Shown here piece after piece: positions 1 to 64,000 of a stretch of DNA of 64,000 bases. Every line of letters begins with the position of its first letter. Position 1 is the stretch's first letter. The translations under genes were made by a program, and so were the position numbers. Origin of the DNA: Aeromicrobium senzhongii (GTDB lineage: Bacteria; Actinomycetota; Actinomycetes; Propionibacteriales; Nocardioidaceae); the NCBI RefSeq assembly GCF_014334735.1, contig NZ_CP060587.1, forward strand, positions 2,728,001 through 2,792,000. The letters run 5' to 3'. The notes under the pieces are model-generated. The model saw nothing but the letters and a program-made list of their open reading frames with translations, was not told the DNA's origin and did not search any database.

Positions 1-81
1 ATGCTGCCGCGCAACCCCTCGGGCAAGATCCTCAAGCGCGACCTGCGCAAGCCCTACTGGGCCGGCGGCCGACAGGTCTGA
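1..81 (+). CDS. C-terminal end of an acyl-CoA synthetase (AMP-binding enzyme), 5' truncated by window edge
   Basis: Only the last 26 residues are present, in frame from base 1 to a TGA at 79-81. They contain LPRNPSGKILKRDLR, the conserved A10 motif of ANL-superfamily acyl-/aryl-CoA synthetases, whose lysine contacts the substrate carboxylate and AMP during adenylation. The tail after the motif (KPYWAGGRQV) is of ordinary length for a fatty-acid CoA ligase. The ATG at base 1 should not be taken as a start, because the motif always lies at the extreme C terminus of a protein of about 500 residues. The next gene is convergent and ends 10 bp away. Substrate cannot be judged from this tail. Confidence 0.85.
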   Translation: MLPRNPSGKILKRDLRKPYWAGGRQV

Positions 82-91
82 GCCGTCGCGG

Positions 92-703
92 TCAGGAGAC
101 CGACTCGATGACGACGTCCTTGGCGGGGGCGACGCCGTCCGGGCCGTTGCCGTCCTTCTCGATGGCGCGCGCGACGGCCAGGCCGGCGTCGTCGACCTTG
201 CCGAAGACGGTGTAGCTCGGCGGCAGCTGGGCGTCGGCGAGCACGATGAAGAACTGCGAGCCGTTCGTGTCGGGGCCGGCGTTGGCCATCGCCAGCGTGC
301 CCGCCGGGTAGGTCTCGTCGCCGCTCAGCTCGTCGTCGAAGCTGTAGCCCGGTCCCCCGGCGCCCGTCGCGGACGGGTCGCCGCACTGCAGCACGAAGCC
401 CGGCACCAGGCGGTGGCACTTCGTGCCGTCGAAGTAGCCCTGCTCGGCGAGGGAGACGAAGGAGTTGACCGTGCAGGGCGCGGCGTCGGGCGTCAGCGTC
501 AGCTTCATGTCCCCGCGGTTCGTGGCGACGGTGAGCGTGTCGGCGGACTTCGGCTCGGACGGCGGCAGCTTGGCCTCCTTCGCGGCCGAGCCCTCCTCGA
601 CGTACGTGCACTTCCCGGCGCTGGAGTCACCCTCGTCGTCGCCACCGCAGGCGGCGAGCACGGGCACGGCGAGGAGCAGCAGGGCCAGGAGTCGTAGACG
701 CAT
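92..703 (-). CDS. Secreted cyclophilin-type peptidyl-prolyl isomerase lipoprotein
   Basis: This 203-residue protein starts with a lipoprotein signal peptide: Arg-rich start, Leu-rich core and lipobox VLAAC with the lipidated cysteine at residue 19. An acidic, Ser-rich linker follows. The rest is a cyclophilin domain: the block FVSLAEQGYFDGTKCHR, the FVLQCGDP segment and the NGSQFFIV active-site strand are all visible. It should isomerise prolyl bonds in proteins folding outside the membrane. The ATG at 703 is preceded by TAGAAT seven bases upstream, which fits a leaderless transcript. It is monocistronic and convergent with the acyl-CoA synthetase. Family assignment is firm; the specific role is not known. 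Confidence 0.93.
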   Translation of the reverse strand: MRLRLLALLLLAVPVLAACGGDDEGDSSAGKCTYVEEGSAAKEAKLPPSEPKSADTLTVATNRGDMKLTLTPDAAPCTVNSFVSLAEQGYFDGTKCHRLVPGFVLQCGDPSATGAGGPGYSFDDELSGDETYPAGTLAMANAGPDTNGSQFFIVLADAQLPPSYTVFGKVDDAGLAVARAIEKDGNGPDGVAPAKDVVIESVS

Positions 704-710
704 GCGCCGG

Positions 711-716
711 ATTCTA
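711..716 (-). promoter_or_regulatory. -10 hexamer TAGAAT of cyclophilin gene (leaderless)
   Basis: TAGAAT on the minus strand ends seven bases before the ATG at 703, so transcription would begin at or next to the start codon. No ribosome binding site is present. Confidence 0.6.
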
Positions 717-1076
717 CCGACCCGTCCCCCGGTCGAGCGGGAGCAGTGGCGTGAGGTCGGACCGCTCGCCGCTGGCGCGCACCGAGGCGTCCGTCCACGC
801 GAGCGTGCCGCGACCCAGGGCGATCCAGGTCTCGGGATCGGTCTCGACCACCGCCGGAGGGGTCCCCCGCGTGTGACTGGCTCCCTCGATGCACTGGATC
901 GCCGCGAACGGCGGGATCCGCACCTCGACGCTGTGCCCGGGCGCCTTGCGCTGCAGCAGGGCCAGCAGGTGCTTGGTGGCGGCCTTCAGATCGGCGCGCT
1001 CGGCCGTGCCGTCGTCGATCCGCTCGCAGATCCGGGCGAACTCGGCCGCAGGGAGCGGGGTCAGCATGCGGGCCAT
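714..1076 (-). CDS. Sterol carrier family protein (SCP2-like)
   Basis: The predicted protein is 120 residues, beginning MARMLTPLPAAEFARICERI. It resembles the small actinobacterial proteins annotated 'sterol carrier family protein': a helical N terminus, then a beta-rich part containing VEVRIPPFAAIQCIEG and, near the end, GRGTLAWTDASVRASGERSD. The open frame continues upstream into rfbCD on this strand, but that part is a shadow. I chose the ATG at 1076, 11 bases after the rfbCD stop, with MLTPL at 1067 as an alternative. It may be co-transcribed with rfbCD. Ligand and role are unknown; the family name rests on remembered similarity of the core motifs. Confidence 0.7.
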   Translation of the reverse strand: MARMLTPLPAAEFARICERIDDGTAERADLKAATKHLLALLQRKAPGHSVEVRIPPFAAIQCIEGASHTRGTPPAVVETDPETWIALGRGTLAWTDASVRASGERSDLTPLLPLDRGTGR

Positions 1077-1086
1077 CGGGAGACCG

Positions 1087-2388
1087 TCAGTCCGGCAGCC
1101 GCAGGGCGGAGTGGCGCGGGCGGGGCGCGGCGGCCTTGCCCGCCAGGTACTCCTCGGTCGTGACGCCGGTGACGTCCGCGGGATCGCGGCCCTCCTCGGC
1201 GAAGACGCGACGCGCGATGTCGGCCCACGTCTCGACCGGACCACGGCCGGTGACGTGGTGGATGCCGTACGGGGCGCCCGAACGGACCAGGTCGACGATG
1301 CCCTCGGCCAGCACCGAGGCCGGCGTGAGGCGGCCGAACTGGTCGTCGACCACCGACGGCGAGACGCCGTTGCGGGCGAGTCGGCGCATCGTGTCGACGA
1401 AATTGGCGCCCTCGCCGACGACCCAGCTGGTGCGGACGAGGTAGTTCTTCGGCACGACCGACGTCACGGCCTCGGTGGCCGCCTTGGTCTGGCCGTAGAC
1501 GCTCAGCGGCGAGACCGCCTCGTCGACCTCGTGCTCCTCGACGGTGCCGTCGAAGACGTAGTCGCTCGAGACGTTGACGAAGGTGAGCCCGTGCGCGATC
1601 GCGATCCGCGCCATCGCCGCGACGCCCGTGACGTTGATGGCCCAGCACAGGGTGCGGCCCTCGGGCGTCTCGGCCCCGTCGACGTTCGTGTACGCCGCGG
1701 CGTTGATCAGCGTGCCGACGCCGTTCCAGTCGATCGTGTCGAGGGTCTCGGGCCTGGAGAGATCGACCTCGGGGAAGTCGTGGAACTCGGCGTCCGGGAG
1801 AAGCTTCTGCAGCGCCTTGCCGAGCTGTCCCCCGGCGCCGATCACGACCGTGCGACGCGGCGCCATGGGCTGGACGTCGGCCAGCATCGGGTGCGCCTTG
1901 TCCTTGTCGGACATCTCGGCGATGGGCAGCGGCCACGGGATCGCCAGCTCGGGGTCGAGCAGGTTGACGTTCGCGTAGACGGCGTCGGCGCTCCAGTGGT
2001 CGTTGACCAGGTACGTGTACGCCGTGCCGTCCTCGAGGACCTGGAACGAATTGGCGACGCCACGCGGCACGAACACCGCGGTCTGCGGGTTCAGCTCGAC
2101 CCAGAAGGTGGCGCCGAAGGACTCACCCTCGCGCAGGTCGACCCAGGCACCGAACGCACGGCCGGCCGCGACCGAGACGTACTTGTCCCACGGCTCGGCG
2201 TGGATGCCGCGGATCGTGCCGGCGGTGCCGTTGAACGAGATGTTCTGCTGGACGGGCCCGAAGTCGGGCAGCCCGGCGTCGACCATCTTCTCGCGCTGCC
2301 AGTTCTCCTTGAACCAGCCGCGGTTGTCGCCGTGGACGTCCAGGTGGACGACGAGCAGGCCCGGGACGGCAGTGGTCTCGATCTTCAT
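1087..2388 (-). CDS. rfbCD: Bifunctional dTDP-4-dehydrorhamnose 3,5-epimerase / 4-reductase (RfbC-RfbD fusion)
   Basis: A single 433-residue protein carries the last two steps of dTDP-L-rhamnose synthesis. Residues 1 to about 172 form an RmlC-type cupin epimerase with RGIHAE around His63, the position of the catalytic base, followed by the FVPRGVANSFQVLED barrel strand. From about residue 178 an NADPH-dependent RmlD reductase begins: the Rossmann motif GAGGQLG, the NAAAYTNVD block and the YGQTK catalytic Tyr298/Lys302 pair. The enzymes are separate in most bacteria, but fusions of this form occur in Actinobacteria. rfbB lies 10 bp upstream on the same strand, so both are likely one transcript. 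Rhamnose made here would serve cell-wall glycopolymers. Confidence 0.93.
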   Translation of the reverse strand: MKIETTAVPGLLVVHLDVHGDNRGWFKENWQREKMVDAGLPDFGPVQQNISFNGTAGTIRGIHAEPWDKYVSVAAGRAFGAWVDLREGESFGATFWVELNPQTAVFVPRGVANSFQVLEDGTAYTYLVNDHWSADAVYANVNLLDPELAIPWPLPIAEMSDKDKAHPMLADVQPMAPRRTVVIGAGGQLGKALQKLLPDAEFHDFPEVDLSRPETLDTIDWNGVGTLINAAAYTNVDGAETPEGRTLCWAINVTGVAAMARIAIAHGLTFVNVSSDYVFDGTVEEHEVDEAVSPLSVYGQTKAATEAVTSVVPKNYLVRTSWVVGEGANFVDTMRRLARNGVSPSVVDDQFGRLTPASVLAEGIVDLVRSGAPYGIHHVTGRGPVETWADIARRVFAEEGRDPADVTGVTTEEYLAGKAAAPRPRHSALRLPD

Positions 2389-2398
2389 CGGCGCTCCC

Positions 2399-4307
<1,909 letters not shown>

Positions 4308-4319
<12 letters not shown>

Positions 4320-6473
4320 GACGGGCCCCAGCCACGCGTCGAGCACCCGGCCGGTGGCCCCGCCGTCGTCCAACGGTGCGAACCGCTGCCGGAACGCGGT
4401 GCGGTCCGCGCCGGACGTGTCACCGTTCATCAGGACGTCGATCGCCTCGTCCGTCGAGGTGACGACGGGGCCGGGCGGCATCTCGTGCAGGTCGAGGTAG
4501 AAGCCGCGTTCGTCGCGGTACTCGGCGGCGTCGGGCACCAGCAGGATCTGCGGCCGCTCGGTGACGGCGAAGTCGAACATCACCGAGGAGTAGTCGGTCA
4601 CCAGCACGTCCGCCGCCGCCAGCAGCGCCGTGATGTCGGGGTGGGCCGTCACGTCCACGACCCCCGGCGAGGCGAGCAGGCCGCGCCCCGCGGCCGCGTT
4701 GCTGTGGCTGCGGACCAGCACGGTGGCACCGGTGCGCTCGTGGACCCGGGCCGCGTCCAGGTGCGACACGAAGGCCCGCCGGCCGCGGGCGTCCCGGGCG
4801 GAGTCACGCCACGTGGGCGCGTAGAGGACGACGAGCTCGTCCCCGAGCCCGAGCGCCTCGCGGGTCCGTCGTCGCACGGGCCCGTCGTCACCGTCCAGCG
4901 CGAGCGCGTCGTTGCGGGGGTAGCCCTCGACGATCGTGCGCGCCCCGGACGCCAACGCCCGGGGCAGCACCCCGGCGGCGTAGGCGTTCTGCGCCAGCAG
5001 CGCCTCCCAGGCCTTGGCCTCGCGCTCCATGGCAGCCGTGTAGCCGGCCGTCAACCGCGGGTTCTCGATGTCGTGGCCGATCCGCTTGAGCGGCGTGCCG
5101 TGCCAGGTCTGCAGGTAGCGCTGGCCCTCGCGGAACCGGACGTAGTGCGGGAACTCGGCGTTGTTGACCAGGTACCGGGCGTGCGTGAAGGCCTCGTGCC
5201 ACTCGCGCGAGTGCAGCAGCACCGGGCGCACACCCTCGGGCACGGCCACGGAGTGGTCGGTGACGATCCAGTCGACCGGGATGCCGCGCTCGACCAGGCC
5301 GCGGGCGATCGGGGCGACGCTGTCACCGGCGCCGGTGCCGCTGAAGCACATGACGACGGCGCGCTCGCGCAACGGCCCCGCGTGCTCGCGGATCTCGTCG
5401 AGCAGCAGCCGCTGGCGGCGGCGGCCGCGGTCCGCGACGGGGATCGGGTTGCGCACCACGAGCGAGACGTCCGCCTCGCCCGGCGACCATCCGCGCGCGG
5501 TGACGAACAGGTCGACGAAGTCGATCGCCCGGTCGGCCAGCGACCGGCACAGCGCCTCGGGGTCGTCGAGGTCCAGGGGCACCTCCGCCGTGACCGCGTA
5601 GCGGCCGGACGGGATCGTCGCGACGGTGCCGAATCGCTGGGCGACCGCGTCCAGGCTCAGCGGCGACGTACCGCTGCCCCACTCCTGCGTCAGGGCGGCC
5701 ACCCGCAGGTCCACGCCGTCGGCCGTGAGTCGCACTCCGGAGTCCGTGGCGAGCACATCGACGGAGCGGACCCGCTGATCGAGCGCCGGGATCGTGATCT
5801 CGGTGCGACGGACCACGCCGTCGACGGTCACGGTGACGGCGAGGGTGATCGGCTCGCTGCGGTCGAGGTCGAGCCGGACCCACCAGGACGCCTCGGTCTG
5901 GTCGGCCCACCGCTCGCCGCTCTCGGCGTCGGCGACCGCGTCGGGCCGCATCGTCACCTCGGGCACGACCGTGCCGCGGCTCGTGGTGGCCTCGACGGCG
6001 ACCGTGTCAGCCGTCGGGTCGAACGTGATGCCGGAGATGAACGACGTGCCCGCCACGTAGACGGGCGACGAGCCGGCCACCTCGACCGCGACGCGGGCCA
6101 CGAGATCGTGCTCCTGGGCCACGAACATCCAGTCGGGCGCGTCGACCGGCTCGCCCAGCCGGATCCGGTGGGTGCCGCGCTCGACGAGGAAGGACGGACC
6201 GTGGACGGTGCGCGACTCGGCCAGCATGTCGACGACGTCGCGGTGGTCGATCGACGCGCTGTACAGGGCCACGCGATCGCGCACCGGCAGGTTCAGCCAG
6301 TCCTCACGGGACCAACCGGGAGCCGCCGCGGCGACCTCGGCGACGAGGGCACGCCAGCCCGGCTCGTCGAGGCGGAAGGCGGTGCGGACGCGCTTGGCCA
6401 TCGCCGCAGGAGACGGCGCATCGCCGGCACTGTGCCGGCGCAACCGTTGAAGCGCTCTGCGCACGAGGTCCAC
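4308..6473 (-). CDS. CDP-glycerol glycerophosphotransferase family protein (TagB/TagF-like)
   Basis: The C-terminal part of this 721-residue protein (from about residue 360) is a TagB/TagF-type glycerophosphotransferase: [14 protein letters not shown] with the catalytic [24 protein letters not shown], and the CDP-glycerol-binding block [12 protein letters not shown] followed by the aspartate-rich end. Such enzymes add glycerol phosphate units to wall or membrane teichoic acids at the inner membrane face. The N-terminal half is beta-rich and not assigned; it may be an accessory carbohydrate-binding part. The start is GTG at 6473, preceded by TAGGTT six bases upstream. It overlaps the 3' end of rfbA by 12 bp. 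Confidence 0.88.
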
Positions 6474-6477
6474 GGCG

Positions 6478-6753
6478 TCAACCTACCGGCGCGACGACCC
6501 TCTCGCTGTTCCGGCGTCGCTCGCGAGGGAGCGCTCGGTAGCGGTGGTGACGTTGCCACGCGTGACCCTCGCGCCGTCTGAACCCGACCACGTTCTCGAC
6601 CCGATCGAGCCGGAGTTGCCAGCCCTGATCGTGCACTTCACGGTGGTGTCGGGAGCAGAGCAGGACACCGTCGTCGACGGTGGTCGGGCCGCCTCGGGAC
6701 CACGGCATGACGTGGTGACTCTCACACCAGCCGGGCGGTCGGTCGCGGCCCAA
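6478..6753 (-). pseudogene. Remnant of a DUF222/HNH endonuclease (C-terminal domain only)
   Basis: An open frame of about 91 codons encodes DRPPGWCESHHVMPWSRGG, then GVLLCSRHHREVHDQGW. This is the HNH nuclease end of the DUF222-HNH proteins that are abundant in Actinobacteria: the HH pair, the GG.T turn and the C..HH..VH zinc/metal residues are intact. Full proteins are 350-500 residues with an N-terminal DUF222 domain. Here nothing of it remains, and upstream of DRPPGW the frame runs straight into the end of the neighbouring glycosyltransferase gene. The first zinc cysteine, usually in GCDRPP, is an arginine (GRDRPP). There is no convincing start codon. I read it as a leftover from a recombination event. 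Confidence 0.75.
6480..6485 (-). promoter_or_regulatory. -10 hexamer TAGGTT of teichoic-acid polymerase gene (leaderless)
   Basis: TAGGTT ends six bases before the GTG at 6473. It lies on top of the stop codon of the upstream HNH remnant, so the promoter appears to reuse sequence of the decayed gene's 3' end. Confidence 0.5.
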
Positions 6754-6763
6754 CAGGACAGCA

Positions 6764-8545
6764 TCACGTCGAAGGAGATTCCTCGGCCGCGTGGTCGCGC
6801 TGCCACCAGACGGTCAGTTGCTCGCGCGGGACCTTCGGCTGGACGACGACCTTGAGTCGGCGCGGGCCGGCGAGCGCCAGGTAGCCCTGGCGGTCCTCCA
6901 GCTCGAAGTCCCACGGCAGCTGCAGGGCGAGCGCCTGGTCGACCAGGCCGGGCACCTCGTGCTCACCGAGCTCGGCGGGGATCTCGACGTCCGCCGGGTC
7001 CGTCAGCTCGCCCTTCCACAGCACGACGTCGCGCCGGTCGAGCAGCCACGGCTCCTCACCCGAGAGCGTCGGACCGCCGGCGTCCTGCCGGATCGCAGCC
7101 GAGCCCAGCGGGTCGATCCGCGTCGCCACCGCGCGCTGGGTGCGGCCATGGTGCGTGACCTCCACGACGAGCTCGGACACGTCGACGTCGTCAGGGTCCG
7201 GCAACGCGAGCGAGAGGTCCCAGACGCTGTCCTCGTTGCTGCGACGCGTGGTGCGCACCCGGTGCCCGATGAACTCGTCGGCCGGGGTCACCGCGAACTC
7301 GCGCTCCCAGCCGGTGATGTCGCGCAGCCACGCGCGGCACGTCGGCCGGTCGCCGTCGACGTGGCGGAGCCAGGCCGCGACGGTCAGGCGCAGGCCGGAC
7401 TCGTCGAGGTACGCCCGCAGGACCGTCGCATCGAGGGGAGTCTGACGTTCGGACAGGACCCGAGCCTCATCGGGGACGTCGGGATCGCCGGCGAACGGGA
7501 ACACCAGCGCCGGCTGCCCGCCGACGTCGTCCGATCGCAGGGACGGCAGGTCGAGGCCGCCCCTCTCGACGAACGTCGCGACGTCGGAGGACCTCCCGGC
7601 TCGCAGCAGCGCGTAGACGACCCGGGCCTCGGCCGGCGACTGTGCGAGGTCGAGATCGGGTTCCGCGAGCAGGTCGAGCGCGCCGCGGAACAGGCGGTCG
7701 CGGTAGCCGTCGTCCGTGACCTTCGCGAGGGTGCGCAGGTACCGCGGCACGTCGTTCGACAGCACCTGCGACGCCCGCGACGCCCGGGCGCCGGGGACGG
7801 CCGCCAGCGCGTCGAGGCTCAGCGCGATCGCGTCGAAGAAGGCGCCGATCGACCGCTCGGTGGCCTCGCGGGTGATCGAGCCGGGACGGATGCGCCACAG
7901 GTAGGTCGGGAACGGCACGAGGTCGATCCGGTCCGCCGCCGCGAAGGCTCGCGCCGTGACCTCCTGGTCCTCGTAGAGGACGCCGGGACGGAACTCGAGC
8001 GCCGCGCGATCCCAGAACGAGCGCCGGTAGACCTTCGACCAAGCGGTCGCCTGGGCCAGCACCTCGGGGTTCTCGTGGGCCGTGACCGTCCGCGCCTGCG
8101 GCTCGTAGAGGTCGGCGACCCAGGGCGGCGCGGGGCTGGGGGCGTCCACGTCGCGGAACTGCGCGTACGGCAGGAGCGCGTAGTCCGCGCCGCTGCGCTC
8201 GAGCACCTCGACCGCAGCGGAGAGCCCTTCGGCGGACACCACGTCGTCGGAGTCGACGAACGTCAGGTAGGGCGCCGTGGCGTGCTCGATGCCGGTCATC
8301 CGCGCGGCGCTCAGGCCGCCGTTCGGGCGAGTCACGACCGTCACCCGGGCATCGCGTCGGGCGTACTTCCGGGCGATCTTCGCACTGGCGTCAGGAGAGC
8401 CGTCGTCGACCACGATCACCTCGAAGGGCGCCTGCGACTGCTCGAGGATCGAGTCCAGGCACTCCGCCAGGTACTCCTCGACGTCGTAGACCGGCACGAT
8501 GACGCTGAGCAGCGGCTGGGGAGCCGCCCGCTTGAACAGCCTCAC
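6764..8545 (-). CDS. Glycosyltransferase family 2 protein with long C-terminal extension
   Basis: The N-terminal part of this 593-residue protein is a GT-A fold glycosyltransferase: PLLSVIVPVYDVEEYLAECL, then VIVVDDGSPDAS and FVDSDDVVSAEGL, the nucleotide-sugar and metal-binding DXD region. After about residue 300 come helical and beta-rich segments without motifs I know; similar tails occur in GT2 proteins of teichoic-acid clusters. The start is GTG at 8545, which shares GTGA with the stop of the upstream CDP-glycerol transferase gene. This coupling argues the two work together, probably one extending or decorating the polymer made by the other. Donor and acceptor cannot be deduced. Confidence 0.87.
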   Translation of the reverse strand: MRLFKRAAPQPLLSVIVPVYDVEEYLAECLDSILEQSQAPFEVIVVDDGSPDASAKIARKYARRDARVTVVTRPNGGLSAARMTGIEHATAPYLTFVDSDDVVSAEGLSAAVEVLERSGADYALLPYAQFRDVDAPSPAPPWVADLYEPQARTVTAHENPEVLAQATAWSKVYRRSFWDRAALEFRPGVLYEDQEVTARAFAAADRIDLVPFPTYLWRIRPGSITREATERSIGAFFDAIALSLDALAAVPGARASRASQVLSNDVPRYLRTLAKVTDDGYRDRLFRGALDLLAEPDLDLAQSPAEARVVYALLRAGRSSDVATFVERGGLDLPSLRSDDVGGQPALVFPFAGDPDVPDEARVLSERQTPLDATVLRAYLDESGLRLTVAAWLRHVDGDRPTCRAWLRDITGWEREFAVTPADEFIGHRVRTTRRSNEDSVWDLSLALPDPDDVDVSELVVEVTHHGRTQRAVATRIDPLGSAAIRQDAGGPTLSGEEPWLLDRRDVVLWKGELTDPADVEIPAELGEHEVPGLVDQALALQLPWDFELEDRQGYLALAGPRRLKVVVQPKVPREQLTVWWQRDHAAEESPST

Positions 8546-10773
8546 GCGTCCCACCCGAGCAGGCCGTCGACGACCCGCTCGGCGGCGTGCCCGTCGTGGA
8601 ACCGGTTGAACCGCTCGTTGAAGGCGGCGTAGGCGTCGGCGTGCTCGGCCGCCCACGAGGTGTCACGGACGAGCCCCGCCAACTCACCGGAGTCACGCAC
8701 GACCGGACCGGGCGCCGATTCCTCGAACGGGAACAGGAAGCCACGCAGCTCGTTCTCGTACTTCTCGAGGTCGGGGACGAAGAAGATCATCGGCTTGCCG
8801 GTGATCGCGAAGTCGAACCGCAGCGACGTGTAGTCGAAGATGGCGAGGTCGGCAGCCAGCACGAGGTCGTTGATCTCGGGATGGTCGGTGACGTCGACGA
8901 CGCCTCCTCCGCTGCCGTGGCGCTGGTCCGACCGGGCGACGGAGTGGTGGCTGCGCTGCAGCACGACCACGTCGTCGCCGAGCTGCTCGGCCAGGGCCTT
9001 GACGTCGAGGAGTCCGGGGTCCGCCGAGGTGTTGTCTCCGCGTGACAGGTCCTCGCGCCACGTGGTGGCGTGCAGGACGGCCGTCTGGTCGTCGCGAATG
9101 CCGAACAGGCGACGCGTCCTGCGGCGCACTTCGGCGGCGTCGTCGGCCAGCAGCGAGTCGGTGCGCGGCAGTCCGTGATCGAACGCCGGACCGTCCCAGT
9201 CGTAGGCCTCGCGGTAGAACTCGGCAGCCTCGGGATACGGCAGGCAGATGACGTCCCAGTAAGCCGAGCGACGTGTGGTGGCCTCGTACTCGGCGCGCCA
9301 CGGCGCCATCCGCCGCACGAAGTCGGGCCGGCCCATGCGCTTGAACGGCTGGCCGTGGAACGTCTGCAGGTACACCTGGCCCGGACGCAGCCGCGTGTAG
9401 GCACCCACCTCGGTGTTCTTGACGAGGAACTTCGAGGTCGCCAGCGCCGAGTACCACTCGCGCGTCCCGGCGATGACGCGCTTGGCGCCCTCGGGCAGGG
9501 CGACGGAGTGGTCGACGGTGCCCCAGTAGAGCCGCAGCCGCGGGTCGCGACGGCGCAGCTCGCGGTGGATCGCGGCCTGGCTGTCGGTGGCGACCTCGGC
9601 CCAGTAGCACTGGAACATCGCCGCACGCGCGTCGACGGGTGCCTCGAGGGCCTCGTACGCCTCGCGCAGGTAGCGCTGGCCGTACATCGTGTTCTCGTCG
9701 GGCAGCCGCGGCTTGATCAGCCGCAGCCCGTCGTGCGTGGTGTGTCCCACGAGCGGACCGTCGGCGAGGTCGGCGGGCCAGTCGACCAGCTCCGCGGCCA
9801 GCGGCACCGGCTGCCCGTCCGCGATCACGGCGTAGTCCCCCACCGGGAGCGGAAGCGGGCCCCGGCCCCAGCGGTCGGCGGTGCCCGGGAAGACGGCGCG
9901 GAAGCTGGAGCCCAGCCGGCTGAACTCGTCGGCCGTCACCGTGACGGACGCCGACTCCAGCGTCGGAGCGGTGGTCAGACCCCGTCCGCGCACCACGATC
10001 GTGCCGCGCTCGAGGTCGATGCCGTCGATGGCCGGGCCGATCGGGTCGGCGGGCACGACGAGGTCGAGGCGGCCGCCGGCGGTGCGTCCCGCGAGGCGCA
10101 CCTCGACCTCGAGGTCGAGCGCCTGCTCGGGGCCCATCCTCGAGAGCGGCAGCTCGATCGCCCAGGTGCTGCGGTCGTACGTCTCGCGCCACATCGCGGC
10201 GCCGCCGCGGTGCCCGGAGGTCTCGCCGATCCACTCCGCCCGCACCCCGGGCGTGACGACGACCAGCTCGGGCACGGCACCGTCGGCGTCGATGTGCGCG
10301 AAACCGGCACGGACGACCGCCTCGAAGCGGTCGTCGACCACGCGCGCCCGGACGACCTCGCCGGCGAATCGCGTCTCGGAGGTGGCCAGCACGAAGGTCT
10401 CGCGCGGGATCGACGGATCGTCCCAGCCCGGCAAGTGCACGACCGGCTCGCCCTCGTGGAGTCCGGCGGCGAACTGGCGCACGTCGAGCAGGCCGTGGTC
10501 GAGCGCGGCGTGGAGGGCGGCCAGGTCGTCGTGCTCGAGATGGTGCAAGGCGACCTTCGCCCAGGACGGGACCCGACGCACCAGCGCCGCACGGTCGACG
10601 CCGTCCAACCATTCGGGCAGTCGCTCGCGCAGCTGCGCCTCGACGCTGCCGTCGAGGTCCTTGGGGAGCTTGCGGACCAGCGCAGGGAACTCGCGGGCGA
10701 GGACGTCGAGGGGCTTCGCCGGACCCGTCGCCAGGTCCCGCACCCGCCGCGTGAGCGACCGCAGCTTGCCCAT
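8542..10773 (-). CDS. CDP-glycerol glycerophosphotransferase family protein
   Basis: At 743 residues this second TagB/TagF-like enzyme has the same plan as the one at 4308-6473: an unassigned N-terminal half with beta-rich segments, then a polymerase domain with QTFHGQPFKRMGRPDF (catalytic His), HGLPRTDSLL, ATTWRED and FDYTSLRFDFAITGKP. HGQPFK instead of HGTPLK suggests a different substrate preference from its neighbour. I start it at the ATG at 10773 (MGKLRSLTRR); an upstream in-frame ATG (MIGEGVGD) is possible. The 3' end overlaps the GT2 gene by 4 bp. Divergent from the TagE-like gene across 56 bp. Confidence 0.86.
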   Translation of the reverse strand: MGKLRSLTRRVRDLATGPAKPLDVLAREFPALVRKLPKDLDGSVEAQLRERLPEWLDGVDRAALVRRVPSWAKVALHHLEHDDLAALHAALDHGLLDVRQFAAGLHEGEPVVHLPGWDDPSIPRETFVLATSETRFAGEVVRARVVDDRFEAVVRAGFAHIDADGAVPELVVVTPGVRAEWIGETSGHRGGAAMWRETYDRSTWAIELPLSRMGPEQALDLEVEVRLAGRTAGGRLDLVVPADPIGPAIDGIDLERGTIVVRGRGLTTAPTLESASVTVTADEFSRLGSSFRAVFPGTADRWGRGPLPLPVGDYAVIADGQPVPLAAELVDWPADLADGPLVGHTTHDGLRLIKPRLPDENTMYGQRYLREAYEALEAPVDARAAMFQCYWAEVATDSQAAIHRELRRRDPRLRLYWGTVDHSVALPEGAKRVIAGTREWYSALATSKFLVKNTEVGAYTRLRPGQVYLQTFHGQPFKRMGRPDFVRRMAPWRAEYEATTRRSAYWDVICLPYPEAAEFYREAYDWDGPAFDHGLPRTDSLLADDAAEVRRRTRRLFGIRDDQTAVLHATTWREDLSRGDNTSADPGLLDVKALAEQLGDDVVVLQRSHHSVARSDQRHGSGGGVVDVTDHPEINDLVLAADLAIFDYTSLRFDFAITGKPMIFFVPDLEKYENELRGFLFPFEESAPGPVVRDSGELAGLVRDTSWAAEHADAYAAFNERFNRFHDGHAAERVVDGLLGWDA

Positions 10774-10817
10774 GTCACCTACGCCTTCGCCGATCATCCC
10801 GGACGGCGTCGATGCTA

Positions 10818-10823
10818 TACGCT
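10818..10823 (+). promoter_or_regulatory. -10 hexamer TACGCT of TagE-like gene (leaderless)
   Basis: TACGCT is six bases before the GTG at 10830. An ATG at 10812 in the same frame falls inside the promoter and is therefore an unlikely start. Confidence 0.55.
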
Positions 10824-10829
10824 CGCCGC

Positions 10830-12533
10830 GTGTCGCCATCTGCTGCAGCACCGGGCGAGCCGGCCACACCCTTCCCCGCCGGCGCCTGGTTCTCCGTCGT
10901 CGGGAACGTCCGGCTCGGTGCGGGCGGCCAGACCCGCATGGTCCTGCTCCGCCACCGGCTGTTCGTCGCCGCGGGGCTCGACTTCCCGATCCTGACCTAC
11001 AACCCGGTCCCGTCCTACGACCCGATCCGGGCCGGCCTGCTGGCCGAGGGGCTGCTGTTGCCGCAGAGCCGATTGGTCAACCTCCACGAGGACCTGCGCG
11101 AGCGGGACCTGACCGCGCTCCCCTCCGTCGAGGCCCCGCCCGTCCCCGTGCCCGACCGGACGCAGGACGACGTCGAGGTCGGCTACCCGTGGCGGCGCCG
11201 TCACCTCCGCGACGACGGCACCGAGACCACCTGGGAGTATCTGCGGCCCGACGGCACGACGTACGCCTTCACCCCGGCGGACGACATGGCCGGCGACACC
11301 CGCGTGCTCGACCGCGACGGGCGCGTCGTGCTGGCCGGCGACGGGCTCGGCGACCTGTGGCGCTGGTGGACCCGCCAGGTCGTCCCCACGGACGGGCCCG
11401 TGTTCCTGGTCAGCGACAGCCGGTTCGTCGCCGAGGAGCTGGGCCTGCTCGACGATCCTCGGATCGTCCTGATGCACCAGATGCACAACCCCCACCTGCG
11501 CGGCGAACGCCGTTGGGACTCGCCTCTCGAGCCGTCGTACGCGTCCTCCTTGGCTCACGTGGACCGGTTCGACGCCCTGAACACCCTGACCGAACGCCAG
11601 CGGCACGACCTGCGGCTGCGCTTCGGCGACCTGCCCCAGTTCCACGTCGTGGCCAATCCCGTGGAGGCCGTCGAGCCGCCCTCGCCCCCACCGGCGCGGG
11701 TGCCCGGACGGATCGTCGTGATCGCCCGGCTGCACCCCCAGAAGCAACTGGACCGCGCCATCGACGCCTTCGCCCTCGTCGCGCCACGTCACCCCACCGC
11801 GACGCTGGAGATCTACGGCGACGGCGACGAGGAGCAGAGGCTGCGCGACCGCGCCGCCGAGCGTGGCGTCGCCGACCGCGTGGTCTTCCACGGACACGTC
11901 CCGGACGCGGCGGACCGGCTGTGGGAGGCCGACCTCGCCTGGCTGACCAGCCGCTTCGAGGGCTACGGCCTGTTCATCCTCGAGGCGCGCATGCGCGAGT
12001 GTCCGGTCCTGGCGTTCGACGTGCCCTACGGCCCTGCCGAGCAGATCGAGTCGGGCGTCGACGGGGTGCTGGTGCCGGCGGGAGACGCTGCACGCCTGGC
12101 GCACGCGACGCTCGACCTGCTGGCCGACCGCGAACGCCTCGAGTCGATGCGCGGCCGCGCCCGCGCCGGGGCGATCGCCCACGGCCACGAGTCCTTCCTG
12201 GCGGACTGGGCACAGGTCGCGCGCGAGGCACTCGACCGCAAGCCGACGCGCGTGCGGCTGGACGACGTCCGCGTCGACCTCCGTGGGCGTGAGGCCCGCG
12301 TCCACGTCAAGGGCACCGGAGACCTCGCCGATGTCCGACTGCGCTGGCAGGCGTGGCAGCCCGGCGACGCCGGCCCGACCGATCTGACCACCTCGCTGGA
12401 CCGCGACGGCACGACGTTCACCGTGTGCGCCGGCCGGGCGCCCCGCGGCGCTCGCGAGCGGCTGCTGCTGACGTGGCAGAACGCCTCGTGGCAGCAGGAC
12501 GTGCCCCAGCGCCGCTGGTGGCAGCGCCGCTGA
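10830..12533 (+). CDS. GT4 glycosyltransferase, TagE-like (poly(glycerol-phosphate) glucosyltransferase type)
   Basis: This 567-residue protein has a GT-B fold. The C-terminal Rossmann part shows RIVVIARLHPQKQLDRAI, LEIYGDGDEEQRL, VVFHGHVPD, then SRFEGYGLFILEARM and YGPAEQIESGVDGVLVPAGD, the E(x7)E donor site. The pairing of FEGYGLFILEA with YGP.EQI is what I associate with TagE/GtfA enzymes, which put glucose on wall teichoic acid or serine-rich proteins. A small beta-rich domain follows from about residue 470. The start is GTG at 10830, six bases after a -10. Its place beside two glycerophosphotransferases supports decoration of a glycerol-phosphate polymer; this is inference. Confidence 0.85.
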   Translation: MSPSAAAPGEPATPFPAGAWFSVVGNVRLGAGGQTRMVLLRHRLFVAAGLDFPILTYNPVPSYDPIRAGLLAEGLLLPQSRLVNLHEDLRERDLTALPSVEAPPVPVPDRTQDDVEVGYPWRRRHLRDDGTETTWEYLRPDGTTYAFTPADDMAGDTRVLDRDGRVVLAGDGLGDLWRWWTRQVVPTDGPVFLVSDSRFVAEELGLLDDPRIVLMHQMHNPHLRGERRWDSPLEPSYASSLAHVDRFDALNTLTERQRHDLRLRFGDLPQFHVVANPVEAVEPPSPPPARVPGRIVVIARLHPQKQLDRAIDAFALVAPRHPTATLEIYGDGDEEQRLRDRAAERGVADRVVFHGHVPDAADRLWEADLAWLTSRFEGYGLFILEARMRECPVLAFDVPYGPAEQIESGVDGVLVPAGDAARLAHATLDLLADRERLESMRGRARAGAIAHGHESFLADWAQVAREALDRKPTRVRLDDVRVDLRGREARVHVKGTGDLADVRLRWQAWQPGDAGPTDLTTSLDRDGTTFTVCAGRAPRGARERLLLTWQNASWQQDVPQRRWWQRR

Positions 12534-12536
12534 GAC

Positions 12537-12665
12537 CTACTCGGGCCGGTCGAAGACCTTGCGAGTCAGAGCCTGCACGTCACGGTCGAGGTGATCGAGC
12601 CCCATCATGACGACGGGTGGACGACGATGCCAGACCTCGCTGACACCCACCGCAGTGAGCGTCAC
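12537..12665 (-). other. Short open frame, in frame after the DUF3180 stop; unassigned
   Basis: The 147-bp gap between the TagE-like gene and the DUF3180 gene holds one open stretch of 42 codons from GTG at 12665 to TAG at 12537-12539, ending DRDVQALTRKVFDRPE. It continues the DUF3180 frame: after that gene's TGA only five codons intervene. About a quarter of third positions are A or T, clearly more than in neighbouring genes, which suggests decayed coding sequence or no coding. I recognise no family. It could be a remnant, a tiny operon-end gene or chance. Confidence 0.25.
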
Positions 12666-12680
12666 GGATGGATACCGCGT

Positions 12681-13175
12681 TCAGGCAGGCGAGGGATCGG
12701 CGTCGGAGGAGCTGGCCTTCTCCTCGTCGTCGTCCGACGGAAGCTGGCAGGTCCACTCGAGGACGAGGGCAGCGATGAGCAGCAGCAGGGCGGCGCCGGC
12801 CGCGGCCGCCGAGCGCCAGAGCCTCATCTCGCCCATCTCGGTGGACGAGCCCAGGTAGGCCAGCGCGTACCCGGCGTAGCCGCCGGTGAACACGCCGCCG
12901 ACCATGACCGCGGCCTTGGCCAGCGCCAACAACCGGATGCCGTGCTCGGCGGCGAACCAGCGCTGCCGGCGGTGCAGGTTCTGCCAGGTCCCCCAGGCCA
13001 GCGCTCCGATCGCGATGGCCCCGCAGAGCATCACGATCGCGGCCGCCCAGCCGGGGACCGGCGGAGACGCGCCGTCGAACCGGACGATGAGGGGCGGCAG
13101 CAGTCGACCGACGATCAGACCCGCCGCGATCAACGCGACGACGTAGAGCGGTGAACTGCGCCGAACCTGTCTCAT
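12681..13175 (-). CDS. DUF3180 family membrane protein
   Basis: The 164-residue product has four probable membrane helices (about residues 10-29, 43-62, 84-108 and 122-141) separated by short charged loops, with a highly acidic, Ser-rich cytoplasmic tail (DDDEEKASSSDADPS). Small four-helix proteins in exactly this place, directly after folK, form the actinobacterial DUF3180 family. It lies 7 bp after folK and closes the folate operon. The conserved position suggests a housekeeping link, but no biochemical function is known to me. Confidence 0.88.
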   Translation of the reverse strand: MRQVRRSSPLYVVALIAAGLIVGRLLPPLIVRFDGASPPVPGWAAAIVMLCGAIAIGALAWGTWQNLHRRQRWFAAEHGIRLLALAKAAVMVGGVFTGGYAGYALAYLGSSTEMGEMRLWRSAAAAGAALLLLIAALVLEWTCQLPSDDDEEKASSSDADPSPA

Positions 13176-13182
13176 CGCCGGG

Positions 13183-13746
13183 TCACAAGATGATCTCGAC
13201 GTCCTCGCGCTTGGTCACCCCGGAGGCGTCGACGCCGGAGATCAGGTCCGCGACGAATCCGTGTCCGGGGATCTCGCCCTCGGGGTCGATCTCGAGCCAC
13301 GGCACGAGGACGAAGGCGCGCTCGTGGGCGCGCGGGTGCGGCAGCGTCAGGGAGTCGTCCTGGGCCACGCGGTCGCCGACGACGATGATGTCGACGTCGA
13401 GGGTGCGCGGGGCACCCGGCTCGCTGCGCTCGCGCTCGAACGCGTCCTCGATCGCCATGGCGCGGTCGAGCAGCGTGTGCACGGTCAGCGTGGTGTCGAT
13501 GAGCACGACGGCGTTGAGGAACGGGCGCGAGCCCTCAGGAGCCTCGACGGGCTCGGTCTCGTAGACCGAGGAGATCGCCACGACGGTGACCTCCGGAGTG
13601 TCCTCCAGTGCGGAGACCGCACCCTGCAGGCGGCCGGCACGGTCGCCGAGGTTCGAACCGATCGACAGCACGGCCTGACGAATGGGGCGCATGCCTCCGG
13701 TCATCGTGTCCGCGTCGAGTTCGTACGGGGTGGGTGCTTCGGTCAC
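13183..13746 (-). CDS. folK: 2-amino-4-hydroxy-6-hydroxymethyldihydropteridine pyrophosphokinase
   Basis: FolK transfers pyrophosphate from ATP to 6-hydroxymethyl-dihydropterin, giving the substrate of FolP. In this 187-residue protein AVLSIGSNLGDR, PFLNAVVLIDT, the APRTLDVDIIVVGD loop with the Mg-binding Asp pair, and LPHPRAHERAFVLVPWLEID are all present. An extra N-terminal stretch of about 23 residues precedes the usual beginning. I keep the GTG at 13746 because it overlaps the folB stop as GTGA; the ATG of MRPIRQAV is the alternative. FolK acts in the cytosol and is encoded immediately after folB. Confidence 0.95.
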   Translation of the reverse strand: MTEAPTPYELDADTMTGGMRPIRQAVLSIGSNLGDRAGRLQGAVSALEDTPEVTVVAISSVYETEPVEAPEGSRPFLNAVVLIDTTLTVHTLLDRAMAIEDAFERERSEPGAPRTLDVDIIVVGDRVAQDDSLTLPHPRAHERAFVLVPWLEIDPEGEIPGHGFVADLISGVDASGVTKREDVEIIL

Positions 13747-14120
13747 AGCTTGCTCCGCTCCATCGTCACGGTGACATCGGTGAATGCCACCTCGATCGGC
13801 GCCTCGGGCTTGTGCACCGTCACGCTGGCCCAGCGGACGGGCTCATGGCCCAGACATACGCTCACTATACGGAGGGCCAATGTCTCGATCAGGTCGACGG
13901 GGTCCCCCGTGATGATCGCGTGCACCTGCTCGGCCAACTCGCCGTAGTGCACGGTCCGGGACAGGTCCCCGCTCGTCGCCGCGGGCTCCAGGTCGACCGA
14001 CAGCACGATGTCGACGACGAAGGTCTGGCCGTCCCTGCGCTCGTGGTCGAAAACGCCGTGGTACCCCACGGCCGACAGGCCCCGCAGCTCGATGCGGTCG
14101 CCGGGGTGCTGGTCGCTCAT
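13743..14120 (-). CDS. folB: Dihydroneopterin aldolase
   Basis: FolB cleaves 7,8-dihydroneopterin to 6-hydroxymethyl-dihydropterin and glycolaldehyde. The 125-residue protein starts with DRIELRGLSAVGYHGVFDHER, where the YHGVFDHE stretch carries the pterin-binding Tyr/His/Glu. It continues with QTFVVDIVLSVDL, a central TVHYGELAE and ends VTVHKPEAPIEVAFTDVTVT, whose lysine and glutamate complete the active site. Length is normal. The start ATG at 14120 overlaps the stop of the NTF2-like gene by four bases and its own stop overlaps folK, so it is translationally coupled on both sides. Confidence 0.95.
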   Translation of the reverse strand: MSDQHPGDRIELRGLSAVGYHGVFDHERRDGQTFVVDIVLSVDLEPAATSGDLSRTVHYGELAEQVHAIITGDPVDLIETLALRIVSVCLGHEPVRWASVTVHKPEAPIEVAFTDVTVTMERSKL

Positions 14121-14524
14121 ACGTCCTCCGGATCGATCAACGGCGAGGCGTGCCGCGCCCAGAACCGCCATCGTGCCCCATCGCGCACGAGGATGCTCGT
14201 CGCCACGGCGCGACCACCGTTGAAGGACTCGACCGACCCGCCGTCGGACAGGATGTTCTCGGTGCACACGACGATCGCCGTGGTCGGGTCGTTCGCCGGC
14301 AGCAGCGAGACCTCGACATCGGTCAGGAAGAACTGGATGTACCCGACCCCGGCCATCAACACGGTCCAGGAGCGCAGGATGGGCGCGGTGCCCTTCAGTG
14401 GCGGGGCGCCGGGGTGCACGCAGGTCGTGCCCGCATCGTCCACCCACAGCGCGGCCATGAGGTCGACGTCACCGGTCTCGACCGCGTCGTAGAAGGCCCG
14501 GTGGGCGGCCAGGACGTCACTCAC
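14117..14524 (-). CDS. NTF2-like (SnoaL-type) protein inside the folate operon
   Basis: A 135-residue NTF2-fold protein: MSDVLAAHRAFYDAVETGDVD is the typical helix-loop start, then ALWVDDAGTTCVHPGAPPLKG, a strand with EVSLLPANDPTTAIVVCTE, and GRAVATSILVRDGARWRFWARHAS. The cone-shaped fold usually binds a small molecule or forms dimers. The GTG start at 14524 lies inside the last codons of folP (8-bp overlap) and the stop overlaps the folB ATG by 4 bp, so it is made in step with the folate enzymes. It is not one of the classical fol genes, and its role here is unknown. Confidence 0.85.
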   Translation of the reverse strand: MSDVLAAHRAFYDAVETGDVDLMAALWVDDAGTTCVHPGAPPLKGTAPILRSWTVLMAGVGYIQFFLTDVEVSLLPANDPTTAIVVCTENILSDGGSVESFNGGRAVATSILVRDGARWRFWARHASPLIDPEDV

Positions 14525-15368
14525 CGGAGCGCTCCTGGCGCAGCCGCGCGACGACGCGCACGGCGTCCGCGCTGCGCCGGGGGTCGTGCACCCGCACGCC
14601 CCACGCCCCCGCCAGGGCCGAGAGGGTGCTGATCGCCGTCGTGGCGTCCTCGCGCTCGTCCACCGGGCGCGGTCCCACCTCGTCGGCCAGCAGCGCCCCC
14701 AGGAACCCCTTGCGGCTCGCGGCGACCAGCAGCGGCCGGTCCAGGCTCGTGAACCGGTCGAGGTGCGCCAGCAGGGTCCAGTTCTGGTCGCCCGTCTTGC
14801 TGAAGCCCAGGCCCGGGTCGAGCACGATCCGCTCGGGGTCGACGCCCGCGTCGCACACCGCGTCGAACTGCTCCCACAACTCCGTCAGCACGTCCTCGAC
14901 CACGTCGCGGTACTCGGTGTGCTGCTGCATCTGCTGGGAGTGGGCCCGCCAGTGCATCACGACGAACGGGACCTCGGCGCGCGCGACGAGCGGGACCATC
15001 GCCGGGTCGGCGCGGCCGCCGGAGACGTCGTTGACCAGGACGGCGCCGGCCTCGATGGCCTGCTCGGCCGTCTCGGCCCACATGGTGTCGACCGAGACCA
15101 GGACGCCCGCGTCGGCCAGGCGGCGCACCACCGGGACGACGCGACGCAGCTCCTCCTCGCGATCGACCGGCAGGGCGCCGGGACGCGTGGACTCGCCCCC
15201 CACGTCGACCAGATCGGCACCGTGACGGACCAGCTCGAAGCCGCGCTCGGCGGCGGCACCGGGGTCGAACCAGCGACCGCCGTCGGAGAAGGAGTCGGGC
15301 GTGACGTTGACGACGCCCATGACGACGCACCGGTCCTGCGCCAGGCCGGGCAGCGGCAGCGTCACCAC
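14517..15368 (-). CDS. folP: Dihydropteroate synthase
   Basis: FolP condenses p-aminobenzoate with dihydropterin pyrophosphate, the step blocked by sulfonamides. In 283 residues the TIM barrel shows VMGVVNVTPDSFSDGG, DLVDVGGESTRPGA (pyrophosphate loop), VSVDTMWAETAEQAIEAGA, LVNDVSGG, VVMHWRAH, RIVLDPGLGFSKTGDQN and LVAASRKGFLGALL. The last motif carries the Ser-Arg-Lys contacts. I place the start at the first of two adjacent GTG codons (15368), 16 bases after folE stops; the open frame runs further upstream but that overlaps folE. It is part of a tight operon with folE and the NTF2-like gene. Confidence 0.95.
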   Translation of the reverse strand: MVTLPLPGLAQDRCVVMGVVNVTPDSFSDGGRWFDPGAAAERGFELVRHGADLVDVGGESTRPGALPVDREEELRRVVPVVRRLADAGVLVSVDTMWAETAEQAIEAGAVLVNDVSGGRADPAMVPLVARAEVPFVVMHWRAHSQQMQQHTEYRDVVEDVLTELWEQFDAVCDAGVDPERIVLDPGLGFSKTGDQNWTLLAHLDRFTSLDRPLLVAASRKGFLGALLADEVGPRPVDEREDATTAISTLSALAGAWGVRVHDPRRSADAVRVVARLRQERSGE

Positions 15369-15384
15369 GAGAGGCCCCGGGTGC

Positions 15385-15948
15385 TCACTTGGAGATGAGC
15401 TGCATCGCCTCGGCCCGGGTCGCCGGGTCGAGCAGCTGGCCACGGACGGCACTGGTGATCGTGCGGGCGCCGGCCTTGGACACCCCGCGCATCGTCATGC
15501 ACAGGTGCTCGGCCTCGATGACCACGATGACGCCCTGCGGCTGGAGCACCTCGACCATCGCCTCGGCGATCTGCGTCGTCAGGCGCTCCTGCACCTGCAG
15601 CCGGCGCGCGTACACGTCGACGAGGCGGGCCAGCTTCGACAGGCCGGTGACGTGCCCCGTCTCGCCGGGGATGTAGCCGACGTGGGCAACGCCGAAGAAC
15701 GGGACCATGTGGTGTTCGCACATGCTCCACACCTCGATGTCGCGGACCAGCACGAGCTCGCGGTGGCCGACCTCGAAGACGGCGGAGAGCACCTCGCGGG
15801 CGTCCTGGTCGTAGCCGCCGAGCAGCTCGGCGTAGGACCGCGCGACCCGCGCCGGCGTGTCCTGCAGACCGTCGCGGTCGGGGTCCTCACCGATGGCCGC
15901 GAGCAGCTCGCGAACGGCCGCCTCGGCACGGGGATGATCGACGGACAC
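15385..15948 (-). CDS. folE: GTP cyclohydrolase I
   Basis: FolE opens the folate pathway by converting GTP to dihydroneopterin triphosphate. This 187-residue enzyme has the usual zinc and active-site residues in [20 protein letters not shown] (Cys and His), the conserved [23 protein letters not shown], and [17 protein letters not shown] with the second cysteine and catalytic His/Arg. The start is a GTG at 15948 with a strong GAGGAGG ribosome binding site four bases upstream; this site overlaps the TGA of ftsH, so translation is probably coupled to ftsH. Confidence 0.97.
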
Positions 15949-15957
15949 GTGCCCTCC

Positions 15958-17982
<2,025 letters not shown>

Positions 17983-18033
17983 GCCGCCTCGTCGTTCATG
18001 CAGTTCGGATTCCGTCCGGTTCTGTTCCTGGGG

Positions 18034-18588
18034 TCAGGAATACACGTGCTCAGCCAGTGTGCCGATACTGCGCAAATTGCGGTACTTCTCGTCGTAGTCC
18101 AAGCCGTATCCGACGACGAACGCGTTCGGGATGTCGAAGCCGACGTACTTGACGTCGACGGGCATCTCCAGCGCCTCCGGCTTGCGCAGCAGCGTGGCGA
18201 TCTCGACCGACGCCGGGCCGCGCGACTTCAGGTTGGCCACGAGCCACGAGAGGGTCAGGCCGGTGTCGATGATGTCCTCGACGATCAGCACGTGGCGACC
18301 GTCCAGGTCGGTGTCGAGGTCCTTGAGGATCCGCACGACGCCCGAGGACTTGGTGCCCGCGTAGGAGGAGACGGCCATCCAGTCGATCTCGACATGGCGG
18401 TCCAGCTCACGGGAGAGGTCGGCCATGACCATGACCGCACCCTTCAGCACGCCCACGAGCAGCAGGTCGCGCCCCTCGTAGTCGGCCTCGATCTGGCGAG
18501 CCATCTCGGCCAGTCGGGTCTGGATCTGCTCTTCCGAGAAGAGCGGCTGGGTCAGGTCGAGGTCGGCTTCGACGCGCTCGGTGTCCAC
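18034..18588 (-). CDS. hpt: Hypoxanthine(-guanine) phosphoribosyltransferase
   Basis: This purine-salvage enzyme makes IMP or GMP from the base and PRPP. The 184-residue protein contains the type I PRTase signature VLIVEDIIDTGLTL at mid-length, the pyrophosphate loop LLVGVLKGAVMVMADL, the flexible SSYAGTKSSG loop and the base-binding VKYVGFDIPNAFVVGYGLDY. I start at GTG 18588 (MDTERVEADL), giving family-typical length; the frame extends upstream without homology. It lies between tilS and ftsH, the standard actinobacterial order. The 130-bp gap upstream probably carries its promoter, but no clear -10 hexamer was found. Confidence 0.94.
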   Translation of the reverse strand: MDTERVEADLDLTQPLFSEEQIQTRLAEMARQIEADYEGRDLLLVGVLKGAVMVMADLSRELDRHVEIDWMAVSSYAGTKSSGVVRILKDLDTDLDGRHVLIVEDIIDTGLTLSWLVANLKSRGPASVEIATLLRKPEALEMPVDVKYVGFDIPNAFVVGYGLDYDEKYRNLRSIGTLAEHVYS

Positions 18589-18718
18589 GGTGCCAGCGTG
18601 CCACAGCACACCATTTCGCACGGCAGCCGGTCGCGAATCGCTGGCGGCTCCGCCGCTCCGGATGTGGAGCGCTACCCACCCGATTCGGGGCGCCGAGGTC
18701 ACTTTGAGGTGCGTAGCG

Positions 18719-19666
18719 CTACAGATCTCGGGGCACGAAGTGCACGCGGTCGCCGTTCCTGACCGCCGTGACTCCCCCGGGCAGTTCGATGCGCTTGCCT
18801 CCTGCCGACTGCATCAGCGCGTCGAGAGCCACGGTGTGGGCGTGGGAGAGCTCGCCGGGCGATGCGCCCGCGTCGATGGCGAGACGGCGCCAGATGCGCA
18901 GTCGGACCGGGGTGTCGAGGTCGGCGAACGTCCAGAGGTCCTCGACCTCGCCCGACTCCGGCATCGCCCGGATCGCGAGGAAGTCGACGGCGTCCGCGTC
19001 CATGCGCACCAGGTCGGCCGTGCGCGCGAGGGCCTCGGCCACTCCCCCGCCGAGCACGTCCTCCATGAGCGGCAGCAGCTCACGTCGCACCCGCACGCGG
19101 CGGAAGGCCGGGTCCTCGTTGTGCGGGTCGTCCCACCAGTCGAGGTCGTGCAGGGCGCAGATCCGCTCCGTCTCGGCCCGGCGCAGCGACAGGAAGGGCC
19201 GGCACAGCTGACCGTTGGTCGGTCGCATGCCCTGGATCGCTCGCGGCCCGGAGCCGCGACCGAGACCGAGCAGGACCGTCTCGGCCTGGTCGTCGAGGGT
19301 GTGCGCGAGCAGGATCGGCGTGTCGTCGCCCGCCTCGTCGAGCAGGGCGCGGTAACGAGCGGACCTCGCCGCGTCCTCCGGGCCGGTGCCCAGGTCGCGC
19401 ACCTCGATCGCGCGGACCGAGGCGGGCAGGCCGAGACGCTCGCACTGCTCCACCGCGCGGGCGGCCACCTCGGCCGAGCCGGCCTGCAGGCCGTGGTCGA
19501 CCACGACGGCGCGCGCCTCGAACCCACGGCGCCGCACGAAGAACGACACGGCCGCGGCCAGCGCGAGCGAGTCGGCCCCGCCCGAGACCGCGACGATCGC
19601 GCCGGGCGCCAGGTACGGCTCGACCAGGTTCCGGGACCGCGCGACCAGCGGGTCGAGCCGGCTCAT
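18719..19666 (-). CDS. tilS: tRNA(Ile)-lysidine synthetase
   Basis: TilS adds lysine to C34 of the tRNA-Ile reading AUA, an essential modification. In this 315-residue protein the N-type ATP-pyrophosphatase loop SGGADS is at residues 28-33, followed by VVVDHGLQAGSAE, LLAHTLDDQAETVLLGLGRGSG and RPFLSLRRAE, all TilS hallmarks. DPHNEDPAFRRVRVR marks the tRNA-contacting region. It is shorter than the 430-residue E. coli enzyme because the last C-terminal domain is reduced, common in Actinobacteria. The ATG at 19666 overlaps the metalloprotease stop by one base (TGATG). Confidence 0.94.
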   Translation of the reverse strand: MSRLDPLVARSRNLVEPYLAPGAIVAVSGGADSLALAAAVSFFVRRRGFEARAVVVDHGLQAGSAEVAARAVEQCERLGLPASVRAIEVRDLGTGPEDAARSARYRALLDEAGDDTPILLAHTLDDQAETVLLGLGRGSGPRAIQGMRPTNGQLCRPFLSLRRAETERICALHDLDWWDDPHNEDPAFRRVRVRRELLPLMEDVLGGGVAEALARTADLVRMDADAVDFLAIRAMPESGEVEDLWTFADLDTPVRLRIWRRLAIDAGASPGELSHAHTVALDALMQSAGGKRIELPGGVTAVRNGDRVHFVPRDL

Positions 19667-20706
19667 CAGCCGTGGACGCGGGCGACCCAGGACTTCGGGT
19701 CGATGATCTCGGCGCGGGTGGGCAGGTGCGCCGGGTCGGCCCAGACGGCGTCGAAGCCGTCCTTGCCGACCTGGTCCATGACGCGGCGCACGAAGGAGGC
19801 ACCGTCGCTGTACTGACGCATCTTCGCCTCGTAGCCCAGGAGCCGGCGCACGACCTTCTGCAGGGCCGAGCCGGAGCCCCGGCGCTTGGTGAACTTGCGG
19901 CGGATCTCGGCGACGCTCGGGACGACCTCGGGGCCGATGTCGTCCATGACGACGTCGGCATGGCCCTCGAGCAACGACATCAGGCCGGTGAGGCCGTCGA
20001 CGACCTCGCGCTGCTGCTCGTTCTGGAACAGGTCGGACAGGGACTTGTCGGACTCGCCACGGACGATGCGCACCAGCTCGGGCAGCGCCTCGGAGACCAC
20101 GTCGGTGACGGCGCCACCACTCACATCGGTGGCGTCCATCAGCTGCTCGACCTTGCTCATCATGTGGTCGCGCATCCACGGCACCGCGGTGAACTGCGCC
20201 CGATGGGTCTCCTCGTGCAGGCACACCCACCGGCGGAAGTCCGACGGGTCGACGTCCAGCTCGCGCTCGACGTGGACGATGTTCGGCGCCACCAGCAGCA
20301 GGCGGCCGGGCCCGTGCTCCCCCTCGGCGAACGGATCGAACTGACCGAGCACCTTGCCGCCCAGGAACGCCACGATCGCGCCCAGCTCGACGCCGGCGAC
20401 GCGGCCTCCGACGGCGCGCGGCAGTCCGGTGGGCAGCTTGCCGGCCTCCGCGAGCTTCTCGTCGAGCGGCGACATCAGCAGCCGGAACGTCGCCAGGTTG
20501 GCCTCGGCCCAGCGCGGCCGGTCGACCACGAGCACGGGCGTGGGGTACCTGGGCACGAGGCCGGTGAACTCGCGTACGGGTCCCTCGGCGACGAGCGAGG
20601 CCTCGCGCAGCTCGGCGACGACCTCACCGACCTCGGCCTGGCTGAGCTCAGGTCCGGGACGCATCAGACGCCGAGAGGTGGACAGCGCGACGTTCCAGTC
20701 GATCAT
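19666..20706 (-). CDS. Zinc-dependent metalloprotease (DUF2342 / F420-associated family)
   Basis: The 346-residue protein starts MIDWNVALSTSRRLMRPGPEL and has the zincin motif HEETH at residues 164-168, inside WVCLHEETHRAQFTAVPW. Further on, LLEGHADVVMDDIGP probably supplies the third metal ligand (Glu/His/Asp region). Actinobacterial proteins of this kind sit next to tilS and are annotated as DUF2342 or 'coenzyme F420 biosynthesis associated' metalloproteases. The latter name is historical and no F420 genes are nearby. No signal peptide is seen, so it is likely cytoplasmic. It is co-transcribed with tilS (1-bp overlap). Substrate unknown. Confidence 0.88.
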   Translation of the reverse strand: MIDWNVALSTSRRLMRPGPELSQAEVGEVVAELREASLVAEGPVREFTGLVPRYPTPVLVVDRPRWAEANLATFRLLMSPLDEKLAEAGKLPTGLPRAVGGRVAGVELGAIVAFLGGKVLGQFDPFAEGEHGPGRLLLVAPNIVHVERELDVDPSDFRRWVCLHEETHRAQFTAVPWMRDHMMSKVEQLMDATDVSGGAVTDVVSEALPELVRIVRGESDKSLSDLFQNEQQREVVDGLTGLMSLLEGHADVVMDDIGPEVVPSVAEIRRKFTKRRGSGSALQKVVRRLLGYEAKMRQYSDGASFVRRVMDQVGKDGFDAVWADPAHLPTRAEIIDPKSWVARVHG

Positions 20707-20731
20707 GGCGCCCAACCTACGGCCTGGGACC

Positions 20732-23260
20732 TCAGCGCGGGCTGACGGACAGCACCCGGACGACCGGCTCGCCGGCCTCGTCCGAGGCATCGAGGTCGAC
20801 CTCGGCCGAGATGCCCCAGTCGCGGTCCTTCTCGGGGTCGTCGAAGACCTGACGGACCTTCCACACGCGCGAGGTCTCATCTTCGACCATGAACAGCTCG
20901 GGGCCGCGGGCCGCAGGCCCGGTGCCGAGCTCGTCGTACTCCTCGCGGTACTCGGCGATCGCCTCGCGCCAGGCCTGCGCGTCCCAGCCCGACTCGGCGT
21001 CGAGCTCGCCCAGCGCGGTCCAGCGGCCGAACGCGGCCAGCTCGACCCGTCGGAACATCGCGTTGCGGACCAGCACCCGGAACGCGCGGGCGTTGGCCGT
21101 GAGCGGGCGCGGGGTGTCGGCACCGGTCGCCTGGGCGCGGACCTCGGCAGGGTCCTGCCCGGGAGCGATGAGCTCCTCCCACTCGTCGAGCAGGCTGGAG
21201 TCGACCTGTCGCACCAGCTCGCCGAGCCACTCGGTCAGGTCGGTCAGCTCGTCGTTGCGCACCGCCTGGGGCACCGTGCGGACGAGGGTCTTGTAGACGT
21301 CCGAGAGGTAGCGCAGGACCAGGCCCTCGGTGCGCGCCAGCTGGTAGTCCGAGACGAGCTCGGAGAACGTCATGGCGCGCTCCCACATCTCGCGCACGAC
21401 CGACTTGGGACGCAGCTCGTAGTCGGCGACCCACGGGTGGCCGTTGCGGTACATCTCGTAGGCCGCGTTCAGCAGCTCCTCGAGCGGCTTGGGGTGCTCG
21501 ACGTCCTCGAGCAGCTCCATGCGCTCGTCGTACTCGATGCCGTCCATCTTCATCTCGGCCACGGCCTCGCCGCGCGCCCGGAAGCGCTGGGCGTTGATGA
21601 TCGGGCGGGGATCGTCGAGCGTCGCCTCGACGACCGAGACGACGTCGAGCGCGTACGTGGGCGACTCGCGGTCGAGCAGGTCGAAGGCCGCCACCGCGAA
21701 GGGCGACAACGGCTGGTTCAGCGCGAAGTTCGCCTGCAGGTCGACCGTCAGGCGCAGGGTGCGGCCCTGCTCGTCGGGCGGGTCGAGCTGCTCGACGACC
21801 TCACCGGCGACGAGCGCCTCGATGATGTTGTCGACCTGCTCGAGCAGCCGGTCCTGGGACTCGGGCGTCTCGCCGCTCTCGCGGATGAGGTGCTCGAGAG
21901 CCGCGCGGGCGTCGCCGGGGCGGGTGATGACGTCGAGCACCATCGCGTGGCTGACCTTCATCCGCGAGACGAGCGGCTCGGGCGTGCCGTTCACGAGCCG
22001 CTCGAACGTGCCGTGACCCCACGACACGAAGCCCTCCGGCGGCTTCTTGCGCTGGATCCGCTTGAGCTTCTTCGGGTCGTCCCCGGCCTTGCGCACGAGC
22101 CGGGCGTTCTCGACCTCGTGGTCGGGCGCCTCGACCACGACGTGGCCCACCGTGTCGTAGCCGGCCCGGCCTGCACGCCCGGCGATCTGTTGGAACTCGC
22201 GCACCTGCAGGTGCCGCTGGCGGGTGCCGTCGTACTTGGACAGACCGCTGAACAGCACCGTGCGGATCGGCACGTTGATGCCGACCCCGAGGGTGTCGGT
22301 GCCGCACACGACCTTGAGCAGGCCCCGTTGCGTCAGCGTCTCGACGAGGCGGCGGTACCGCGGCAGCATGCCGGCGTGGTGCACGCCGATGCCCATCCGG
22401 ATCAGCCGCGAGAGCGTCTTGCCGAACGCCGAGGTGAAGCGGAAGTCGCCCAGCGCCTCGGCGATCGCGTCGCGCTCGGCCCGCGTGGCGACCTTGGCGC
22501 TGGTCAGCGCCTGGGCGCGCTCCAACGCGGCGGCCTGCGAGAAGTGCACGACGTAGACCGGGGTCTGATGGGTCTCGACGAGCTGCTCGAGGGTCTCGTG
22601 GATGGGCGTCGTGACGTACTCGCTGACCAGCGGCACCGGCCGCTCGACCGAGGTCACCGCGACGGTCTCGCGACCCGTCCGGCGGGCGAGGTCCGCCTCC
22701 AGCTTCGTCGTGTCGCCGAGGGTGGCCGACATCAGCAGGAACTGGGCGCGGGGCAGCTCGATCAGCGGCACCTGCCAGGCCCAGCCTCGGTCGGGGTCGG
22801 CGTAGTAGTGGAACTCGTCCATGACGACCGTCGCGATGTCGGCGGCCGCGCCCTCGCGCAGCGCCATGTTCGCCAGGATCTCGGCCGTCGCGGCGATGAT
22901 CGGGGCGTCGGCGTTGACCGCTGCGTCGCCCGTGACCATGCCGACGTTCTCGGCGCCGAAGATCTCGCACAGGTCGAAGAACTTCTCGCTGACGAGGGCC
23001 TTGATCGGCGCGGTGTAGACGCTGCAGCCGCCGCGCGCCAGCGTGGCGCCCATCGCCGCGGTCGCGACCAGGCTCTTGCCCGAGCCCGTCGGGGTCGCGA
23101 GGACCACGTTGGAGCCGGAGACGCACTCGAGGATCGCCTCGTCCTGGGCGGGATACAGCGTCAGGCCGCGGTCCTCGACCCAGCCCATGATCGCCTCGTG
23201 GATGACGTCGACGTCGTCAGTCGGCTCCGGGGGAAGCAGGTCGACCAGTCGTGATGCCAC
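20732..23260 (-). CDS. DEAD/DEAH-box superfamily 2 helicase with C-terminal DUF3516
   Basis: This is an 842-residue Ski2/Mtr4-like helicase. Motif I is TPTGSGKS at 56-63, motif II is VMDEFHYY, motif III is LLMSATLG, and the second RecA domain ends in QIAGRAGRAGYD. Residues from about 400 on form a long C-terminal region matching the actinobacterial DUF3516 type (RMKVSHAMVLDVI, RARGEAVAEMKMDGI, GLVLRYLSDVYKTL). It probably unwinds structured RNA. The start is GTG at 23260, six bases after TAGGCT, so the mRNA appears leaderless. It ends 25 bp before the metalloprotease start and may be read through into tilS. Confidence 0.92.
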   Translation of the reverse strand: MASRLVDLLPPEPTDDVDVIHEAIMGWVEDRGLTLYPAQDEAILECVSGSNVVLATPTGSGKSLVATAAMGATLARGGCSVYTAPIKALVSEKFFDLCEIFGAENVGMVTGDAAVNADAPIIAATAEILANMALREGAAADIATVVMDEFHYYADPDRGWAWQVPLIELPRAQFLLMSATLGDTTKLEADLARRTGRETVAVTSVERPVPLVSEYVTTPIHETLEQLVETHQTPVYVVHFSQAAALERAQALTSAKVATRAERDAIAEALGDFRFTSAFGKTLSRLIRMGIGVHHAGMLPRYRRLVETLTQRGLLKVVCGTDTLGVGINVPIRTVLFSGLSKYDGTRQRHLQVREFQQIAGRAGRAGYDTVGHVVVEAPDHEVENARLVRKAGDDPKKLKRIQRKKPPEGFVSWGHGTFERLVNGTPEPLVSRMKVSHAMVLDVITRPGDARAALEHLIRESGETPESQDRLLEQVDNIIEALVAGEVVEQLDPPDEQGRTLRLTVDLQANFALNQPLSPFAVAAFDLLDRESPTYALDVVSVVEATLDDPRPIINAQRFRARGEAVAEMKMDGIEYDERMELLEDVEHPKPLEELLNAAYEMYRNGHPWVADYELRPKSVVREMWERAMTFSELVSDYQLARTEGLVLRYLSDVYKTLVRTVPQAVRNDELTDLTEWLGELVRQVDSSLLDEWEELIAPGQDPAEVRAQATGADTPRPLTANARAFRVLVRNAMFRRVELAAFGRWTALGELDAESGWDAQAWREAIAEYREEYDELGTGPAARGPELFMVEDETSRVWKVRQVFDDPEKDRDWGISAEVDLDASDEAGEPVVRVLSVSPR

Positions 23261-23266
23261 CCGTGC

Positions 23267-23272
23267 AGCCTA
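23267..23272 (-). promoter_or_regulatory. -10 hexamer TAGGCT of helicase gene (leaderless)
   Basis: TAGGCT, then six bases, then the GTG start at 23260. No Shine-Dalgarno sequence is present. Confidence 0.6.
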
Positions 23273-23309
23273 GGCGCCGCGACCAGGGCGGCCTGCGGCG
23301 ACGGGCTTC

Positions 23310-24692
23310 CTAGGCACCGCAGGCACAGTCGGCCATCGCGGCCACGACCCGGTCGAGGGCCGCCTGGGTGACGAACGGGTTCACGCCCTCGGTGTCGTCG
23401 GACATCAGCGCGAACGCGACCGGCCGGCCGCCCGACAGGGTCACCACGCCCGCCAGCGCATGAACACCCGTGAGGGTCCCGGTCTTGGCCCGGACCAGAC
23501 CTCGTGCCTGTCCCGACTGCACGTAGCGATCCTCGAGCGTGCCGCTGAACCCGCCGACCGGCAGTCCGCTGAGGATCGACCCGAGCCGAGGCGTCTCGGA
23601 GACCTCGGCCATCGTCTCGGCCAGCGTCCGCGCGGAGATGCGGTTCTTGCGCGACAGCCCGCTGCCGTCGTTGATCACCAGGCCGGCCATGTCCACGCCG
23701 GCATCGGCGAGGACCTGCGCGACGACCTCGGCGCCCCCGGCGAAGGAGCCGGGCTCGCCCGCCTTGATCGCCGCCTGGCGCAGGAGCACCTCGGCGACCT
23801 CGTTGTCGGAGTCGGCGAGGAACTGCTCGACGATCCGCGACAGCGGCGCGCTGCGCACGGTGGCGATCGTCGTGCCCGAGGCCTCGGTCTGCGTCGGCGT
23901 GCCCGTGACGTCGACACCGCGTGCCTGCAGCAGCTCGGCGAACCGGCGGGCGGCGTCGGCGGCGGGATCGGTCGAGCGCCCGGCACCCACGCGTCCGCGA
24001 TCGACCCACAGCGGGCTGACCGGCGCGACGACGCCGCCGACGTAGCCCTCCTCCCACGCGGGGCTGACCGCCGGGCCCACGAAGAGGGAGACGTCGTAGC
24101 CGAGCGTGACCGGCCCGCGACCCACCTGCTTGGCGGTGGCGGCGGCGAGGGTTGCGAGGTCCGCTCGCTCGACCGAGGAGCCCTTCGACTTCGTGTCCGT
24201 CAGGTACGGGTCGCCGCCACCCACGAGGACGAGGCGCTGCCCGTCGCGCACGACCGTGGTCTCGAACCGGGCGTCCGGCCCCCACTCCTGCAGTACCGCC
24301 ACCGCAGTCAGCAGCTTCGTGGTGGAGGCGGGGATCTGCGCACCCTCGGCGTCGTCGATCAGCACGGCGCCGTCGCGGGCGTCGACGGCCACGAGGCTCG
24401 TCCGACCGCCCAGCGCCTCGGACTGCAGCGGTCCGGCGACGGCCGTGGCCAGGGCACCCGCGTCGATCGGGCCCGAGCCGACGGTCGCCGCCTCGTCGGG
24501 GTCGGGCGACTGCGTGGCCAGACCTTCCGGCGGTGTCACGTATTGCGGGGCGCACGGCCCGTCGCACAAGATGGGGTTCAGGTCACCGCGTACGTAGAGC
24601 GCCGCGATCGACGCGAGGGTGACCAGCACGAGCAACGGCAGCACCCATGCGGCAGGCGTTCTTCGCCCCCTGCGGGCGCCACGGGCTGTCAC
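23310..24692 (-). CDS. dacB: D-alanyl-D-alanine carboxypeptidase/endopeptidase (PBP4 family)
   Basis: This 460-residue class C penicillin-binding protein trims peptidoglycan stem peptides outside the membrane. An N-terminal signal anchor (about residues 14-33) is followed by the three active-site motifs: ASTTK with nucleophile Ser123 and Lys126, SDN in [15 protein letters not shown], and KTGTLTG near the C terminus. The [15 protein letters not shown] segment is also typical of the DacB type. The start is GTG 24692, seven bases after TAGTCT. It is divergent from ppa. Four cysteines, in two close pairs (ILCDGPCAP and the C-terminal CACGA), could form disulfides. Confidence 0.94.
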
Positions 24693-24699
24693 GTGCGTC

Positions 24700-24705
24700 A
24701 GACTA
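24700..24705 (-). promoter_or_regulatory. -10 hexamer TAGTCT of dacB (leaderless)
   Basis: TAGTCT is seven bases upstream of the dacB GTG at 24692, within the 47-bp spacer shared with ppa. The opposite strand in the same place reads GACTATG, possibly part of the ppa promoter. Confidence 0.55.
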
Positions 24706-24739
24706 TGTGACAGCCATTCCCAGCCAAGCCGGAGGAACC

Positions 24740-25234
24740 GTGTTTTTCGACGTCACCGTGGAGATCCCCAAGGGCGAGCGCAACAAGTACGAGCTCGACC
24801 ACAAGACGCACCGCATCCGGCTGGACCGCACGCTGTTCACGTCGATGCAGTACCCGGCCGACTACGGCTTCATCGACAACACCCTCGGCAACGACGGCGA
24901 CCCGCTCGACGCGCTCGTCATCCTGCCCTTCCCGACGTTCCCCGGCTGCGTCATCGAGTGCCGCGCGATCGGCATGTTCAAGATGACCGACGAGGCCGGC
25001 GGCGACGACAAGATCCTGTGCGTCCCCGCGGGCGATCCGCGCCACGAGCACCTGCAGGACGTCGGCGACGTGTCCGACTTCGATCTCAGTGAGATCCAGC
25101 ACTTCTTCGAGACCTACAAGGACCTCGAGCCCGGTAAGTCCGTCGAGGAAGGCTCCGAGTGGGTCGGCCGCGAAGAGGCCGAGGCCGAGATCCACGCCAG
25201 CTTCAAGCGCTTCGAGGACAACGGCGGCTACTGA
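24740..25234 (+). CDS. ppa: Inorganic pyrophosphatase
   Basis: A family I soluble pyrophosphatase of 164 residues, which hydrolyses PPi and pulls biosynthetic reactions forward. Visible motifs are [29 protein letters not shown], the metal-binding signature [10 protein letters not shown], and [10 protein letters not shown]. The length is right for actinobacterial enzymes. The start is GTG at 24740 with GGAGG at 24731-24735, four bases ahead; the frame extends upstream to an ATG inside dacB, which is not credible. In contrast to many neighbours this gene has a classical ribosome binding site. A long hairpin follows 20 bp after the stop. Confidence 0.97.
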
Positions 25235-25254
25235 GCCACGCCCCGTCCCCGCGC

Positions 25255-25315
25255 GAGAATTGCTCCGGGTTCTACCTTTCGGGAGTCTTGAAAGGTGGAA
25301 CCCGGAGCAATTCTC
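25255..25315. repeat. Long inverted repeat (26-bp arms, 9-nt loop) between convergent genes
   Basis: Left arm 25255-25280, loop 25281-25289, right arm 25290-25315. The arms match at 25 of 26 positions (one T/G position gives a G-U pair in RNA); the outer arm begins GAGAATTGCTCCGGGTTC. It sits between the ends of ppa (+) and the TetR gene (-). There is no T-run on either side, so it is not a standard intrinsic terminator, though it could stop or stabilise transcripts from both directions. Its near-perfect length resembles REP-like or MITE-like elements. Confidence 0.85.
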
Positions 25316-25326
25316 GGGGCAGGCGG

Positions 25327-25944
25327 CTATTCGCCGTCGCGCGCCTCGCGCCGAGGGCGGACCAGTCCGGCCAGCACGACCCCGAAGACGTCCGGGTCGA
25401 CCTTCGGGTCGAGCGCGCGCAGACCGCCGAGGCCGGCACCCAGCGCCAGCAGCGCCGTGGCGACGTGCTCGACGGGGATCGTCGTCTCGAGGTCGGCCTC
25501 CTCGATCGTGGCCGAGATCAGCTGCCCGATCAGCCGGCGGATCTCGCGGTGACGCTTGACCAGCTCGGAGGCGACCCACGGGTTGTGCCGCGCGACCGCC
25601 GCGAACTCGACCTCCAGGGCCGTCCACTGCGGCTCGCCCAAGCCCGTCCGCGACCACTCGACGAAGCTCTTCAGCCGCGAGTCGAGGGACGTGTCCTCGG
25701 AGAACACCGCCTGCACGAGGCGGATCTTCTCGGCATGGATGGTGTCGAGCACCGCCATGCAGAGCTCTTCCTTGCCGGCGAAGTTGGAGTAGACGGCTCC
25801 CTTGGAGAAGCCCGCCTCGACGGCGACCTTGTCCAACGAGGTTCCGGCATAGCCGACGGCGAGGAACATCTGCGCCGCGACCTCGATCAGGCGTTCGCGC
25901 GTCTGTCGCTGACGCTCGGCCCGGCTCACCTTCGTTTCCGACAC
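25327..25944 (-). CDS. TetR family transcriptional regulator
   Basis: The N terminus has a TetR helix-turn-helix: RERLIEVAAQMFLAVGYAGT then SLDKVAVEAGFSKGAVYSNF and AGKEELCMAVLD. The remainder is an all-helical ligand and dimer domain. I place the start at GTG 25944 (205 residues) because GAGGAG lies six bases before it and TACCAT provides a -10 further up; an ATG at 25965 would add seven residues but lacks a ribosome site. A perfect palindrome (25964-25976) overlaps the promoter, suggesting self-repression. The gene is divergent from the SCO6745-type gene, a possible target. The ligand is unknown. Confidence 0.9.
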   Translation of the reverse strand: MSETKVSRAERQRQTRERLIEVAAQMFLAVGYAGTSLDKVAVEAGFSKGAVYSNFAGKEELCMAVLDTIHAEKIRLVQAVFSEDTSLDSRLKSFVEWSRTGLGEPQWTALEVEFAAVARHNPWVASELVKRHREIRRLIGQLISATIEEADLETTIPVEHVATALLALGAGLGGLRALDPKVDPDVFGVVLAGLVRPRREARDGE

Positions 25945-25963
25945 GATCGGCTCCTCTTCTCGC

Positions 25964-25976
25964 ATACCGATGGTAT
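25964..25976. promoter_or_regulatory. Palindromic operator candidate for the TetR regulator
   Basis: ATACC-GAT-GGTAT is a 13-bp perfect palindrome (5-bp arms). It overlaps the presumed -10 TACCAT of the regulator gene on the minus strand, about 20 bases before the preferred GTG start. TetR proteins commonly repress their own promoters from such a position. Confidence 0.45.
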
Positions 25977-26023
25977 CTGAGTTCGGGGGACAGTCTCCAC
26001 CCTTCGGCGATTTCGCGCGCGGC

Positions 26024-26029
26024 TAGGGT
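26024..26029 (+). promoter_or_regulatory. -10 hexamer TAGGGT of SCO6745-type gene (leaderless)
   Basis: TAGGGT is followed after six bases by the ATG at 26036. Confidence 0.6.
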
Positions 26030-26035
26030 CGGGCC

Positions 26036-26863
26036 ATGACTTCACGGGCGATGTGGAATGCGATCGAGACCCTGCACGCGGGCGTCTACTTCGCGCCGGA
26101 CTCCAAGGCCCGGTACGAGGCGGCCGGGCTCAAGGGCTACTGGATGGGCTACTTCGCCAGCCGGTCGGCCGCGCTCGGCACGCCCGGGCCGGCCCTGGTG
26201 GTCGCCACGTTCCACGGCTTCGCTCCGCGACTGGTCGAGCGAGCCGTGCCGGACGCGTGGCGCCTGGCCGAACGCGATCAGGTGCTCGAGGCCCGGTACG
26301 CCTTGGCCCGCGGCCTGCTCGACCCCATCAGCCACGGTGCCGCCGCCCTCGCGCCCCGGGTCCGGGCGGTGCTGAACGGCGTCGACTGGGCCGGCAAGCC
26401 GCTCGCGGCCGCCCACGCCGACCTGCCCGTCTCGGACGATCCGGTCGTCGACTTCTGGCAGGCGGTGACCGCCCTGCGCGAGTACCGCGGCGACTGCCAT
26501 CTCGCGGTCCTCACGGCAGCCGGGCTCGACGGTGCCGCGGCCAACGCCCTGGCCTCGGGCACCGGGTGGGCGTGGTTCGCCGACCAGCGCACGATGCGCG
26601 GCTGGACCGAGCAGGAGTGGGCGCAGGCCATAGCCGGCCTGGTCACGCGGGGCTGGCTGAACGCCGACGGCACCGGCACCGAGACCGGCATCGCCGCGCG
26701 CGCCCAGTTGGAGGACGCCACCGACCGCGTCGTGGCGGCCGGCCTCGACCGCGAGGCGACGTCGCGACTGGTGACCCTCGAGGCAGAGCTGGTCGCCCTG
26801 GCGGACGACTGGGCCGCGGCGCACCCCGCCCTCGCGCCCAGCCGCACCGCTCACGCGCGCTGA
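26036..26863 (+). CDS. SCO6745 family (SalK-like, winged-helix) protein
   Basis: This 275-residue protein starts MTSRAMWNAIETLHAGVYFAPDSKARYEAAGL and contains YWMGYFASRSAALGTPGPALVVATFHGF, the pattern of the conserved actinobacterial SCO6745 family. Members have a mixed helical fold with a winged-helix-like part (MRGWTEQEWAQAIAGLVTRGWL), and some are found beside natural-product clusters as SalK-like proteins. Their biochemical function is not known. There is no signal peptide. Start ATG 26036 is preceded by TAGGGT, indicating a leaderless mRNA. It is divergent from the TetR gene and 55 bp ahead of cobT. It could be a target of that TetR regulator. Confidence 0.75.
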   Translation: MTSRAMWNAIETLHAGVYFAPDSKARYEAAGLKGYWMGYFASRSAALGTPGPALVVATFHGFAPRLVERAVPDAWRLAERDQVLEARYALARGLLDPISHGAAALAPRVRAVLNGVDWAGKPLAAAHADLPVSDDPVVDFWQAVTALREYRGDCHLAVLTAAGLDGAAANALASGTGWAWFADQRTMRGWTEQEWAQAIAGLVTRGWLNADGTGTETGIAARAQLEDATDRVVAAGLDREATSRLVTLEAELVALADDWAAAHPALAPSRTAHAR

Positions 26864-26918
26864 GCCAGGCGTGGGCCCCACACCCCGGGATCCACGAGCG
26901 GCGCGGGACACTGGGCGC

Positions 26919-27938
26919 ATGATCACGCCACCCTCCCCGACCGCTCGGGACGCTGCTCGTGACCGCCTCGCCGGGCTCGCCATCCCGGCCGGCGCCCTGG
27001 GCCGACTCGGGGAGGTCGCCGTGTGGTGGTCCTCGGTGCGCGGCGAGACGACGCCCGCTCCCCCGTCGCACGTGCGAGCCGTGGTGTTCGCGGGCGACCA
27101 CGGTGTCGCCTCCCACGGGGTCTCGGCCTACCCGGCGGCCATCACCGGCGCGATGGTGCGCGCGTTCGTGAGCGGCGTCGCCGGCGTCTCGGTGCTGGCC
27201 CGCCAGCACGACGTGACGCTGCGCGTGCTGGACCTGGGCGTCGACGGCGACTTCCCCGACCTCGATCCCGCCCTCGGCGAGTTCAAGGTGCGCCGTGGGA
27301 CCGAGCCGATCCACCTCGCCGACGCGATGACCGCGGACGAGACCCGCCGGGCCATCGACGCCGGCCGTCGGATCGCCGAGCAGGAGATCGCGGCCGGCGC
27401 CGACCTGCTGATCGGCGGCGACATGGGTATCGGCAACACGACCCCCGCCGTCGCCCTGATCGCCGCGGCCTTGGGCCTCCCGGCCGACGAGGTCGTCGGA
27501 CGCGGCACCGGCATCGACGACGCCGGACTCGCGCTGAAGACGGACGTCGTCGCGACGGCGCTGGAGCGAGCCGGCGACCGGGTGTCCGATCCCGTCGAGT
27601 TGCTGACCGCGATCGGCAGCCCCGACCTCGCCGCGCACGCGGCCTTCATCGCGGCCGCCGCCGAGGCAGGCGTGCCGGTGCTGCTGGACGGCGTGATCTC
27701 CGTGGCCGCCGCAACGGTGGCCGAGCGGCTCAGCCCCGGCGCCACGGCCTGGATGGCCGCGGGCCACCGGTCGACCGAGAAGGCGCAGTGGCGCGCCCTC
27801 GAGGCCCTCGGCCTCTCACCGCTGGTCGACGTCGACATGCGCCTGGGCGAGGGCTCGGGCGCCGTGGCCGCTGTTCCCCTCCTGCGCTCGGCCGCGCTCC
27901 TGCTGTCCCAGATGGCTCTCCTGGACGAGTTGATGTGA
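26919..27938 (+). CDS. cobT: Nicotinate-nucleotide--dimethylbenzimidazole phosphoribosyltransferase
   Basis: CobT activates the lower ligand of B12, forming alpha-ribazole phosphate from nicotinate mononucleotide and dimethylbenzimidazole. The 339-residue protein shows VVFAGDHGVASHGVSAYP, the GGDMGIGNTTPAVALIAAAL phosphate loop, GRGTGIDDAGL, and MRLGEGSGAVAAVPLL, whose first Glu is the catalytic base. Start ATG 26919 is preceded by GACACT six bases upstream, a weak -10 that would fit leaderless expression. It overlaps cobS by 4 bp (GTGA). Together with cobS and the opposite-strand cobU it completes nucleotide loop assembly. Confidence 0.95.
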   Translation: MITPPSPTARDAARDRLAGLAIPAGALGRLGEVAVWWSSVRGETTPAPPSHVRAVVFAGDHGVASHGVSAYPAAITGAMVRAFVSGVAGVSVLARQHDVTLRVLDLGVDGDFPDLDPALGEFKVRRGTEPIHLADAMTADETRRAIDAGRRIAEQEIAAGADLLIGGDMGIGNTTPAVALIAAALGLPADEVVGRGTGIDDAGLALKTDVVATALERAGDRVSDPVELLTAIGSPDLAAHAAFIAAAAEAGVPVLLDGVISVAAATVAERLSPGATAWMAAGHRSTEKAQWRALEALGLSPLVDVDMRLGEGSGAVAAVPLLRSAALLLSQMALLDELM

Positions 27939-28714
27939 GCCGGTTCTCCGACGCCGTCCGCCTCTCCGCGGGCACGTTCAGCGCCGTCCCGGTCCCGGCG
28001 CCGCGTCGCGTCGACCGCGAGACGGCCGGCATCGCCGTCGCGATCGCTCCCCTCGCGGTGCTGCCGGTGGGCGTGTTCGTCGCTCTCGTGGCGTGGGGCG
28101 CGCGCGAGCTGGGACTGGAGCCGGTCGTCGTCGGAGCACTCGCCATCGGCGCGGGCGCCTGGGCCACGCGCGGGTTCCACCTGGACGGACTGGCGGACAC
28201 GGCGGACGCGCTGGCGTCCTCCTACGACCGTGATCGAGCCCTGACGGTCGCCCGCACCGGCGACGTCGGACCGGCCGGCGCGGCCACCCTCGTCCTCGTC
28301 CTGCTCGTCCAGGCCGCCTCGGCCGGCTTCGTCGCCGCCTGCTGGCCGTGGGGACCTGCGGCGGTCGGCGTCCTGTGGTGCCTCGCGCGCGCCGGCGCCA
28401 CGGTGGGCCTGCGGCGGGGCGTCCCGGCAGCCCGTCAGGACGGCATGGGCGCCACCTTCGCCGGCAGCGTGCACCCGCTGGTCCTCGTCGTCGTCTGGCT
28501 GCTCGTCGCCGCGATCGCCGTGGCGACCACCGGCCTCACGGCTGCCCCCATGGCACACGGGCTGGTCACCGCCGTGGTGACACTGGTGGCCGTCTTCGCC
28601 GTCGTGACGCACGTCGTCCGCCGCCTCGGCGGCATCATCGGCGACGCCGTGGGCGCGAGCGTCGAGATCGCCCTCGTGGTCCTGCTGGTCGGGTTCTCGG
28701 CGGTCGTCGGATGA
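27935..28714 (+). CDS. cobS: Adenosylcobinamide-GDP ribazoletransferase (cobalamin synthase)
   Basis: CobS is an integral membrane enzyme that joins adenosylcobinamide-GDP with alpha-ribazole (phosphate) to give cobalamin. The 259-residue protein has the hallmark ATRGFHLDGLADTADALASS with the metal-binding aspartates, followed by the DRDRALTVARTGDVGPAGA block, then several hydrophobic helices and RRLGGIIGDAVGASVEIA near the C terminus. The GTG start at 27935 overlaps the cobT stop, and the stop overlaps tag. Length is within the family range. Confidence 0.95.
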   Translation: MSRFSDAVRLSAGTFSAVPVPAPRRVDRETAGIAVAIAPLAVLPVGVFVALVAWGARELGLEPVVVGALAIGAGAWATRGFHLDGLADTADALASSYDRDRALTVARTGDVGPAGAATLVLVLLVQAASAGFVAACWPWGPAAVGVLWCLARAGATVGLRRGVPAARQDGMGATFAGSVHPLVLVVVWLLVAAIAVATTGLTAAPMAHGLVTAVVTLVAVFAVVTHVVRRLGGIIGDAVGASVEIALVVLLVGFSAVVG

Positions 28715-29313
28715 CCTTCATCGGACCGGACGGCGCACCGCGCTGCGACTGGGCCGGCGGCGCGCCCGGATTCGTCGAGTACCACGACACCGAGTGGGGC
28801 TTCCCGGTCGACGACGACGTGCGGCTGTTCGAGAAGTTCTGTCTCGAGGGCTTCCAGTCCGGGCTGTCGTGGCGCACCATCTTGGACAAGCGCGAGAACT
28901 TCCGCGCCGCGTTCGCCGGGTTCGACCTCGAGACGGTCGCCGGCTACGACGAGTCCGACGTCGCCGGCCTGCTGCAGGACGCGGGCATCGTCCGCCACCG
29001 GGGCAAGATCGAGGCCACGATCAACAACGCCGCCCGCGCCCTGGAGCTGATCGAGACCGAGGGCTCACTGGCGGCGTACGTCTGGCGGCACGAGCCGGAC
29101 CCCGCCGAGGTGCCCGTGCCCCAGTCGCTGACCACCTCGCCGACGGCCATCGCGATGTCGAAGGACCTCAAGAAGCGCGGCTGGAAGTTCGTCGGCCCCA
29201 CGACGGTCTTCTCGTTCATGGAGGCCATGGGGCTGATCAACGACCACACCCACGACTGCGTCGTCCGGGCGCGGGTCGACGCCGCCCGCGACGCCTTCGT
29301 GCGCCCGTCCTGA
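28711..29313 (+). CDS. tag: DNA-3-methyladenine glycosylase I
   Basis: Tag removes 3-methyladenine from alkylated DNA. This 200-residue protein shows RCDWAGGAPGFVEYHDTEWG at its start, carrying the first Zn ligands (Cys, His), then LFEKFCLEGFQSGLSWRTIL with the catalytic Glu region, VPQSLTTSPTAIAMSKDLKK, and the C-terminal HTHDC that completes the zinc snap. Its ATG overlaps the cobS stop as ATGA. There is no functional reason to expect repair with B12 synthesis, so the coupling is probably expression convenience. It is convergent with cobU, 7 bp apart. Confidence 0.95.
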   Translation: MTFIGPDGAPRCDWAGGAPGFVEYHDTEWGFPVDDDVRLFEKFCLEGFQSGLSWRTILDKRENFRAAFAGFDLETVAGYDESDVAGLLQDAGIVRHRGKIEATINNAARALELIETEGSLAAYVWRHEPDPAEVPVPQSLTTSPTAIAMSKDLKKRGWKFVGPTTVFSFMEAMGLINDHTHDCVVRARVDAARDAFVRPS

Positions 29314-29320
29314 CCCGAGG

Positions 29321-29851
29321 TCAGAGCCGCAGGACGCGACCCGAGACCACGAGCAGCACCTCGTCGCAGTCGTCGGCGAACCGCTGGTTGACCGTGCCGA
29401 GCAGATCACGGAACAACCGGCCCGAGCGGGTCTCGGGAACGACGCCCCACCCGACCTCGTTGGTCACCACGACGACGTCCTCGGCATGGGCGGTCATCGC
29501 CAGGATCGCGTCCTCGACCCGCTTCCACAGCAGCGGCTCCCACTCGTCGAGCGTCTTGTCCCAGCCGTCGAGCTCGTCGATCAACGCGGTGACCCAGGTG
29601 CCGAGGCAGTCGATGATCACCGGGGTGTCGGCCATCGCGATCGCCTGCTCGAGATCGGCGGTCTCGACCGTCTTCCAGTGCTCGGGACGACGCTCACGAT
29701 GTGCTTGGACCCGCGCCGCCCAGTCGGGGTCGAACTCGGGGTCCGGCGGCGGGCCGGGGGCGACGTACGTGACGTCGGGCGCGCCGACGACCAACGACTC
29801 GGCCTGGAACGACTTGCCGGAGCGCACACCACCGGTGATCAGGGTCCTCAT
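29321..29851 (-). CDS. cobU: Adenosylcobinamide kinase / adenosylcobinamide-phosphate guanylyltransferase
   Basis: CobU phosphorylates adenosylcobinamide and transfers GMP to it, yielding adenosylcobinamide-GDP for CobS. The 176-residue protein has the P-loop GGVRSGKS at its N terminus, then HRERRPEHWKTVE (with the guanylyl-accepting histidine region), VIIDCLGTWVTALIDE and VVVTNEVGWGVVPETRSGRLFRDLLG, all typical. The ATG at 29851 is chosen over a GTG one codon earlier because TAGGCT ends six bases before it. It is separated from cobST by strand but only 600 bp away. Confidence 0.95.
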   Translation of the reverse strand: MRTLITGGVRSGKSFQAESLVVGAPDVTYVAPGPPPDPEFDPDWAARVQAHRERRPEHWKTVETADLEQAIAMADTPVIIDCLGTWVTALIDELDGWDKTLDEWEPLLWKRVEDAILAMTAHAEDVVVVTNEVGWGVVPETRSGRLFRDLLGTVNQRFADDCDEVLLVVSGRVLRL

Positions 29852-29857
29852 CACCGC

Positions 29858-29863
29858 AGCCTA
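29858..29863 (-). promoter_or_regulatory. -10 hexamer TAGGCT of cobU (leaderless)
   Basis: TAGGCT, six-base spacer, then ATG at 29851. cobU therefore has its own promoter, independent of the riboswitch operon 50 bp upstream. Confidence 0.6.
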
Positions 29864-29903
29864 GCCCCGCCGGAGACCACGCGTCCCGATCCGTCGGCCG
29901 GGG

Positions 29904-30530
29904 TCACGGACGCCGGCGACGGGCGACGACGAAGGCGGCGACGGCCACCAGGAAGACCGCGCCGATCGCGATCGGCAGCACGGTCGTCACGGCCGTGGGC
30001 GACTCGTCGGAGGCCTTCTCGCCGTGGTCCGCCACGACCGCCGCCTCCCGCGTCTGCGCATCGGCGGCGGCGTTCACCTCGACCTTCTCGCCGTCGGACA
30101 TCTGCTGGTACTTCAGGGCGACGAAGTCACCCGCGGCCAGCTCGTACTCCTGCAGGCCGACCGAGGCGTAGTCCCAGTCCTGGCCCTCCTTCGCCACCAT
30201 GAACGCCCAGTAGCCCGGGCCGTTGAGCGCGTTGCCGCACTTCTCCTGGGCGGGCGTGGGCTGACCGTCGATCCGGCACACCATCGGCGGCGAGCCCGCG
30301 GTGTCCTGGACCTCGACGCCGGCGTCGGTCAGCGCCTTCAGGCCGGTCTGCCCCGCGGCGTGCTGCGCGCACAGGATCCGGTCCTTGCCGTCGAGCGCAC
30401 CGAACTCCAGGACGATCGGCACGTCCTCGTCGGACTCGCAGGACTCGTGCGCGGTCGCAGCTGTCGGCACGACCGCGACGGCTGCGGCGAGGAGCAGGAG
30501 GGCGGCGAGGCGGGCGAACCAGGACTTCAC
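29904..30530 (-). CDS. Secreted, membrane-anchored DUF4430/transcobalamin-C-like protein
   Basis: The 208-residue protein has a signal peptide (about residues 1-28, ending TAATA-HES), a compact domain, a short linker and one C-terminal helix followed by RRRR. The domain contains GLKALTDAGVEVQDT, PMVCRIDGQPTP, GPGYWAFMVAKEGQDWDYAS and LAAGDFVALKYQQ, a pattern shared with the protein at 34304-35161 and with the DUF4430 family, which corresponds to the C-terminal beta domain of animal transcobalamin. Four cysteines suit an exported fold. GTG 30530 overlaps the S-component stop (GTGA), with AAGGAG upstream. I infer a cell-surface corrinoid-binding role next to the importer. Confidence 0.72.
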   Translation of the reverse strand: MKSWFARLAALLLLAAAVAVVPTAATAHESCESDEDVPIVLEFGALDGKDRILCAQHAAGQTGLKALTDAGVEVQDTAGSPPMVCRIDGQPTPAQEKCGNALNGPGYWAFMVAKEGQDWDYASVGLQEYELAAGDFVALKYQQMSDGEKVEVNAAADAQTREAAVVADHGEKASDESPTAVTTVLPIAIGAVFLVAVAAFVVARRRRP

Positions 30531-31342
30531 GAAGGCTCCTTCGGGAGGTAGCGGGCGCGCCGGGCGGCACGCCTCAAGGTGGCCAGGACGGCCGGGCCCA
30601 GCGTCACGATCAACAGCACGTTCGTGATCGCGCGGCCCAGGTCCCAGCCCCAGAACGACGTCAGCAGGGTGAAGACGAGGAAGCGGTGCAGGTTGTCGAG
30701 GACCGGGTCGCCCGGGACCATCGACAGCGAGTCCTCGGCACCGGGGATCGCGATGCCGAGCGTGAAGGGCCACGACGAGAGGTTCATCAGCAGTCCGAAC
30801 CCGTAGGCCGCGATGATCGCGTACCCGGCGAGCATCGCGATCTCGGCGCGGCCGGTGACACGGCGCGGCAGCAGGCCGGCACCCATCCCCACCCACGCGG
30901 CACACAGCATCTGGAACGGCAGCCAGGGCCCCACGCCGGAGGTCAACAGCGCCGAGGCGAACAGGCTCGTGCAGCCCAGGACGAAACCGAAGCCGGCGCC
31001 GAAGACGCGTCCGCCGAGGATCAGCAGGAAGAAGACCAGCTCGACGCCCGCCACGCCCGCGCCCAGCGGTCGCACGGCCGCGTTGATCGCGCTCAGCACC
31101 CCCAGCATCGCCAGCGCCTTGGAGTCCAGACCGCCCTCGGAGAGCTCGGCGATCACGACCAGGACCACGACGGGCATGAGAGCCATGAACAGGAACGGCT
31201 GGTCGACGCGCGTCTCACCGGCAGCCGGCGAGATGATCAGCGGCCACAGCAGCATGACCAGACCGGCGATGCTCGCGGCCGTCAGGACCAACGCCGAGCG
31301 CAGGGTCACCGGGACGGCGACACGGGTCCGGGGCGCGCTCAC
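30527..31342 (-). CDS. ECF transporter substrate-binding (S) component, probably for cobalamin
   Basis: This 271-residue hydrophobic protein has about seven membrane helices, with GLVMLLWPLIISP, VVVLVVIAELSEGGLDSKALAMLGVLSAINAAVRP-type segments and VFGAGFGFVLGCTSLFASALL. The AINAAVRPLGAG stretch and the FGFVLG...SALLTSGVGPWLPFQML order match S components of the CbrT/HMP group of energy-coupling-factor transporters. It sits after EcfT and EcfA with 4-bp overlaps on both sides and lies downstream of a cobalamin riboswitch, so I assign corrinoid specificity by context. Binding residues cannot be identified by eye. Confidence 0.8.
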   Translation of the reverse strand: MSAPRTRVAVPVTLRSALVLTAASIAGLVMLLWPLIISPAAGETRVDQPFLFMALMPVVVLVVIAELSEGGLDSKALAMLGVLSAINAAVRPLGAGVAGVELVFFLLILGGRVFGAGFGFVLGCTSLFASALLTSGVGPWLPFQMLCAAWVGMGAGLLPRRVTGRAEIAMLAGYAIIAAYGFGLLMNLSSWPFTLGIAIPGAEDSLSMVPGDPVLDNLHRFLVFTLLTSFWGWDLGRAITNVLLIVTLGPAVLATLRRAARRARYLPKEPS

Positions 31343-32940
31343 CGGACCACCTCCGACGGCAGCCGGGCCGCGACCTCGTCGACCGTGAGCCAGTCGTGAC
31401 CGAGCACCTTGGAGACCTGCGGCGCGAACGCCGGCGACTCGGCCAGCACCTCGCGCACCGGGCCCGACGACACGACCTCGCCGTCCGCCAGGACGACGAC
31501 CGTGTCGGCCACCGTCGCGACGAACTCGACGTCATGACTGGACACGACGATGCCGTGCCCGTCGGCGGCGAGGTCGTGCAGGATGCGGGCCAGCGCCGCC
31601 TTGCCCGGGTAGTCCAGACCGCGCGTGGGCTCGTCGAGCGCCACGACCGCGGGCTGGGCGGTCAGCACGACGGCCAGCACGAGAGCCAGCTTCTGACCCT
31701 CCGACAGGTCGCGCGGGTGACGGTGTCCCACGATGCCCGGCGCCAGGCGGTCCAGCAGACCTCGGCACGTTCCCGGGGCGACGCCCGCCTGGTCGTCGGC
31801 GGCGGCGCACTCGCGGTCGACCGTTTCGAGGTAGAGCAGGTCCGCGGCGGTCTGGGGCACGAGCCCGACGAGCATCCGGGCCTCGACCGGACGGACGTCG
31901 CCGGGGTCGACCCCGTCGACGTCGACGACTCCGGAGGTCCGGTCGCCGGTGCCCTGCACGGCCCACAGCAGCGAGCTCTTGCCCGAGCCGTTGCGCCCCA
32001 TGAGCGCCACGACCTCGCCGTGCCCGACCCTCAGGTCGACGTCGTCGACGGCGGCGAAGTGGCCGTAGCGGACCGTGATGCCCCGTGCCTCCAGCGCCGG
32101 CGGACGCTCGGGGGTGTGCGGCCGTGGCGGCGACCCGAGCCGCTCGGCCAGTGGCTTGACCCGGCGCCGGGCCTCGCGCACCGACAGCGGCAGCGGACGC
32201 CATCCGGCCAGCCGTCCCAGGTGCACCAACGGTGGCGCCACCGGGGCGTCGACCAACAGCTCGGCCGGCTCGCCGATGCGGACCCGGCCGTCCTCGACCA
32301 CCGCCAGCCGGTCGGCGAAGGGAACGACCCGCTCCATCCGGTGCTCGGCGACGACCACGGTGAGGGCCAGATCGTCGACGAGGCGGGCGATGGTCGCCAG
32401 GACGTCCTCGGCCGCGGTGGGGTCGAGCGCCGACGTGGGCTCGTCCAGCACCAGCACGCGGGGGTGCATCGTCAGGACCGATCCGATGGCGACCCGCTGC
32501 TGCTGACCACCGGACAGGGACCGCACCGACCGCCGGCGCAGGTCCGCGATCCCCAGCAGGTCGAGCGTCTCCTCGACCCGGCGGCGCATCGTCCGCGGAT
32601 CGAGACCGAGGTGCTCCATGCCGTAGGCCAGCTCCTCCTCGACGACGTCGGCGACGAATCCCGAGAGCGGGTCCTGGGCCACGTAGCCGACGAGGTGTGC
32701 CAGCTCGCGTGGCGGACGGCCGACGATCGACGCGCCGTCGATGCGGATGTCGCCGGCGAGCGTGCCGCCGGTGAAGTGCGGCACGAGCCCGTTCAGCATC
32801 CCCAGCAGGGTCGACTTGCCCGACCCGGTGCGGCCGGACACCAGCACCAGCTCGCCCTCGTCGATCTCGAGGTCGACCCCGGCCAGCGTGGGCACGTCGG
32901 CCCCGTCGTACCAGAAGGTGACGTCGTCGAAGGAGATCAT
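31339..32940 (-). CDS. ECF transporter ATPase with two fused ABC domains
   Basis: A 533-residue protein with two complete ATPase domains. The first has SGRTGSGKSTLLG (about residue 36), LSGGQQQRVAIG and VLVLDEPTSALDPTA; the second has MGRNGSGKSSLLW (about 315), LSEGQKLALVLAV and VVALDEPTRGLDYPG. This corresponds to EcfA and EcfA' fused in one chain and would power uptake together with EcfT. The second signature LSEGQ differs from the canonical LSGGQ, as is usual in one half of asymmetric pairs. Start ATG 32940 overlaps EcfT (ATGA), stop overlaps the S component. Confidence 0.92.
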   Translation of the reverse strand: MISFDDVTFWYDGADVPTLAGVDLEIDEGELVLVSGRTGSGKSTLLGMLNGLVPHFTGGTLAGDIRIDGASIVGRPPRELAHLVGYVAQDPLSGFVADVVEEELAYGMEHLGLDPRTMRRRVEETLDLLGIADLRRRSVRSLSGGQQQRVAIGSVLTMHPRVLVLDEPTSALDPTAAEDVLATIARLVDDLALTVVVAEHRMERVVPFADRLAVVEDGRVRIGEPAELLVDAPVAPPLVHLGRLAGWRPLPLSVREARRRVKPLAERLGSPPRPHTPERPPALEARGITVRYGHFAAVDDVDLRVGHGEVVALMGRNGSGKSSLLWAVQGTGDRTSGVVDVDGVDPGDVRPVEARMLVGLVPQTAADLLYLETVDRECAAADDQAGVAPGTCRGLLDRLAPGIVGHRHPRDLSEGQKLALVLAVVLTAQPAVVALDEPTRGLDYPGKAALARILHDLAADGHGIVVSSHDVEFVATVADTVVVLADGEVVSSGPVREVLAESPAFAPQVSKVLGHDWLTVDEVAARLPSEVVR

Positions 32941-34082
32941 GCGGGCTCACCGCCGATCTGGTCGTGGGCGACGGGGGCCTGCGGGGCCACGAAGACCGGC
33001 GCGATCGCGATGGCCACGACCAGCAGCGACGTCACGCTCAGCGGCGGCCACCCCGGGACATCGGGGTAGAGCACGGCCACCTGGTGGGTCGAGAGCACCT
33101 TGAGTCCCACGGCGACGGCGATCCCGGACGCCGCCGTGAGGTACTCCGCGGCGTACCACCGCAGGGGCCGGTACCGGGTGCGGTGGACCCGCCGGCCCGC
33201 GGACCGCAGGGCCAGCACGGCGAAGACGAGCCCGACGACCAGCATCGGATAGGACAGCACCCGCGGCGCCGCGCCGTCGAGGTAGCCGTAGGTGCCGACG
33301 ATCAGCCCGAACAGGCCGAGCAGCATCAGCACCCCGGTGACGAACCGCTCGCGCGGAGCCGCCGTGCCGCTGCGGCCATACCCGCGTGCGTCCATCCCCG
33401 CGGCGAGGGTCATCGAGCGGTCGAGCGCGTCCTCCAGCACCGGGATCACGACACGATGCATCGCGCCCGTGCCCCGGCTGGCGTCGCCGCGCAGCTTGCG
33501 GGCGCGGTTGACCCGGCGGACGCTCTCGGCCAACTGCGGGAACACCGAGACGGCCACGACCAGGGCGGCGCCGACCTCATAGAGCGCCGGCGGGGCCGAG
33601 GCGAGCAGCCGCTTGGGGTTGGCCAGCGAGTTCGCGGCGCCGACGCAGATGATCAGGGCGGCCAGCCGCATCCCGTCGTACAGGCCGACCAGCACCTCGT
33701 TGACGGTGACGTCGCCGAGGAGCTGGATCCCGCGCGCCGCCTCGGGCAACGGGATCTCGGGAAGGTGGAACAGCACCGGGTCGTCCGGGGCCGATCCGCC
33801 ACCGAGCACGATGCGGAAGACCACCCGCATCACCACGATGAGCAGTCCGAAGTAGAGGTAGTACCGGAACGACAGGGCCCATGGCGCGTCGCCGCGGCAT
33901 GCCGCCACCACGAGTCCCGCGATCGCGACCGTCGCCAGGAGCAGGAAGGGATTGAGCGTGAAGGACGCTCCGGCGGCGAGGCCGAGCGCCCACAGCCACC
34001 AGGCTCCGGGGTGCAGTTCGCGACGTGGCCGACCCGGAGACCGACCCGTGGTGGGTGCGGCGGGGTCGGCGAGCGTGGTCAT
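32937..34082 (-). CDS. ecfT: ECF transporter transmembrane component EcfT
   Basis: The 381-residue protein has N-terminal membrane helices, a long coupling segment with RVNRARKLRGD and ARGYGRSGT (the two Ala-Arg-Gly-type coupling motifs that contact the ATPases), and more helices at the C terminus, making it longer than the 260-residue norm by an extra helical tail. It energises uptake by linking the ATPases to the S component. I start at ATG 34082, where GGGGAC lies 4-9 bases upstream, rather than at the frame's upstream ATG inside the riboswitch. That ribosome site falls in a hairpin arm. Confidence 0.9.
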   Translation of the reverse strand: MTTLADPAAPTTGRSPGRPRRELHPGAWWLWALGLAAGASFTLNPFLLLATVAIAGLVVAACRGDAPWALSFRYYLYFGLLIVVMRVVFRIVLGGGSAPDDPVLFHLPEIPLPEAARGIQLLGDVTVNEVLVGLYDGMRLAALIICVGAANSLANPKRLLASAPPALYEVGAALVVAVSVFPQLAESVRRVNRARKLRGDASRGTGAMHRVVIPVLEDALDRSMTLAAGMDARGYGRSGTAAPRERFVTGVLMLLGLFGLIVGTYGYLDGAAPRVLSYPMLVVGLVFAVLALRSAGRRVHRTRYRPLRWYAAEYLTAASGIAVAVGLKVLSTHQVAVLYPDVPGWPPLSVTSLLVVAIAIAPVFVAPQAPVAHDQIGGEPA

Positions 34083-34085
34083 CTC

Positions 34086-34116
34086 GTCCCCTTCCCCGCG
34101 GCACGGGGGCGGGGAC
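34086..34116 (-). promoter_or_regulatory. RBS-sequestering hairpin between cobalamin riboswitch and ecfT
   Basis: GTCCCC on the minus strand (34116-34111) can pair with GGGGAC (34091-34086), which is part of the ecfT Shine-Dalgarno region; further C/G pairs extend the stem. With the aptamer upstream, this looks like an expression platform that hides the ribosome site when cobalamin is bound. Confidence 0.5.
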
Positions 34117-34277
34117 CACGAGGAGTCGGCGCCCACCGGTTGTTGCGCGACAACATGTGGTGGCGGTCCGACACGGGTTCCCGACTCGCCCCGCGCGCCT
34201 CGGCGCGACGGAACTCACGGTTGCGGCACAGCACCGGATTCGCACCGGTTTCCCCTGGGCCGGACCTGGGTTCAACG
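34100..34277 (-). ncRNA. Cobalamin riboswitch upstream of the ECF operon
   Basis: On the minus strand the core reads GGGGAAACCGGTGCGAATCC, then GGTGCTGTGCCGCAACCGTGAG, which is the conserved centre of the cobalamin (B12-box) aptamer, located at 34214-34256. A 3' stretch GAGTCGGGAACCCGTGTCGG occupies the position of the second conserved half. A promoter -10 (TAGACT) lies just upstream at 34284-34289. The element precedes ecfT, so B12 would switch off its own importer. Boundaries are approximate. Confidence 0.9.
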
Positions 34278-34283
34278 CGGTCG

Positions 34284-34289
34284 AGTCTA
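34284..34289 (-). promoter_or_regulatory. -10 hexamer TAGACT for the riboswitch-ECF transcript
   Basis: TAGACT on the minus strand would start transcription near 34277, at the 5' edge of the riboswitch. It lies between the stop of the upstream DUF4430 gene (34304) and the aptamer, giving the ECF operon a separate promoter. Confidence 0.5.
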
Positions 34290-34303
34290 TCCCCCATCCC
34301 GGC

Positions 34304-35161
34304 TCAGACTCCCCGCCGACGGCGCCAGACGATGCCGGCCGCGGCAGCCAGCACGACCCCGACGGCGATCGCGGCGGCGATCACGGGGGCCCCGGTACCC
34401 GCCGCATCGGTCTCGGCGGCCGCCGGCCGTACGGACCTGTCGGCGCCACCTGCCGCGCCGATCGCGTCGCCGGGCGCGGACGTGGCGGTGGTGGGCGCCG
34501 TCGCGGAGGGCGAAGCCGTCGGGCCGGGAGTCGTCGGGGTTCGCGTCGGCGCGGCACTGGGCACGGTGGTGACCGATCCCGGCGCAGCGGTCGCTCCTGG
34601 CCGCGACTTCGCGACCGGAGCGTCCTTCGCCGTGGTGCCCCCGTCCGACGAACGCGGCGGCTTCTTCGTGGCACCGGCATCCGACGGAGCGGGGCGCTCG
34701 GGGGCCTTCGCCGTCGCGACCGGCGCAGGGACCGACGGCAGGGTCCGCCGCTGCGAGCGCTGGAAGACGAACGCCACCGAGCCGCCGGTGGGCACCTTGA
34801 GGGAGGTGACACCCAAGCTGGAGTACACCCACGAGCCGGACTTCCCGTCGGACCAGAACAACCCCCAGTAGGCGTCGTTGGGCGATGCCTCGACGCAGGG
34901 GTCGGAGGCCGGCGCACCGTCGACCCGGCACACGAAGCCCGGGGCTCGCGAGGCGTACTTCAGGGTGTGGCCCGCGTCGGAGAAGTTGTCGGACGCGCGA
35001 CCGCCGCCGTCACGATCGCAGCCGACCGATCCGTTGACGACGACCGTGACCCCGGTTCCGGGCGCACAGGCCGCGGCATGGGCGGGCGCGGTCCCTCCCG
35101 CCACGCCGGCGGCGACCCCGAGCAGGGCCGCCGCCAGCGCGCGGACGAGACGTGTCGTCAC
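34304..35161 (-). CDS. Membrane-anchored DUF4430/transcobalamin-C-like protein
   Basis: This 285-residue exported protein has a signal peptide (about residues 1-30, AHA-AACAP), a domain of about 100 residues with VTVVVNGSVGC, SDAGHTLKYASRAPGFVCRV, SPNDAYWGLFWSDGKSGSWV and KVPTGGSVAFVFQ, then a roughly 130-residue Pro/Thr/Ala-rich linker and a C-terminal helix with RRRRGV. The domain pattern is that of DUF4430, related to the C-terminal beta domain of transcobalamin and intrinsic factor. The long linker would hold it away from the membrane. GTG 35161 overlaps the stop of the alpha/alpha-barrel protein (GTGA), implying equal synthesis of two partners. Confidence 0.75.
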   Translation of the reverse strand: MTTRLVRALAAALLGVAAGVAGGTAPAHAAACAPGTGVTVVVNGSVGCDRDGGGRASDNFSDAGHTLKYASRAPGFVCRVDGAPASDPCVEASPNDAYWGLFWSDGKSGSWVYSSLGVTSLKVPTGGSVAFVFQRSQRRTLPSVPAPVATAKAPERPAPSDAGATKKPPRSSDGGTTAKDAPVAKSRPGATAAPGSVTTVPSAAPTRTPTTPGPTASPSATAPTTATSAPGDAIGAAGGADRSVRPAAAETDAAGTGAPVIAAAIAVGVVLAAAAGIVWRRRRGV

Positions 35162-36714
35162 TTCACGACCCGGAAGGAGGTCGCACCCTGGCGATCGGTG
35201 AACGCGCCGCGCACGACGACCTTGGCCGTGCCGGTCTTGCGGCCGACCTTGAACCGGTACGTGTACGTGCCCTGCGCCGAGGCGACACCGCGCCTGACGA
35301 CCTTGCCCCGGTACTGGATCCGGACCGGCTCGCGGGCAGCGAGTCCGCGCACGACGACCTTCTGGACCTTGGCGCGCTTGACCTTCTTCCTGGCCTTCGC
35401 GACGGCGAGCTTGCGGGCGCCCAGGACCGTGACCGACGTGGAGCCGGCTCGGTTGCCGCGCGAGCCCGTGACGGTGACCGTGCGCGTGGCGGTGCCGGCC
35501 GGAGTCGCGACGGACGCCGTCACGACGCCGTTCGCCGGCACGGTGCCGCGGGCCGTGCCGCCCCCGGCGATCGTGGCCGTGTACTTCTCACCCGGTCGCA
35601 GTCCCGTGGCCCGCACGGACGCCGCGCGCCGGGCGCTGACGAACGTCCCGGACCGGGTCACCTCGACCTTCGTGGCCGACAGCTGCGCCTGGACCCCGGC
35701 GGCCGCCTGGGCGGTGGCACGGATCCACTGGTCGCGACTCTCGTCCGTGATCCCCTCGTCCGCGCCGGTCGCCATCGCGGCGGCGTCGTACGCGACCGCG
35801 CCGATCTCGTTGGCCAGGGCCGTGTCCTCGGCCTTGGCGTCCGTCACCTGGTGCTTCACGAGCCAGGCGGCCGCGGACCCGGCGGCTCCCGTCTGACCCG
35901 CCAGCCGCAGCGCCGTCGCCGCCAGACCGGTCGAGTTCGTGTTCGGGGTGCCGTTCCCGACGAACGATCCGTCCGCGGCCTGTGCCGACGCCAGCGCCTT
36001 CGCCGCGGCCGCGAGCTCGTCGGCGACGCCGGTGTGGCCGGCCTTCACCGCTTCGGCGAGGGCGATCGTCGCGAAGGCCGTCGAGTCGACCTCGATCGTG
36101 GACTCGCAGGCGGCGGCGTAGTTCTGCAGGAACGAGCCGTTCGGGCACTGCTTCGACAGCAGGAACGCCACGGACTCGTCGGCCTCGTCGCTGCCCGCCG
36201 CGACCAGGGCGCGCGTGGCCCAGGTCTGGCCGACGCCGCCGTAGGTCAAGCCGGGATCGATGGCTCCGGTGGTGTCGTCGGTGAGGCGCTCGATCTGCGC
36301 GACCAAGTCGGTGCCGTTCACGTCGGAGGCATCGCCGCCCACCGCTTCGACCGCGACCGCGAGCTTGCCACCCGAGCCGGGGTAGAACGTGACCTTCGAC
36401 CCGTCGTCGTAGGTGGTGTAGTCCGCGACCTTCGCGCTGACGGCATCGACGATGCGGGTCTGCGTCGCCGTCCGCGTCCCGAGCTCGTTCAACGCGAAGA
36501 ACACGTCGAGCGACAGTCCGTAGTCGTCGAAGCCGCCCCAGTTCGGGTTGTGCACGAGGCCGCCGGTGAGCTGGTCGTCCAGCCAGCGCGCGGCGGAGTA
36601 CGCATAGCTGTTGGGGGCCGCGGAAGCGGCGGGAGTGACGGCGACGGCCGTCGAGAGGGCGATCGCGCCGGAGGCGACGGCGATCAGGGCGCGCTGGCGC
36701 ACGGGTGACTTCAT
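35158..36714 (-). CDS. Secreted prenyltransferase/squalene-oxidase-repeat protein (transcobalamin N-domain-like)
   Basis: The 518-residue protein begins with a signal peptide (about 1-33, cleavage near ASA-APN). Residues about 35-310 show repeats of the terpenoid-cyclase alpha/alpha-barrel fold: AARWLDDQLTGGLVHNPNWG, LLSKQCPNGSFLQNYAAACE and AKALASAQAADGSFVGNGTP, each with the G-S/F turn of PT repeats. The C-terminal 200 residues are beta-rich and Ig-like. The catalytic Asp-rich motifs of real cyclases are absent, so it is a binding fold. It follows a cobalamin riboswitch, with RBS GGAAGGAA before ATG 36714, and is coupled to a DUF4430 protein. I infer that it binds corrinoids outside the cell. 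Confidence 0.8.
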   Translation of the reverse strand: MKSPVRQRALIAVASGAIALSTAVAVTPAASAAPNSYAYSAARWLDDQLTGGLVHNPNWGGFDDYGLSLDVFFALNELGTRTATQTRIVDAVSAKVADYTTYDDGSKVTFYPGSGGKLAVAVEAVGGDASDVNGTDLVAQIERLTDDTTGAIDPGLTYGGVGQTWATRALVAAGSDEADESVAFLLSKQCPNGSFLQNYAAACESTIEVDSTAFATIALAEAVKAGHTGVADELAAAAKALASAQAADGSFVGNGTPNTNSTGLAATALRLAGQTGAAGSAAAWLVKHQVTDAKAEDTALANEIGAVAYDAAAMATGADEGITDESRDQWIRATAQAAAGVQAQLSATKVEVTRSGTFVSARRAASVRATGLRPGEKYTATIAGGGTARGTVPANGVVTASVATPAGTATRTVTVTGSRGNRAGSTSVTVLGARKLAVAKARKKVKRAKVQKVVVRGLAAREPVRIQYRGKVVRRGVASAQGTYTYRFKVGRKTGTAKVVVRGAFTDRQGATSFRVVK

Positions 36715-36764
36715 GGGGTTCCTTCCCGCTGCAGAACGGGAGGAGCCCGCGAAGGGCACCACCC

Positions 36765-36908
36765 GCTGTATTCCTCGACAGCGAATTGGTCGGTTCCGAC
36801 AGGCAGGTGCTCCGGCTCGCCGGCCCGGGAATGGCCGATCTCACGGTTGCGGGTCAGCGCCGGATTCTCACCGGCTTCCCCTGACACTGCGGAAGATGTG
36901 TGGTTGTG
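36765..36908 (-). ncRNA. Cobalamin riboswitch upstream of the B12-capture pair
   Basis: On the minus strand the core at 36840-36881 reads GGGGAAGCCGGTGAGAATCC, then GGCGCTGACCCGCAACCGTGAG, the classic cobalamin aptamer consensus. Downstream, GAGCCGGAGCACCTGCCTG matches the second conserved half. A CCCG/CGGG hairpin just before the ATG at 36714 includes the ribosome site GGGAAGG, so control is probably translational. A -10 TAGCGT lies at 36915-36920. Boundaries are approximate. Confidence 0.93.
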
Positions 36909-36914
36909 GCGAGC

Positions 36915-36920
36915 ACGCTA
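36915..36920 (-). promoter_or_regulatory. -10 hexamer TAGCGT for the riboswitch-capture-pair transcript
   Basis: TAGCGT on the minus strand overlaps the stop codon of the upstream GH114-like gene (ends 36918). Transcription would start near 36908, directly at the riboswitch. Confidence 0.5.
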
Positions 36921-37691
36921 GCAGGTGCGGAAGACGTGCCCGGGCCGCCCACGGGCGATGAGATCACGATCACGCAGCACGACCGAGATCCGCGAGCCCC
37001 GCGCCCGGCAGGCCCGGGCGAAGGCCTCGCGGCCGTTGTCGGTGTACTCCACCTCGATCACCCGGCGGCCGTACATCCGCGTGTATCGGCCGCACTCGCG
37101 GTACACCTCGCACTCCTCGGCCACGGCGAAGTCGAAGCCCAGCCTCCGGCCGTTCAGTCCGGCCGTGTTCTTCTGCGCGATCGCGAGGCGCTCGGCGTGC
37201 GCGGCACGCACCAGGAGCCTCGCGTGAGCGCGGGCATGCGAGCGCTTCAGCAGCTTCTTCGAGCGGGTCCACGAGTCGAGGTTGTCCGGCTCGACGGCCC
37301 GGAAACCGCGGTCGGCACAGCCGGCGAACCACCTCCGGGCGATCCTCACCGCGGCGGCGCGCTTCCTCGCCGTGCGCAGGTCCAGCAGGACCTCGCCGGG
37401 CCAGTCGCGGTCGCGCACGAGGCGGCCCTTGCCATCGCGCAACAACAGCCCGGGGTGCTTCTTCCGCCACCACGAGAGGCGGCCCGGCTGCGTCTGGAAC
37501 GCGTTCACGTAACAGACCGAGTACACGCCGGAGGCCGGTTTCGCGGTGCGATCACGGACCACGATCTCGACGTCGGACGCGGGCCGGTAGGCGCCGCCGA
37601 GCTGGTAGTCGGCCGTTCCGCCCGCCGGCGGCAGCGCGATCGGAGTGACCGCGGTGAGCACGGCCAGCGCCAGCGAGACCACGAACGTCAT
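36918..37691 (-). CDS. Secreted GH114-like (endo-alpha-1,4-polygalactosaminidase family) protein
   Basis: The 257-residue protein has a signal peptide (about 1-21), then a TIM-barrel segment with YQLGGAYRPASDVEIVVRD, SVCYVNAFQTQPG, WPGEVLLDL, GFRAVEPDNLDSW and GLNGRRLGFDFAVAEEC. These are the marks of the GH114 / TM1410 family, named for an enzyme that cleaves galactosaminogalactan; EPDNLDSW contains the presumed catalytic acid. Six cysteines suit export. ATG 37691 has AGGTGAGG ahead. It lies between the B12 region and an acyl-CoA oxidase gene and shows no clear link to either. The true substrate in this organism is unknown. Confidence 0.82.
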   Translation of the reverse strand: MTFVVSLALAVLTAVTPIALPPAGGTADYQLGGAYRPASDVEIVVRDRTAKPASGVYSVCYVNAFQTQPGRLSWWRKKHPGLLLRDGKGRLVRDRDWPGEVLLDLRTARKRAAAVRIARRWFAGCADRGFRAVEPDNLDSWTRSKKLLKRSHARAHARLLVRAAHAERLAIAQKNTAGLNGRRLGFDFAVAEECEVYRECGRYTRMYGRRVIEVEYTDNGREAFARACRARGSRISVVLRDRDLIARGRPGHVFRTC

Positions 37692-37738
37692 GCCTCACCT
37701 GTACCACTCTTCGCCGTGTCGCGGTGGGCGCTCGCCAC

Positions 37739-37744
37739 TAGCCT
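37739..37744 (+). promoter_or_regulatory. -10 hexamer TAGCCT of acyl-CoA oxidase/dehydrogenase gene (leaderless)
   Basis: TAGCCT, six-base spacer, ATG at 37751. This supports ATG 37751 over a GTG at 37745 in the same frame. Confidence 0.6.
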
Positions 37745-37750
37745 GTGGCC

Positions 37751-39643
37751 ATGAGTCTCGGTGAGGAACTTCGACGGTCGATCGACGGCAAGTGGCGCCA
37801 CGTGCGCGAGCAGAGCCGGGTGGAGCTGGCGGCGCTGGACCTGGCGTACGACCACTCGCTGGGCCTGGACGAGGCCCGCGAGCGGGTGCTGGACCAGATG
37901 AAGCAGCTCGTGCCCACCGGCATCCCGGCGGCCGGGTTCCGCACCGAGAACGGCGGCACCGGCGACCCCGGCATGGCCGTCACGGGCATCGAGATGCTCG
38001 CGCAGTTCGACCTGTCGCTCATGGTCAAGGCGGGCGTCCAGTGGGGCCTGTTCGGCGGCGCCATCGAGAACCTGGGCACCGAGCGTCACCACGAGGCGTA
38101 CATCCCGGCCCTCATCAACCTGGACCTGTTGGGCTGCTTCGCGATGACCGAGACCGGCCACGGCAGCGACGTCCAGAGTCTCGAGACGACGGCCACCTAC
38201 GACCCGACGACGCAGGAGTTCGTGATCGACTCCCCCACGCCGTCGGCGCGCAAGGACTACATCGGCGGCGCGGCCAAGCACGCCCGGGTCGCCGCGGTGT
38301 TCGCGCGGCTCATCACCCTGGGCGAGGACCACGGCGTGCACTGCTTCGTGGTGCCGATCCGCGACGAGGCCGGCGACGACCTGCCCGGCGTCACGACGAG
38401 CGACTGCGGGTACAAGGGCGGCCTCGGCGGCGTCGACAACGGCCGCATCATGTTCGACCAGGTGCGGATCCCGCGCGACAACCTGCTGAACCGCTACGGC
38501 AACGTCGACGAGGGTGGCGTCTACTCCTCGCCCATCGAGAGCCGCAACGCGCGCTTCTTCACCATGATCGGCACGCTCATCCGCGGCCGCGTCAGCGTCG
38601 GCGGGTCGGCGCGAGCCGCCGCCGAGGTGGCACTCAGCATCGCCGGCCGCTACGCCCTGCAGCGTCGCCAGTTCGAGGGCGTTCCCGGCGAGGAGACGGT
38701 GCTGATGGATTACCGGATGCACCAGCGCCGCCTGCTGCCGCTGATCGCGGAGGCGTACGCCCTCCGGTTCGCGCACAACCAGCTCGTCGCGCGCATGGAC
38801 CGGTTGCAGACCGAGGCCGACCCCGACGCGCACGCCCAGCGTGAGCTCGAGGGACGCGCCGCCGGCCTCAAGGCCGCGCAGACCTCGTTCGCGAGCAGGG
38901 CCATCCAGGAGTGCCGTGAGGCGTGCGGCGGCGCCGGCTACCTGGCCGCGAACCGCCTCACGACCCTGCGCGCCGACAGCGACGTCTTCACCACGTTCGA
39001 GGGTGACAACGTCGTGCTGCTGCAGCTCGTGGCCAAGGAGCTGCTGACGGCCTACGCCAAGGAGGTCACCGGCCTGGACCCCGTCGGCATGGTGCGCTTC
39101 GCGGCCAGCACCGTGGCCGACACGGTCAAGGAGCGCACGGCCGCGACGCAGCTGATCCAGCGCCTGATCGACGCGCGCTCCAACGACGACGAGCACAACC
39201 TGCTCGATCGCGGTACCCAGCTCAACCTCTTCGAGGACCGCGAGCAGCACGTCATCGAGACGGCCGCGCGCCGGCTGCGCCGGGCCGGCAAGGACCAGGG
39301 CGAGGCGTTCTCGACGTTCAACGCCGCACAGGACCACGTCGTGAAGATCGGCCAGGTGCACATCGACCGCATCGTGCTGGAGGCCTTCACCGCCGGCATC
39401 GCACGCTGTGAGGACGAGGAGGCCGCCGACCTGCTGCGCGACGTCTGCTCGCTCTACGCGCTCACCGTGATCGAGCGGGACAAGGCGTGGTTCATGGAGC
39501 ACAACCGGATCAGCGACACGCGCGCCAAGGCCGTCACGACCGAGGTCAACGCCCTGCTGGAACGGCTGCGTCCGCACACGCTGGCACTCATCGACGGGCT
39601 CGGTGTTCCCGAGTCGAGTCTCGGCGCCGAGATGCTCGACTGA
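37751..39643 (+). CDS. Acyl-CoA oxidase/dehydrogenase family protein
   Basis: At 630 residues this FAD enzyme has the length of acyl-CoA oxidases rather than 380-residue dehydrogenases. CFAMTETGHGSDVQSLETTA is the FAD/substrate-binding signature, GVYSSPIESRNARFFTMIGT and the RRQFEG motif follow, and TTFEGDNVVLLQLVAKELL carries the glutamate that acts as catalytic base in this family. The C-terminal half is a second helical domain as in ACOX. It would introduce the first double bond of beta-oxidation; whether oxygen or ETF is the electron acceptor cannot be seen. It is monocistronic with its own leaderless-type promoter. Confidence 0.9.
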   Translation: MSLGEELRRSIDGKWRHVREQSRVELAALDLAYDHSLGLDEARERVLDQMKQLVPTGIPAAGFRTENGGTGDPGMAVTGIEMLAQFDLSLMVKAGVQWGLFGGAIENLGTERHHEAYIPALINLDLLGCFAMTETGHGSDVQSLETTATYDPTTQEFVIDSPTPSARKDYIGGAAKHARVAAVFARLITLGEDHGVHCFVVPIRDEAGDDLPGVTTSDCGYKGGLGGVDNGRIMFDQVRIPRDNLLNRYGNVDEGGVYSSPIESRNARFFTMIGTLIRGRVSVGGSARAAAEVALSIAGRYALQRRQFEGVPGEETVLMDYRMHQRRLLPLIAEAYALRFAHNQLVARMDRLQTEADPDAHAQRELEGRAAGLKAAQTSFASRAIQECREACGGAGYLAANRLTTLRADSDVFTTFEGDNVVLLQLVAKELLTAYAKEVTGLDPVGMVRFAASTVADTVKERTAATQLIQRLIDARSNDDEHNLLDRGTQLNLFEDREQHVIETAARRLRRAGKDQGEAFSTFNAAQDHVVKIGQVHIDRIVLEAFTAGIARCEDEEAADLLRDVCSLYALTVIERDKAWFMEHNRISDTRAKAVTTEVNALLERLRPHTLALIDGLGVPESSLGAEMLD

Positions 39644-39747
39644 GAACTTCGCGACACGACCGGAGGAGACTCTCCAGTCCGCCTGCGCGACGGTCGGCGC
39701 CGTGCCAGAATGTCGCTCGCACCATCCATCTCATCTCGGGGAGAACC

Positions 39748-40557
39748 ATGAACCGACGCTTCACCAAGGGCGCGCTGCTCGCGGCAGCCGCCATGACCAT
39801 CTCGCTGGCTTCGCCGGTCACGGCCCAGGCCCAGGAGTCCGGCTCCGCGGCCACCGCCGTCCCGCAGCCCGCACCGGCCGCGACCGCGCAGTCCACGCTG
39901 CGCTCGTCCGGCGTCTCGGCCGCCCAGGCCGCGCCAGTCCAGATCACCAGCTTCACGCTGGCCCGTCGCTACTCGTCGGACCACCGCATCGCCAAGGCGG
40001 CGGAGGTCTCCACCGGCATCGCCGTCGGCGGCAGCGTCGCTCCGGGTTACTCGGTCCGCGACTTCACGGCCGACCTGTACATCAACGGCCGCCTGATCGG
40101 CCCGGTCACCTTCTCGCCCTACGCGAGCTCGGTGCGCTGGCACAAGCGCTTCGGCTACGGCGTCGCCCAGCTGCGCAACCTGCGCGCCAACGTCTACACG
40201 TCGGGCGGCGGCGGCCTCATGAACGTCAGCGGGGCCACCAACAGCAACCAGTTCCGCATCCTCCGCCAGTTCGACCACCGCCTGATGATGAAGTACAGCA
40301 AGCGCGGCTCCAAGATGACGGTCCGCGCGACCAAGTGGCGTGTCTACCAGCCCAACGGCAAGTTGGCCACCGTCCGCAAGGTGAAGCTGCAGCGCCTCAA
40401 GGGCGGCAAGTGGCGCAACTTCAAGAACATCAAGGTGAACAAGTCCGGCAACGGCAAGATCACCTTCAAGGCCAAGAAGAAGTACAAGTACCGCCTGAAC
40501 TACAAGACGACGACGACGATCGAGGGCGCGCGCACGCACGCGACGGCCAAGTTCTGA
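39748..40557 (+). CDS. Secreted protein of unknown function, basic C terminus
   Basis: A 269-residue protein with a clear signal peptide (MNRRFTKGALLAAAAMTISL, cleavage near AQA-QES), then an Ala/Pro-rich linker and a beta-rich body with RDFTADLYINGRLIGPVTF and NSNQFRILRQFDHRLMMKYS. The last 70 residues are strongly basic, with many Lys/Arg alternating with hydrophobics, like the repeat-like beta tails of secreted actinobacterial proteins that bind the wall. The start ATG 39748 has GGGGAG five bases upstream. I do not recognise the family. A terminator hairpin follows. Confidence 0.8.
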   Translation: MNRRFTKGALLAAAAMTISLASPVTAQAQESGSAATAVPQPAPAATAQSTLRSSGVSAAQAAPVQITSFTLARRYSSDHRIAKAAEVSTGIAVGGSVAPGYSVRDFTADLYINGRLIGPVTFSPYASSVRWHKRFGYGVAQLRNLRANVYTSGGGGLMNVSGATNSNQFRILRQFDHRLMMKYSKRGSKMTVRATKWRVYQPNGKLATVRKVKLQRLKGGKWRNFKNIKVNKSGNGKITFKAKKKYKYRLNYKTTTTIEGARTHATAKF

Positions 40558-40573
40558 CCCAGTCACCGCCCCT

Positions 40574-40603
40574 GCGCCGGTCCACCTTCGGGTGGGCCGG
40601 CGC
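40574..40603 (+). terminator. Hairpin terminator after the secreted-protein gene
   Basis: GCGCCGGTCCACC (40574-40586), loop TTCG, GGTGGGCCGGCGC (40591-40603): 13-bp stem with one G-U pair and a stable UUCG tetraloop, followed by TTCGCGTTT. It lies 16 bp after the + strand gene and before the end of the convergent marR-type gene, so it may act in both directions. Confidence 0.8.
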
Positions 40604-40622
40604 TTCGCGTTTGCGGCCGGCG

Positions 40623-41111
40623 TCAGGTCCAGTCGCCGCGGCGCAGGGGCGTGAGCAACTCGTGGATCGTGGTCTGGTCGCCCGGACTGATCTCGTCGAG
40701 GCCGAAGTCCATCGCGACCAAGGCCTGCGTCGCGTCGTCCAGCACCTGCCGACCGGCGTCGGTGAGCGAGGCCAGTGCGCGGCGCCGGTCGCTCGGGTCG
40801 ATGCGACGATCGACGAGCCCGTCGGCGACGAGCCGGTCGATCACGTTGGTGACCGAGGTCGGGTGCACCATCAGCCGCTCGCCGATCTTCGACAACGGCA
40901 ACGAGCCGGACGAGCTGAACGAGAGCAGCCGCAGCACCTCGTACCGGGCGAACGTGATGCCGAACGGCCGCAGCGCCGCGTCGAGCCGCGAGGCCAGGAG
41001 CTGGTGGACCCGCATGATCGACGTGGCCAGTCGCATCGACGTCGCGTCCCCGATCCGCTCGGCCCACAGCTGCGCCGCGCGCTCGATGGGATCGAAGTCC
41101 AGTCCGGCCAT
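40623..41111 (-). CDS. MarR family transcriptional regulator
   Basis: The 162-residue protein has the winged-helix core of MarR: LRPFGITFARYEVLRLLSFS, GSLPLSKIGERLMVHPTSVT as recognition helix region, NVIDRLVADGLVDRR and the wing DPSDRRRALASLTDAGRQVL. ATG 41111 follows TACGGT by six bases, indicating a leaderless transcript. It is divergent from the siderophore ABC operon with 120 bp between, but the iron box there points to DmdR/IdeR control of that operon. A link of this regulator to it is possible but not shown. Ligand unknown. Confidence 0.92.
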   Translation of the reverse strand: MAGLDFDPIERAAQLWAERIGDATSMRLATSIMRVHQLLASRLDAALRPFGITFARYEVLRLLSFSSSGSLPLSKIGERLMVHPTSVTNVIDRLVADGLVDRRIDPSDRRRALASLTDAGRQVLDDATQALVAMDFGLDEISPGDQTTIHELLTPLRRGDWT

Positions 41112-41117
41112 GGCCCC

Positions 41118-41123
41118 ACCGTA
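41118..41123 (-). promoter_or_regulatory. -10 hexamer TACGGT of marR-type gene (leaderless)
   Basis: TACGGT, six-base spacer, ATG at 41111. Confidence 0.55.
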
Positions 41124-41185
41124 GCGATCGGCCCGGATGCGCCCGCCGACGTGTGGCGCACCGCACGTTCACCTCGCAGATGAGA

Positions 41186-41204
41186 TTAGCGTAGCCTTAC
41201 CTAG
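41186..41204. promoter_or_regulatory. Iron box (IdeR/DmdR-type) before the siderophore ABC operon
   Basis: TTAGCGTAGCCTTACCTAG is a 19-base site closely matching the IdeR/DmdR1 consensus (TTAGGTTAGGCTAACCTAA), 27 bases before the GTG at 41232 and overlapping possible -10 sequences. Iron-loaded regulator would repress the operon. Confidence 0.8.
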
Positions 41205-41231
41205 TCACGCTCTTCATCGAAAGGCACTACC

Positions 41232-42251
41232 GTGCGCCTCGCACCCCTGCTGGCCGCCGCGACCCTCGCGTTCAGCCTGGCCGCCTGCGGCTCCTCCTCC
41301 TCCGACGACTCGAACGAAGCCTCGGGGGCTTCGGGTGAGAACTTCCCCGTCACGATCGAGCACGCCCTGGGCAAGACCGAGATCACGAGCGAGCCGAAGC
41401 GCGTCGCCACCGTCGCCTGGTCGAACCAGGACACCGCCCTCGCGCTGGGCGTCGTGCCGGTCGGCATGCCCAAGGCCACGTACGGCGACGACGACACCGA
41501 CGGGCTGCACCCGTGGGTCAAGGACAAGATCGACGAGCTCGAGGGCGAGACTCCCGTCCTGTTCGACGAGACCGAAGGCATCGACGCCGCCGCGGTCGCC
41601 CAGACCAGCCCCGACCTGATCCTCGCGCCCAACTCCGGCCTGACGAAGGAGGAGTACGAGACGCTCTCCAAGATCGCCCCGACCGTCGCGTTCCCCGACG
41701 AGGCGTGGGGCACCACGTGGCGCGACGCCATCAAGCTGACCGGCCAGGCGCTGGGCAAGACCGACCAGGCGACGCAGCTGATCGCCGACCTCGAGCAGCA
41801 GATGGCCGACGCCGTCGCGAAGCACCCGCAGATCAAGGGCAAGACGGCCGTGATGAGCTGGATCGACCCGACCGACCTGAGCAAGGTCGGCTACTACACC
41901 GCCTTCGACACCCGCGCGGCGTTCCTCAACGACCTCGGCTTCTCGACGCCGGACTTCGTCACGAAGGCCTCGGAGTCGTCCGACCAGTTCTTCCTCGAGG
42001 TCAGCTCCGAGAAGGCCGACGAGCTCGCCGGTGCAGACGTCTTCGTGGGCTACGGCGACGCCGCGGCCCTCACGAAGGCCCAGGCCCACCCGCTGGTCGG
42101 CAAGATCCCCGCGATCGAGCGCGGATCCGTCGCCCTGTTGAAGGACAACACCCCGCTGGCCGCGGCCGTGTCGCCGTCGGCCCTCTCGATCCCGTGGATG
42201 CTCGACGACTACGTCGCGCTGCTCGCGGATGCCTCTTCGAAGGTGAAGTGA
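41232..42251 (+). CDS. Iron-siderophore ABC transporter substrate-binding lipoprotein
   Basis: A 339-residue FecB/FepB-type receptor. Lipobox LAAC places the lipidated cysteine at residue 19, after which comes a Ser/Asp-rich linker. The class III binding-protein fold is visible as ALGKTEITSEPKRVATVAWSNQDTALALGV, TSPDLILAPNSGLTKEEYETLSKIAPTV and the C-terminal LPxAIERGSVALL-type end (IPAIERGSVALLKDN). It captures ferric siderophores at the cell surface and hands them to the permease pair downstream. GTG 41232 is the start. An iron box precedes it and the next gene overlaps by 4 bp. Confidence 0.93.
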   Translation: MRLAPLLAAATLAFSLAACGSSSSDDSNEASGASGENFPVTIEHALGKTEITSEPKRVATVAWSNQDTALALGVVPVGMPKATYGDDDTDGLHPWVKDKIDELEGETPVLFDETEGIDAAAVAQTSPDLILAPNSGLTKEEYETLSKIAPTVAFPDEAWGTTWRDAIKLTGQALGKTDQATQLIADLEQQMADAVAKHPQIKGKTAVMSWIDPTDLSKVGYYTAFDTRAAFLNDLGFSTPDFVTKASESSDQFFLEVSSEKADELAGADVFVGYGDAAALTKAQAHPLVGKIPAIERGSVALLKDNTPLAAAVSPSALSIPWMLDDYVALLADASSKVK

Positions 42252-43279
42252 CCGCAACGCTCGAACCGACCGTGGGGGACGCCGCCAGGACGCGGCGTCC
42301 CCCGTGGTGGTTGCTGGTCAGCCTGATCGCGCTGGCCGTGGCCGTGTTCCTCTCGGTCGCGTTCGGTGCACGGGTGGTCAGCCTCGGTGAGGTCTGGACG
42401 GCCCTGACGACCGACTCCGACGACGTCACCTCGGCCGCCGTCCGCTCGCGCGTCCCGCGCACCATCTTGGCCATCGTCGTCGGAGCGGCCCTGGCCATGG
42501 CCGGCGCCGTGCTGCAGGCCGTCACCCGCAACCCCCTCGCCGACCCCTTCATCCTGGGCATCAACTCCGGCGCCTCGTTGCTCGTCGTGATCGCCATCGC
42601 CTTCTTCGGTGCGGCCACCATGCCGCTCTACATCGTCTTCGCGCTGGCCGGCGCTGCCCTGGCCGCCGTCTTCGTCTACGCGGTGGGCTCGCTGGGCATC
42701 GGCGGACCGACGCCGCTCAAGCTCGCGCTCGCCGGCGCCATCACCACCGCGGCGTTCACGTCGCTGTCGAGCGCGATCCTGCTGCCGCGCATCGACGTCA
42801 TGCGGGTCTTCCGCTTCTGGCAGGTCGGCAGCGTGGGACGCGCAGACAACCACGACACGCTGATGGTCCTGCCGATCCTGCTCGTGGGCGCGGCCGTGTG
42901 CCTGCTCGCCGCCCGGTCGCTCAACATCCTCGCGCTGGGCGACGATGCCGCCGCCGGGCTCGGCGTCCATGTCACCCGGACCCGCCTCGGCGGCGCGACC
43001 GGCGCGATCATCCTGTGCGGCAGCGCGACCGCGCTGGCCGGGCCGATCGGCTTCATCGGCCTGATCGTGCCGCACCTGGTCCGTCAGCTCGTCGGGGCCG
43101 ACCACCGCTGGCTGCTGCCGATCTGCGCCGTCACCGGGGCCGCCCTGCTCACCCTCGCCGACGTCACCGGGCGCGTGCTGGGGCGCCCCGGCGAGATCGA
43201 CGTCGGCGTGGTCACGGCCCTCATCGGTGGACCCGTCTTCTTGTGGGTCGTCCTGCGTGGCCGGGGAGCCCGGGCATGA
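42248..43279 (+). CDS. Iron-siderophore ABC transporter permease (FecCD family), first subunit
   Basis: This 343-residue permease has about ten membrane helices. [41 protein letters not shown] and [23 protein letters not shown] are FecCD-family signatures; the last contains the EAA-like loop that contacts the ATPase. GTG 42248 overlaps the receptor stop (GTGA), and the stop overlaps the next permease (ATGA). Together the two permeases form the heterodimeric channel for ferric siderophores. Confidence 0.94.
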
Positions 43280-44316
43280 CCGCGAACCGCACGACCACCG
43301 CCACCGTCCGCGCCGTCCGCATGCACGGCGCCCGCCGTGCGCGCTTCGCGATCGCCGGCCTGGCCGTCCTGGTCGCCGTCCTGTTCCTCGTCTCGCTGTC
43401 CGTGGGCACGCCGATCTACTCGCCCGGCGACGTGTGGAAGGTGCTGACCGGCCAATTCGTCCCGGGTGCCTCCTTCATCGTCGGCGAGCTGCGCCTTCCC
43501 CGGGCGACGCTGGCCGCGGTCGCCGGCGCCTGCTTCGGCCTGGCCGGCGTCACCTTCCAGACGATGCTGCGCAACCCGCTGGCCAGCCCCGACATCATCG
43601 GCATCACCAACGGCGCCAACGCCGCCGCCCTCTTCGCGATCGTCGTCCTGGGCCTGAGCGGCCTGGCTGTCTCACTCGGCGCCGTCGCCGCGGGCGTCGC
43701 GACCGCCGCCGTCATCTACGCCCTGGCGTCCAGCGGCGCCGCCGTCGGCACGCGCCTGATCCTCGTGGGCATCGGCATCGCGGCGATGCTCAACAGTGTC
43801 ACCGCCTACCTGCTGGTCTACGCGAACGAGTGGGACCTGAGCCGCGCCATGCGGTGGCTCAACGGCAGCCTCAACCTGGCCGACTGGGACGGCGTCGCTC
43901 TGGTCGCCATCCCCTTCGTCGTGCTGACGCCGGTCCTGCTGCTGCTCGGCCGGCGGCTGATGCTGCTGCGCCTGGGCGAGGACCTCGCAGCCGGACTGGG
44001 CGTTCCGGTCGAGACGACGCGGCGGCTGCTGGTCCTGGTGGCCGTGGCCCTCGCCGCGTTCGCGACCGCGGCGACCGGCCCGATCCTGTTCGTCGCCTTC
44101 ATGGCCGGTCCGATCGCGACGCGACTGGTCGGCCACCGTGGCTCGCTCATGGTGCCGTCCGCCCTGGTCGGGGCGGCCCTGGTCCTGGCTGCCGACCTCA
44201 TCGGCCAGTACGCCTTCGACGCGCGGTATCCCGTCGGCGTCATCACCGGTGCGCTCGGAGCGCCGTTCCTGATCTACCTGCTCATTCGCACCCAGCGCAC
44301 GGGAGGCTCCCTGTGA
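43276..44316 (+). CDS. Iron-siderophore ABC transporter permease (FecCD family), second subunit
   Basis: A 346-residue partner of the preceding permease. Motifs: [41 protein letters not shown], and [20 protein letters not shown], the cytoplasmic coupling loop. It ends with a basic RTQRTGGSL tail. Both permeases show the N-PLA-P-I-GI-GA signature but differ enough to be a true heteropair rather than a recent duplicate. The next gene, the ATPase, overlaps by 4 bp. Confidence 0.94.
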
Positions 44317-45110
44317 CCACCACCTTGACGACCGAGGCCCTGACCCTGGCGTACGGCGACCGCACGATCGTCTCCGACCTGAGCCTGTCCCTGCCGGCCG
44401 GACGCATCACGACCATCGTCGGCGCCAACGCGTGCGGCAAGTCGACCCTGCTGCGTGGGATGGCGCGCCTGCTCACGCCCGAGCGCGGCCGCGTCCTGCT
44501 CGACGGGCAGGACATCCACACGATGGCGACCAAGGAGGTCGCCCGCCACCTGGGCCTGCTCCCCCAGTCGCCGATCGCCCCCGAGGGCATCACCGTCGCG
44601 GAGCTCGTGGCCCAGGGCCGCCACCCGCACCGGCGCACCTTCGCGCGCTGGACCGCTGCCGAGGACGAGATCGTCGCCGAGGCCCTGGAGACGACGGGCG
44701 TGCTGGACCTGGCCGACCGGGTCGTCGACGAGCTCTCCGGCGGGCAGCGTCAGCGCGTCTGGATCGCGCTCTCCCTGGCCCAGCAGACCGAGGTGCTGCT
44801 GCTCGACGAGCCGACGACGTTCCTGGACGTCTGCCACCAGATCGAGGTGCTGGACCTGCTGACCGACCTCAACCGCTCGCGCGGCACCACCATCGCCATG
44901 GTCCTGCACGACCTGAACCTCGCCGCCCGCTACGCCGATCACCTGGTCGCCGTGCGCGATGGCGCCGTGCATGCCCAGGGCTCGGCCGAGGAGGTCCTCA
45001 CCGAGGAGACGGTCAAGATCGTCTTCGGCCTCGACGCGCGCGTCGTCGAGGACCCCATCAGCGGTCGCCCCCTGGTGCTGCCGCTGGGCCGGCACCACGT
45101 CAGCGCCTGA
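44313..45110 (+). CDS. Iron-siderophore ABC transporter ATP-binding protein
   Basis: This 265-residue FecE-type ATPase has Walker [15 protein letters not shown], the Q-loop [21 protein letters not shown] with the RHPH motif common in siderophore ATPases, signature [18 protein letters not shown] and Walker [16 protein letters not shown], then the H-loop [14 protein letters not shown]. It energises uptake. GTG 44313 overlaps the second permease. It is the last gene of a four-gene operon and is convergent with the M14 peptidase gene. Confidence 0.95.
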
Positions 45111-45127
45111 GACGACGGTTCCACGGC

Positions 45128-48100
45128 TCAGCGCACCCGGACGGTCACGCCCTTCGCGCTGGGCTTGAGCAGGCTCGAGCCGGCGTACCGAGCCGTCACC
45201 GAACGCTTGCCCTTGGCGACCTTGATCGTGACCGTGGCCCTGCCGTTCCTCAGCTTGACCAGACGGGTCTTCGACCCGACCTTGACCCGGACGGTGCCGG
45301 TGGGCGTGCCCGCACCGGACTTCACCGTGACCGCGACCCGGACCTTGCCCTGGCCGAGCGCCTTGGCCTTGACCGTCGTCCGGGACGCCGCCTTGGCGAC
45401 CTTGACCGTGCTCGCGGCGGAGGTCGAGTTGAGGAAAGCCGTGCCCTCCGTCGGAACGAAGACGGCGCGCAGGGCGTGGGATCCCGGCCTGAGCCGCGCC
45501 ACCCGCACCGTGACCGACCCGGACGGTCCCAGGTCGCGGGTCGCGAGGACCCTCGATCCCTCGCGGATCTCGACCCTCCCCTCCGGCGTCCCCCGTGCGG
45601 CGCGCACGGTCACCCGAGCGTTGATCGAGCGCGGGTAGGTCACCGAACCGGGGACCTTCAGGGTCGTCGTGGTCGAGATCGGAGCCGGGACACGTCGCCC
45701 TTCGGGAGCGGCCCAGAAGATGGCCCGCGCCGCCTGACTCTGACCGCCCTTCGTGTGCGTCCGGAAGAACGGCGCCGTGCCGAAGATGAAGGCGTTGGTG
45801 CCCTCCGGCGTCGAGGCGGACACCGCGGCGGCCCGGCCGGCGGCACTCGCGGGACCGTCGGTCCCGGTCGTGTCGCGCCAGTGGCCGGCCACCAGCGGGT
45901 TGCCTGTCGCGTAGGTCTGCTCCGTCTTGACCGACGCGGGCAGGTCCGTGAACCACGCCGCCGGATACACGAACGCGTGCGACTGGGCATACGGCGCCAA
46001 CACACCATCGGCAGCGGTGTCCACCGCGACGATGCCGTTGCCGGCTCCGTTGCCCGTGACCGCCGTGCCATCGATGGCGCCGAACGCCTTCGCGGTGTTG
46101 AAGGCGTTCGCGGACCGGCCCACGATGTCGCCGCCGCCGTCCACGAACTCCTGGACGGCGGCGCGGCCGGCAGCCTGTGCCCCCGTGAAGTTCAGCCCGG
46201 CGCCCAGCCAGAGCACGTCGACCCCGTCGAGGGCGTCCGGGTCGGACGTGAGGGCCACGGCGTCCACCCGGCGGAGGTCGTAGAAGCCCAAATGGGTCAG
46301 CGACAGCAGGTCGTCCTGGTTGCCCGCGTAGGCGATGCGCGGCTCCCTGAGACCCTTGGTCGCTGCGTCGGAGAGCTCGGCCAGCTCCGCCGCCGTGGCG
46401 CGGGTGAAGTCCACGTCGAACTCGGCCGCGGCAGCTTCCACCGCGAGGCGGGTCTTCTCTCCCGCAGCGAGGATCGCCGAACCGTCCGCCAACAGCGAGG
46501 CGCTCACCCCGTACTCCCCGATGAGCAGGTTCAGGGCACGGAAGTCGTCGACGCCGGCCAGCTCGAAGGTGAGGTGCGAGGCGTCTCGCGGGACCGATCC
46601 GTCCTTCTCCGCGGAGACGACGTCGGTGCTCGCGGGCAGCGACCCGACGCCCGTCGTGCCGACGGCAGCGACGTCGGCGCCCCACAACCGTCCCCAGCTC
46701 CAGGCGGACACGTCGTACATCGCGAGGATCCCCGGATGGTTCGAGATGTCCGAGCCCGTCGCCAGCAGGGAGTGCGCCAGGTTCCGCTTGGGCTGGTGCA
46801 TGTCGACGACGTACGAGCCGGCGGGATACCTCGTGCCGTCCCACGTCGCCGCGGCGTTCAGGCGACGCACCGCGATGTCGTGCAGGAGCAACCGTGAGAC
46901 GAGGAAGCGCGCATCCGAGACCGAGCGCTGGTCCGCACCCATCGGGATCACGAAGGCGCGCGGGTACTGCACCGGAACCTGGTCGTCCGAGGCGTCCCAC
47001 AGCGGCTTCCACTGGTCGGGTCCGGGCACCGCGGCGATGTTCGCCTCGGTGAGCGCCACGCGCTCCTGCCCGACATTGGCCCGGCGGAAGAACTCCACCT
47101 GGTCGGCCAGCATCGCCGCGTCGTGGTCGGCGACGTAGTCGACGAGGCTCTGCATCGTCCTCAGGGCCACCGCTCGGTTCACGACCGCGTTCGCCGGCGA
47201 CTGGCTGGAGGAGTTCGGGCGGGAGATCGGCAGCTCGACCGTCGAGGTGACCGCCCCCGTGAACGCCGCGTACTGCGCCGTGAAGATCGGCGGGTAGTCG
47301 TCCCAGCCGGTCGGTGTGTCGCGGTAGGGGATCGCGATGTGCGCGGTGTCGGGCCCCGTGTTCTCGTCCACGACGTCGCCGGTGACGACGTTGTAGTACG
47401 TGTTGCCCGGAATCCGCGCGTCGACGACGTCCTTCTCGATCTGCAGCGCCGCGGCGTACCCGTGCGGGATGAACAGGTCGTACTCGTAGTCGTCACCGTG
47501 CGGCGGGCCGCAGGGCTCGACCTGCAGCACGCCGGTGTAGCCGTGGAAGTCGGCCGCATAGAGCGCCTGCACGGCGTGGGCCGTCCGGACGAAGGACGTC
47601 GACTCCGGTGTCGTGTTCGTGATCATGTCGCGGTTCTCGTCGAGATTCAGTGCCGTGGGGCGCTGACCGAGCGTCCGGCCGTCGGGGTTGAGCACGACCG
47701 TGAAGTAGAGCCGGTGCCCGCGCAACAGACCCTTCACGTCGTTCCACGGGGCCGACGCGAGCTGCTCGATGTAGTCCAGGGCTGCGTCCGTGCCCTCCCA
47801 CTCGTTGCCGTGGATGTTGGCGGTGATCCAGACGGGGGTCTTGTAGCCCTTCTTCAGCGCCGCATCGGCCGCAGCCGCCTCGGGTGCCGTCCGGATCTTC
47901 TTGCGCCACGCGGTCTGCTGGGAGGTCTCGTCCTGCTCCTCCGGCGCGGTGACCGTCACGAGGTACAGCTGGCGGCCCTCCGTGGACTCGCCCACGATCT
48001 GGGTCGAGACCCGGTCGGACGTGCGCATCGCCGCCTGCAGGCGCGGGGCGATGTCGTCGTACCCGGTGAGGTCGGCCAGGTCCGCCGCGTCACGGTCGGG

Positions 48101-48352
48101 CTGCGGGTAGACGTGCAGCTTCGGCTGCACCGGATACGACCGGGGCATCGCCAGCGCGCCCTCGGGCTCCTCCTCCGCCGCCGCGGCCCGAGCCGCCCGG
48201 GCGGTGAGGGAACCGGGCGTCCTGGCCTCCGGCGCCGATTTGACGCCGGGGCCCGGAGGAGCCGGGTCCTCGGCGGTGGCCGGGACGGCTCCCAGGGCCG
48301 TCACGAGGAGCGAGGCACCGGCGACGGCAGCAAACAGACGAGGAGTGCGCAC
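45128..48352 (-). CDS. Very large secreted M14 zinc carboxypeptidase with C-terminal Ig-like repeats
   Basis: The 1074-residue protein has a signal peptide (about 1-27), a propeptide-like stretch rich in Ala/Glu/Pro, then an M14 domain (about 95-380): Zn ligands His181 and Glu184 in NIHGNEWEG, Asn240-Arg241 for the substrate carboxylate, His270 in ADFHG as third ligand and Glu373 in STVELPI as catalytic glutamate. Residues about 600-880 contain GATase-like segments (LWLGAGLNFTGAQ, FVDGGGDIVGRS) of unclear role, and the last 200 residues are two or three bacterial Ig-like domains ending in basic RVR. GTG 48352 is the start. It presumably degrades extracellular peptides. Confidence 0.9.
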   Translation of the reverse strand: MRTPRLFAAVAGASLLVTALGAVPATAEDPAPPGPGVKSAPEARTPGSLTARAARAAAAEEEPEGALAMPRSYPVQPKLHVYPQPDRDAADLADLTGYDDIAPRLQAAMRTSDRVSTQIVGESTEGRQLYLVTVTAPEEQDETSQQTAWRKKIRTAPEAAAADAALKKGYKTPVWITANIHGNEWEGTDAALDYIEQLASAPWNDVKGLLRGHRLYFTVVLNPDGRTLGQRPTALNLDENRDMITNTTPESTSFVRTAHAVQALYAADFHGYTGVLQVEPCGPPHGDDYEYDLFIPHGYAAALQIEKDVVDARIPGNTYYNVVTGDVVDENTGPDTAHIAIPYRDTPTGWDDYPPIFTAQYAAFTGAVTSTVELPISRPNSSSQSPANAVVNRAVALRTMQSLVDYVADHDAAMLADQVEFFRRANVGQERVALTEANIAAVPGPDQWKPLWDASDDQVPVQYPRAFVIPMGADQRSVSDARFLVSRLLLHDIAVRRLNAAATWDGTRYPAGSYVVDMHQPKRNLAHSLLATGSDISNHPGILAMYDVSAWSWGRLWGADVAAVGTTGVGSLPASTDVVSAEKDGSVPRDASHLTFELAGVDDFRALNLLIGEYGVSASLLADGSAILAAGEKTRLAVEAAAAEFDVDFTRATAAELAELSDAATKGLREPRIAYAGNQDDLLSLTHLGFYDLRRVDAVALTSDPDALDGVDVLWLGAGLNFTGAQAAGRAAVQEFVDGGGDIVGRSANAFNTAKAFGAIDGTAVTGNGAGNGIVAVDTAADGVLAPYAQSHAFVYPAAWFTDLPASVKTEQTYATGNPLVAGHWRDTTGTDGPASAAGRAAAVSASTPEGTNAFIFGTAPFFRTHTKGGQSQAARAIFWAAPEGRRVPAPISTTTTLKVPGSVTYPRSINARVTVRAARGTPEGRVEIREGSRVLATRDLGPSGSVTVRVARLRPGSHALRAVFVPTEGTAFLNSTSAASTVKVAKAASRTTVKAKALGQGKVRVAVTVKSGAGTPTGTVRVKVGSKTRLVKLRNGRATVTIKVAKGKRSVTARYAGSSLLKPSAKGVTVRVR

Positions 48353-48453
48353 GATCGGGTTCCCTTCGAGCGGGTCCGGGGCCGACCTGCGCCCCGGGCC
48401 GGGGCGGTTCCTCGATTGTGACCCCGGTCAACCGCTCGTGGGAAGAGCCGACC

Positions 48454-49275
48454 TCAGGAACGGCGCGGGAACTGCGTGAAGTCGGGGGTGCGCTTCTCCT
48501 TGTAGGCGTCGCGCCCTTCCTGGGCCTCCGCCTGGCCGTAGAACAGCAGGTTCGCGTCGTGGGCCAGCTGCTGGATCCCGGCGTACCCGTCCTCGTGGGC
48601 GTGGAAGCTCATCTTCGACAGCCGCAGCGCCCACGGCGAGAGGGCGAGCATCTCGCGGCACCACTTCACCGTCTCGGCCTCCAACTCGGCCAACGGCACG
48701 ACGGTGTTGACCAGACCCATGTCCAGGGCCTCCTGCGCGTCGTACTGACGGCACAGGAACCAGATCTCCTTGGCCTTCTTCGGGCCCACGAGGTCGGACA
48801 GGATGCTGGCGCCGTAGCCGCCGTCGAACGAGCCGACGCGCGGGCCGACCTGGCCGAAGCGGGCGTTGTCGGCGGCGATCGTCAGGTCGCAGACCAGGTG
48901 CAGGACATGGCCGCCGCCGATGGCCCAACCGGCCACCATCGCGACGATCGGCTTGGGCGTGCGGCGGATCTGCACGTGCAGGTCGGTGACGTCGAAGCGG
49001 CCCGTCGCGCCCTCGTCGGACTTGTAGCCCGAGTCACCGCGCACGCGCTGGTCGCCGCCGGAGCAGAAGGCCTTCTCGCCCTCGCCGGTCAGGATGATGG
49101 CGCCCACCGACTCGTCGTCACGCGCGATCGACAGGGCACGCGAGATCTCCTGGATCGTCTGCGGGCGGAAGGCGTTGTGGACCTCGGGACGACAGATCGT
49201 GATCTTCGCGATCCCGTCCTGCGTCGTCTCGTAACGGATGTCGGTCCAGTCGCCGGAGGCAGTCCACTCAGTCAT
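48454..49275 (-). CDS. menB: 1,4-dihydroxy-2-naphthoyl-CoA synthase
   Basis: MenB closes the second ring in menaquinone synthesis. The 273-residue crotonase-fold enzyme has [20 protein letters not shown], the oxyanion-hole part [59 protein letters not shown] and the C-terminal [13 protein letters not shown], all specific to MenB rather than general enoyl-CoA hydratases. ATG 49275 is used. TAGGGT ends seven bases upstream. It is divergent from a BtuF-like gene with overlapping -10 elements. Other men genes are not in the window. Confidence 0.96.
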
Positions 49276-49282
49276 GGTTTCC

Positions 49283-49288
49283 ACCCTA
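49283..49288 (-). promoter_or_regulatory. -10 hexamer TAGGGT of menB, overlapping the opposite promoter
   Basis: TAGGGT on the minus strand, seven-base spacer, ATG 49275. It shares its TA with the + strand TAGGCT at 49287-49292, making a back-to-back pair. Confidence 0.55.
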
Positions 49289-49292
49289 GGCT
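49287..49292 (+). promoter_or_regulatory. -10 hexamer TAGGCT of BtuF-like gene, overlapping the menB promoter
   Basis: TAGGCT, eight-base spacer, ATG 49301. Two polymerases could not occupy this site and the menB -10 together. Confidence 0.55.
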
Positions 49293-49300
49293 GGGCGCCG

Positions 49301-50050
49301 ATGCACGATGACCTCGGCTTCCACGTCGCCCTCCACGAGCCCGCGCGGCGCGTCGTCAGCCTGGTCCCCTCGTTGACCGAGGCGATCGCCGCGACCCGGC
49401 CGGACGCCCTCGTCGGGGCGACCCAGTGGTGCACCCACCCTGCCGACCTGGCGGTTCCCCGCGTGCGCGGCACCAAGAACCCCGACCTCGCGGCGATCCG
49501 CGCCCTCTCCCCCGACGTCGTGATCGCCAACAAGGAGGAGAACCGCGAGCTGGACGTGCGCCGGCTCCGCGAGGCAGGCGTCCCGGTGTGGGTCACCGAC
49601 ATCGAAACCCTGGACGAGGCGTTCGCGTCGATGCGACGACTGTTCGACGAGGCACTCGGCTGGGGCGTGCCGGCGTGGCTGGTCGAGGCCGAGCGCCGCT
49701 GGGCCGAGCCGGCCGAGACGAGCGGGCGCCGTGTCGCCGTCGCGATCTGGCGGGACCCGTGGATGGTCGTCGGGCGCGACACCTTCACCGGTGACCTGCT
49801 GCGCCGACTCGGCTTGGCGAACGCGTTCGCCGAGGCGCCGGAGCGGTACCCCCACGTGGACGTCGCCGCGCTGGACGCGGGCGACCTCGACCTCGTGCTG
49901 CTGCCCGACGAGCCCTATGTGTTCACTGCGGACGACGGCCCCGAGGCGTTCAGCACGGTGCCGACGGCGCTGTGCAGCGGCCGGGCGCTCACCTGGTACG
50001 GACCGTCGTTGCTGACCGCGCGGCAGGATCTCGCGGCCGCGCTGGCCTGA
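49301..50050 (+). CDS. Helical-backbone metal receptor / BtuF-like periplasmic-binding-fold protein without signal peptide
   Basis: The 249-residue protein has the class III binding fold: [60 protein letters not shown], then [20 protein letters not shown] and [25 protein letters not shown] and WRDPWMVVG occur in BtuF-like proteins that bind corrinoids or metals. It begins [17 protein letters not shown] with no signal peptide or lipobox, so it is presumably cytosolic, as for other orphan members annotated 'cobalamin-binding protein'. ATG 49301 is placed eight bases after a -10. A ligand cannot be named with certainty. Confidence 0.78.
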
Positions 50051-50064
50051 TCAGGACCGGCTGA

Positions 50065-51486
50065 TCAGGGCCGGGGCTCGTCGATCTCGTCGATGGTCTG
50101 CTGGGCCGCGGCCTTGCGGACCTGCGCCTTCTTGGAGATCGCCTTGCGGTTCGCGCGCGCGACCTTCTTGGCCGGGACCGGCTCGATGTCGGCGCCCGAG
50201 ACGACCTTGGGCTCGTTGGCGATCACGTACGGGGTCTCGCCGACGATCGCGTTGTGGCTGCGCCACAGCAGGTACTTCAGCGAGAGGTTCGTCATCGTCG
50301 CGAAGCGGTTGCGGTTGCCCAACAGCAGGGCGACGTGGACGGTGACCCAGATGAACCAGGCCGGGAAGCCCTTGAGGCGCGGCAGGTAGCGCACCTGCGC
50401 GATCGCGGAGGCGCGGCCGATCGTGGCCATCGTGCCCTTGTCGAAGTACTTGAACGGCTTGGGCATGCGACCGTCCGAGACCTGCGCCGTGATCACCTTG
50501 GCGACGTGCTTGCCGGCCTGGATCGCGGGCTGGCCCAACTGGGGCAGCGGCGAGTCGGGGTTGACCGAGATGTCGCCGATGGCGAAGACGCCCTCCACGC
50601 CGCGCACCCGCTGGTGCTCGTCGACCTCGATGCGACCGCCACGACCCTGGGGCACGCCCCAGTCCTTGACGACGCCGTGCGCCGCGACTCCGGAGGCCCA
50701 GACCACGATGCCGGCCGGGAGGAACTCCTGGTTGCCGTCGTTCTCGATGAGGACGCCGTCGCGGCGGACCTCCTTCACGGCCGTCTTGAGGCGCAGGTCG
50801 ATGCCGCGCTTGATGAGCTCCTTCTTGGCGTACTCACGCAGCTTCGGGTGGAAGGGGGCCAACACGTGCTCGCCCATCTCGACCAAGGAGATGTGGACCC
50901 GCCGCTGGTCGAGCTCGGGATACGTCGTGGGCATGTCGAGGTTGCGCATCTCGGCCAGGGCGCCGGCCGTCTCGACGCCGGTCGCGCCGCCACCGACGAC
51001 GACGACGCGCAGGTCGCGGTCCTGACCGTTGACCGCGGCGTTCTCGAGGTTGGCGAAGAGCAGGTCACGCAGCGCGAGGGCCTGCGAGCGGCGGTACAGC
51101 GGCATCGCGAACTCCTCGGCACCGGGGATGCCGAAGTAGTTGGCCGTCACGCCGTTGGCCAGGACGAGGTAGTCGTACTTGACCGTGATGTTGCCCTCGA
51201 GCATGACCGACTTGGCATCGTGGTCGACCTGGGAGACGGTGCCCTTGAGGAAGCGCACGTTGTCCTGCTTGGCGCGCACGGCGCGCAGGAACCAGGTGAT
51301 GTCGCCGGGGTTCAGGCTGGCCGTCGCGACCTGGTAGAGCAGCGGCTGGAAGGTGTTGTACGTGTGACGGTCGATCAGGGTGATGTCGACGTCCGTGCGC
51401 GCCAGCTTGCGCACCAGGGCGAGCCCGCCGAATCCGCCTCCGACGACGACGACGTGCGGACGATAGGAAGCGCGGACCTGAGCCAT
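50065..51486 (-). CDS. ndh: Type II NADH:quinone oxidoreductase (NDH-2)
   Basis: This 473-residue flavoprotein passes electrons from NADH to menaquinone without pumping protons. There are two dinucleotide folds: VVVVGGGFGGLALVRKLAR (FAD) at the N terminus and VVVVGGGATGVETAGALAEM (NADH) in the middle. TYNTFQPLLYQVATASL and VFAIGDISVNPDSPLPQLGQPAIQAGKHVA are family hallmarks, and WFIWVTVHVALLLG is the membrane-associating C-terminal helix. It ends with a long basic tail. ATG 51486 is preceded at seven bases by TAGACT. menB nearby makes the quinone it needs, though they are not in one operon. Confidence 0.93.
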   Translation of the reverse strand: MAQVRASYRPHVVVVGGGFGGLALVRKLARTDVDITLIDRHTYNTFQPLLYQVATASLNPGDITWFLRAVRAKQDNVRFLKGTVSQVDHDAKSVMLEGNITVKYDYLVLANGVTANYFGIPGAEEFAMPLYRRSQALALRDLLFANLENAAVNGQDRDLRVVVVGGGATGVETAGALAEMRNLDMPTTYPELDQRRVHISLVEMGEHVLAPFHPKLREYAKKELIKRGIDLRLKTAVKEVRRDGVLIENDGNQEFLPAGIVVWASGVAAHGVVKDWGVPQGRGGRIEVDEHQRVRGVEGVFAIGDISVNPDSPLPQLGQPAIQAGKHVAKVITAQVSDGRMPKPFKYFDKGTMATIGRASAIAQVRYLPRLKGFPAWFIWVTVHVALLLGNRNRFATMTNLSLKYLLWRSHNAIVGETPYVIANEPKVVSGADIEPVPAKKVARANRKAISKKAQVRKAAAQQTIDEIDEPRP

Positions 51487-51493
51487 ACGCTCA

Positions 51494-51499
51494 AGTCTA
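51494..51499 (-). promoter_or_regulatory. -10 hexamer TAGACT of ndh (leaderless)
   Basis: TAGACT, seven-base spacer, ATG at 51486; no ribosome site. Confidence 0.55.
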
Positions 51500-51549
51500 C
51501 TGAGCGATTTCCGTGCTTTCACGGGAGGGGATCAGGGGTATGACCCCCG

Positions 51550-52560
51550 TCACGCGCGGTGGAACCAGGCCTTCGCCTCGGGCTTGGAGAGCTGGAAGAT
51601 CACGACGATCGCACCCAGCATCCAGACGATTCCGACCGGCAGTCCGAGCGCGGCGGAACCCGCCGTGACGACGCTGGCAACCACCAGCGCCCACCAGCCG
51701 AGCCGATGCCCGCTGGCAGCCCACGCAGTCGCGACCAGGCCCAACAGGGACACCACGAGCCACCCGCCGAACAACCAGCTGCCGAGGGTGACCATCTCGG
51801 TGGCGGTGACCCCGGCGGACTTGAGCTGGTCGCGCAGCAGGTCGTTCTGCTCGTACTGCTTGACGACCTCGTCGCGCATCGCGACCAGGGCCAGCAGCAC
51901 CAGCCCGGAGGCCGCGGCACCGATCAGCGAGCCGATGCCCGAGACGAGCAGCGCCACGGTGACCGAACGCGGCCGGGCTCCCGCCACGGGAACGGTGATC
52001 TGCTGGATGTGCTGAGGATGCTGGGTGGGGTCGTACGGGGGCGGCTGGGGGCCGCCGGGCGCGGAGGTCGGCGCCGGCGCCGACCCTTGAGCGGCTCCCG
52101 CCGTGGGGACCGAGGGCGTGGTGCCCAGGGACAACGGGGTGCGGCCGTTGACGACCGCGAACCACTCGCGCGCCTGGGCCGTCCACAGCAGATAGACCAC
52201 CAGGATGCCCAGGATCGCGGGCAGCACACCGCCCACGCCGGTCAGCAGGAAGCCGACCGCGGCGAACCCGGCCAGGACGGTCAGACCGATCCGGGAGGCC
52301 TGGTGTCCGCGGGAGGCGTAGAAGGAGAAGACGGTGGCCGCGATGGCGGCCACGAGCAGTCCCATGCAGATCCAGCGCAGGATCGGCAGGATCTCATCGG
52401 CGTCGGCGCCGATCGGCTCGAGGCTCGAGCGCAGCGACTCCTGGATCTCGATGGAGCCCCAGTTCTGGAGCGTTCCGTACAGCGAGAAGGCGGCCAGGAT
52501 GCCGCCCAGACCGCCGTACACGCAGGCGAGGGTGACGGACCGGGGCCTGGGCGTGGACAT
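51550..52560 (-). CDS. Internally duplicated membrane protein of unknown function
   Basis: The 336-residue protein consists of two similar halves joined by a Pro/Gln/Ala-rich cytoplasmic-type linker (about residues 145-190). Each half starts with the same phrase, PRPRSVTLACVYGGLGGIL near residue 5 and ARPRSVTVALLVSGIGSLIG near 195, then has a soluble helix, then three further membrane helices and ends with a tryptophan-rich edge (AREWFAVVN; AKAWFHRA). This looks like a tandem duplication of a four-helix unit. The start ATG 52560 has CGGAGTC directly upstream. No family is recognised. A palindromic repeat lies 41 bp upstream. Confidence 0.75.
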   Translation of the reverse strand: MSTPRPRSVTLACVYGGLGGILAAFSLYGTLQNWGSIEIQESLRSSLEPIGADADEILPILRWICMGLLVAAIAATVFSFYASRGHQASRIGLTVLAGFAAVGFLLTGVGGVLPAILGILVVYLLWTAQAREWFAVVNGRTPLSLGTTPSVPTAGAAQGSAPAPTSAPGGPQPPPYDPTQHPQHIQQITVPVAGARPRSVTVALLVSGIGSLIGAAASGLVLLALVAMRDEVVKQYEQNDLLRDQLKSAGVTATEMVTLGSWLFGGWLVVSLLGLVATAWAASGHRLGWWALVVASVVTAGSAALGLPVGIVWMLGAIVVIFQLSKPEAKAWFHRA

Positions 52561-52600
52561 GACTCCGATCCAACCAGATCACTCCTGAACCGCCGGACGC

Positions 52601-52685
52601 GGTTTACCACGGGACCGTGGTAAACCGACGCCTCCCCAGGGAAGTTTCCCCGGGGAGGCGCGGAATTACCACGGGACCGTGGTAA
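52601..52685. repeat. Two-module palindromic repeat (A-B-A'), between clpB and a membrane-protein gene
   Basis: Module A is a palindrome with 12-bp arms GGTTTACCACGG / CCGTGGTAAACC around GA (52601-52626). Module B is CGCCTCCCC...GGGGAGGCG (52629-52660) with GGGAAGTTTCCC inside. A second, shorter copy A' follows at 52666-52685. The same A and B modules recur at 62841-62906. It lies five bases after the clpB stop, where it may end transcription or protect the mRNA. Confidence 0.9.
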
Positions 52686-52689
52686 ACGG

Positions 52690-55278
<2,589 letters not shown>

Positions 55279-55299
55279 GTCAATGTCAACGCGTCCAAA

Positions 55300-55320
55300 G
55301 TTGAGTCCATTCCACTCAAG
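55300..55320. promoter_or_regulatory. HAIR element (HspR-binding inverted repeat) before clpB
   Basis: GTTGAGT-CCATTCC-ACTCAAG matches the HAIR consensus CTTGAGT-N7-ACTCAAG at 13 of 14 arm positions. It is 22 bases from the clpB start, in the promoter region, so HspR repression and heat-shock induction are expected. Confidence 0.88.
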
Positions 55321-55364
55321 TCCGAGATTTTTTCCTCCGCTCGCGGACCGGAGCCACCGGACAG

Positions 55365-55400
55365 CACGAAGGCCCGCCCCTCACGGGACGGGCCTTCGTG
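55365..55400 (-). terminator. Terminator-like hairpin after the ascorbate PTS operon
   Basis: CACGAAGGCCCG (55365-55376) and CGGGCCTTCGTG (55389-55400) form a perfect 12-bp stem with a 12-nt loop that can pair further (CCC/GGG). It is 11 bases after the stop of the PTS EIIC gene on the minus strand. No U-run follows, as is common in high-GC Actinobacteria. Confidence 0.75.
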
Positions 55401-55410
55401 GAGCAGCGGA

Positions 55411-56910
55411 TCACTCCGTGGCCGGAGGCTCCTTGTCGGCGGCGGCGGCGGCAGCAGCAGCCGCGTCCTCCTGCGCGAGGAGCTCGTCGCGGTGGGCGCC
55501 GGGCTTCCAGCCCGCGTCGACGACCTTGACCTGGAAGATCGAGGCCGCGACCACGAGCACCACGCCGATGAGGACGCAGAGCACGATGCCCACGCCCGCG
55601 CCGGCCAACAGGCTCGTGCCCAGCAGCGTGCCGAACCAGCCGAAGTCGGCGTCGCCGAAGGTCGAGTTCGAGAAGCCGAACTCCCCGAAGACCTTGAGCA
55701 GCAGCGCCGGCAGCAGCGTGATGAGCACGCCGTTGATGAAGCCGCCGACGGCGGCGCCGCGGCGACCGCCGGTCGCGTTGCCGTAGACGCCCGCGCCACC
55801 ACCGGTGAAGAAGTGGGGCACCATGCCGGGCAGGATCAGCGCGAGGCCGAAGGCCGGCTCCAGCCACAGGGCCAGCAGGCCGAGCGTGACCAGTCCACCG
55901 GCGAAGGAGGACAGGAAGCCGATCAGCACGGCGTTGGCGCCGAACGGGAACACGATCGGGATGTCCAGCGCCGGCTTGGCACCGGGGACGACCTTCTCGG
56001 CGATGCCCTGGAAGGCGGGGACGAGCTCACCGAGCACGGTGCGGACACCGTAGAGGATGATCGCGACGCCCACGCCGAACTGCAGCGCCTGGGCCAGACC
56101 GGCCATGACGGCGGCACCGGCATCGGGCGAGCCGAGGATCTCCTTGGTGGTGTCCGGGCTGGCGATGAGGCCCCAGACCACGAAGACCTCGTAGATCAGG
56201 ACCATCGACAGGGCGGTGGCGACCATCGAGTCGCGCAGGAACTTGAGGCCCTGCGGGAAGTCGATCTCCTCGGTGGAGCGGCTCTTCTTGCCGACCGCCT
56301 GGCCGGCCGCACCGGCGGCGATGTAGCCCAACGTGCCGAAGTGGCCGATCGCGAGCGAGTCGTCACCGGTGATCTTGCGGGTCCACGGCTGCGCGAACGC
56401 CGGCATCACGACCATGATCGCGCCGAGCAGCAGGGCGCCGACGATGACCACGACCCAGTCGTTCTTGTCGTCGAGGCCGACCGAGAGCACGACCGTCAGC
56501 ATCAGGGCCATGAAGACCATGTGGTGACCGGTCAGGAAGATGTAGCGCAACGGCGTGAAACGGGCCAGCGCCAGCATCACGAGGAAGCCGAGCACGAGCA
56601 CGTACGCACTCTGAGCTCCGTACTTCTCCGACGCGATCGCGGTGATGACCTCGTTGGTCGGGATGACGCCCTGGGCACCCGTGACGTCGAGGATGATGTC
56701 ACCCAGCGGCGAGAGGGACGCCACGACGACGTTGGCGCCGGCGCCGAGGATCAGGAAGCCGAGCGCCGCCTTGAGGCCGCCACCGATCACCTGTCCGCTG
56801 GAGCGCTTCAGCGCGATGAGGCCGACCGCCGTGATGATGCCGATCAGGTACGCCGGCACGTTGAGGATCTGTTGCCCGATGAATTCGAGTACGTCGACAA
56901 ACCAGTCCAT
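55411..56910 (-). CDS. PTS ascorbate-type transporter, EIIC membrane subunit (UlaA/SgaT family)
   Basis: A 499-residue polytopic protein with about 11 helices. It starts MDWFVDVLEFIGQQILNVPAYLIGI, then VIGGGLKAALGFLILGAGANVV, ARFTPLRYIFLTGHHMVFMA, and GMVPHFFTGGGAGVYGNATGG, the substrate-site loop of UlaA-type EIIC. The C-terminal 60 residues form a charged, Ala-rich cytoplasmic tail. ATG 56910 is favoured by AAGGAG nine bases upstream over an in-frame GTG two codons earlier. With EIIB and EIIA it makes a complete phosphotransferase system. Ascorbate is the family substrate, but no catabolic ula genes are in the window. Confidence 0.9.
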   Translation of the reverse strand: MDWFVDVLEFIGQQILNVPAYLIGIITAVGLIALKRSSGQVIGGGLKAALGFLILGAGANVVVASLSPLGDIILDVTGAQGVIPTNEVITAIASEKYGAQSAYVLVLGFLVMLALARFTPLRYIFLTGHHMVFMALMLTVVLSVGLDDKNDWVVVIVGALLLGAIMVVMPAFAQPWTRKITGDDSLAIGHFGTLGYIAAGAAGQAVGKKSRSTEEIDFPQGLKFLRDSMVATALSMVLIYEVFVVWGLIASPDTTKEILGSPDAGAAVMAGLAQALQFGVGVAIILYGVRTVLGELVPAFQGIAEKVVPGAKPALDIPIVFPFGANAVLIGFLSSFAGGLVTLGLLALWLEPAFGLALILPGMVPHFFTGGGAGVYGNATGGRRGAAVGGFINGVLITLLPALLLKVFGEFGFSNSTFGDADFGWFGTLLGTSLLAGAGVGIVLCVLIGVVLVVAASIFQVKVVDAGWKPGAHRDELLAQEDAAAAAAAAADKEPPATE

Positions 56911-56942
56911 GTTCACTTTCTCCTTGTTGGCCGCCGCTCCGA

Positions 56943-57215
56943 TCAGGAGACGAGCGGGGTCAGCTTCTCCGTGATCTCGGCGACGTCCATGAAGTTGTCG
57001 ATGATCACGACCTTCGCGGGCACGTCACCGAGCTCGGGGGCGAGCTCGGCCGACGTGAGCACGACCTCGGCAGTGCGGGCGGCGCCGCGCGCGGTGCCGA
57101 TGTCGGCAGCCTCCACGTCGGCGTCCTTGCCCAGGGCACGCAGGGCCTTCTCGGCGTTCATCTTGAGCAGCACCGAGGTTCCGATGCCCATTCCGCACAC
57201 TGCGACGATCTTCAT
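56943..57215 (-). CDS. PTS ascorbate-type EIIB subunit
   Basis: The 90-residue EIIB begins MKIVAVCGMGIGTSVLLKMN; Cys7 is the phosphorylated residue, followed by the phosphate loop GMGIGTS. It carries phosphate from EIIA to the incoming sugar acid bound at EIIC. Its start overlaps the EIIA stop by 4 bp. The short spacer to EIIC (32 bp) holds the EIIC ribosome site. Confidence 0.93.
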   Translation of the reverse strand: MKIVAVCGMGIGTSVLLKMNAEKALRALGKDADVEAADIGTARGAARTAEVVLTSAELAPELGDVPAKVVIIDNFMDVAEITEKLTPLVS

Positions 57216-57679
57216 GACGCTGGCCCTTCGTTGCCGGTTGTTGTCAGGATCTCCAGGACGCGCGCCGGGGAGTCGGCGTCGCGCAAGGTGTCGAGGAGCT
57301 CGGTGTCGCCCAGCACGGCGGCCAGGGAGGACATGAGCCCGATGTGTCCGTCGTGGTCGAGCGCGGCGAGCGCCACGACGAGCCAGACGGGGTCGTTCTT
57401 CTCGTGCCCGAACTCGATCGGCTCGGCGAGCTGCAGCCACGAGATGCCGGCGCGCTGGACGGCCGGGGACGGGCGCGAGTGCGCGAGCGCGATGCCCGGC
57501 GCGAGCACGATGTACGGACCGAGCTTCTCGACGGTCGCGATCATCTCGTCGGTGTAGTCGTCGGTGGTGACCCCGGTGGCCGTGAGCAGGGCCCCCGCCT
57601 GCCGGACGGCGTCGCGCCAGTCCTCTGCGTGGGCCCCGACCGAAATCGCGTCCGGAGTCAGTTCGTCGGAGAGTGTCAT
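57212..57679 (-). CDS. PTS EIIA subunit (mannitol/fructose-type fold, ascorbate system)
   Basis: This 155-residue EIIA begins MTLSDELTPDAISVGAHAED and has IVLAPGIALAHSRPSPAV with the phosphorylated His67, then FGHEKNDPVWLVVALAALDHDGHI containing the second conserved His. The sequence is of the PtsN/EIIA-Mtl fold used with UlaA-type systems. ATG 57679 is used, with GAGAGG ahead; the frame upstream has no homology. It heads the operon. A 16-bp palindrome 66 bp upstream may be the operator. Confidence 0.9.
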   Translation of the reverse strand: MTLSDELTPDAISVGAHAEDWRDAVRQAGALLTATGVTTDDYTDEMIATVEKLGPYIVLAPGIALAHSRPSPAVQRAGISWLQLAEPIEFGHEKNDPVWLVVALAALDHDGHIGLMSSLAAVLGDTELLDTLRDADSPARVLEILTTTGNEGPAS

Positions 57680-57744
57680 GAGTCGCCTCTCGGGTGGCCG
57701 CCGGGCGGCGGGTGTTCGGAGCGTACCGCGCTCCTCAGCTCTTT

Positions 57745-57760
57745 TGCCTAACACTAGGCA
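57745..57760. promoter_or_regulatory. Palindromic operator candidate for the PTS operon
   Basis: TGCCTA-ACAC-TAGGCA, a perfect 6-bp-arm palindrome. It overlaps AT-rich promoter-like sequence (TATATG and TAGTGT on the minus strand). No regulator gene is adjacent. Confidence 0.5.
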
Positions 57761-57802
57761 TATATCACCCTGCCCCAAGCGGCGGCCCCCGACTCCGCAG
57801 CT

Positions 57803-58492
<690 letters not shown>

Positions 58493-58497
58493 TCACG

Positions 58498-58503
58498 TAC
58501 GAT
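58498..58503 (+). promoter_or_regulatory. -10 hexamer TACGAT of SGNH-hydrolase gene (leaderless)
   Basis: TACGAT, six-base spacer, GTG at 58510. Confidence 0.5.
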
Positions 58504-58509
58504 CGACCG

Positions 58510-60153
58510 GTGAGTCGACGCGTGATGACGTGGGCCGCCACGTTCGCCGTGGCGGCCTCCTTGATGATGGCCCCCGGTGTCGCCTCGGCGACCGCCGACG
58601 AGACCGACCCGTCCACCGGGGACGGGGCCGCGCCCGTCGTCACTCCCACCAGCCCTGCGACCACCGCTCCGCCCGTCCCCACCCCGATCGACGGCGGCAC
58701 CGGCGGAGGCGGGGGCGACGTGATCGTGCCCGACCCGACGGCCCCGGGCCCGTCCGCCCCGCGCGTCCTGGTCTTCGGGGACTCGATCTCCGCTCCCGGC
58801 CGCTACCGGGCCACCGCCGGCTCGAACCGCATCAAGGCCTGGTGGGCCTGGGTGGCCGAGGGCGCCGGCATGAATCCTCGTGAGGTCATGGTCAGCGCCG
58901 AGGCCGGCTCCGGGATCGTTCCCCGCGGCGGCGGCAGTGGCGGGCGGGTCTGCACGGGCTCGACCTTCGGCGACCGACTGGGCAAGGTGTCGCTGACCCG
59001 CCCCGACGTGATCATGGTCGAGGTCGGACGCAACGACATCTGGGACTGCGCCGGCACCCGGCGCGTCGCGGTCGATCCGCTGAAGCGCCAGCGTCTGGCC
59101 ACCTCGTACTTCGCCCGGCTGGCCCAGGAGGCCGACCGCAACGGCGTCGCCCGCTCCAAGGTCTACGTCCTCACGGCCTGGGGTTCGCTGCAGAGCAACC
59201 AGCACCCCGCGGTCGCTTCGCTCTACGAGAGCCTCGCCCGGAGCCACGGATTCTCGTGGATCCCGCTCGCCGCCCTGCCCAAGGCCCAGACCACCGACGG
59301 CGTGCACCCCAACGCCCACGGCGCGCAAACCCTGGGCACCGGCACCCTGAAGGCCTCCGACGTGGCCGTCGCCATCGCGTCGCGCGGCAAGCGCTCGGGC
59401 GCCGTCGCGACCGCCCAGGGCCGCGTCCGCTGCCAGAGCCTGAGGACATGCAAGGCGGCCGGCGTGCGGACCTTCACCTACGCCAAGGCGCCGAAGCGCG
59501 TGTGGGGCGTCGCCGGACCGAGCCCGCGCCACTTCGTCGCGCACGCGCTCACCACCAGCGGCCGACCGGCCCCCGTCCTGCAGGCGGGCTCGGCGAAGGC
59601 CTGGCGCTCGGAGGCCGTGCGGTCGCGCAGCGCGGTCCAGACCGCGCACCCCAAGCCCGGCGACATCGCCTGGTGGCCCACCGCGCCGCCCGGAGTGGCT
59701 CCCTCCGCTCAGGGACACGTCGGCCTCGTCCAGCGCGTCTCGGCCGACAACACGGTCGTGGACGTCAGCGAGGTCACGAGCACCGGGCGGTTCCGGTCGG
59801 TGCGGTACAGCGGCGCCTCGCGCCCCCGGGGATTCCTGCGCTTCAAGCCCACCGACGGCAGCCCGCGCGGCGTCGTCACCTCGGTCAAGGCCAACCGCCG
59901 CGCCGTCGTCGTCAGCGGCCGGGCCGTCGACACCGACGCCGAGCGACGTGGCACCCGGATCCGCGTCACCGTCACCCAGGGGCGGCGCACCTGGACCCGG
60001 ACGGCGAAGGCGACCCGGTTCGGCTTCTCGCACCGCATCGCGACGCCGGGCCTGCGCCGGGGCACCGCCACGGTGAAGGTCAAGGCGCTCAATGCGCCGC
60101 ACAGTCGGGGCAAGAACCGCGCCCTGCTGACCCGCCGCGCCACGATCGCCTGA
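58510..60153 (+). CDS. Secreted SGNH/GDSL hydrolase fused to a CHAP-like domain lacking the catalytic cysteine
   Basis: Residues 1-27 of this 547-residue protein are a signal peptide, then a Pro/Thr/Gly linker. An SGNH esterase domain (about 85-290) has VLVFGDSIS with nucleophile Ser92, EVGRNDIW (Asn175) and TTDGVHPNAHG with Asp263/His266. A second domain (about 325-445) has KPGDIAWWP and QGHVGLVQRV with His403, as in CHAP amidases; however the place of the catalytic cysteine (GPSPRHFVAHAL) is a histidine. A C-terminal beta domain ends the protein. The GTG start at 58510 follows a -10 by six bases. An esterase acting on wall polymers, with the CHAP part as binding module, is my inference. Confidence 0.83.
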   Translation: MSRRVMTWAATFAVAASLMMAPGVASATADETDPSTGDGAAPVVTPTSPATTAPPVPTPIDGGTGGGGGDVIVPDPTAPGPSAPRVLVFGDSISAPGRYRATAGSNRIKAWWAWVAEGAGMNPREVMVSAEAGSGIVPRGGGSGGRVCTGSTFGDRLGKVSLTRPDVIMVEVGRNDIWDCAGTRRVAVDPLKRQRLATSYFARLAQEADRNGVARSKVYVLTAWGSLQSNQHPAVASLYESLARSHGFSWIPLAALPKAQTTDGVHPNAHGAQTLGTGTLKASDVAVAIASRGKRSGAVATAQGRVRCQSLRTCKAAGVRTFTYAKAPKRVWGVAGPSPRHFVAHALTTSGRPAPVLQAGSAKAWRSEAVRSRSAVQTAHPKPGDIAWWPTAPPGVAPSAQGHVGLVQRVSADNTVVDVSEVTSTGRFRSVRYSGASRPRGFLRFKPTDGSPRGVVTSVKANRRAVVVSGRAVDTDAERRGTRIRVTVTQGRRTWTRTAKATRFGFSHRIATPGLRRGTATVKVKALNAPHSRGKNRALLTRRATIA

Positions 60154-60196
60154 CACCCGCGGGCGGGGCCTGCGTCGTACTCGACGTGACACAGGC

Positions 60197-60202
60197 CACA
60201 AT
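60197..60202 (+). promoter_or_regulatory. -10-like CACAAT of BVMO-dehydrogenase operon (leaderless)
   Basis: CACAAT, six-base spacer, ATG 60209. It is a weaker match to TANNNT but has the same spacing as the others. Confidence 0.35.
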
Positions 60203-60208
60203 CAGTCC

Positions 60209-61681
60209 ATGAATGCGCAGCGTGACGTCGACGTCCTGATCGTCGGAGCCGGCCTGTCCGGCATCAACATGGCCCACCGGATCCAGGAAGCCTGCCCCGA
60301 GCTGTCCTACGCGGTCGTCGAGCGACGCGAGCGGATCGGCGGCACGTGGGACCTGTTCCGGTACCCCGGCGTCCGCTCCGACTCCGACTTCTTCACGCTG
60401 GCGTTCCCGTTCCGCCCGTGGCGGGGCAAGGACTCCATCGTGGACGGCGACCAGATCCTGGAATACCTCGACGACACGGCGCGAGAGTCCGGCATCGACC
60501 GGCACATCAGCTTCGGGCGCCGGGTCGACGCGGCGGACTGGTCGTCGGAGCAGGGCCGTTGGACCGTCGAGATCGACGGACCGGACGGACCCGAGACATG
60601 GACGACGCGCTTCCTGATCGCCTGCACGGGCTACTACGACTACGACGAGCCGTACGATCCCGGATTCGTCGGCCTGGAGGACTTCGGCGGCACCGTCGTC
60701 CACCCGCAGTTCTGGCCCGAGGACCTCGACTACGCGGGCAAACAGGTGGTGGTGATCGGCAGTGGAGCGACCGCCGTGACGATCGTGCCCGCGATGGCGG
60801 AGCGGGCCGAGCACGTGACGATGCTCCAGCGCACGCCGAGCTATCTGCTGGCCCAGCCGAAGGGCGACCCGATCGCCGACGTCGTCCGCAAGGTGGCGCC
60901 GCCGCGCGTGGCGCACCACGTCGTCCGCACCAAGAACATGCTGCTGCAGTGGACCCTGTTCCAGGCCTGTCAGCGCGCCCCGCGGACGATGCGCAAGGTC
61001 CTGCTGAAGGGCGTCGCCGCCGGCACGGGCTCGGCCGAGATCGCCGAGCAGCACTTCAGCCCGCCGTACGACCCGTGGGACCAGCGCCTGTGCGTCACGC
61101 CGCAAGGTGACATCTTCGCTTCGATCAAGTCCGGCGACGCCTCGGTCGTGACCGGCCGGATCGACCGCTTCGTCGAGGAGGGCGTGCGGCTCGAGGACGG
61201 CACCGTCGTCCCCGCTGACGTCGTCGTGACGGCGACCGGCCTGTCGATCAAGATCCTCGGCGGCGCGAGGCTGACCGTCGACGGAGAGCTGCGCGACCCC
61301 GCCGAGTCCTTCGCGTTCCACGGCGCGATGCTCACCGGCCTGCCCAACTTCGCCTTCTGCGTCGGCTACATCAACCTGTCGTGGACGATGCGCTCGGACC
61401 TGACGTCGCGCCTGGTCGCCCGGGTGCTGCGGCGACTGATCGACTCCGGGGCCACGTCGGTCGTGCCGGTCTTCCCCGGCGCCTCGGTGTCGACACCGCT
61501 GATGGACATGGAATCGGGCTACCTGCAGCGCGGCGCGCACCTCATGCCTCGTGCCACCAGCTCGTACCCCTGGTCGTTCAAGCAGAACTTCCTGGTCGAC
61601 TCCTGGTCGACCAACCGAGCCGATCTCGACGACGGGCTGTCGTGGACCACCGCTCCGGCGCGCGCGGGGGTCGACGCATGA
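60209..61681 (+). CDS. Flavin-containing Baeyer-Villiger monooxygenase family protein
   Basis: The 490-residue protein has two Rossmann folds: DVLIVGAGLSGINMAHRIQE (FAD) and QVVVIGSGATAVTIVPAMAE (NADPH). Between them is FGGTVVHPQFWP, which exactly fits the BVMO fingerprint FxGxxxHxxxWP, and GGTWDLFRYPGVRSDSDFFT, typical of the EthA-like group. It would insert oxygen next to a ketone or oxidise heteroatoms. ATG 60209 is the start. The stop overlaps the zinc dehydrogenase start (ATGA), suggesting an alcohol-to-ketone-to-ester route by the pair. Confidence 0.9.
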   Translation: MNAQRDVDVLIVGAGLSGINMAHRIQEACPELSYAVVERRERIGGTWDLFRYPGVRSDSDFFTLAFPFRPWRGKDSIVDGDQILEYLDDTARESGIDRHISFGRRVDAADWSSEQGRWTVEIDGPDGPETWTTRFLIACTGYYDYDEPYDPGFVGLEDFGGTVVHPQFWPEDLDYAGKQVVVIGSGATAVTIVPAMAERAEHVTMLQRTPSYLLAQPKGDPIADVVRKVAPPRVAHHVVRTKNMLLQWTLFQACQRAPRTMRKVLLKGVAAGTGSAEIAEQHFSPPYDPWDQRLCVTPQGDIFASIKSGDASVVTGRIDRFVEEGVRLEDGTVVPADVVVTATGLSIKILGGARLTVDGELRDPAESFAFHGAMLTGLPNFAFCVGYINLSWTMRSDLTSRLVARVLRRLIDSGATSVVPVFPGASVSTPLMDMESGYLQRGAHLMPRATSSYPWSFKQNFLVDSWSTNRADLDDGLSWTTAPARAGVDA

Positions 61682-62826
61682 GGGCCGTCAGCTCGCACGA
61701 GGGCGTCCTCGACGTCGTGGACCTGCCCCAACCCGTCCCCGGTGCTGGCCAGGTCCTGCTGCGCGTGGTCCGCTGCGGCATCTGCGGCTCGGACCTGCAC
61801 GCCCGGCACCACAGCGACGCCAGCGCCGACGTGGCGCGCGAGGTCGGCTACGACCACTTCATGCGCCAGGACCACCACGTCGTCATGGGCCACGAGTTCG
61901 TGGGCGAGGTCGTCTCCTACGGGCCGAGGACCCGCGGCCGCTGGGACGTCGGCACGCTCGTCGCGACCCTGCCGGTGTTGCGTCATGGCGACCAGGTGCA
62001 CATGACCGGCCTGTCCGAGCTCGCGCCCGGCGGCTTCGCCGAGTACGTCATCGCGGCCGAGGACATGACGATGCCGGTCCCCGAGGGGATGGACGTCGAT
62101 CTCGCGGCCCTGACCGAGCCGCTCGCGGTCGCACACCACGCTGTCCGCCGCGGTCGCGTCGGTCGCAAGGAGGTCGCCATCGTGATCGGTTGCGGCCCCA
62201 TCGGGCTGGCGGTCATCTGCATGCTGAAGGCGGCGGGCGTGCGCACGATCGTGGCGAGCGACTACTCCGCGGGACGCCGTGAGCTGGCCCGGCGGTGCGG
62301 CGCCACGATCGTCGTCGATCCCGCCGAGCAGTCGCCGTGGGAGGCGTACGACCGACCGAAGAAGCACCACACGACCGCGACCGGCCTGTTCGGCGAGGCG
62401 ATCGACGCGATGCACCTGCTGCAGAAGGTGCCCGGCATCCCGTGGTGGCGCGTCATGCGCGCGGCCGAGAAGGCCGGCGCCGTGCCCCGGGGCCCCGTCG
62501 TGTTCGAGTGCGTCGGCGTCCCCGGCGTCATCGAGGACATCGTCACGCACGCGCCGTTCCGCTCGCGCGTGGTCGTGGTCGGCGTCTGCATGGAGCCCGA
62601 CACCTTCCGTCCGACGATGGCCAGCAACAAGGAGATCGACCTGATCTTCTCGTTCTGTTACGACCCCGCGGAGTTCCGCGAGACCCTGCACCTGGTGGCC
62701 TCCGGCAAGGTCGATGCCTCGCCGCTGGTCACGGGCGTGGTGGGCCTCGACGAGGTGGCGCAGGCGTTCGACGACCTCGCCGATCCCGAGAAGCACGCGA
62801 AGATCCTCATCGATCCGTCGCGCTGA
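61678..62826 (+). CDS. Zinc-binding medium-chain dehydrogenase (threonine dehydrogenase/alcohol dehydrogenase type)
   Basis: This 382-residue MDR enzyme starts MRAVSSHEGVLDVVDLPQP. RCGICGSDLHARHH and HHVVMGHEFVGEVV provide the catalytic zinc ligands (Cys, His-Glu), and VAIVIGCGPIGLAVICMLKAAG is the NAD(P) fold. The structural four-cysteine zinc lobe is absent, as in several MDR subfamilies. PVVFECVGVPGVIEDI supports the Rossmann end. It overlaps the BVMO gene by 4 bp. Together they could oxidise a secondary alcohol to a ketone and then an ester. Substrate is not known. The gene is followed by the B-A palindromic repeat. Confidence 0.9.
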   Translation: MRAVSSHEGVLDVVDLPQPVPGAGQVLLRVVRCGICGSDLHARHHSDASADVAREVGYDHFMRQDHHVVMGHEFVGEVVSYGPRTRGRWDVGTLVATLPVLRHGDQVHMTGLSELAPGGFAEYVIAAEDMTMPVPEGMDVDLAALTEPLAVAHHAVRRGRVGRKEVAIVIGCGPIGLAVICMLKAAGVRTIVASDYSAGRRELARRCGATIVVDPAEQSPWEAYDRPKKHHTTATGLFGEAIDAMHLLQKVPGIPWWRVMRAAEKAGAVPRGPVVFECVGVPGVIEDIVTHAPFRSRVVVVGVCMEPDTFRPTMASNKEIDLIFSFCYDPAEFRETLHLVASGKVDASPLVTGVVGLDEVAQAFDDLADPEKHAKILIDPSR

Positions 62827-62840
62827 CCGAGGCAAACTGG

Positions 62841-62906
62841 CGCCTCCCTGGGGAAGTTTCCCCGGGGAGGCGTCGGTTTACCACGGGACCGTGGTAAACC
62901 GACGCC
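62841..62906. repeat. Two-module palindromic repeat (B-A), between convergent genes
   Basis: Module B: CGCCTCCC...GGGGAGGCG at 62841-62872. Module A: 18-bp perfect arms GGCGTCGGTTTACCACGG / CCGTGGTAAACCGACGCC around GA at 62869-62906. A and B share GGCG, so the two hairpins are mutually exclusive over those bases. It is a second copy of the repeat at 52601-52685, and lies between the ends of a + and a - strand gene, 4 bp from the latter. Confidence 0.9.
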
Positions 62907-62910
62907 CCGC

Positions 62911-63891
62911 TCAGCGACCCATGAACCCGGCAGCGGGCGTGGTGCCGGTGAGGGCGTCGCGGGCGAGCAGCGCGGTGCCGGCGGTCCAGGTGGACTGCTC
63001 GACGGGCCAGCGCTTGTCGTCGTTGTAGACCAGGCCGGTCCACCAGGCGCCGTCCGGGTCGCGCAGGTGCGCGATGTCGGCGTAGAGCGCGGCGGCCGCG
63101 TCGGTGCGGCCGGCGCGCACCAGCGCCAGGACCAGCTCGAGCGTCTCGCCGCCGGTGACCCACGGGTTGACGGTGACGCAGCGCGTGCCGAAGCCGGGGA
63201 CGACGAACTCGTCCCAGCGCTCGTCGAGGCGCGCGGCGGCCGCGTCTCCGTCGAGGACGCCGGTCATGACCGGGTAGTACCAGTCCATCGAGAACCGCGG
63301 CTTGGGCGTGAACAGCTCGGGGCGGTGCGTCAGGGCGTCGGCGATCGCCTCGGCCGCGTGCTGCCAGTGCGGACGGGGGTGGCCCCACCGCTCGGCCAGA
63401 CGGGCGGCGCAGCGCAGGCTGAACGCGATGCTCGCGTTGCCCGTGACGAGGCACTCGTCGGCCACCTTGCCGTCGACGCCGCGCGCCCAGGCGATCGGGC
63501 CGTCGCCGACCTGCAGCTCCAGGACCACGTCGACGGCTCGCTCGAGCATCTCGAAGAACGACCGCGCGTCGACCCCGAGCAACTCGAGGTGCCACAGGCC
63601 GGTCGCGACGTAGGCGCAGTAGTTCGCGTCGGTCTCGGGCTCCTCGACGCCGTCGTCGTTCGAGCCGGGCCAGTACTTGCGTCCCCACGACCCGTCGGGA
63701 CGCTGGGCGTGCCGCAGCCAGTCGTAGGCCGCGACGGCCTCGTCGACGAAGCCCTCGGTGGCCAGACCCATCGCGGCCTGCACGTGGTCCCAGGGGTCGA
63801 GGTGACCGCCCTCGAACCACGGGATCGCGCCGGTGGACAGCTGGACGGACGCGATCCACTTCGCCGTGGAGGCGGCCTCGGTGGGCGTCAC
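62911..63891 (-). CDS. Prenyltransferase/squalene-cyclase-fold protein, cytoplasmic
   Basis: The 326-residue protein is all helical with PT-repeat features: SVQLSTGAIPWFEGGHLDPWDHVQAAMGL, YDWLRHAQRPDGSWGRKYWPG, then YCAYVATGLWHLELLG and DPDGAWWTGLVYNDDKRWPVEQSTWTAG-like turns. DPWDH and QRPDGSW are QW-type motifs of the alpha/alpha-barrel fold. There is no signal peptide. I start at GTG 63891 (MTPTEAASTAKW); a TTG at 63963 lies within a hairpin repeat and is unlikely. Similar genes head actinobacterial clusters with methyltransferases and glycosyltransferases; the upstream partners are beyond the window. Function is unknown. Confidence 0.82.
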   Translation of the reverse strand: MTPTEAASTAKWIASVQLSTGAIPWFEGGHLDPWDHVQAAMGLATEGFVDEAVAAYDWLRHAQRPDGSWGRKYWPGSNDDGVEEPETDANYCAYVATGLWHLELLGVDARSFFEMLERAVDVVLELQVGDGPIAWARGVDGKVADECLVTGNASIAFSLRCAARLAERWGHPRPHWQHAAEAIADALTHRPELFTPKPRFSMDWYYPVMTGVLDGDAAAARLDERWDEFVVPGFGTRCVTVNPWVTGGETLELVLALVRAGRTDAAAALYADIAHLRDPDGAWWTGLVYNDDKRWPVEQSTWTAGTALLARDALTGTTPAAGFMGR

Positions 63892-63906
63892 CGCGCCCGC
63901 CTCTCG

Positions 63907-63969
63907 CCACTTTTGGAAACGGATCCACGTTCCCGCGACCCAAGAAGGTGGAACGAGTTCCAAAAGTGG
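63907..63969. repeat. Inverted repeat (12-bp arms) upstream of the prenyltransferase-fold gene
   Basis: CCACTTTTGGAA (63907-63918) and its exact reverse complement TTCCAAAAGTGG (63958-63969) flank 39 bases, inside which CCAC and GTGG can also pair. It is AT-rich for this genome, lies 16 bp ahead of the preferred GTG, and shares only AGGTGGAAC with the hairpin at 25255. Confidence 0.75.
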
Positions 63970-64000
63970 GAAGGGGGGCGGTGAGCGGGGCGACGAAGGG

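Follow-up and report, generated by a model that had tools for sequence, protein, structure and literature searches.

A Split, Riboswitch-Linked Pair of Transcobalamin-Like Proteins Next to ECF Importer Genes in Aeromicrobium senzhongii

Closest Described Systems

Animal transcobalamin, haptocorrin, and intrinsic factor are secreted proteins made of two folds, an α/α barrel and a β domain. The same two folds, also in secreted proteins, are encoded in the window analyzed here, a stretch of 64,000 nucleotides from Aeromicrobium senzhongii. In contrast to the animal family, the domains come from separate genes, one of the two proteins is anchored, and neither matches the curated sequence family (PF01122 for the barrel protein P0001; PF14478 for 0 of 46 P0002-type β proteins). 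BtuF, a single periplasmic binding protein of another type of ABC importer (BtuCDF), is unlike the P0001/P0002 pair. According to the sections of PMC5997447 used here, it captures cobalamin and cobinamide outside the cell, as is predicted for the pair, and ECF-CbrT of Lactobacillus delbrueckii is an ECF-type importer that takes up both compounds; ECF-CbrT belongs to group II, with a shared ECF module, and those sections name no extracellular binding partner for it.

A bacterial clade of transcobalamin-like extracellular B12 scavengers was predicted by Burroughs et al. in 2007 (PMC1796856). In the part of that paper considered here, these proteins are described as having signal peptides, several of them being anchored. 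Their genes as a rule share an operon with CbiO-like and CbiQ-like ones, and a second paralogue sometimes accompanies them. Toroid domains partner the transcobalamin-like β domain, and the hosts usually lack key enzymes of B12 biosynthesis. P0002 shares with that clade its secretion and its position near CbiO/CbiQ-like genes, with a riboswitch intervening in the window. However, the clade is found mainly in low-GC Gram-positives and has the toroid fused to the β domain in one chain, whereas the P0001/P0002 form is found in Actinomycetes and has its toroid encoded by a gene of its own, closely coupled to the β gene; riboswitches go unmentioned in the same part of the text, where actinobacteria come up solely in connection with a different family. 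The split, riboswitch-linked actinobacterial form is a new variation on bacterial transcobalamin-like scavenging, which had already been predicted. A preliminary description of this DNA knew of no characterized bacterial system of this form; the open-licence literature searched agrees, with the qualification that the 2007 clade anticipates it. The same authors proposed a transfer to animals from Gram-positive bacteria, so the pair bears on the origin of the animal B12 carriers. Capture of B12 outside the membrane in actinobacteria, and in Gram-positive bacteria more widely, is little described in the open-licence literature examined.

Gene Layout

The following features are found in the window:

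36785..36922, minus strand: cobalamin riboswitch 1, upstream of the barrel gene P0001 (RF00174, 35.7 bits)
36700..36784, minus strand: linker and possible translational expression platform, a hairpin covering the likely Shine-Dalgarno (SD) sequence before the P0001 ATG
35158..36714, minus strand: P0001, 518 aa, with signal peptide, barrel (residues 34-345), and β-rich tail (346-518)
35680..36615, minus strand: α/α barrel domain of P0001, residues 34-345
34304..35161, minus strand: P0002, 285 aa, a secreted, C-terminally anchored β-domain protein
34748..35062, minus strand: transcobalamin-type β domain of P0002, about residues 34-138
34175..34254, minus strand: cobalamin riboswitch 2, between P0002 and the EcfT gene P0006 (RF00174, 36.2 bits)
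32937..34082, minus strand: P0006, EcfT-like, CbiQ family (PF02361, 30.6 bits; cut-off 25)
31339..32940, minus strand: P0005, fused double ECF ATPase (PF00005, 164.5 bits, two stretches)
30527..31342, minus strand: P0004, putative ECF S component (PF07155, 18.8 bits, below the cut-off of 26.7)
29904..30530, minus strand: P0003, 208 aa, a second secreted, anchored β-domain protein, downstream of the ECF genes
29321..29854, minus strand: CobU, cobinamide kinase/guanylyltransferase (PF02283, 172.8 bits)
27974..28690, plus strand: CobS, cobalamin-5'-phosphate synthase, domain extent (PF02654, 114.1 bits)
26871..27938, plus strand: CobT-type phosphoribosyltransferase (PF02277, 384.4 bits)

As the preliminary description had it, P0001 (36714..35158) and P0002 (35161..34304) lie on the minus strand and overlap by 4 bp; the shared bases, GTGA at 35161-35158, combine the P0001 stop (TGA) with the P0002 start (GTG). 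P0005 overlaps its neighbor gene by 4 bp on each side, and P0003 and P0004 share 4 bp with the starts chosen. The locus displays the hallmarks of an ECF transporter, an EcfT above its cut-off and ABC_tran (PF00005) in two stretches, and P0005 additionally scores 288.7 bits with TIGR04520, under the cut-off of 315. The only Pfam match of P0004 at E ≤ 1 is PF07155, the riboflavin S-component model. Its relatives are found in 129 of 246 genomes of the class and show no match to PDB sequences at E ≤ 1; the folate-family model TIGR04518 is weakly matched by 10 of 15 aligned P0004-type sequences. Sequence therefore does not tell the substrate of P0004. The CobS domain corresponds to residues 318-556 of the frame 27023-28714.

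Barrel Protein P0001

The AlphaFold2 model of P0001 (mean pLDDT, 92.6) matches the α/α barrel domain of transcobalamin, and the β-rich tail can be read as two Ig-like domains. In structure, P0001 is closest to drimenyl diphosphate synthase and other cyclases; since these terpene cyclases match it better, a barrel fold by itself does not single out transcobalamin. P0001 reaches no Pfam cut-off and does not match PF01122 (Cobalamin_bind) at E ≤ 1. In the 44 aligned barrel sequences, picked among 120 matches listed of 257, PF00432 is found in 24 and PF13243 in 27 (E ≤ 0.1), TIGR01787 in 39, and PF01122 in 2 (best E, 1.7e-4). The P0001 profile matches squalene-hopene cyclase at 1.6e-16, and the sequence profiles of P0001 and P0002 do not reach transcobalamin in PDB.

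The DXDD acid motif of the cyclases is not kept at the aligned site, where squalene-hopene cyclase has DVDD and P0001 has EVDS. Across the 44 barrels, the first Asp of this site is present in 10 sequences, the middle one in 43, and the last in none; a DXDD string occurs elsewhere in 12.

β-Domain Proteins P0002 and P0003

P0002 consists of a signal peptide, a β domain (about residues 34-138), a linker rich in Pro, Ala, Thr, Ser, and Gly (about 139-257), and a C-terminal helix (258-284) followed by an RRRR tail. By structure match, its β domain has a β-grasp fold of the transcobalamin type; in the model, helix 56-62 is followed by two short strands (67-69 and 77-80), the site of a possible β-hairpin insert. 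The predicted structures thus bear out the earlier assignment of both transcobalamin folds, and their placement on two proteins, one with a long linker and a C-terminal anchor, is likewise confirmed.

The label “DUF4430-like,” also given to P0002 earlier, does not hold by Pfam: PF14478 (DUF4430) is matched at E ≤ 0.1 by none of the 46 aligned P0002-type sequences, P0002 included (picked among 120 matches listed of 426), and Pfam and NCBIfam searches of P0002 and its aligned relatives did not find DUF4430. The transcobalamin-type fold therefore had to come from structure. Direct profile comparison of P0002 with PF14478 gives 0.9% (four controls, <2%), whereas an indirect chain runs from P0002 to P0003 (98.4%) and from P0003 to PF14478 (93.7%); any link to DUF4430 is structural or runs via P0003. 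P0003 is a paralogue of P0002 (E, 1.6e-8). A mixed P0003/PF14478 profile retrieves haptocorrin (E, 0.016) and transcobalamin (E, 0.068) from PDB, with two unrelated repeat proteins ranking above them. P0003 and riboswitch 2 are absent from the preliminary description.

Cobalamin Riboswitches

Both riboswitches exceed the RF00174 gathering score of 31.5 bits, which corroborates the earlier report of a cobalamin riboswitch ahead of the pair. They are the only two RF00174 sites in the whole genome at E ≤ 1. Riboswitch 1 lies 70 nt ahead of the P0001 ATG. Most sites escaped a plain regular expression for the riboswitch core, and a lineage covariance model, R1, was used instead. It gives 88.2 bits for riboswitch 1 (36785-36904), whose sequence belongs to the R1 training set, and 49.1 bits for riboswitch 2 (34155-34277), whose sequence is outside that set.

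The linker after riboswitch 1 has a minimum free energy of -38.5 kcal/mol (z, -2.76); folding of the linker after riboswitch 2 shows nothing exceptional (z, -0.99). In 61 of 74 homologous linkers, half or more of the SD window is paired, compared with a mean of 51.6 and a maximum of 57 in 20 rounds of shuffling, so the signal for SD sequestration is modest.

At the gathering score, Rfam finds 6 sites across 14 loci, and a whole-genome Rfam scan of 49 genomes finds at least one cobalamin riboswitch in each. Among 40 sites hand-picked from the Rfam matches listed, 4 fall outside the loci, and those of 30 loci lie 135-242 nt upstream of the barrel domain; placement was by coordinate, with contig numbers unchecked. 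Six mapped rows are not upstream of a barrel (L081, L094, and the second rows of L054, L056, L086, and L103), and some of these may be on other contigs.

Conservation of the Arrangement

The comparison covered 80 related loci, the best 80 of 91 relatives. In 79 of them a barrel gene directly precedes the β gene; 76 have a cobalamin riboswitch ahead of the barrel, and 75 contain EcfT, in agreement with the co-occurrence anticipated earlier; this arrangement is far beyond chance. All but one of the misses are at contig ends. The missing barrel of L081 is explained by its contig, which begins 115 nt ahead of the β domain. Barrel and P0002-type β genes are close together in 76/79 loci, any in-frame ATG, GTG, or TTG being taken as the start codon, and no fused barrel-β ORFs occur in the loci scanned. 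Two barrels precede one β gene in 21/80 loci, so the stoichiometry need not be 1:1. In 54/79 loci, the last barrel carries a recognizable Ig-like tail. Relatives of CobU, CobT, and CobS are found in only 2, 2, and 3 of the 80 loci, respectively, which places them outside the conserved module.

In the genus, barrel and P0002-type β genes are found together in 27/27 genomes, the 27 with a barrel part among 38 listed, matches to the Ig tail only having been dropped. A P0003-like gene without a barrel match is found in 8/49 genus genomes, 6 of them at least 99% complete. Two profile matches that covered the Ig tail alone were discarded; since genome G544 dropped out with one of them, 43 of 44 listed genomes were left; the barrel search behind these 44 scored six candidates per genome, so absences are soft.

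Corrinoid Synthesis in the Host

The host genome contains no match to CbiC or CbiJ. In 14 control genomes, the CbiC model was positive in 7 and that of CbiJ in 3, making CbiJ a weak marker. CobU, CobS, CobT, and B12-binding proteins are retained. Across the genus genomes, the association between the pair and loss of ring synthesis is suggestive but not significant.

Predicted Function and Alternatives

These data support the earlier reading of the locus as a two-piece B12 trap: P0001 and P0002 probably form a two-chain, transcobalamin-like corrinoid trap outside the cell that feeds the ECF importer. The P0002 β domain, tethered to the membrane or wall by its linker and C-terminal anchor, would bind scavenged cobalamin or cobinamide, the secreted barrel would close over the other face of the ligand, and the pair would pass it to P0004, perhaps aided by the anchored P0003, with P0005/P0006 driving import. 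At high cytoplasmic cobalamin, the trap would be turned off by riboswitch 1 and the importer by riboswitch 2; imported cobinamide might be completed by CobU, CobS, and CobT. A trap of this kind, with the domains of human transcobalamin, would offer a concrete gene set for binding, structural, and knock-out work.

A tentative and rather doubtful elaboration is that B12 itself assembles the carrier: the anchored β domain would catch the ligand first, the freely diffusing barrel would then be recruited and lock on, and only the closed pair would dock on the S component near P0003. If true, capture, retention, and licensing of import would coincide in a single step, and the carrier, a protein corrinophore in two diffusible pieces, would be a candidate for the ancestor of animal transcobalamin before its two domains were fused.

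It is unlikely that the proteins handle corrinoid separately, with P0001 as a free binder (a protein corrinophore) or a wall store and P0002 and P0003 as independent ECF receptors. Such roles would suit a P0001 with a signal peptide, no anchor visible in its sequence, and an Ig-like tail that could bind the wall, as well as the loci with two barrels per β gene and the genus genomes with a P0003-like gene and no barrel match. However, the invariable joint presence of barrel and P0002-type β genes in the genus, their closeness in the loci, and the fact that they jointly supply both transcobalamin domains argue against such separate roles.

Cobalt importers are likewise found under cobalamin riboswitches, and the EcfT P0006 belongs to the CbiQ cobalt-transport family. 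Together with the substrate of P0004, which sequence leaves untold, this would allow import of cobalt or another B12-linked small molecule, such as a lower-ligand precursor, instead of corrinoid. This is improbable: the partner domains fold like B12 binders, the sole Pfam match of P0004 is to a riboflavin S-component model, and a host without CbiC or CbiJ matches would gain little from cobalt for ring synthesis. Still less probable is an extracellular enzyme related to terpene cyclases or polysaccharide lyases/hydrolases, with the riboswitch reflecting another B12-regulated process, as the cyclase matches of P0001 might suggest, given the loss of match to DXDD at the aligned site, a family score far under the cut-off (24.8 versus 322.7), and the secretion of P0001 and adjacency of the barrel to a transcobalamin-type β gene in 79/80 loci.

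Related Loci beyond the Family

Five stretches beyond the family (L134 to L138) were examined. In L136 and L137, PF14478 proteins are accompanied by ECF ATPases but no barrel is matched, and L135 has a PF14478 match only. L138 (same genus) contains two cobalamin riboswitches, a barrel, both β genes, and ECF genes. L134 (same class) has the gene set, with the riboswitch on the opposite strand.

The equivalog model NF053823, which stands for membrane proteins of the SCO2321 family, is matched at E ≤ 0.01 by 29 of the 44 aligned barrels, including P0001, which scores 28.3 bits against a curated cut-off of 300. The open-licence literature searched yielded no functional study of SCO2321 to SCO2325. 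L134 encodes in a row an NF040672-like (SCO2322 family) β gene, EcfT, ATPase, EcfS, an NF053823-like barrel, and a PF14478 protein; its NF053823 and NF040672 scores, 112.8 of 300 and 33.9 of 85, are under the cut-offs. Gene order and tail domains also differ from those of the P0001/P0002 locus.

Organization of the locus

The genome carrying this locus is a single contig of 3.13 Mb with completeness rated at 100%, and Aeromicrobium provides the closest named protein relatives among the matches listed. Read along the minus strand, the locus consists of the following elements.

36785-36922, minus: cobalamin riboswitch 1, the first element
36714..35158, minus: P0001, secreted alpha/alpha-barrel protein (barrel)
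35161..34304, minus: P0002, secreted beta-domain protein (beta)
34175-34254, minus: riboswitch 2, after P0002 and before P0006
34082..32937, minus: P0006, EcfT-like
32940..31339, minus: P0005, double ATPase
31342..30527, minus: P0004, EcfS-like
29904-30530, minus: P0003, second beta-domain protein, secreted and anchored; overlaps EcfS
29854..29321, minus: CobU, after P0003

As the preliminary description had it, the barrel and beta genes overlap by 4 bases behind a cobalamin riboswitch. With the chosen starts, 4-base overlaps also join P0006/P0005, P0005/P0004, and P0004/P0003. Riboswitches 1 and 2 are the only RF00174 sites in the genome at E <= 1.

A GH114-family protein (36918-37691, minus; 169.5 bits) is encoded just 5' of riboswitch 1. 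Farther away, a Peripla_BP_2 binding protein (41232-42251, plus; 93 bits), without a riboswitch, is followed by permease- and ATPase-like frames, read by eye, up to about 45110; this system is likely to serve siderophore or other uptake. In the 80 loci kept (the best 80 of 91 P0002 relatives), no GH114-family protein lies beside the module and no relatives of the Peripla_BP_2 gene are found.

Conservation of the barrel-beta pair

The 91 P0002 relatives were collected by scanning species genomes of bacteria and archaea. The best 80 carry the names Aeromicrobium, Nocardioides, Marmoricola, or Nocardioidaceae, the rest being MAGs labelled Propionibacteriales, Actinomycetes, or Actinomycetota. In 79 of these 80, a barrel gene is found immediately upstream of the beta gene on the same strand, and the exception begins at a contig end; no barrel-beta fusion ORF is present across the 80 loci. 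A candidate beta start lies at -20 to +60 from the barrel stop in 76 of the 79 loci; the other three are a contig end and two Nocardioides loci in which a cobalamin riboswitch separates the genes, giving beta its own switch (L102:9803-9918 and L118:9617-9731). Judged by a simple hydropathy threshold, 70 of 79 beta frames carry a C-terminal hydrophobic stretch.

Several loci show variant arrangements. Tandem barrels precede a single beta in 21 of 80 (including L078, L088, L090, and L099), L061:8076-12830 has two tandem copies of the entire riboswitch-barrel-beta unit ahead of a single ECF set, and the order is reversed, beta then barrel, in L011 (genome G027). In genus genomes, the Ig-like tail of P0001 (35161-35679, minus) also matches parts of other frames, most of them large; in 25 of 79 loci the last barrel shows no match to this tail.

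A lineage covariance model, trained on 25 upstream sites and showing both-sided changes in 6 of 17 pairs, places a riboswitch no more than 400 nt upstream of a barrel domain in 76 of the 80 loci (best 80 of 91). Leaving out the 24 positive loci that gave training sequences, 52 of 56 remain as an independent count. The loci without an upstream riboswitch are four: three contig ends and L102. Relatives of EcfT, the ATPase, and EcfS are found in 75, 74, and 72 of the same best 80 of 91, respectively, all the absences falling on loci that break off early. EcfT lies within 1.5 kb downstream of beta in 73; in L061 it comes after the second of two barrel-beta units, and in L126 the pair is preceded by the ECF genes. 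Both the co-occurrence of the pair with B12 riboswitches in related genomes, proposed earlier as a check, and the adjacency of an ECF importer are thus borne out.

Downstream of riboswitch 1 lies a stable hairpin (z -2.76). Because this hairpin contains the likely Shine-Dalgarno sequence, it is consistent with translational control. Shine-Dalgarno pairing across relatives gives only a modest signal (61 of 74; shuffled controls average 51.6 and reach at most 57).

Sequence relationships

None of the 46 aligned P0002-type sequences matches the Pfam DUF4430 model (PF14478). In profile comparisons, the P0002 family scores 98.4% with the P0003 family, which in turn scores 93.7% with PF14478 domains; the direct P0002-PF14478 comparison gives 0.9%, within the range of four unrelated controls (0.1-1.9%). 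The suggested DUF4430 likeness of P0002 therefore has no support from a direct match, and at the sequence level P0002 appears joined to PF14478 by a chain through the P0003 family. The motifs PGFVCRVDGAP...YW in P0002 and PMVCRIDGQP...YW in P0003 correspond to an aligned stretch of haptocorrin (GPYITCIQGL...YW) and transcobalamin 2 (GPYLTSVMGK...FW), the P0002 motif having been set beside the animal ones by eye. V77, C78, Y98, and W99 are invariant in all 46 sequences. The animal cobalamin-binding family PF01122 matches 2 of 44 aligned barrels.

P0004 belongs to a family with weak folate-family matches, for which no PDB relative was found; it is a candidate unnamed corrinoid S component.

Co-inheritance

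The barrel part of the profile is found in 27 of 49 genus genomes, the window's own included. A beta gene lies within 1.5 kb in 25 of these (P0003 query), and the other two were recovered with the P0002 query (G007) and the beta profile (G059). With beta present in 27 of 27, barrel and P0002 are evidently gained and lost as a unit. A P0003-like gene without a barrel match occurs in 8 of the 49, so P0003 can exist without the pair; two of the eight assemblies, G058 (230 contigs) and G022 (320 contigs), are fragmented, which makes barrel absence there less sure. Among 246 class genomes, 43 encode a barrel, and 41 of these have a relative of EcfS (P0004, 30527-31342, minus), versus 129 of 246 overall, over a dozen of the latter being genomes of 1.2-1.5 Mb. 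Barrel and EcfS are within 9 kb in 34 genomes and on different contigs in 7, with EcfS unmatched in 2.

Probable mechanism and host metabolism

P0001 and P0002 are both predicted from their sequences to be exported. After its signal peptide, P0001 has no anchor, lipobox, or transmembrane stretch visible by eye and so must either be held by something or diffuse away. P0002 has the long linker noted previously, about 120 residues with 77% Pro/Ala/Thr/Ser/Gly, leading to a C-terminal helix with an RRRR tail; this anchor, first described as a membrane one, could be that or a sortase-type signal. The GVDTG sorting domain is detected at E <= 0.1 in 18 of 46 P0002-type sequences (best 5.5e-6), P0002 itself having no match. 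Intrinsic factor can be cut by proteolysis into fragments that match the two domains and that come together again around cobalamin. PDB entry 5np4 is, by its title, a human beta domain with cyanocobalamin, indicating that an isolated beta domain can bind. Given this anchoring pattern and these two precedents, P0002 probably catches the corrinoid and P0001 closes over it; the complex would then hand it to P0004, and P0003 might be a docking or second-site partner. The pair is real and conserved, and the data are suggestive of a function as a corrinoid trap.

The host has B12-binding domains at four loci and encodes CobU, CobT, and CobS, and a search of its genome gave no match to CbiC or CbiJ, a pattern that marks it as a predicted corrinoid salvager. 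Among 37 high-quality genus genomes, the barrel is found in 6 of the 7 that lack CbiC and in 13 of the 30 that have it (Fisher p 0.09); no strong conclusion is drawn from this split. The barrel is not confined to salvager hosts, and corrinoid producers may scavenge as well.

Relation to known systems

In their passages on a bacterial transcobalamin-like clade, Burroughs et al. (2007; PMC1796856) propose these proteins as B12 scavengers that are secreted, in several cases anchored, commonly fused to alpha/alpha toroids, generally beside CbiO- and CbiQ-like genes, often with a second paralogue in the operon, and widespread in low-GC Gram-positives. The P0001-P0006 locus shares the CbiO/CbiQ-like neighbours and the second paralogue, whereas its toroid is encoded separately from the beta domain, the two genes being closely coupled, and it is found in Actinomycetes with riboswitches. 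Beyond those passages, the unfused two-gene form, close coupling, riboswitches, and Actinomycetes pairing are added here, as is the escape of the beta domain from the Pfam DUF4430 model. In an open-licence library, with most papers judged by title or abstract start, no experiments on a bacterial transcobalamin-like protein were found. This agrees with the first description, which knew of no such characterised system, although those passages predict its kind. A few proteomic or genomic papers mention DUF4430 proteins.

One operon from the same class encodes, consecutively, a P0002/P0003-like beta protein, EcfT, ATPase, EcfS, a barrel, and a protein that scores above the DUF4430 cut-off, with a cobalamin riboswitch (91.6 bits) on the opposite strand. 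This gives the barrel, beyond the family, a neighbour recognised as DUF4430. In another genome of the same phylum, the region L137:2826-8183 contains a 1538-aa frame with DUF4430 domains, at whose start lies an AdoCbl-II riboswitch (RF01689, 42.3 bits). A small DUF4430 protein and ECF-like genes come next: a related system under a different riboswitch class.
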